Virus record (IMG/VR): IMGVR_UViG_3300035205_000600
Span: 1 to 23,380 of that record
Origin: a virus
Strand: one strand, 5' to 3'
DNA: 23,380 nt
The notes under the pieces are model-generated. The model searched no databases, was not told where the DNA came from, and was given only the letters and a program-made list of their open reading frames with translations. Shown here in pieces: positions 1-23,380 of the stretch. Numbering within the stretch: position 1 is the first letter of the stretch; the number at the start of each line of letters is the position of its first letter. A program made the position numbers and the translations under genes.

Positions 1-128
1 TAGAAAGAATTGTTGGAAGAATGTTCTTAGGTCCAAGAACCGCGCATGATGAAACAGTTGAAGAAACAGCAGATCCTTATTCAGGCTTATATAGAATGCT
101 TACATTGGCCGGCATTTATACAAATTAG
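1..128 (+). CDS. C-terminal end of an unrecognised phage protein (5' truncated)
   Basis: An open frame enters from the left edge (frame beginning at base 3) and stops at TAG 126-128, giving 41 visible residues that end ...LYRMLTLAGIYTN. The other two forward frames are closed by early stops. I do not recognise the protein. Genes just upstream of terL in T4-type phages usually encode neck, tail-completion or small-terminase proteins, so a virion-assembly role is a guess from position only. A hairpin with a T-tract follows 21 bases after the stop, so this is probably the last gene of its transcript. Confidence 0.6.
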   Translation, partial: ERIVGRMFLGPRTAHDETVEETADPYSGLYRMLTLAGIYTN

Positions 129-149
129 TAAGTAAATTACATAATAATT

Positions 150-178
150 AAATAGGCTCTAATAGGGCCTATTTTTTT
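150..178 (+). terminator. Rho-independent terminator before terL
   Basis: An 8-bp stem, AAATAGGC (150-157) with GCCTATTT (167-174), has a 9-nt loop and runs into a T-tract (172-178). It separates the upstream gene from terL, which has its own late promoter box immediately downstream. Confidence 0.75.
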
Positions 179-181
179 ACG

Positions 182-188
182 ATAAATA
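182..188 (+). promoter_or_regulatory. T4-type late promoter box for terL
   Basis: ATAAATA matches the core of the T4 late -10 box TATAAATA, with G in place of the first T. By the T4 rule (last A at -6) transcription would start at 194, the A of the terL ATG. There is no Shine-Dalgarno sequence between the box and the start codon. Confidence 0.5.
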
Positions 189-193
189 CTAGT

Positions 194-1762
194 ATGGTCA
201 GTTCTACAGTTGACACACAGTTAATCAAGAAACCTCACAGATCAGAGAAGTTTTCAAAAGAGCAGTTAAAAGAATTACAAGTTTGTTATGATGATCCTGC
301 ATATTTCTTACAACAGTATTGTCTTATACAACATCCTATTCTAGGACGTATAAAATTTAACTTATACGATTATCAAAGAGATTTAATAAACGTATATCAT
401 CATAATAGGTATTCCATTGCTATGCTTGCTAGGCAAACAGGTAAATCTACTTGTGCGGCAGGATATCTATTATGGTATGCTATGTTTAAAGCAGATAGTA
501 CTATTCTTATTGCAGCTCATAAGTATTCGGGCGCACAAGAAATAATGTCAAGGGTTCGCTTTGCATATGAGAGTTTACCAAACTTTATTAGAGCAGGTGT
601 AACTGCATATAATAGAAATTCCATAGAATTTGATAATGGATCTAGAATTGTAGCACAAGCAACAACAGAAACTACTGGTCGAGGTTTATCTTTAACATTA
701 ATATACTTGGACGAGTTTGCGTTTGTACCCCCACGCATTGCATCTGAATTTTGGACAGCACTATCTCCTACGTTATCTACAGGAGGTAAGTGTCTTATTA
801 CATCTACGCCAAATCAAGATGACGATCAATTTGCACGAATTTGGAGAGAAGCAATAAACACTGTAGATGCATATGGTAATGAACAAAAAACTGGTAGAAA
901 TGGATTTGCTTCTATATTAGTAAAATGGCCAGAACATCCGGATAGAGATGAAGAATGGGCATCATTAGAAAAAGCAAAAATAGGAGAAGATAGATTTAGA
1001 CGAGAGCACGAGTGTGAATTTATTACTAACGACGAAACTCTTATTAGTAATCTTAAATTACCGCTTTTAGAAAGTCATAATGTTATACGTAAAACAGGAC
1101 AAATTAGATGGTATTCTCCTATAGTAAAGGATAAAGTATATTGCCTTGGTCTAGATCCTAGTTTAGGCACCGGCGGTGATAATTCGGCCATTCAAGTATA
1201 TGAATTACCTGGATGTAAACAAGTGGCAGAGTGGATGCATAATAAAACACCTGTACAAGGGCAAATAAAAATTCTACGTGAAATATGTAATGCAATACAA
1301 GAAGAAAGTGAAAACACAGCAGAAATATATTGGAGTGTAGAAAATAATACATTAGGAGAAGCAGCTTTAGTTGTAATCCGTGAAATGGGCGAAGAAAATA
1401 TACCCGGTACATTTCTCAGTGAACCTAAAAAAGCAGGTAGTGTTCGTAGGTATAGACAGGGGTTTACAACAACAAATAAAAGTAAATTAACTGCATGTGC
1501 TAAATTTAAAAGTTGGGTAGAAAATGATAAAATGATAATGTGCAGTCCGAATCTTATTCGTGAAACAAAAACATTTGTAGCACGAGGAGCATCTTATGCC
1601 GCTAAAGATGGTAATACAGATGATCTTGTTATGGCTACATTGTTAGTTGTGCGTATGGCAATAACAATAGGACAGTTTGATGGTACTATATTTGATACAT
1701 TACAAGATACATTTGAAGACGAAGGCGGCGATATAAAACCTATGCCAATAGGTATAATATAA
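194..1762 (+). CDS. terL: Terminase large subunit (gp17-like packaging ATPase/nuclease)
   Basis: This is the DNA-packaging motor, an N-terminal ATPase that drives DNA into the prohead and a C-terminal RNase H-fold nuclease that cuts the concatemer. Visible ATPase motifs are Walker A ARQTGKST (residues 79-86), Walker B LIYLDEFAF (169-177) with the catalytic Glu after Asp, and a coupling motif TSTPN (203-207). The nuclease triad is probably Asp321 in LGLDPSLG, Glu383 in WSVENN and Asp476 or Asp477 in GNTDDLVMA. At 522 aa it is shorter than T4 gp17 (610 aa), mostly at the N-terminus. The ATG at 194 is the only early Met; the next one lies at the Walker A motif. It has no ribosome binding site and lies 5 nt after a late promoter box. 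It is followed by an unknown gene and gp32 rather than by tail sheath gene 18 as in T4. Confidence 0.95.
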   Translation: MVSSTVDTQLIKKPHRSEKFSKEQLKELQVCYDDPAYFLQQYCLIQHPILGRIKFNLYDYQRDLINVYHHNRYSIAMLARQTGKSTCAAGYLLWYAMFKADSTILIAAHKYSGAQEIMSRVRFAYESLPNFIRAGVTAYNRNSIEFDNGSRIVAQATTETTGRGLSLTLIYLDEFAFVPPRIASEFWTALSPTLSTGGKCLITSTPNQDDDQFARIWREAINTVDAYGNEQKTGRNGFASILVKWPEHPDRDEEWASLEKAKIGEDRFRREHECEFITNDETLISNLKLPLLESHNVIRKTGQIRWYSPIVKDKVYCLGLDPSLGTGGDNSAIQVYELPGCKQVAEWMHNKTPVQGQIKILREICNAIQEESENTAEIYWSVENNTLGEAALVVIREMGEENIPGTFLSEPKKAGSVRRYRQGFTTTNKSKLTACAKFKSWVENDKMIMCSPNLIRETKTFVARGASYAAKDGNTDDLVMATLLVVRMAITIGQFDGTIFDTLQDTFEDEGGDIKPMPIGII

Positions 1763-1768
1763 TAAATA
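1762..1768 (+). promoter_or_regulatory. T4-type late promoter box, overlapping the terL stop
   Basis: ATAAATA begins on the last base of the terL stop codon. The predicted start is near 1774. It is followed by a good ribosome binding site (AGGAAGG, 1780-1786) and the ATG at 1791. Confidence 0.45.
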
Positions 1769-1790
1769 CATATAATGATAGGAAGGTTAC

Positions 1791-2792
1791 ATGGCTATAG
1801 ATTACGAAGGTTTTTCATCTGAAATATTTAATATCCTTAAAGGAACCGGTTTGAGTGTTGTTTTATTCACAGAAGACGGTCAACGTACAGTAGATCCTAC
1901 TGAAGCACGGCGTTTTTACGATCGTAATACACACATGATGGTTAATATAGACGACGATGAGTTAAAAATTCATTTAAGCGAACATGAAGATGTTAATGAA
2001 GAAATAATCGATATGCTACGAAACCAGGCTAAAAAATATATGTTTGAGTTTACAATTAAAACATATGGAAAGCAGTTACAACCAAAGGATTTTGCACACA
2101 TGGCTATGAATAAATCGGTAACAGAAGGATTAGAAAAACCATACGGAAGTATGAAAAGCAGTTACCAAAAAATTAACGATGCTAAACTAATAATTCGTCA
2201 CTCCAAGCAAGTAGACGAGGAAAAGGTAGGCGCTAGATCTCGCAATATAAAAGGGTTATATATCGAAAATGCCGAAGGCGAAAGATTTAAGTTCCCCTAC
2301 ATACATCTTGCAGGAGCACGAGCAATGGCTCGTCATATAAATGAGGGCGGCACGCCATACGATGTCGTTGGCGAACATATTATAGAAACTGTGAAAAATC
2401 TAAAAAAGTTACAAGAATTTACAAAATACGTAAGACGTAATTCTTTAGTTAATGAGCAAACATCAGATGTTATAGACAGAGTTAATACATATAAAACTGA
2501 TGCCAAAACAGAATTAACTAGGCTAGCCGGAGTAAGATCTTATCAATCTATGGTTGAGCAAATAGAAGCACAAGAAGCAATTAATGATCCAGTCAATGAA
2601 TTGGTAGATCAATTAAAAGAGAAATTTACAGTAAAATATTTTGATCAACAATTTGAAGATATTTTACCTTTTATTGCAAATCTCCCTCTCCAAGAAGACG
2701 AAATAGTAGAAGAAGAAGATCATATGATAGAACATTGGGAAGAAATTGTTTCTGAAATGTTAGAAGATAAGTTCTCCCAATTCGTCAGATAA
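1791..2792 (+). CDS. Conserved phage protein of unknown function (333 aa)
   Basis: I cannot assign a function. The protein is soluble-looking, with no signal peptide or membrane segment. The first ~100 residues are acidic and mixed alpha/beta. A central segment (about 165-200) reads like a compact domain with FKFPYIHLAGARAMARHI. The C-terminal half is largely helical and ends in a very acidic stretch (EDEIVEEEDH) before a final helix. The start is supported by AGGAAGG 4-10 nt upstream. The gene lies between terL and gp32 and has its own late promoter box, so a virion or packaging role is possible but not shown. I have an unconfirmed impression that similar proteins occur as hypotheticals in marine T4-like phages. 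Confidence 0.85.
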   Translation: MAIDYEGFSSEIFNILKGTGLSVVLFTEDGQRTVDPTEARRFYDRNTHMMVNIDDDELKIHLSEHEDVNEEIIDMLRNQAKKYMFEFTIKTYGKQLQPKDFAHMAMNKSVTEGLEKPYGSMKSSYQKINDAKLIIRHSKQVDEEKVGARSRNIKGLYIENAEGERFKFPYIHLAGARAMARHINEGGTPYDVVGEHIIETVKNLKKLQEFTKYVRRNSLVNEQTSDVIDRVNTYKTDAKTELTRLAGVRSYQSMVEQIEAQEAINDPVNELVDQLKEKFTVKYFDQQFEDILPFIANLPLQEDEIVEEEDHMIEHWEEIVSEMLEDKFSQFVR

Positions 2793-2822
2793 AAATATTC
2801 CCAAAATTTCACCAAAAACCAC

Positions 2823-2850
2823 TTGACAGATAAATAATAAAGTGTATACT
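2823..2850 (+). promoter_or_regulatory. Sigma70-type promoter for gp32
   Basis: TTGACA (2823-2828), a 16-bp spacer and TATACT (2845-2850) match the sigma70 consensus at 11 of 12 positions. The predicted start is near 2857, which leaves a leader of about 60 nt before gp32. The element extends to TTGACAGA, shared with the promoters at 5819 and 8614. Confidence 0.7.
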
Positions 2851-2879
2851 TAATACTGTATATGAGAGTATATACACTT
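2840..2879 (+). other. Inverted repeat over the gp32 -10 and start region (possible operator)
   Basis: AAGTGTATA (2840-2848) and TATACACTT (2871-2879) are a perfect 9-bp inverted repeat with a 22-bp gap. The left arm covers the -10 element. The left arm would not be transcribed, so this fits a protein-binding operator better than a leader RNA hairpin. Confidence 0.45.
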
Positions 2880-2916
2880 AGGCAAATTTTAAGGCTAACA
2901 TTAAAGGAGAAATATT

Positions 2917-3891
2917 ATGGCTACATTGGCTGAAATTAGGGCAAAACTATTAGAACAAGAAACCCGCCGCGGTCCCGGTACAGGTACTGGAGACAACGCA
3001 ATATATACATTCTGGAATATTCCAGAAAACACAACCGCAACATTACGATTCCTACCAGATGGTGATACAGATAACACTTTTTTCTGGCGGGAACGTCAAA
3101 TGATTCGTTTAGCATTTCCAGGAATTAAAGGTCACGACGAAAGTCGTTCAGTGACTGTTCAAGTTCCTTGTATAGAAATGTGGGGAGATGCTTGTCCAGT
3201 ACATGCAGAAATTCGTCCATGGTTTAAAGATACATCCATGGAAGATATTGCTAGAAAATATTGGAAAAAGCGATCTTACTTATTTCAAGGATTTGTTATT
3301 GAAAATCCCCTGGCTGAAGATGACACACCCGAAAATCCAATTCGTAGATTTGTAATCAATCCAAGTATCTATAAAATTATAGCGGCCGCATTGATGGACC
3401 CAGATTTTGTAGAAATACCAACAGATTACGAACAAGGTACAGACTTTAGATTGACTAAAACTCAACAAGGTCAGTATGCTGATTATTCTACATCCAATTG
3501 GGCACGTCGTGACCGTAGTTTAAATGAAGAAGAACGACAAGCAATAGAATCACATGGATTATTTAATTTAAATGATTTTATGCCACGACGTCCAAGTGAA
3601 GATGATGTTAAAGTTATTTTCGAAATGTTTGAAGCATCAGTAGATGGTCAACTTTATGATCCAGATCGATTTGGTCAACATTATCGTCCGTTTGGTTTAA
3701 ACGTGGACAATGGAAATGGTAAAAAACCCGCTCAAGCGGCAAGTACACCTGCTCCTACTCCACAACCCGCTGTTGAGAAAACAGAAGAAACTGTAGTAGA
3801 AACACCTGCCGCAGATCCTGTTACAACAGAAGACGGAGCAAAGCCGAGTGCTCAAGATATTTTAAAAATGATCCGCTCGCGCCAATCATAA
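2917..3891 (+). CDS. gp32: Single-stranded DNA-binding protein gp32
   Basis: This is a T4 gp32-type ssDNA-binding protein that coats single strands during replication, recombination and repair. The N-terminal basic segment (about 1-20) corresponds to the cooperativity domain. The OB-fold core (about 25-255) contains TFWNIPENTTATLRFLPDGD and the aromatic, basic stretch WKKRSYLFQGFV. The zinc site appears to be His73, Cys85, Cys93 and His96, with the last T4 Cys replaced by His in ACPVH. A Pro/Ala/Glu-rich linker leads to a C-terminal tail (about 275-324), matching the protein-interaction tail of T4 gp32. The start is fixed by AAAGGAG (2903-2909) 7 nt upstream. The gene has its own sigma70-type promoter and a strong terminator after it, so it is probably also expressed as a single-gene message. 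Confidence 0.93.
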   Translation: MATLAEIRAKLLEQETRRGPGTGTGDNAIYTFWNIPENTTATLRFLPDGDTDNTFFWRERQMIRLAFPGIKGHDESRSVTVQVPCIEMWGDACPVHAEIRPWFKDTSMEDIARKYWKKRSYLFQGFVIENPLAEDDTPENPIRRFVINPSIYKIIAAALMDPDFVEIPTDYEQGTDFRLTKTQQGQYADYSTSNWARRDRSLNEEERQAIESHGLFNLNDFMPRRPSEDDVKVIFEMFEASVDGQLYDPDRFGQHYRPFGLNVDNGNGKKPAQAASTPAPTPQPAVEKTEETVVETPAADPVTTEDGAKPSAQDILKMIRSRQS

Positions 3892-3901
3892 TCAATTGTT
3901 T

Positions 3902-3923
3902 AAGGGGGGGCAACCCCCCTTTT
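3902..3923 (+). terminator. Strong hairpin terminator after gp32
   Basis: AAGGGGGG (3902-3909), a GCAA tetraloop (3910-3913) and CCCCCCTT (3914-3921) continue into T (to 3923). The stem is an unbroken G6:C6 block flanked by two A:T pairs. The U-tract is short, so readthrough into uvsX is possible. Confidence 0.8.
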
Positions 3924-3942
3924 ACCTTAAAGGAGATAATAT

Positions 3943-4989
3943 ATGGCTAGACCATTTGACGTAAGTAAATTTAGAAAAACAGTAACAAAATCTGTTCCTG
4001 GATTAAGTGTAGGATTTAGAGATCCTGATACATGGATTTCCACTGGAAATTTAGTTCTCGATAAACTAATTAGTAATGATTTCCATAAAGGTATACCTTT
4101 AGGAAAAGTTACAGTATTCGCTGGAGAAAGTGGTAGTGGTAAAAGTTTTGTTTGTGCAGGTAATATTGTAAAAAATGCACAAGAAAAAGGTGTCTTTGTT
4201 ATTTTAATTGATTCGGAAAATGCATTAGACGAAGCATGGCTTCATGCATTGGGAGTTGATACGTCACCCGATAAGTTATTAAAAATGAATTTAGCAATGA
4301 TAGATGATGTTGCTAAAGTTTTAAGTGACTTCATTAAGGAATATAAAGATAACTATGCAGAATTAGAACATGAAGATCGTCCTAAAGTTTTATTTGTTGT
4401 TGATTCTTTAGGTATGTTATTAACACCAACAGATGTGGCTCAATTTGATAAAGGCGATCTTAAAGGTGATATGGGACGCAAACCTAAAGCATTAACAGCA
4501 TTAGTTCGTAATTGTGTTAATATGTTTGGTAGTCTTAATATAGGTCTTGTTTGTACTAATCATACGTATGCAAGTCAGGATATGTTTGACCCGGACGATA
4601 AAATTAGTGGCGGACAAGGGTTTATATATGCATCTAGTATTGTTGTTGCAATGAAAAAACTTAAACTTAAAGAAGACAGTGAAGGCAATAAAATTAGTGA
4701 TATAAGAGGTATACGTGCGGCGTGTAAAGTAGTAAAAAGTAGATATGCCAAACCGTTTGAAAGTGTTCAAATCAAAATACCATATGACTCAGGAATGGAT
4801 CCTTATAGTGGATTAGTAGACTTATTTGAAAAAGTAGGCGTGTTAACCAAGTCAGGTAATAAATTACAATATACTTCTACAAAAGTAAAAGGTGAAGTTA
4901 TAAGTGAGTTCCGTAAAAAATGGACTCCCGAAAAACTAGAACTTGTAATAGAAGAATTGGGGGACAGGGATATTTTCCAAAATAGTTAA
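3943..4989 (+). CDS. uvsX: UvsX, RecA-like recombinase
   Basis: UvsX is the phage strand-exchange recombinase. It forms filaments on ssDNA with UvsY and gp32 and drives recombination-dependent replication. Walker A is GESGSGKS (residues 61-68), Walker B is VLFVVDS (149-155), and the segment around 205-230 (TNHTYASQDMFDPD followed by SGGQG) corresponds to the DNA-binding loop region. At 348 aa it is slightly shorter than T4 UvsX (about 391 aa). AAAGGAG (3929-3935) lies 7 nt before the ATG. The gene follows the gp32 terminator and begins the uvsX-81aa-uvsY cluster. Confidence 0.95.
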   Translation: MARPFDVSKFRKTVTKSVPGLSVGFRDPDTWISTGNLVLDKLISNDFHKGIPLGKVTVFAGESGSGKSFVCAGNIVKNAQEKGVFVILIDSENALDEAWLHALGVDTSPDKLLKMNLAMIDDVAKVLSDFIKEYKDNYAELEHEDRPKVLFVVDSLGMLLTPTDVAQFDKGDLKGDMGRKPKALTALVRNCVNMFGSLNIGLVCTNHTYASQDMFDPDDKISGGQGFIYASSIVVAMKKLKLKEDSEGNKISDIRGIRAACKVVKSRYAKPFESVQIKIPYDSGMDPYSGLVDLFEKVGVLTKSGNKLQYTSTKVKGEVISEFRKKWTPEKLELVIEELGDRDIFQNS

Positions 4990-5018
4990 ATACATGTTTT
5001 ACTATCCGGAGAAAATAT

Positions 5019-5264
5019 ATGTCAAGTTTGTATACAGATGATGCAGAAGAACTAGTAAGTTTATGGTCAAGTGTTAAACAGTTTATTACTGCAAAAGAAC
5101 GAGAAGATGCCGCTGAAAGTTTTTTAAAGGCGGCTGAAGAAATCTACAATGTAGAAGATATGGTAAATGAGTTATCAGGAAGTGACTCAGATTTAGATAA
5201 GATACTATCTACTAATTACATGCCCGAAGAAGAAGAAGAGGATGACGAAGAAGAGTTTGATTAA
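5019..5264 (+). CDS. Small acidic protein between uvsX and uvsY
   Basis: This 81-residue protein has helical N-terminal three quarters and a C-terminal tail made almost entirely of Glu and Asp (residues about 70-81). It has no recognisable enzyme motif. CCGGAGAA lies upstream of the ATG at a usable distance, and uvsY starts 2 nt after its stop, so the three genes form one operon. Acidic tails of this kind in replication proteins (for example the gp32 C-terminus) often mimic DNA or bind partners. A role with UvsX or UvsY is an inference from position. Confidence 0.8.
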   Translation: MSSLYTDDAEELVSLWSSVKQFITAKEREDAAESFLKAAEEIYNVEDMVNELSGSDSDLDKILSTNYMPEEEEEDDEEEFD

Positions 5265-5266
5265 GC

Positions 5267-5725
5267 ATGTCTAAATGGTATAGAGAAGTACAAAATGATC
5301 TTGGCAATATTATTAAAGCTATAGATTATTTTGAAACAGAATTAAAGCAAGGAAGAATAGAAATAAGTCTTGCAGGTAATATAGAAAAAAATAGTAGGGA
5401 AATACCCGGTATTGTTGAACACCGGTTTAGTCAACTACAAGAAATAGAAGCCATTTTAGAACATCTCAATATCGAATTAAGAAAATTACGTTCAATTAAA
5501 TATAAGCAATTTTTAGAACATTATCAACGACAATTAACTTCACGTGATGTCCAACAATATATTGATGGTGAGCAAGATGTTGTAGATTTACAGCATTTAG
5601 TCAATGAATTTGCATTGGTTAGAAACAAGTTCATTGGCTTCACCAAAGCAATAGATGCCAAGCAATTCCAGATTAATAACATAATTAAACTACGATCTGC
5701 AGGGTTAGAAGACTTAGGTCTTTGA
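5267..5725 (+). CDS. uvsY: UvsY, recombination mediator
   Basis: UvsY loads UvsX onto gp32-coated ssDNA. The protein is 152 aa (T4 UvsY is 137 aa) and almost wholly helical, with a long N-terminal helical region. Its C-terminal segment (about 122-150: GFTKAIDAKQFQINNIIKLR) lines up with the T4 C-terminus, which has the pattern DAIKSRGFAIKHIQDMRAFEAG. The assignment rests on that weak match plus position directly behind uvsX. It starts 2 nt after the preceding stop, without a clear ribosome binding site of its own, which suggests translational coupling. Confidence 0.75.
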   Translation: MSKWYREVQNDLGNIIKAIDYFETELKQGRIEISLAGNIEKNSREIPGIVEHRFSQLQEIEAILEHLNIELRKLRSIKYKQFLEHYQRQLTSRDVQQYIDGEQDVVDLQHLVNEFALVRNKFIGFTKAIDAKQFQINNIIKLRSAGLEDLGL

Positions 5726-5740
5726 AAACAAAGAGAAATA

Positions 5741-5792
5741 TAAGTCATTGATTTTTAAAAGAATCCAAAAATATCTGTAAGTCGTTGATTTT
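5741..5792 (+). repeat. Two 15-bp TAAGTCATTGATTTT boxes upstream of a promoter
   Basis: Copy 1 (5741-5755) is TAAGTCATTGATTTT. Copy 2 (5778-5792) is the same with one change (TAAGTCGTTGATTTT). Their starts are 37 bp apart, and copy 2 starts 41 bp before the -35 element at 5819. The same box, spacing and distance occur before the promoter at 8614. The extended segment 5764-5789 matches 8559-8584 at 24 of 26 positions. Confidence 0.85.
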
Positions 5793-5818
5793 AAAGAAAA
5801 AATAGTAAGAATTCATGG

Positions 5819-5847
5819 TTGACAGACAGATAGTCAGACCTTATAAT
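5819..5847 (+). promoter_or_regulatory. Consensus sigma70 promoter (TTGACA-17-TATAAT)
   Basis: TTGACA (5819-5824), a 17-bp spacer and TATAAT (5842-5847) are a perfect match to the bacterial housekeeping promoter consensus. The predicted start is near 5854, about 30 nt before the coding region. It would be read by the unmodified host RNA polymerase, so early expression is likely. The upstream boxes sit at about -76 and -113. Confidence 0.85.
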
Positions 5848-5883
5848 AGTAGTATAGAGTAAGGCTATAAGGTATTTTTGGAT

Positions 5884-6615
5884 ATGAGACGCACATCAAG
5901 ACTGGTTTACAAAACCAACCCTAAATTTCCAACCATCGAAGTTATTGCCACTGCTATAGCAGTTGACAATATACAAGGATTTGTTCGTAGTGGCCAGGGT
6001 TACACTAAAGTAAATGACGACGGTTCAGAAGAAGTAATAAAGGATAATAAAACTATTATCCTTCATTCTTTGCTTAATAAAGAAGGAGAAGGAATAAAAC
6101 CTACTACTTCCGATCGAGAAGCGGCAGTACATTTAGTAGACGATGTAACTGGTCGACTTACTATGAAGAAGTTGGGTGGTAACCTAAATGAATTTGAAAC
6201 TGCATTAATGGAAAACGTTACTGCCGAAACGGTAGGTGTATACGGTGTTGCATTAATTGCTAGTATTCCAAACACTCAGAAGCACCAGGCAAAGAGAGAT
6301 ACTGTTAAAGACAAACTTGATAACTTAATAAGTTCAAGTGAAGTTGTTGGTAAGATGGGTACTCGTTGTATGTTTACTTTGGACATAATTGATATTACTT
6401 ACGTTAAGAAAATGGGTATCTTTATGGTAACTGGTTTGGAAAATAATAAGAATGTTGTTAAGTTTTGGTTTTCCAGTGACCCGGATATATCCGGAATACT
6501 CGAAGGAAAGACTATTACTCTTGCTGGTTTTGTGAAAAGTCAAGGTAAAAGTAAGTACAGTAACTGTCAAGAAACCATTATAAACCGCGTTAAAGTCTCA
6601 GACGTTTCATCATAA
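5884..6615 (+). CDS. Unknown protein with possible C-terminal OB-fold (243 aa)
   Basis: I do not recognise a named family. The N-terminal part starts RRTSRLVYKTNPKFPTIEV, and the middle carries an Ala/Val-rich helix pair. The last ~80 residues (GIFMVTGLENNKN, KFWFSSD, then KTITLAGFVKS and a closing INRVKV) have the strand pattern of an OB-type nucleic-acid-binding domain, which I infer from pattern only. The start is uncertain. TTG at 5878 lies 5 nt after AAGG (5869-5872), and ATG at 5884 lies 11 nt after it. I prefer the ATG. The gene is driven by a consensus sigma70 promoter with upstream boxes, and it uses more G/C-ending codons than its neighbours, as does the AAA+ gene at 8685. Both points suggest strong early expression. 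Confidence 0.8.
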   Translation: MRRTSRLVYKTNPKFPTIEVIATAIAVDNIQGFVRSGQGYTKVNDDGSEEVIKDNKTIILHSLLNKEGEGIKPTTSDREAAVHLVDDVTGRLTMKKLGGNLNEFETALMENVTAETVGVYGVALIASIPNTQKHQAKRDTVKDKLDNLISSSEVVGKMGTRCMFTLDIIDITYVKKMGIFMVTGLENNKNVVKFWFSSDPDISGILEGKTITLAGFVKSQGKSKYSNCQETIINRVKVSDVSS

Positions 6616-6618
6616 ATA
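6612..6618 (+). promoter_or_regulatory. T4-type late promoter box for the channel operon
   Basis: ATAAATA overlaps the TAA stop (6613-6615) of the preceding gene. The predicted start is near 6624, giving a ~39-nt leader with ribosome binding site GAGGA (6652-6656) before the ATG at 6663. Confidence 0.5.
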
Positions 6619-6662
6619 GTTATAATAGTTTGATACTATGATGAGACCACTGAGGACAATAT

Positions 6663-7148
6663 ATGGTTTTTTGGAGATGGTGGATTTTTACAGGTTTACT
6701 CGCGTTTAGTAGTGGATACTGTCTATACGAAAATCTACACCAATGGTTATGGGATAATGATGTTACAAAACTCAGTTTTGTTATATTAATTAGTTTCATA
6801 TTCATATCTCTTTATTGTGGTCAACTTTCTTATCTTAAGTATAAAAAACCTAATAAAAAATTAAATCTTGAACCTGTATGGTTTGCTAGTGAAGCCTGTA
6901 TTACTGTTGGTATGATAGGAACAGTAGCAGGTTTTCTATTGATGTTAGGTACAGCATTTCTAAATATTAATGTAGAAGAAACTGAAACATTACAACGAGC
7001 AATTGGTCAATTGGCTGTAGGAATGAGTACAGCATTGACTACTACATTGTTGGGTCTTATTTGTAGTCTATTAATTAAGTTTCAATTGATTAATATCGAA
7101 AATTCCGGGCCGACGAAAAAGACATCCGGCGCTTATTCGAAGAAGTGA
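6663..7148 (+). CDS. MotA/TolQ/ExbB-like proton channel protein
   Basis: This is a 161-aa inner-membrane protein with probably four membrane helices (about 5-24, 37-56, 76-98 and 117-141). The last two carry the family signature: VGMIGTVAGFLLML (82-95) resembles the GLLGTVxGM motif, and AVGMSTALTTTLLGL (118-132) resembles the AxGISxALxTTxxGL motif. The Thr residues of that motif line the ion path in ExbB and MotA. The large cytoplasmic domain of MotA is absent. The start is set by GAGGA 6 nt upstream. The next gene encodes an ExbD/MotB-like partner 1 nt downstream, which is the usual pairing. Together they should form a proton-driven motor. What it drives in a phage-infected cell is unknown to me. 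Confidence 0.75.
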   Translation: MVFWRWWIFTGLLAFSSGYCLYENLHQWLWDNDVTKLSFVILISFIFISLYCGQLSYLKYKKPNKKLNLEPVWFASEACITVGMIGTVAGFLLMLGTAFLNINVEETETLQRAIGQLAVGMSTALTTTLLGLICSLLIKFQLINIENSGPTKKTSGAYSKK

Positions 7149-7149
7149 A

Positions 7150-7866
7150 ATGGATAGGCGGAAACATAGAAGCACATTTGCATTCGTAGATTTACTTTTT
7201 AATTTAACTGTGGGTTTTGTTATGCTATTCATTATAGCATTTATTCTTATATCACCTCCTACTACAGAAAAAAAGATGGATCCCGATGTACAGTTTGTTA
7301 TTAAAATGACATGGCCAGATAAAGATAAAAATGATGTAGATTTATGGGTACGTGATCCTTTGGGACAAAAAATAGGATATAGAAGTAGGGAAGCAGGTTT
7401 TACTAATTTAGAAAAAGATGATCTAGGTCAGTCAAACGATTATGCAATAATAAACGGCGAAAGAAAAATAGTATATCAAAATCAAGAATTCGTTTTTATT
7501 CGTGGCTTTATTCCTGGACAGTGGAGAGTTAATATTCATTGGTATAATAAAAAGGATAAAGAAACTGCTGAAATTCCAGTACTCATCGAATTATATGATA
7601 ACAAACCTAATTTTAAATTATTGGTTAGTCAAGAAGTACTATTAACAAAACGAGGTCAACAATTGACTGCATTTAATTTCATGATGGGCGACGATGGAAA
7701 GATTTTTGATGTAAATTATGAAAAGGCAAACTGGATTTCGAGTAGTGTTGTTTCATTTGATCATGAGCACGGACTCGATGATATTGAAAATAGCACTCAA
7801 TATGAAGCATTGCCTCCGGCAATGCGTTCATTTCTAGAAACAACTGCAACAGAGGCTCCTCCATGA
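7150..7866 (+). CDS. ExbD/TolR/MotB-like partner with a beta-rich extracytoplasmic domain
   Basis: This 238-aa protein has a short basic N-terminus and one membrane helix (about 10-34) starting FAFVDLLFNLTVGFVMLF. Asp14 sits where ExbD, TolR and MotB have the proton-carrying Asp. Residues about 50-150 form a beta-rich domain with NDVDLWVRDPLGQKIGY, a later acidic LEKDDLG and PGQWRVNIHWY, a pattern like the DUF2135/YfaP-type beta sandwich. That resemblance is by eye. There is no OmpA-like peptidoglycan-binding domain as in MotB, so its anchoring target must differ. The C-terminus (about 195-238) looks disordered. The gene follows the channel gene by 1 nt and overlaps the next by 4 nt (ATGA), so the three are translated together. 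Confidence 0.7.
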   Translation: MDRRKHRSTFAFVDLLFNLTVGFVMLFIIAFILISPPTTEKKMDPDVQFVIKMTWPDKDKNDVDLWVRDPLGQKIGYRSREAGFTNLEKDDLGQSNDYAIINGERKIVYQNQEFVFIRGFIPGQWRVNIHWYNKKDKETAEIPVLIELYDNKPNFKLLVSQEVLLTKRGQQLTAFNFMMGDDGKIFDVNYEKANWISSSVVSFDHEHGLDDIENSTQYEALPPAMRSFLETTATEAPP

Positions 7867-8477
7867 TTGAACACATATTAAAAACATTATTAGTATCAGC
7901 ACCAACTCTTGTTGTTACAGCGGTTATTATTTCTACAATGTGTGTTTATACATTGTGTCAGAGCAAAAATGTTAATGTTGTAATTAAATGGATTTCACCG
8001 CCTGTAGTTTTTACTCTTATTATGGCTTCAATGATATGGATTTATTCTATATATGGATTACCTAGATATGAACAACCTACGGGAAAATGGACATACGTAT
8101 GGCATGAAGAACGATTTATAGATAAAACATCACATGCGTTATTAGTAGCATATACTGTAAAAGATAAAACTGAACGTTTATATCTTTTTGTTGTAGATGA
8201 TGAACAAAAAAAGAAGTTACGAGAAATGAAAGAAGGCAAATTAGCAGGCCGGCAGGCTGTAGCAGAATTTGAAGGGGAAGAAGATGGTCGTAATAGATAT
8301 AGAAAATCTAATGAACGACAATTACATTATAAATTTGTAGACGAAATGCCAGTTGTACCAAAAGCAGGAGAAGATACTGCTTCTATTGAACCTGTCGTAA
8401 ATCTAGCGATCACCTTAACACCAGAAGAAAATACCACAGAAAGAGTGCGGCATCGTCTATTTACACTAGGACATTAA
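7863..8477 (+). CDS. Third membrane protein of the proton-channel-like operon
   Basis: This 204-aa protein has two predicted membrane helices (about 8-31 and 45-65), followed by a soluble domain of about 135 residues. The soluble part begins with an aromatic strand (WTYVWHEERF), has a strand pair ERLYLFVVDDEQ, and then a Lys/Glu-rich helix. I recognise no family. It overlaps the ExbD-like gene by ATGA and has its own ribosome binding site (AGAGG, 7851-7855). It is probably an accessory subunit or effector of the same membrane complex, inferred from the overlap alone. Confidence 0.75.
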   Translation: MIEHILKTLLVSAPTLVVTAVIISTMCVYTLCQSKNVNVVIKWISPPVVFTLIMASMIWIYSIYGLPRYEQPTGKWTYVWHEERFIDKTSHALLVAYTVKDKTERLYLFVVDDEQKKKLREMKEGKLAGRQAVAEFEGEEDGRNRYRKSNERQLHYKFVDEMPVVPKAGEDTASIEPVVNLAITLTPEENTTERVRHRLFTLGH

Positions 8478-8498
8478 CCCTTAAATCAGTAGGGTTTT
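8476..8498 (+). terminator. Possible terminator after the channel operon
   Basis: AACCCT (8476-8481) pairs with AGGGTT (8491-8496) over a 9-nt loop, then TT and a T-rich stretch further on. The stem is short and the T-tract is interrupted, so termination may be partial. Confidence 0.45.
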
Positions 8499-8510
8499 CA
8501 ATATTTTTTA

Positions 8511-8587
8511 TAAGTCATTGATTTTACTAGGTTTATAAGTCATTGATTTTAGGACATTTCCAAAAATTTCTGTAAGTCATTGATATC
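8511..8587 (+). repeat. Three 15-bp TAAGTCATTGATTTT boxes upstream of a promoter
   Basis: Copies start at 8511 and 8536 (both exact) and at 8573 (TAAGTCATTGATATC). Spacings are 25 and 37 bp. The last copy starts 41 bp before the -35 element at 8614, exactly as in the 5741-5792 array, and the 37-bp spacing is also shared. Confidence 0.85.
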
Positions 8588-8613
8588 ATTAATAAAACAC
8601 CAAGAAATACCGG

Positions 8614-8642
8614 TTGACAGATCTACCATATGAGACTATCAT
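8614..8642 (+). promoter_or_regulatory. Sigma70 promoter (TTGACA-17-TATCAT) for the AAA+ gene
   Basis: TTGACA (8614-8619), a 17-bp spacer and TATCAT (8637-8642) match the consensus at 11 of 12 positions. The predicted start is near 8649, with a ~36-nt leader and ribosome binding site GAGGG (8672-8676). The sequence before the -35 keeps AAGAA, then 5 variable or partly matching bases, then GGTTGACAGA in common with the 5819 promoter. Confidence 0.8.
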
Positions 8643-8684
8643 ATATATAGTGGTAGTGTGAATCGTTAAACGAGGGTTATTATT

Positions 8685-9707
8685 ATGCGAAAAGTCCGTG
8701 TTCTTAACGGCGAATATGGTGGCAAGGTTGTTACCAATACAGTGTTTCCTTTATGTAAAGGTTATAAATTGGGGAAACATGGTGGGTTCATTACAGTTGA
8801 TGGATCTAGGGTTGCTGGATATCCAGACAGAAAAATTCGGATCAAACTTGATCGGAAAGGATATGAGCCACTTGTTCCAAAAGAAGTAAAAGAAAAACTT
8901 GAACAAACCGACGATGAGCGGATGAAGGAAATCCGTGAGCGGTTTGAAATCCTGGACGAAATGACTGAGGCCACAATGGAAGGCACAGTCCGTGGTATGA
9001 TTGTATCGGGTCCTCCAGGAGTAGGCAAGTCATTTGGTGTTGAAGCAGTACTTGAACGGGCCAACATCTTTAACAAGATAGGTAGTCAGCCAATTAAGTA
9101 TGATATCATAAAGGGTGCAATGACACCCATTGGTCTTTATACTTTGTTATATAATTGGTCTGACAAAGGTAAGGTATTGGTGCTTGATGACTGTGATTCG
9201 ATTTTATTCGACGAACTGGCACTGAATCTTTTAAAGGGTGCATTGGACAGTGGTAAGAAACGTCGACTGTTTTGGAATGCTGATTCGTCTATGTTACGGC
9301 GCACAGGAGTTCCAGACTATTACGAATTCAACGGATCAATAATTTTTATATCAAACCTTAAATTTGATGATATGGTTAGTGGTGGAAGGTTAGGTAAAGT
9401 TAAAGATCACTTGAAGGCGATTTTATCTCGTTGTCATTATTTGGATTTGACACTTGATACAATGCGTGACAAGATGCTCCGTATCAAACAGGTTGTCGGA
9501 GACGGTATGCTTGATGATCATAAACTTGCTGAAGGCGAAAAAGAAATGATTGTTACGTACATTGACGAGAACAAGGAAAAACTGCGTGAAGTATCACTGA
9601 GAATGGTACTCAAAATTGCAGACTTGTTTAAAATGGCTCCCAAAAATGAGAAGTGGAAGCGGCTAGCCGAAATGACTTGTATGAAACGAGAGGTAGTTGA
9701 AGAATGA
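8685..9707 (+). CDS. AAA+ family ATPase with N-terminal KOW/SH3-like segment
   Basis: This is a 340-aa ATPase. The N-terminal ~60 residues (VRVLNGEYGGKVV onward) look like a small KOW/SH3-type beta barrel that could bind nucleic acid. A charged helical linker (about 66-100) follows, then the AAA+ core with Walker A GPPGVGKS (109-116), Walker B KVLVLDDCD (163-171) and a sensor-1 Asn in FISNL (about 221-225). The C-terminal ~110 residues are helical. It is not the gp44 clamp loader by any feature I can see. Its exact substrate is unknown. GAGGG lies 8 nt before the ATG. It is the only gene between a box-plus-sigma70 promoter and a strong terminator, so it is a single-gene early unit. Its richer use of G/C-ending codons (CGG, GAC, ATC, GGC) differs from its neighbours. 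Confidence 0.85.
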   Translation: MRKVRVLNGEYGGKVVTNTVFPLCKGYKLGKHGGFITVDGSRVAGYPDRKIRIKLDRKGYEPLVPKEVKEKLEQTDDERMKEIRERFEILDEMTEATMEGTVRGMIVSGPPGVGKSFGVEAVLERANIFNKIGSQPIKYDIIKGAMTPIGLYTLLYNWSDKGKVLVLDDCDSILFDELALNLLKGALDSGKKRRLFWNADSSMLRRTGVPDYYEFNGSIIFISNLKFDDMVSGGRLGKVKDHLKAILSRCHYLDLTLDTMRDKMLRIKQVVGDGMLDDHKLAEGEKEMIVTYIDENKEKLREVSLRMVLKIADLFKMAPKNEKWKRLAEMTCMKREVVEE

Positions 9708-9755
9708 AAGCCAGATAGCACACACCACTAAAATAATAATAACATATCTGGTTTC
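9706..9755 (+). other. Inverted repeat in the 3' region of the AAA+ transcript
   Basis: GAAA (9706-9709), a one-base bulge and CCAGATA (9711-9717) pair with TATCTGGTTTC (9745-9755) around a 27-nt AT-rich loop. It lies between the stop codon and the terminator and may protect the mRNA 3' end. Confidence 0.45.
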
Positions 9756-9760
9756 ATGGA

Positions 9761-9789
9761 GCGGGGAAGGAAACTTCCCCGCTTTTCTT
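9761..9789 (+). terminator. Strong rho-independent terminator
   Basis: GCGGGGAAG (9761-9769), a GAAA tetraloop (9770-9773) and CTTCCCCGC (9774-9782) form a perfect 9-bp stem, followed by TTTTCTT (9783-9789). Confidence 0.92.
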
Positions 9790-9816
9790 GTGTAATTAAC
9801 AAATAGAGTGTATAAT
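9788..9816 (+). promoter_or_regulatory. Possible promoter for uvsW
   Basis: TATAAT (9811-9816) lies 17 bp after a weak -35 (TTGTGT, 9788-9793). The predicted start, near 9823, is only a few bases before the ATG at 9826, and no ribosome binding site is present, so the message may be leaderless. Confidence 0.4.
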
Positions 9817-9825
9817 AATAGTTGT

Positions 9826-11277
9826 ATGAAGCAATGTAAACTAATCATAAGGGACGAAGTTAATATTAAGTTTGATGGGTTAGATCCACCCATTCGTCGT
9901 AAGTTAGAAAAGGAGTTAAAGTTTTTCTTACCTTATGCATACCATGTTCCGTCTTATAAGTTAGGAAGATGGGATGGATGTGTATCGTTCTTTACTGTTG
10001 GAGGTATGACATTTCTTAATTTGCTTGATCGTATATTGCCGTTTCTTACTCATTATGATATAGAAATAGAAGATAAACGTGAACCTTTTGATTTTAAATT
10101 TGATCCTATAGATAAGGATCATTTTAGTAAGTATAAATGGCCAAAAAAGCATACTGCCGCAGGTCAACCTATAGTATTGCGTGATTATCAAGTAGAAGTC
10201 ATTAATAAGTTTTTAAAGAACCCACATGCATTGCAAGAAGTTGCTACAGGGGCTGGTAAGACGCTCGTAACGGCGTCTTTAAGCAATTTAATCGAGCCAT
10301 GGGGGCGTAGTATAGTCATAGTACCAAACAAGTCACTAGTGAAGCAAACAGAAGCGGATTACAAGGCATTAGGACTGGATACCGGCGTGTATTTTGGGGA
10401 TAGAAAAGAGTTTGGGCATACTCATATGATATGTACATGGCAAAGTTTAAACATAATGGAGAAGCGTTTCCGTGATGGTTTAAGCAATACTAGTATTGTA
10501 GAGTTTGCAGAAGATGTTATATGTGTTATTGTAGACGAAGCACATATGGTTAAAGCAGATGTTCTTAAAAAGTTATTAACAAGTGCATTTGCTAAAGTAC
10601 CTTTGCGTTGGGGATTAACAGGAACAATACCAAAAGAAGAACATGAACAAGTTAGTCTTAAAGCAAGTATTGGAGACGTTATACATCAATTGGGCGCGGC
10701 AGAGTTACAAGACAGAGGAGTGTTAGCCAATTGTGAAGTAAATATTATACAATTAGAAGAAACAGCCATATACAAAAATTATCAAAGTGAATTATCTTAT
10801 TTGGTAGGAGATAAACAACGATTAGATTATATGGCAGGTTTAATAGAAAGTATTTCTAAATCAGGTAATACTCTTGTATTAATAGATAGAATAAAAACGG
10901 GCAAGGGATTAACAGAAAGAGTAGATACTTCTGTTTTTATATCGGGCTCAGTAAAAACAGACGAAAGAAAGGAACATTACGATGAAATTCAAGATAGGGA
11001 CAATAAGATTATTATTGCTACTTATGGTGTTGCCTCTGTCGGTATTAATATCCCTAGGATTTTCAATCTTATTCTTGTTGAGCCTGGTAAAAGTTTTGTA
11101 CGGGTTATTCAAAGTATCGGACGGGGCATTCGTAAAGCAGAGGACAAGGATTTTGTACAGATCTGGGACATCACCTCGACGGCCAAATTTTCTAAAAGAC
11201 ATTTAGCCAAAAGAAAAAAGTTTTATAATGAAGCAAAGTATCCTTTCAATATAAACAAGGTAGATTATAGATGTTAA
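9826..11277 (+). CDS. uvsW: UvsW-like superfamily 2 DNA/RNA helicase
   Basis: UvsW unwinds R-loops and branched recombination intermediates and helps switch T4 replication from origin-dependent to recombination-dependent. Counting from ATG 9826 (483 aa), the N-terminal substrate-recognition domain includes YKLGRWDGCVSFF, matching the FRYGNWDGRIRLL pattern of T4 UvsW. The helicase core has ATGAGKT (140-146), DEAH (237-240), TGT in LTGTIP (265-267) and motif VI QSIGRGIRK (about 429-437). The frame also opens at GTG 9808, but that codon directly precedes a -10-like TATAAT, so the internal ATG is preferred. The next gene overlaps its 3' end by 7 nt. Confidence 0.9.
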   Translation: MKQCKLIIRDEVNIKFDGLDPPIRRKLEKELKFFLPYAYHVPSYKLGRWDGCVSFFTVGGMTFLNLLDRILPFLTHYDIEIEDKREPFDFKFDPIDKDHFSKYKWPKKHTAAGQPIVLRDYQVEVINKFLKNPHALQEVATGAGKTLVTASLSNLIEPWGRSIVIVPNKSLVKQTEADYKALGLDTGVYFGDRKEFGHTHMICTWQSLNIMEKRFRDGLSNTSIVEFAEDVICVIVDEAHMVKADVLKKLLTSAFAKVPLRWGLTGTIPKEEHEQVSLKASIGDVIHQLGAAELQDRGVLANCEVNIIQLEETAIYKNYQSELSYLVGDKQRLDYMAGLIESISKSGNTLVLIDRIKTGKGLTERVDTSVFISGSVKTDERKEHYDEIQDRDNKIIIATYGVASVGINIPRIFNLILVEPGKSFVRVIQSIGRGIRKAEDKDFVQIWDITSTAKFSKRHLAKRKKFYNEAKYPFNINKVDYRC

Positions 11278-11771
11278 TTTTAACAGTAGAAAACGAACCA
11301 TATCAATTAAACAATATACCCAAAGAGGTAGAAGATATTAGATATTGTGTTATGGATTATAGTGATCCTACATTTGTAGATTATATATTTGTGCCTTTAA
11401 TATTTTTAGAATCATTTAATGCTCCTGCGGCAGTATTAAGTATAAACGGTCGACAATTTACAATGCCAATTGATTGGTCTTTAATTATTGGAGATGTAGA
11501 AGCAGGTGACCCCGAAGTTATTTCTATATTACATATTAATGATAGGGGATTTGATGCGTTTTGTTATAATCCTCTTAGTGATTATCAAATATCATTTAAA
11601 CCAGTAGACATAGTTAATATATATAGCGAAGTAAAATGGGTATTTCCTAAATTAAAATATGGGCATATTCTTGCTGTTCCTACTGGCCAAAAGAAAAATG
11701 ATCCTGTTGCTTATTTTATAAAAGAAACAAACAAAGTACCAGATGTACTTGATTTAAATCAAATTTGGTAA
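11271..11771 (+). CDS. Conserved phage protein of unknown function (166 aa)
   Basis: I do not know its function. It looks like a compact beta-rich protein. The central part (about 55-105) reads MPIDWSLIIGD, then an acidic loop, a strand, and CYNPLSDYQISF. The C-terminal part has KWVFPKLKYGHILAVPTG followed by VAYFIKE. It has no membrane segment or catalytic signature. It overlaps the end of uvsW by 7 nt and is therefore probably co-translated with it. The coding region ends at a TAA just before a -10-like TATAAT. Confidence 0.8.
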   Translation: MLILTVENEPYQLNNIPKEVEDIRYCVMDYSDPTFVDYIFVPLIFLESFNAPAAVLSINGRQFTMPIDWSLIIGDVEAGDPEVISILHINDRGFDAFCYNPLSDYQISFKPVDIVNIYSEVKWVFPKLKYGHILAVPTGQKKNDPVAYFIKETNKVPDVLDLNQIW

Positions 11772-11777
11772 TATAAT
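11749..11777 (+). promoter_or_regulatory. Possible promoter for the gp62-like gene
   Basis: TTGATT (11749-11754), a 17-bp spacer and TATAAT (11772-11777) match the sigma70 consensus at 10 of 12 positions. The predicted start falls almost at the ATG (11785). The -35 lies inside the preceding gene. Confidence 0.4.
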
Positions 11778-11784
11778 AGTAATA

Positions 11785-12258
11785 ATGAAGAAGGATGATA
11801 AAAATATACCGCTAGGTAAAATATTAGAAGCAGTAGATAAACGAAACAAGTCTTTTTGGGATTCATTAACAGAAGAACAAAAGAATGCGTTTTCTGCTTG
11901 GATATATATGCGATATGTTAGTTGTTGTAGTTCAAAAGAAAAGAAGATAAACTATCATTATCTAACAGCCATTAATGAATTTGTTAATGTTAATTTTAAT
12001 GATATCAGGCACCATGGAGAATTACAATATAAATTAATGGCACTATGTGGTGTAGGAAAAAAACAATTTCATCCATGGGTTAAACCAGGTAAAGGAATTA
12101 AGAAAAATAGACTAACTACTTGGTTAGCAGATGTACATAGACATTTAAAAGAAGATGAAATAGAACTTTTGACAGAGTTAAATTCTACAAAAGAATTAAA
12201 ACAGTATGCAGAAGATCTAGGATTGCAAGATAACGAAATTAAGAAAATATTCAACTAA
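11785..12258 (+). CDS. Probable clamp-loader small subunit (gp62-like)
   Basis: The small clamp-loader subunit works with gp44 to load the sliding clamp gp45. This 157-aa helical protein has FWDSLTEEQKNAFSAWIYMRY near residues 24-44, then YLTAINEFVN, and a C-terminal half with VGKKQFHPWVKPGKG and KKNRLTTWL. The order (a short helical domain with a conserved Trp and MRYVS, then a basic KxFxxWxK-type segment) recalls gp62 of marine T4-like phages and the GKRYGKWAK region of T4 gp62. The similarity is weak and seen by eye. Position next to uvsW, in a replication cluster, is compatible. gp44 is not in the window. Alternatively it is an unrelated conserved hypothetical. Confidence 0.5.
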   Translation: MKKDDKNIPLGKILEAVDKRNKSFWDSLTEEQKNAFSAWIYMRYVSCCSSKEKKINYHYLTAINEFVNVNFNDIRHHGELQYKLMALCGVGKKQFHPWVKPGKGIKKNRLTTWLADVHRHLKEDEIELLTELNSTKELKQYAEDLGLQDNEIKKIFN

Positions 12259-12932
12259 TGAATAAATGTGGTTATTGTGAACGTGAATTCGTACGAGAAC
12301 AAACGTTGGCTGTTCACATGTGTGAACAAAAACGGCGTCATATGGTTAAGGGCGACAGGCATGTTCAATTAGGATTTAGGGCATATCAAAATTTTTATTC
12401 AAATAACACTAATGCAAAAAATGATAAAACATATAACGAATTTGCTGATTCAAAATATTACAAGGCATTTGTTAAGTTTGGAAAGTACATTATAGATATA
12501 AATGCAATTAATCCAGAAGCATTTATAGATTTTGTTTTACGAATGGGTGTACGAATAGATGATTGGAGTAAAGATTCTGTATACAATGAATATATATGTG
12601 ACTTAATGAAAAAAGAGTCTGTAGATAGGGCAGTAGAACGAGGTATAATATTAATGCAAGAATGGTCGGCTGAATGTAATGAAGAGTGGACTAACTTCTT
12701 TAATAAGGTATCTACTAATATGTCTGTGCATATGATTAAGTCAGGAAGAATTTCTCCATGGATACTTTATAGTTGTTCTGGAGCACAAAAATTATTAGAT
12801 AGAATGTCCGAAGAACAAATACAGATGATAGCAGATTATATAGAACCTAGTTATTGGCAGAAAAAAATAAGCACCAATGAGAAGGATTCAGCATGGGTAG
12901 AACATGTCTTCAAAGAAGCAGGAATCAATTAA
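12258..12932 (+). CDS. Zinc-finger-like protein of unknown function (224 aa)
   Basis: The first ~30 residues resemble a degenerate C2H2 finger: Cys4-X2-Cys7, the hydrophobic spacing of a classical finger, His20, and then Cys22 or His28 as a fourth ligand. The remaining ~190 residues are helical and rich in Tyr and Trp (YYKAFVKFGKYI, WSAECNEEWTNFF). I recognise no enzyme motif. It starts on the last base of the preceding stop (TAATG), so it is translationally coupled. The finger suggests nucleic-acid or protein binding, which is inference. Confidence 0.8.
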   Translation: MNKCGYCEREFVREQTLAVHMCEQKRRHMVKGDRHVQLGFRAYQNFYSNNTNAKNDKTYNEFADSKYYKAFVKFGKYIIDINAINPEAFIDFVLRMGVRIDDWSKDSVYNEYICDLMKKESVDRAVERGIILMQEWSAECNEEWTNFFNKVSTNMSVHMIKSGRISPWILYSCSGAQKLLDRMSEEQIQMIADYIEPSYWQKKISTNEKDSAWVEHVFKEAGIN

Positions 12933-13137
12933 ATTACTAAAAGAAGATCTTAGTAAAATACTGATCAAGAATAATATTATTAATAGGTATTCTAAGAGTC
13001 CAGTAGATAGGGGAGGAGCAGAAAATTATTTACGCGGTTGTGGAGTGAATTGGTCTGTTTCGTCAGATAAAATACTAGAAGATCTAGTAAACTATATAAG
13101 AACTGGATATTATAAAAAACCAAAGAGGAAAACATAA
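12904..13137 (+). CDS. Small basic protein of unknown function (77 aa)
   Basis: A 77-residue, Lys-rich protein with a helical N-terminus, the motif VDRGGAENYLRGCGV in the middle and a basic C-terminal tail (YYKKPKRKT). Its ATG lies within the preceding gene, a 29-nt overlap, and no ribosome binding site is visible there, so the true start may be further in. Its stop overlaps the purE ATG (TAATG). I cannot assign a function. The basic tail would suit nucleic-acid contact. Confidence 0.65.
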   Translation: MSSKKQESIKLLKEDLSKILIKNNIINRYSKSPVDRGGAENYLRGCGVNWSVSSDKILEDLVNYIRTGYYKKPKRKT

Positions 13138-13601
13138 TGGCTGTAGTAGGAATTATAATGGGTAGTGCATCCGATTCGGAAGTAATGAATCATTGTGTAG
13201 AAACCTTAGAAGAACACAATATATCATTTGATATAATTGTAGCATCAGCACATCGTGACCCCGATAAGGTTAGAACGTGGGTTCTTAATGCTGAAAAACG
13301 AGGTAATAAAATTATTATTGCCGCGGCAGGTATGGCAGCCGCATTGCCGGGGGTTGTCGCCGCATATACAGATTTACCTGTTATAGGTGTGCCAATGAAT
13401 TCAGGGTTAAATGGAATGGATAGTTTGTTAAGCATATCGCAAATGCCAAGAGGTGTCCCAGTAGCATGTATGTCTATAGGAAAGCATGGTGCAGTTAATG
13501 CCGCATTGTTTGCAAAACGTATATTAGAGTGCGGCCATACAAAAACAACTGATGACGACTATATCGATAATAACAATGAACCAGATATAGATAGAGACTG
13601 A
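13137..13601 (+). CDS. purE: PurE, N5-carboxyaminoimidazole ribonucleotide mutase (phage metabolic gene)
   Basis: Class I PurE converts N5-CAIR to CAIR in purine synthesis and acts as a cytoplasmic octamer. The 154-aa protein has the substrate motifs GSASD (residues 9-13), SAHR (38-41), LPG (70-72) and the class I run NGMDSLLSISQMPRGVPVA (92-110), then IGKHGAVNAAL. The position of E. coli His75 (in AAHLPG) is Ala69 here (AAALPG). The last ~20 residues are an acidic tail. AGAGG (13124-13128) lies 8 nt before the ATG. It overlaps both neighbours by one base (TAATG, TGATG) within a replication operon. Phage purine genes are known as auxiliary genes that raise nucleotide supply. That role is inferred here. 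Confidence 0.93.
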   Translation: MAVVGIIMGSASDSEVMNHCVETLEEHNISFDIIVASAHRDPDKVRTWVLNAEKRGNKIIIAAAGMAAALPGVVAAYTDLPVIGVPMNSGLNGMDSLLSISQMPRGVPVACMSIGKHGAVNAALFAKRILECGHTKTTDDDYIDNNNEPDIDRD

Positions 13602-14161
13602 TGAAATCTACAACAGATATTGATATTGATGTAGCAAATCGCGACACTGTTTTAAATTTGTTTAAACATACTCCTGCGGCATTGACTAAAGATAAAGGGT
13701 TTGTTAAGCATAATACAGGTGTATACTTTCATAAGATGCCCAAAAATCCTATTACAGGATTAGCAACTATAGATCATAAAGAAGCAGAAGAGGAAGGATT
13801 TTTTAAATTAGATATTCTTAATGTGGGTGTATATAATCAAGTAACTAGTGAACAGCATCTAGTAGAGTTGATGTTAATAGAACCGCCATGGCATAGATTA
13901 TTAGAAAAAGAATTCACAGAGCAGTTAATACATATAAGTAATCATTATGATATTATAAAACAAATGAAGCCAGAAACAGTAGAACAACTGGCGGCAATAT
14001 TGGCAATAATACGTCCTGCAAAGCGATATTTGTTAGGAGAAAGTTGGGATAAAGTATTTGAAGAAGTTTGGAAGAAGCCAACAGATGATACTTATTACTT
14101 TAAAAAATCACATGCAATTGCATATGCACATTTGGTAATTGTACACATGAACTTATTATGA
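13601..14161 (+). CDS. Miniature DnaE-like (C-family polymerase palm) protein
   Basis: This 186-aa protein appears to be a drastically shortened relative of the DNA polymerase III alpha catalytic core. Residues 6-15 (DIDIDVANRD) match the DnaE block PDFDVDFxxxxRD that carries two catalytic Asp, here Asp8 and Asp10. KHNTGVYF (36-43) recalls the KHAGGVVI segment. GFFKLDILNV (66-75) matches xVKFDFLGL with the third catalytic Asp, here Asp71. LAAILAIIRPA (130-140) recalls the LIALxRPGP segment. FKKSHAIAYAHLV (167-179) matches the FNKSHSAAYALV segment. The PHP, thumb, tau- and clamp-binding parts of DnaE are absent. T4-type phages replicate with a B-family enzyme (gp43), so its task is unclear. 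It overlaps purE by 1 nt and the next gene by ATGA. Product assignment is by motif reading only. Confidence 0.65.
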   Translation: MKSTTDIDIDVANRDTVLNLFKHTPAALTKDKGFVKHNTGVYFHKMPKNPITGLATIDHKEAEEEGFFKLDILNVGVYNQVTSEQHLVELMLIEPPWHRLLEKEFTEQLIHISNHYDIIKQMKPETVEQLAAILAIIRPAKRYLLGESWDKVFEEVWKKPTDDTYYFKKSHAIAYAHLVIVHMNLL

Positions 14162-15357
14162 AAGAACTATATAACAAAAAATTCTCAATAGGACATTGGG
14201 ATAGTACACCTTCTGAAGATCTCTATTTACGATGTTTTGAAAATTCCTCTGAGCAATACAAAAACGAAATTTACGATATTTACTATGGTGCTACTTTCTA
14301 TCATTCGTCTGGGTTACGATATGGTAATACTATGGGAGTAGATGCATCCGAAACACACTATAAAAACTTATTAACAATTCAAGAAAAGTATGGCATTCCT
14401 ATTTCGTTAACAATTAATGAAATGAATAGACCAATGCATATGCTTCGTCCAGACATCACAAAAGACTTTGTAAATTTTATAGGAAAATATTATGCAGATG
14501 GTGTTAGAAGTTGTACAATAAGCCACACTCATTTAATGCGATTGGGAGTATTGCAAGAAACATTTCCGGAAATGGATTGGAAGAATACAGTTAACCATGG
14601 AATAAGAACTACGCAACAGTTTATTGATTATGCTAATTTAGGTTATACAACAGTTCAGTTAGATAGAGACTTTAATAGGAATCGTGGTGAATTAAGAAAA
14701 GTAAAAAAGGAAGCAGACAGGTTGGGTATAAAAACTTGTCTTTTAGTTTTTGAAAGTTGTTTGCCCGAATGTCCTTTTAAAACAGAACATGACTGTTGGC
14801 AAAGTGGAGAACTGGCAGGTACAGGACATAGTTATTGGGAAATGATAGGTAATACATGTGTTGGTTGGAGAAACGAATTAGAATTACATCCCGGCCCCGA
14901 CGGTAAACATTTAGAACCCGGTGTTACTAATCCAAGAACAAGTACAGACCTTATTATCCACTCTAATAAAGATTGGGATGAATTTGCAGAGTTAGTAGAC
15001 ATATTTAAACTATCTGGAAGATTAAAAAATCTAGATGATGCTGACCAAGGAGATAAACTACTTTACGCAATAGAAACAAAACGTAGATCTTTCTCAGCTG
15101 ATAGTTTTAAAACAATATATGAAAATAATTTAGCACCCCTTCACATGTGGTTTAGTATTAGTTGCATAAAGAAAGACTTCCCCACAACTACAGATATAGA
15201 CGAAATTAAAGATAATTTGAATACACATTTTTGGAACAGTAAAGAAGCCATTAAATTAGCAAAGGTTTTAAAGAATTGTAAAAACCAATGTTACAAATGT
15301 CATATGTGTGATGATGTGTTTGGTACCAAACGATTAGATTCTGTTTTAGAAGTTTAA
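14158..15357 (+). CDS. U32-peptidase-like TIM-barrel protein with two cysteine clusters
   Basis: This 399-aa protein reads like a distant member of the U32 family (TrhP, RlhA, UbiU/UbiV), oxygen-independent hydroxylases that use a 4Fe-4S cluster and act on RNA or quinone precursors. Supporting features are a barrel-like strand-helix pattern (PISLTINEM, GVRSCTISHTHLM, a motif with IRTTQQFIDYANLGYTTVQL, then LGIKTCLLVFES) and cysteines after the Glu-rich strand: Cys201, Cys205 and Cys213, with Cys234 further on. A second cluster, Cys374-X3-Cys378-X2-Cys381-X2-Cys384, lies near the C-terminus and could bind another metal. There is no radical-SAM CX3CX2C motif at the N-terminus. It overlaps the polymerase-like gene by ATGA. 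The function is unproven. Confidence 0.5.
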   Translation: MKELYNKKFSIGHWDSTPSEDLYLRCFENSSEQYKNEIYDIYYGATFYHSSGLRYGNTMGVDASETHYKNLLTIQEKYGIPISLTINEMNRPMHMLRPDITKDFVNFIGKYYADGVRSCTISHTHLMRLGVLQETFPEMDWKNTVNHGIRTTQQFIDYANLGYTTVQLDRDFNRNRGELRKVKKEADRLGIKTCLLVFESCLPECPFKTEHDCWQSGELAGTGHSYWEMIGNTCVGWRNELELHPGPDGKHLEPGVTNPRTSTDLIIHSNKDWDEFAELVDIFKLSGRLKNLDDADQGDKLLYAIETKRRSFSADSFKTIYENNLAPLHMWFSISCIKKDFPTTTDIDEIKDNLNTHFWNSKEAIKLAKVLKNCKNQCYKCHMCDDVFGTKRLDSVLEV

Positions 15358-15740
15358 CTCATTTTACGAACTAATTGTATTTGACGCCGTTTAATTCGTT
15401 TTTGCATTATATTTTGTAAATTAATACTATGGCCATGAACTAAATTAAAGTCTTTAGCATTAAATGTTCGTAATATAGACTGAAATGGTTTAAATCTATC
15501 GCCCAATACAATATTAATAGGAATTAGTCTATTTGATCCCCACCACCATTCGTCTCCCAATTCTAAGAATAACTTTTTTCCTTCTTCTTGCTGAATGTTT
15601 TCATATATGTACATAGAACACAAAACATTATCCATATTTTGTATAATGCCAATGAATTCGTTGTTACCGTGAGTGCAAAAACTTAAAAAAGGAAACGAAT
15701 CTAATAGTTTTTGATATATATTGGGGATCGATGTACTCAT
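15354..15740 (-). CDS. Unknown protein on the minus strand (128 aa)
   Basis: The minus-strand frame starts at ATG 15740 and ends at 15354. Its stop and that of the convergent plus-strand gene share the palindrome TTAA (15354-15357). The protein has a central LFLELGDEWWWGSNRLIPIN and a very basic C-terminus (QKRIKRRQIQLVRK) that could bind nucleic acid. The central and C-terminal patterns look like real protein sequence, and nothing reads across on the plus strand, so I take it as a gene. A CTAAATA box lies just upstream on the minus strand (15760-15754). The function is unknown. Confidence 0.75.
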   Translation of the reverse strand: MSTSIPNIYQKLLDSFPFLSFCTHGNNEFIGIIQNMDNVLCSMYIYENIQQEEGKKLFLELGDEWWWGSNRLIPINIVLGDRFKPFQSILRTFNAKDFNLVHGHSINLQNIMQKRIKRRQIQLVRKMS

Positions 15741-15761
15741 AATGCTTTAATAATATTTAGC

Positions 15762-15768
15762 ATAAATA
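15762..15768 (+). promoter_or_regulatory. T4-type late promoter box for the BppU-like gene
   Basis: ATAAATA (15762-15768) predicts a start near 15774, ahead of AAGGA (15783-15787) and the ATG at 15801. A perfect TATAAATA also occurs at 15792-15799, but its predicted start would fall inside the coding region. Confidence 0.5.
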
Positions 15769-15800
15769 CAAGTGGAGTTATTAAGGATGGATATAAATAT

Positions 15801-16613
15801 ATGCCTCGAACAATTGAATTTTACAATTATCAAGAAGAGAGAGTCTATACTTATATAAACGATAATTCTAAGACAATAAATTTGCCCATGAATAATAGAC
15901 CCGTTAAAATTTATAAAAGTACAGACAGTTTAATATCTTTTCGAATAAAGGATCAAGACAGAAAAGCCATGAATCTAAATGGACTTGATCTGACAGCCAA
16001 TCTAACAAAAACACAGGATAAAACATCTACTATTAGTAGACCCTTGTTATTAACAGATGAATACAATGGTGCAGCTCAATTATCATTAGCAGAAAAAGAT
16101 ATAAGACAATTAGAATCAGGATTATATTATCTAACTGTTACAGTTAAAGATGCCGATGATATTGTTAGACCTTTGTATTCTGACTACAATCAACGTGTAA
16201 GTGGGACAGTAGAAATTTTAGATACAGAATTACCAACATTAATTGATAGTACAACATTATCTACATTTACCGAATTGGGCGGTACGCCTGCAGGCGGTAC
16301 GGCTAAATTTTTCTCAGATGTTGTAGAAGGCGATGCTAGAAAACATGATAAAACAGGACTACATACATTTGCTGTATATGCTACCGATTTTACCGGTAAA
16401 TTATATGCAGAAGGTACATTAGATCTTATCGGTAACGATTCTAGTGATTGGTTCACATTAGATTTATCACTTGCTAATCCTTATGCTCTTTTTACTACAT
16501 TTTCTGGAGTAGATGCTTTTAACTTTAGTGGAAACATAGCATGGATTAGATTTTATTACGAAGAAGATTCTGCTAATACTGGAACAATTGACAAAATTCT
16601 ATATAGACATTAA
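15801..16613 (+). CDS. Probable virion/baseplate protein with BppU-like N-terminal domain
   Basis: Counting from ATG 15801 (270 aa), residues about 28-145 show the pattern of the BppU-type N-terminal domain of phage baseplate and fibre proteins: a charged strand (PVKIYKSTDSLISFRIKD), NGLDLTANL, a turn with LSLAEKDIRQLESGLYYLTV and a closing GTVEILD. The C-terminal ~110 residues are Gly/Thr/Ser/Phe-rich and beta-strand-like, as in receptor-binding or decoration modules. The frame opens earlier, at 15711, but that overlaps the divergent minus-strand gene and its promoter region, so 15801 is preferred. It is preceded by a late promoter box, which fits a structural gene. Confidence 0.6.
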   Translation: MPRTIEFYNYQEERVYTYINDNSKTINLPMNNRPVKIYKSTDSLISFRIKDQDRKAMNLNGLDLTANLTKTQDKTSTISRPLLLTDEYNGAAQLSLAEKDIRQLESGLYYLTVTVKDADDIVRPLYSDYNQRVSGTVEILDTELPTLIDSTTLSTFTELGGTPAGGTAKFFSDVVEGDARKHDKTGLHTFAVYATDFTGKLYAEGTLDLIGNDSSDWFTLDLSLANPYALFTTFSGVDAFNFSGNIAWIRFYYEEDSANTGTIDKILYRH

Positions 16614-16622
16614 ACTAGTAGT

Positions 16623-17678
16623 ATGAGTTTAGTTTTGGAGTTTGTACAGCAATACATACCCTATGGATTTCGTAAAACACCTAGCGGCTGGTTAAGTGGC
16701 AATTGTCCAATGTGTATTCATAATGGACAACCTCGACCGGACACAAGAGGACGAGGCGGTTTCTTTTTTGATGTAGATAAATTTCAATATAATTGTTTTA
16801 ATTGTGGTTATAAAACTGGCTGGTCTGCTGGTAGGCATATAACTGCTAGACTTCAAAAGTTATTGGAAATATTAGGTGCAGATACAGCAGACATACAACG
16901 ATTAAAATTGCAACTTGCAACAGAGCAAGAAGTTTTTCAAGAATTTGAATATCAGGCGGCAGAAGAAGAACCTATAAAATTTAATTGGCCAGAAATAGAA
17001 TTACCTAAAGTATCACAACCATTACTTAATTGGATTCAACAATTAAATTTTGGTTATAATGATCCTGAAAATGAATATTATGATGAAGTAAATTGCTCCC
17101 ATGTAATTGAATTTTTAACAAAGCGAGGATTTAGTGCATATGATAAAAGATTGTATTGGTGTAATAATGAAACGTTTCAATTAAACAAACGATTGTTTAT
17201 ACCTTATGTATATAAAGGAAAGGCGGTAGGATATACTGCAAGATGGGCATCTCGAGATTCACGCCCTGATAGTTTACCAAAGTTTTATACACAACAACCA
17301 AAAGACTTTGTGTTTAATTTAGATGCACAAGTACACGAGAGAAAATATGTGATAGTAGTAGAAGGGCCCATGGATGCATTAACAGTAGATGGAGTTGCAG
17401 TAACATCCAATTTAGCAAATCAAACACAGTGTAAAATTATAGAAAAGTTAGGCAAGAAAATAATACTGTGTCCAGATAGAGATCATGCTGGAGCAAGATT
17501 GGTGGCTATTGCAAGAAAAAGAAAATGGGCAGTAAGTTTCCCTCCATGGAAAGATTGTAAGGATGTATCGGATGCAGTAGTAAAATATGGAAAGTTATTT
17601 GCACTAAAAAGTATAATAGAGTGTGCAGAAACTAATCAAGGAAAAATTAAAGTACTTACAAAAAAGTATTGTAACTAG
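16623..17678 (+). CDS. gp61: DNA primase (gp61-like, DnaG type)
   Basis: The primase makes RNA primers for lagging-strand synthesis together with gp41. The N-terminal zinc ribbon has Cys28-X2-Cys31 and Cys58-X2-Cys61 (CPMC, CFNC). A middle segment contains RLFIPYVYKGKAVGYTAR (about 190-207), typical of the primase core. The TOPRIM domain has VVEGPMDAL (245-253) with Glu247 or Glu248 catalytic, and CPDRDHAG (283-290) with the Asp-X-Asp metal pair. It is 351 aa, close to T4 gp61 (342 aa). It lies 9 nt after the preceding gene without a visible ribosome binding site, and helicase gp41 starts 3 nt after its stop. Confidence 0.92.
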   Translation: MSLVLEFVQQYIPYGFRKTPSGWLSGNCPMCIHNGQPRPDTRGRGGFFFDVDKFQYNCFNCGYKTGWSAGRHITARLQKLLEILGADTADIQRLKLQLATEQEVFQEFEYQAAEEEPIKFNWPEIELPKVSQPLLNWIQQLNFGYNDPENEYYDEVNCSHVIEFLTKRGFSAYDKRLYWCNNETFQLNKRLFIPYVYKGKAVGYTARWASRDSRPDSLPKFYTQQPKDFVFNLDAQVHERKYVIVVEGPMDALTVDGVAVTSNLANQTQCKIIEKLGKKIILCPDRDHAGARLVAIARKRKWAVSFPPWKDCKDVSDAVVKYGKLFALKSIIECAETNQGKIKVLTKKYCN

Positions 17679-17681
17679 GTT

Positions 17682-19064
17682 ATGGCAGAAACAAAAGAAT
17701 ATAGTGCAGAATTACAAAAATTGTTTATTGAATTTTTGTTAAAAAATCACGACCTTTATGCAAGATGTAGAGGTATATTGAACAGTGATTATTTTGATCA
17801 TGAATTACGTGATTGTGTAAAATTTGTAATGAAACATGCAGACAAGTATTCTGCTGTTCCAACTAAAGATCAAGTAGAAGCAACGACACAAATTAAATTA
17901 GGAGACATGACAAGTGCTACCGAAAAATATGAAGGCTGGTTTTTAGATGAGTTTGAACAATTTTGTAAACATAAAGCATTAGAACAAGCAATTTTAAAAA
18001 GTTATGATAAACTAGAAAATCAAGAATATGGTACAGTAGAAAAATTAATAAATGATGCAGTACAAATAGGATTAGCAAGAGAGTTTGGAATAGATTATTG
18101 GGAAAACCCTGCTAAAAGATTAAAGGACATACAAGACAATCATGGACAAACATCTACTGGATGGACTACATTAGATAAGAAGTTGTTTGGTGGATTTAAT
18201 AAAGGTGAGTTGAATATTTTTGCAGGAGGCAGTGGAGCAGGTAAAAGTATATTCTTACAAAATTTAGCAATTAATTGGGCCAAGTTAGGACTTAATGTAT
18301 TATATGTATCCTTAGAATTATCAGAGCAGTTAACTAGTATGCGAATGGATGCAATGCATACAGACATGTCAACAAAAGAGTTGTTTAAAAATCTTGAAGA
18401 TGTAGACTTAAAAGTTCGTTTGTTAGGAAAAAATGCAGGACGATTACAAGTAGTACAGTTACCAAATGGTTGTAATGTAAATGATATAAGAGTATTCTTA
18501 AAAGAATTTCAGATTGAAACAAACACAGTTATGGATTGTGTATTGTTAGATTATTTAGATCTTATGATGCCACTGAATAGAAAAATTAGTGTAGGCGATT
18601 TATATACCAAAGATAAATTAGTATCTGAAGAACTACGTAATTTTGCGTTAGAAGGTAACTTTTTGTTTGTAACAGCAAGTCAGTTAAACCGAGGAGCAGT
18701 AGACGAAATAGAATTTGATCATAGTCATATTGCAGGAGGGTTGAGTAAAATACAAACGGCTGACAATGTTATAGGTATATTTTCTAGTAGGGCAATGCGG
18801 GAACGTGGCAGGGTACAAATACAGTTTATGAAAACACGTTCTTCTAGTGCAGTTGGGCAAAAGTTGGATTTTGGATTTGATATTAACAGTTTAAGAATAA
18901 CAGATCTAGAAGATGATGAAGACGATAATCAAACTACTTCGTCTTTGTATGAAAAATTAAAGCAAAAAAGTCAAGTATCAGATACAGTAGAAACAAACAC
19001 TGTAATTGAAAAAGCAGTAGATTCCCAAGATCGACTCAGGAATCTACTGCGTAAATTAGAATAA
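17682..19064 (+). CDS. gp41: Replicative DNA helicase (gp41-like, DnaB family)
   Basis: This hexameric 5'-3' helicase unwinds the replication fork and couples to the primase. The N-terminal helical domain spans about 1-140. The RecA-like motor has Walker A GGSGAGKS (182-189), the catalytic Glu in YVSLELSEQ (Glu212), Walker B CVLLDYLDL (286-294) and a motif with Gln334 in TASQLNRGAV. The C-terminal tail (about 410-460) is acidic and probably flexible, a likely contact site for primase or clamp. The length of 460 aa is near T4 gp41 (475 aa). Its stop lies 3 nt from the end of a convergent minus-strand gene, with no clear terminator between. Confidence 0.95.
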   Translation: MAETKEYSAELQKLFIEFLLKNHDLYARCRGILNSDYFDHELRDCVKFVMKHADKYSAVPTKDQVEATTQIKLGDMTSATEKYEGWFLDEFEQFCKHKALEQAILKSYDKLENQEYGTVEKLINDAVQIGLAREFGIDYWENPAKRLKDIQDNHGQTSTGWTTLDKKLFGGFNKGELNIFAGGSGAGKSIFLQNLAINWAKLGLNVLYVSLELSEQLTSMRMDAMHTDMSTKELFKNLEDVDLKVRLLGKNAGRLQVVQLPNGCNVNDIRVFLKEFQIETNTVMDCVLLDYLDLMMPLNRKISVGDLYTKDKLVSEELRNFALEGNFLFVTASQLNRGAVDEIEFDHSHIAGGLSKIQTADNVIGIFSSRAMRERGRVQIQFMKTRSSSAVGQKLDFGFDINSLRITDLEDDEDDNQTTSSLYEKLKQKSQVSDTVETNTVIEKAVDSQDRLRNLLRKLE

Positions 19065-19067
19065 CTT

Positions 19068-19583
19068 TTACTTCTTAGATTTATCTCTTTGAAGATCACT
19101 CCTAATTCTATTGAAGAGACTCATATCACTTGTTATGAGGGTTATTAGCTTATCAAGAACAGTTAGGAGAACTGCTCTTTGTTGTGTAGACGGTACTTTG
19201 CCATCTAACATTATTTTAAAACTTTGTCTGAGTTTCATAACGCTATCATGGTCTAACATGCCCGCCTTACCTAATATGACTAATTTGTTCATTGTTCGGT
19301 GAAACAGAATAGGATCCTTATTTTCGTCAGTCTCTCCTTTCCCTGACCGTGTAAAAGGCATTGATTCATCATCTGGCATATATGCGCCAGAATGATCAGT
19401 AACAGTTTTATCAAAACGCAATTCTTTTTTTCCAGAAGGTACATCTTGGCTTTTTATAGAAGGTACATCTCTATCTAAACGATGAATATGTCGATCTGTT
19501 TTTTCTTCAGGTTTAGATGTTTCGTCCTTTTTTACAGGATTTTCAATTACATTTATAAATGTTTTGTACCAATCTTCTGACAT
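19068..19583 (-). CDS. Unknown protein on the minus strand (171 aa)
   Basis: The minus-strand ATG is at 19583, with AGGAA (complement of 19590-19594) 6 nt upstream and a late-type box ATAAATA (19613-19607) further up, which supports a real gene. The N-terminal ~95 residues are charged and probably disordered. The C-terminal ~75 form a helical bundle pattern (FHRTMNKLVILGKAGMLD, VLLTVLDKLITLITSD, SLFNRIRSDL). I recognise no family. It converges on gp41 with only 3 nt between stops. Confidence 0.75.
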   Translation of the reverse strand: MSEDWYKTFINVIENPVKKDETSKPEEKTDRHIHRLDRDVPSIKSQDVPSGKKELRFDKTVTDHSGAYMPDDESMPFTRSGKGETDENKDPILFHRTMNKLVILGKAGMLDHDSVMKLRQSFKIMLDGKVPSTQQRAVLLTVLDKLITLITSDMSLFNRIRSDLQRDKSKK

Positions 19584-19606
19584 TATGCGTTCCTATGCTT
19601 CAAAAC

Positions 19607-19613
19607 TATTTAT
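19607..19613 (-). promoter_or_regulatory. T4-type late promoter box (minus strand)
   Basis: The complement reads ATAAATA from 19613 to 19607. The predicted start is near 19601, 18 nt before the ATG at 19583. It is divergent from the plus-strand box at 19622. Confidence 0.5.
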
Positions 19614-19621
19614 CTATATCA

Positions 19622-19629
19622 TATAAATA
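19622..19629 (+). promoter_or_regulatory. T4-type late promoter box (perfect TATAAATA)
   Basis: TATAAATA is identical to the T4 late consensus. The predicted start is near 19635, with a weak GAGA (19641-19644) before the ATG at 19653. Its centre is 15 bp from the minus-strand box, so the two cannot easily be used at once. Confidence 0.6.
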
Positions 19630-19652
19630 TATACAATACAGAGAATCGTGTT

Positions 19653-19904
19653 ATGAAAAAGCGTACAAAGAGTTTATTAGAAGAAATTAATAATATGGTG
19701 CATGATAGGGATAAGCACCTAATCATAGAAAGTAAAGCCGATCATATTATTGCCAGTGCTATTAATTTAGTACAATTAATAAATGAAAGTTATGAGGGAG
19801 AAGAAGCAGCCGATCTAACTAAACGACTATATAATTCAATCAAAACACATGATCCTCGAAAATTTAAACGCGGAATATATAGAATCAAAAATGAAAATAA
19901 ATGA
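19653..19904 (+). CDS. Small helical protein of unknown function (83 aa)
   Basis: An 83-residue, highly charged protein predicted to be mostly helical, with a basic C-terminus (DPRKFKRGIYRIKNENK). It has no motif I recognise. It follows a perfect late promoter box and overlaps the start of the next gene by 14 nt. As the first gene of a late unit it may be a virion, scaffold or assembly component, which is inference from timing only. Confidence 0.75.
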   Translation: MKKRTKSLLEEINNMVHDRDKHLIIESKADHIIASAINLVQLINESYEGEEAADLTKRLYNSIKTHDPRKFKRGIYRIKNENK

Positions 19905-20370
19905 AGTCATTGACACAAATCCAGTATTTGATTCATATGCATTATTTGAAACAGATTTAGAAGGGAAGGTTGAGATAGTGAGGAATCTTTTTAAAAAAGC
20001 AAATAAGTATGCAAAGGATCATCATTTAACAGATATTGCCGCGCAGAAAGTTTATGAAAGAGAATTAAAGGCTTTACAACGAAAAGGTATTAAAATAACC
20101 GACATCCATAAGTTTACAGGATTTTTTAGAAAACATCCCAAACTAATAGGTGCCGCAGTTGGAATACTATTTTTTGCTGGTAAGCCAGTTGCCGATACAT
20201 TAGGTATGGATATTGGCCCAGCATTAAATCTTATTGGTTCTATATTAGCAGGAATGTATGCGGCAGATATAGCATCGCCTCTTGTTAAAACACATGCAGA
20301 AAGAGAATATGATGCTGAAGTCGAATATGAAAAAAAGAAACAGGCTCGAATGAATAAGGAAAAAGTATGA
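19891..20370 (+). CDS. Membrane-associated late protein of unknown function (159 aa)
   Basis: From ATG 19891 the protein is 159 aa. The frame also opens at 19849, but that would overlap the previous gene by 56 nt, and the MKINEVI start is typical of phage structural proteins. The N-terminal ~85 residues are charged and helical. Two Gly/Ala-rich hydrophobic segments follow (about 93-112, LIGAAVGILFFAGKPVADTL, and 119-140), then a very charged C-terminal helix (EREYDAEVEYEKKKQARM). A holin-like or virion-internal membrane-active role is possible but unproven. Its stop overlaps the next ATG (ATGA). Confidence 0.7.
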   Translation: MKINEVIDTNPVFDSYALFETDLEGKVEIVRNLFKKANKYAKDHHLTDIAAQKVYERELKALQRKGIKITDIHKFTGFFRKHPKLIGAAVGILFFAGKPVADTLGMDIGPALNLIGSILAGMYAADIASPLVKTHAEREYDAEVEYEKKKQARMNKEKV

Positions 20371-21740
20371 GAATAGAAGATATTACTTCAGGGTATCCTC
20401 GACGTTATTCTAGAACTAACAGAACTTCTCGCCTCCCCCAACCTACTGATAAAGGATTCCATAATAACTCAACAGACACAGAGGAATTAAAAGAAGATAA
20501 AGAGGGAAAAAATGTTCATTTAGAACATATAGAAGATGAAATTTTAAATGGTGGATATGCTGGTGTACAAAAGTCCATAGACATAATGCGTGGATTACTT
20601 TCTATGTTAAAGGGCCGATCAAAGAAATCCACAAAAGTAACAGTCAAGTGGGATGGTGCTCCTGCTTTAATTACTGGTACAGATCCCAGTGACGGTAAAT
20701 TTTTTGTAGGTACAAAAGGTGTATTTGCACAAAATCCAAAATTAAATAAGAAGCCTGGACACATTATGAAAAATCATCCGGATGGAATGCGTGATGGTGA
20801 AGTTGTAGATAAATCAGGTCTCAGAGATAAACTAGGGGATGCATATAAGCATCTACGAAAACTAGGTATAAAAGAAGTCCTTCAAGGTGACTTATTGTTT
20901 ACACCCGACATGTTAGAGGTATATGAAATTGATGGTAAAGATTATTTAACATTTAAACCAAATACAATTATGTATGCTGTGCCCAATGATAGCAATCTTG
21001 CAAATGAAATAAGACGTGCTAAAATAGGTATTATTTTTCATACAATGTATGAAGGCGACAATCTAGTAGACATGACTGCTAATTTCAATATTGACGTAAG
21101 TGGTTTAAAGGGCAAATCGGCAGATGTTTGGGTAGATGATGCTTATATAAAAGACTATAGTGGTGCGGCAACATTAACGGATCAAGAAAGTAAAGAAATA
21201 GCAAAGGCAATTAATGATAATGTTGCATTTGCTAATAAGGCAACAAGTTCAACATTTGATATTTTAAATAACAGTCCAATTAAAGAAATAGGAACTGAAT
21301 TAAAAGCACATGTTAATACTTCTGTACGAGGCGGTAGTTTTCAAGAAGACCCTTCACGTTTTGTAGATGACTTTGTAGAAAGACTAATTGATAGCACAGA
21401 TACAGCAGTTGCAAAATTAAAAACAGGCTCCGAAGGACCGGCGGGTCAAAAGAGATTAGAATATTTGAATACAGCAATTGAATGGGTGCAATCCAATAAA
21501 CCTCAACTTGAAGGAATATATGGATTATACTTAAGAACAATTGCCGCAAAGAATCTATTAGTTAATAAGTTAAATCAAATTAAAAGCATGGATGCATTTT
21601 TAATGCACCCAGACGGAACAGTTGAAGTAACTGCACCAGAAGGATTTGTTGCAGTCGATCATTTAGGTAATGCTGTTAAGTTAGTAGATAGACTTACATT
21701 TTCTTCTGCTAATTTTGCACCAGATAAGAAATTTGGATAA
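20367..21740 (+). CDS. Late protein with nucleotidyltransferase-like KxDG motif (457 aa)
   Basis: The function is unknown. After a variable, basic N-terminus (about 1-48) the protein has VTVKWDGAPALITG (91-104), which fits motif I (KxDG) of covalent nucleotidyltransferases such as DNA/RNA ligases and capping enzymes, with Lys94 as the candidate AMP/GMP acceptor. FFVGTKG (112-118) follows as a possible motif Ia. EVLQGDLLFT (170-179) resembles motif III, and GIIFHTMYEG (221-230) resembles motif IIIa. Motifs IV and V are not obvious. The C-terminal ~200 residues are helical. AAGGA (20356-20360) lies 6 nt before the ATG, which overlaps the preceding stop. The position is in a late block, so it may instead be a structural protein built on the same fold. 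Confidence 0.5.
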   Translation: MRIEDITSGYPRRYSRTNRTSRLPQPTDKGFHNNSTDTEELKEDKEGKNVHLEHIEDEILNGGYAGVQKSIDIMRGLLSMLKGRSKKSTKVTVKWDGAPALITGTDPSDGKFFVGTKGVFAQNPKLNKKPGHIMKNHPDGMRDGEVVDKSGLRDKLGDAYKHLRKLGIKEVLQGDLLFTPDMLEVYEIDGKDYLTFKPNTIMYAVPNDSNLANEIRRAKIGIIFHTMYEGDNLVDMTANFNIDVSGLKGKSADVWVDDAYIKDYSGAATLTDQESKEIAKAINDNVAFANKATSSTFDILNNSPIKEIGTELKAHVNTSVRGGSFQEDPSRFVDDFVERLIDSTDTAVAKLKTGSEGPAGQKRLEYLNTAIEWVQSNKPQLEGIYGLYLRTIAAKNLLVNKLNQIKSMDAFLMHPDGTVEVTAPEGFVAVDHLGNAVKLVDRLTFSSANFAPDKKFG

Positions 21741-21741
21741 G

Positions 21742-21775
21742 TTGACACAACATACGATATAAATTATAATAAATA
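21742..21775 (+). promoter_or_regulatory. Overlapping sigma70 consensus and T4-type late promoter
   Basis: TTGACA (21742-21747), a 17-bp spacer and TATAAT (21765-21770) are a perfect sigma70 match. A late box, ATAAATA (21769-21775), overlaps the -10. By the T4 rule the late start would be 21781, the A of the next ATG. Confidence 0.6.
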
Positions 21776-21780
21776 TTACT

Positions 21781-22518
21781 ATGGAACTATCTTTTATAAA
21801 CAAAGAAATAACAGAAGCAAGAATGTTTCGAAATAGAGCCATCTTGCGTAAATTAAGTATAGAAGACGTTGCAAATTTTGCATTTTTAAATACTCTTCTT
21901 TTGTTTATTGTATATTCTGAAAATGATACTGGACTTGCGGGAGTAGATTATGCAGAGAAAACTATCCGCTATAATTCTTTTGATCATTATAGAGTTTCTG
22001 GTTCCGATCTTTATATAGCCTATTATATATTGTTCAATACAGCTGGAGACGAGTTAATAGGTGGCACACCAGAAGGAAATGCTTTAGCAAGAAGTCGTAT
22101 AAATGTACCTATGTATATGTTGCGTAAAATGTTTAAAGAAATGGCAAATGATAGTTTGCGTATAGATAGTGCATTTATCCAACGCTTTTTTCTAATGCTT
22201 GAAAAGAAATTAAACATTAAGACAAGCAATTATAAAAGTATTAGACGATTAGTTCAAAATTGGCATAAAGCTTCAACTCCAGAAAAACAACTAGTAGTAA
22301 CAAGAATGTCTATGTATTTTAGAACAAATGCTAGGTTAGCAGAACTATTTCCTTATTTAGAAATGTTGGCTAGAAAAAGGAATTGGAACATAGATAATGC
22401 TAACAATCCCGAAACTAAAAGTGGTATGAAAAAGATTGCCAAGGGTGCCTTAAGATTAGCTGGCGCGGCAACTGCTGGTTATTATCTTGGTAAACAAATA
22501 GGCAAACTTGCAAAATAG
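21781..22518 (+). CDS. Probable virion or prohead protein of unknown function (245 aa)
   Basis: I do not recognise a family. The N-terminus MELSFINKEITEARMFRN contains ITE followed by Ala, which fits the T4 prohead protease (gp21) cleavage rule (Leu/Ile-X-Glu, then Ala/Gly/Ser). T4 internal head proteins begin with a similar short leader (for example FIAEA). The middle is helical. The C-terminal ~30 residues are basic and Gly/Ala-rich (about 221-240: KGALRLAGAATAGYYLG), possibly a single membrane-active helix. No ribosome binding site precedes the ATG, which sits 5 nt after a late promoter box, as in terL. Confidence 0.75.
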   Translation: MELSFINKEITEARMFRNRAILRKLSIEDVANFAFLNTLLLFIVYSENDTGLAGVDYAEKTIRYNSFDHYRVSGSDLYIAYYILFNTAGDELIGGTPEGNALARSRINVPMYMLRKMFKEMANDSLRIDSAFIQRFFLMLEKKLNIKTSNYKSIRRLVQNWHKASTPEKQLVVTRMSMYFRTNARLAELFPYLEMLARKRNWNIDNANNPETKSGMKKIAKGALRLAGAATAGYYLGKQIGKLAK

Positions 22519-22521
22519 ATT

Positions 22522-22974
22522 ATGACGGTCAAAACTCCGAGTGGTATCTTTAGACCTGGTGAATTTAGCCACGGCGACACAGAATTTTTTACTGTATATA
22601 CATTAGTAGATACTACAAATACCGGTGTGACAACTGGCTCTGGTAAAGAATATAAGCAAGCACAAAATCTTAGTGTACTATTACAAACAATAGGATTACG
22701 ATGCCAACCGTTTATAAGTTCTGTTATGAGATTAGACGGGCAAAATTTAACTAATTATGATTTTGGTTCTGCTCATGCAGGAAATCATTCTATATGGATA
22801 GTAAAATTTGCTACAGAATTTGCCGGCCAAACAAGTGTAAGTGGATTAACATCTGATATAGAGAATATTCCTATTTTTGATAACTTAGACGAATCAGTTA
22901 ATATTGGCACTATATTTGATTGTTCGTCAAATACCGATAAAAATACCTATATTATCAAAAACGCAGAGCTATAA
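22522..22974 (+). CDS. Unknown protein, possibly virion-associated (150 aa)
   Basis: A beta-rich, low-charge protein of 150 aa with a central segment QAQNLSVLLQTIGLRCQPF (about 46-64), then LTNYDFGSAHAGNHSIWIVKFATEF. There is no membrane segment or catalytic motif. The composition (Thr, Ser, Gly, Asn) is typical of virion proteins. It follows the preceding gene by 3 nt with no ribosome binding site, and a perfect late promoter box overlaps its stop codon. Confidence 0.75.
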   Translation: MTVKTPSGIFRPGEFSHGDTEFFTVYTLVDTTNTGVTTGSGKEYKQAQNLSVLLQTIGLRCQPFISSVMRLDGQNLTNYDFGSAHAGNHSIWIVKFATEFAGQTSVSGLTSDIENIPIFDNLDESVNIGTIFDCSSNTDKNTYIIKNAEL

Positions 22975-22977
22975 ATA
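22970..22977 (+). promoter_or_regulatory. T4-type late promoter box (perfect TATAAATA)
   Basis: TATAAATA overlaps the TAA stop (22972-22974) of the preceding gene. The predicted start is near 22983, giving an unusually long leader of about 137 nt before the ATG at 23120. Confidence 0.6.
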
Positions 22978-23012
22978 CGAGTGTAACAAAATTATAAGTT
23001 ACAAATTTGTAA

Positions 23013-23071
23013 AGGCTAATATAGGCACATTAATAACTAACTTAGGCTCATTTAAGGCACACTCAGGCTCA
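23013..23071 (+). repeat. Phased AGGCWCA heptamers in a leader region
   Basis: AGGCTAA (23013), AGGCACA (23023), AGGCTCA (23044), AGGCACA (23055) and AGGCTCA (23065) start 10, 21, 11 and 10 bases apart, close to multiples of one helical turn. They lie between a late promoter box and the last gene, outside any convincing coding frame. Confidence 0.6.
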
Positions 23072-23105
23072 CGAACTGATATTCTACTTATTGAAAAGTA
23101 GTTCG
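23072..23105 (+). other. Leader hairpin just before a ribosome binding site
   Basis: CTACTT (23084-23089) and AAGTAG (23096-23101) form a perfect 6-bp stem with loop ATTGAA. CGAA (23072-23075) and TTCG (23102-23105) can extend it around an 8-base bulge. Its 3' side touches the ribosome binding site GAGAGG (23105-23110). Confidence 0.45.
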
Positions 23106-23119
23106 AGAGGAATTAATTT

Positions 23120-23380
23120 ATGCCAAATGGTAAGACTGTATATAAGATAGAAAAAGAATCGCTTGAAGCTCACGTGGATTTATGTGCGGAGAGGTATAAT
23201 ACTATGCATGAGAAATTAAAAGTGATAGAAAACAGACAAGATACTTTATATACTATTGTCTTAGAACTAAAAGACAAGATTACCTCATCTCACCAAAGCA
23301 TGACTAAGGTTATCATTGGTGCGACAGGGACCATTATGGCGGGACTACTGTCTACTATCGTGGTTATGCTTATTCAAATG
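23120..23380 (+). CDS. Coiled-coil/one-membrane-helix protein, holin/XhlA-like (3' truncated)
   Basis: The frame runs open from ATG 23120 to the window edge (87 residues visible). GAGAGG (23105-23110) lies 9 nt upstream. Residues about 1-60 are charged and helical with a heptad-like pattern (YNTMHEKLKVIENRQDTLYTIVLEL). Residues about 64-86 form one hydrophobic, Gly/Thr-rich helix (IIGATGTIMAGLLSTIVVML). This order (coiled coil, then a C-terminal membrane helix) is that of XhlA-type proteins, which act with holins in host lysis. A lysis role is inferred from architecture and late position. The gene continues beyond the window. Confidence 0.65.
   Translation, partial: MPNGKTVYKIEKESLEAHVDLCAERYNTMHEKLKVIENRQDTLYTIVLELKDKITSSHQSMTKVIIGATGTIMAGLLSTIVVMLIQM

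Follow-up and report, generated by a model that had tools for sequence, protein, structure and literature searches.

T4-type late promoter boxes five nucleotides from the start codon: predicted leaderless late genes in marine phages of the T4 superfamily

The start of terL, the gene for the large terminase subunit of an ocean phage, raises the question of where its late transcript begins. An earlier sequence-only reading had proposed that a T4-type late box places the transcription start on the A of the terL ATG, so that the gene, apparently devoid of a ribosome binding site, would be translated from a leaderless mRNA; the same geometry was noted for a gene at 21781, and the recurrence was judged unlikely to be chance. 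In the textbook case of T4, most late genes have leaders with a Shine-Dalgarno (SD) sequence. The distance on which the proposal turns was correctly stated, as passages of a review give the T4 late box 8 bp with its first base at -13, which puts its last base at -6 and +1 on the sixth base after it (PMC2988020).

The window, by which we mean the whole stretch of DNA analysed, corresponds to a single virus record, 23,380 bases long (Table 1). Its T4-superfamily genes are terL and those for a gp32-like single-stranded DNA-binding protein (SSB), uvsX, uvsY, primase, a DnaB-like helicase and another DNA helicase. The nearest named TerL proteins, about 55% identical, are from Pseudomonas jumbo phages, for example PA5oct. 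A PHROG search gave no family match for the open reading frame (ORF) at 13137-13601, which by its sequence presumably resembles PurE, and no family for the 21781 protein. The window also holds perfect or near-perfect sigma-70 promoters; a copy of GATAAATA at 2829 falls within the spacer of the one at 2823-2850. Repeated TAAGTCATTGATTTT motifs at 5739-5826 and 8534-8621 (also 8495-8591) lie directly 5′ of two of these promoters, form an 88-nt pair of 75% identity, and are possible regulator sites.

Table 1. Coordinates of boxes, genes and other features in the window and in related phages
Feature	Record	Position	Strand	Remarks
Terminator-like hairpin	window	150..178	+	11-bp stem 150-160/164-174; T-run 172-178; directly 5′ of late box
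T4-type late promoter box GATAAATA	window	181..188	+	same box and spacing in terL relatives
5-nt spacer CTAGT	window	189..193	+	predicted +1 is base 194
terL, large terminase subunit, predicted leaderless	window	194..1762	+	PHROG terminase matches; without SD; 522 codons
Leadered late box for ATG 1791 (virion structural protein)	window	1761..1768	+	22-nt gap; SD-like GGAAGG between
Near-perfect sigma-70 promoter	window	2823-2850		11/12 matches; 5′ of SSB gene near 2917
Perfect sigma-70 promoter	window	5819-5847		12/12 matches; 5′ of gene near 5878
Late box of ATG 6663	window			44 nt before the ATG
Near-perfect sigma-70 promoter	window	8614-8642		11/12 matches; 5′ of gene near 8685
Leadered late box for ATG 15801	window	15761..15768	+	32-nt gap; SD-like AAGGATGG between
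Leadered late box for ATG 19583	window	19607..19614	-	23-nt gap; SD-like AGGAA between
Leadered late box for ATG 19653	window	19622..19629	+	23-nt gap
Late box AATAAATA	window	21768..21775	+
5-nt spacer TTACT	window	21776..21780	+	spacer of 5 nt also in three distinct relatives (L081, L083, L085)
245-aa protein, predicted leaderless	window	21781..22518	+	relatives with same geometry
Phage bS21 gene	G001	62065-62220
Phage bS21 gene	G002	30335-30487
Phage bS21 gene	G003	69348-69500
Phage bS21 gene	G004	8568-8723
Phage bS21 gene	HTVC008M	91237-91392

At both terL (ATG at 194-196) and the 21781 gene the geometry proved to be as claimed, with exactly five nucleotides between box and start codon (a spacer of 5), and no SD-like stretch was found before either ATG. 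The boxes GATAAATA and AATAAATA each differ at one position from the 8-bp T4 consensus TATAAATA and count as -10 boxes; an A at -13 is a listed variant of the T4 box in the review text available (PMC2988020). Of the ten ATAAATA copies on the two strands of the window, two precede the first ATG of an ORF (at least 60 codons) by exactly 5 nt, where 0.0097 such cases would be expected (Poisson P about 5e-5), in keeping with the judgement that the recurrence is unlikely to be accidental.

The terminator-like hairpin upstream of the terL box folds as RNA at -13.1 kcal/mol (z -4.55), a stability equalled by none of 200 shuffles; a consensus terminator scan of the window did not have it among its calls. 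Because this stable hairpin and its T-run end at 178, just before the box at 181, terL is probably not transcribed from further upstream, and the hairpin would terminate transcripts of the upstream gene. ATG 194 is the sole usable terL start; in the near-identical terL of L001, the frame from the preceding stop to codon 10 offers no further ATG, GTG or TTG.

The arrangement recurs in relatives of terL. Among 55 distinct terL starts from the best 80 of 341 TerL loci, 35 were computed to have a spacer of 5 and six a spacer of 8, with four leadered and ten boxless. Six starts in the family had probably been set at an upstream ATG; rereading them (L039, L040, L051 and L064 as spacer 5, L076 as spacer 8, L075 as leadered) gives 39, 7, 5 and 4, respectively. 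The spacer is constant in length and varied in its letters, since 20 distinct sequences occur among the 35 spacer-5 starts as computed.

Boxes at this spacing were then counted over all genes of the relatives. Three sets of related loci were drawn on, the best 80 confirmed stretches being analysed out of 341, 594 and 110, respectively, and the third being split into 60 nearer and 20 more distant loci. Starts were defined as the first ATG of ORFs of at least 60 codons, rather than as curated genes, and duplicates were dropped by their 40+40-nt context; families were formed by single-linkage BLASTP (E 1e-6), and the largest, with 138 members, is probably over-merged. Eighty loci found through TerL (best 80 of 341) and five found through the 21781 protein made up a set of 85, which together with the window and six long contigs (G001-G006) yielded 2,301 distinct starts in 929 families, all of them used for the spacing spectrum.

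In the 85 loci and the window (1,557 ORF starts; best 80 of 341 TerL loci), ATAAATA stands at a spacer of 5 before 51 starts, of 6 before four and of 8 before 17, is absent at 9-15 and forms a broad group from 16 onward. With ATAARTA and all 2,301 starts (the same best 80 of 341 TerL loci plus the contigs), the peak at spacer 5 is sharp, comprising 92 starts in 20 families; spacer 8 has 28 starts in six families, spacer 9 has two starts and spacers 10-15 have none. The second ATAARTA group, at 16 nt or more in relatives and window, is broad and mostly accompanied by an SD. Since the 92 starts are partly kin by descent, 20 families is the fairer number. A constant transcription start six bases past the box would produce either a near-zero leader or one of SD length, so that a gap between the two groups is expected, and it is seen.

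Alternatively, the AT-rich box could work at the level of RNA, as an unstructured or S1-binding A/U-rich translation signal on transcripts begun further upstream. Many non-SD genes have A/U-rich upstream regions, and the spacer-5 genes do lack an SD: on G001-G006 an SD 4-mer precedes one of 43 starts with spacers of 5-8, compared with 51 of 70 leadered box starts and 327 of 869 boxless starts (13 of the 995 ORFs fall outside all three classes). Against such a signal, other genes of the same contigs carry the same box 16-45 nt upstream with an SD in between, and the terminator-like hairpins that precede many terL boxes in relatives do not suit transcripts arriving from further upstream. The order of the letters matters as well, as ATAAATA occupies spacer 5 in 18 families and the 20 other orderings of five A and two T in 0-2 families each, with no comparable peak; over the 2,301 starts, ATAAATA is the 7-mer with most families at this place, outranking SD 7-mers. 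We regard an RNA-level signal as improbable, the more so as a pyrimidine-purine step remains at bases 5/6 after the box when the ATG lies further on.

This step can be followed through all classes of box. At spacer-5 starts, base -1 is a pyrimidine in 92/92 cases (20/20 with one vote per family) versus 874/1,975 boxless starts. The 92 spacers comprise 43 distinct sequences of constant length. The step keeps to bases 5/6 after the box where the ATG is displaced by 1 or 3 nt and where the mRNA has a normal leader. Of 184 leadered boxes, 144 have a purine six bases on and 126 a pyrimidine five bases on, and a set of 142 boxes looks much the same; for spacer-8 starts the figures are 28/28 and 27/28. 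In spacer-8 genes the purine at the sixth base is not tied to an ATG, and the signature therefore follows the box. In T4, Syn9 and P-SSM2 taken together, A occupies the sixth position after 55% of the 73 boxes and G after 23%. The base pattern fits a transcription start at the A of the ATG, as T4 numbering predicts.

The same data bear on the possibility that the box is a promoter with a variable or slightly displaced start, so that leaders would measure 1-4 nt or be mixed, and that much translation comes through polycistronic readthrough. Spacers of 6 and 8 do exist, for instance nine pelagimyophage starts at 6 and the ATA-ATG arrangement at spacer 8 that is frequent in the head-closure family (17/23). 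We consider a variable start hardly probable, as spacer 5 dominates, the pyrimidine at -1 is invariant, and the sixth base at spacers 6 and 8 is mostly A or G, so that these genes would have leaders of 1-3 nt from the same constant start. The notion that AT-rich DNA simply yields boxes near ATGs by chance can be dismissed, for although the window is AT-rich and matches to TATAAATA with at most one mismatch are no commoner in it than in shuffles (89 against 106.8 expected), the spacing spectrum contradicts it with a position-specific peak that withstands letter-order controls and family-level counting and is conserved.

The codon found at spacer 5 in an open frame is ATG in 91 cases, ATA in 22, GTG and TTG in none, and any other in at most six each; the ATA codons are often followed by ATG in the rows inspected. 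Spacer-5 starts thus combine AUG as the predicted 5′ codon with the absence of an SD, both features of leaderless mRNA. Hidden GTG or TTG starts at spacer 5 behind the spacer-8 group were considered, and none was seen, the codon there being mostly ATA. The spacer-8 subgroup (6180 of L016, 687 of L013, 975 of L021 and others, with terL of L058, L061 and L066) mostly reads ATA-ATG after the box, and its mRNA would begin 5′-AUAAUG.

The phenomenon extends well past terL and the window. Besides terL, the PHROG-named families with spacers of 5, 6 or 8 are virion structural proteins, head closure, head-tail adaptor, tail tube and HNH endonuclease. A gp25-like baseplate-wedge family, judged from the member tested, has a spacer of 5 in 26 of 27 starts and of 6 in one, among contigs listed via gp55-like sigma factors. 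Short-spacer genes are mainly those of virion assembly, as a late regulon would be.

A second group of marine phages has the same arrangement. In HTVC008M, an isolated Pelagibacter phage, nine ATAARTA starts stand at spacer 5 and at most two at any other spacer up to 40. According to the annotation, these nine include genes for the tape measure (ATG at 16007, minus strand), a gp48-like protein (19456), the baseplate wedge (gp25; 31132), a DNA end protector, CsgF and a protein with a dioxygenase domain; if CTAAATA is admitted as well, head completion and a cyclase join them. A gap of 26 bp (18917-18942, KC465899) lies between the DNA-end-protector and head-completion genes, which point away from each other; it accommodates a late box for each of them, in opposite orientations and with a spacer of 5 on either side. 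Among 60 pelagimyophage loci (the nearer part of the best 80 of 110), 54 cases are at spacer 5, nine at 6, one at 7, two at 8 and one each at 3 and 24, and the box-bearing gp48 starts are at spacer 5 in 34 of 34 distinct cases among the loci listed. The 20 more distant gp48 loci of the same best 80 of 110 lack spacer-5 dominance, with two at spacer 5. HTVC008M and the pelagimyophages thus resemble the window in bearing spacer-5 late boxes on structural genes; HTVC008M differs in that its own terL is leadered, with the box 39 nt upstream.

In other phages the peak is missing. Spacer-5 ATAARTA starts number none in T4 and Syn9, one in P-SSM2 and two in PA5oct, without a peak in any of these. T4 has two ATAAATANNNNNATG strings, neither with its ATG at a start as defined above for ORFs of at least 60 codons. 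Seven other phages were searched by pattern, of which six gave zero and a Campylobacter phage two, with reversed-pattern controls of 1 and 1. Alphaproteobacterial hosts in general were rejected as the explanation, as Cr30, phiM12 and ORM_20 are without any ATAAATANNNNNATG.

We consider it very probable that terL, the 21781 gene and mainly virion-assembly genes of relatives are leaderless, their T4-type late promoter starting transcription on the A of the ATG. For the terL late transcript this was the proposal of the sequence-only reading, and it is supported by the spacing peak, the base signature and the peak in an isolated phage; the 5′ end itself is predicted. In mechanistic terms, the NATAAATA box would be a T4-type (gp55-class) late promoter whose start is the sixth base after the box. 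With that base being the A of the ATG, the late transcripts of these genes would begin 5′-AUG and lack a leader, and the 5′-terminal AUG may be recognised directly, replacing SD pairing. These phages would also have late genes with the same box further 5′ and an ordinary SD leader. The sequences themselves show the geometry, its enrichment, its conservation among families and in two marine phage groups, the scarcity of SDs and the base signature of a start site; we infer that a gp55 homologue reads the box, where exactly the transcripts begin, and that translation proceeds from there.

A gp55 homologue was present in 10/10 named phages searched. It was not detected with phrog_234 in G001-G008, nor with phrog_12791 in G001-G023, where that family matched nowhere in the search; these contigs are fragments. 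Among the listed loci, the more distant relative G032, whose TerL shares 55% identity with that of the window, also has a gp55-like gene. The link of the box to gp55 in phages of the window's type is likely but indirect.

The ribosomal protein bS21 is encoded by HTVC008M and by the four longest of the six contigs G001-G006, and is absent from T4, Syn9, P-SSM2, GAP32 and RaK2. Compared with genome contigs, the bS21 of G001 matched two loci only, in Rhodobacteraceae (41% identity) and Dependentiae (40%). As a sole explanation bS21 is insufficient, as PA5oct, Phosso, Atu_ph07 and Vibrio phage 2.275.O encode it without a comparable peak, judged by the full spectrum for PA5oct and by ATAAATANNNNNATG counts alone for the other three (0, 5 and 0, with reversed-pattern controls of 0, 2 and 0). 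Phage bS21 has been linked to late replication in the published text available (PMC9723584), and on account of this link a role in late initiation is worth testing, no more. As a speculative and rather doubtful extension, two marine groups of T4-superfamily phages might run a late regulon dedicated to leaderless mRNAs, in which gp55-class promoters fused to start codons would make the onset of late transcription also a change in the mode of translation initiation, and phage bS21 would adapt host ribosomes to these mRNAs.

The likeness to T4 itself, whose late promoters are served by gp55, gp33 and gp45 (PMC2988020), lies in the box sequence, the predicted start six bases downstream and the T4-superfamily gene content. 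In contrast, the distance from box to ATG in T4 is 12-35 nt, in most cases 17-29, an SD 4-mer is present at 22/26 leadered-class starts, and 0/334 of its ORFs have ATAARTA at spacer 5. Leaderless phage mRNAs are already known. In the Thermus phage phiYS40, most middle and late mRNAs are leaderless according to passages of the report (PMC3594737). That phage differs in host and lineage, and the 5′ ends considered here are predictions from sequence. To our knowledge, phiYS40 is not a phage that uses a T4-type late box. Isolated leaderless genes whose transcript begins at the start codon are described for lambda and P2 in the text available (PMC4633059); these are few single genes with other promoters, whereas the regulon described here would span 20 families. 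By contrast, leaders of 26-491 nt are given for AR9 in excerpts of the AR9 paper. For the methylophage Melnitz, the accessible parts of the Melnitz paper report 15 late promoters and contain "leaderless" in the reference list only. Late-promoter prediction was unsuccessful in pelagimyophages, according to passages of the study concerned (PMC7029224), which may be because the boxes abut the ATG. We recognised no report of leaderless late genes in T4-type phages in the accessible portions of the open-licence literature, outside which most subscription papers lie. What appears to be new is a T4-type late regulon that would be largely leaderless, in two marine phage groups.

Late proteins of this ocean phage and its relatives would therefore start differently from those of T4. 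The case, made at the level of sequence, is that marine relatives including a cultured SAR11 phage carry a T4-type promoter on the start codon of many structural genes. It predicts many 5′ ends to the nucleotide and, where prediction reportedly failed, gives a rule for locating both late promoters and the correct start codons; it also makes a separate initiation mode for late proteins testable.
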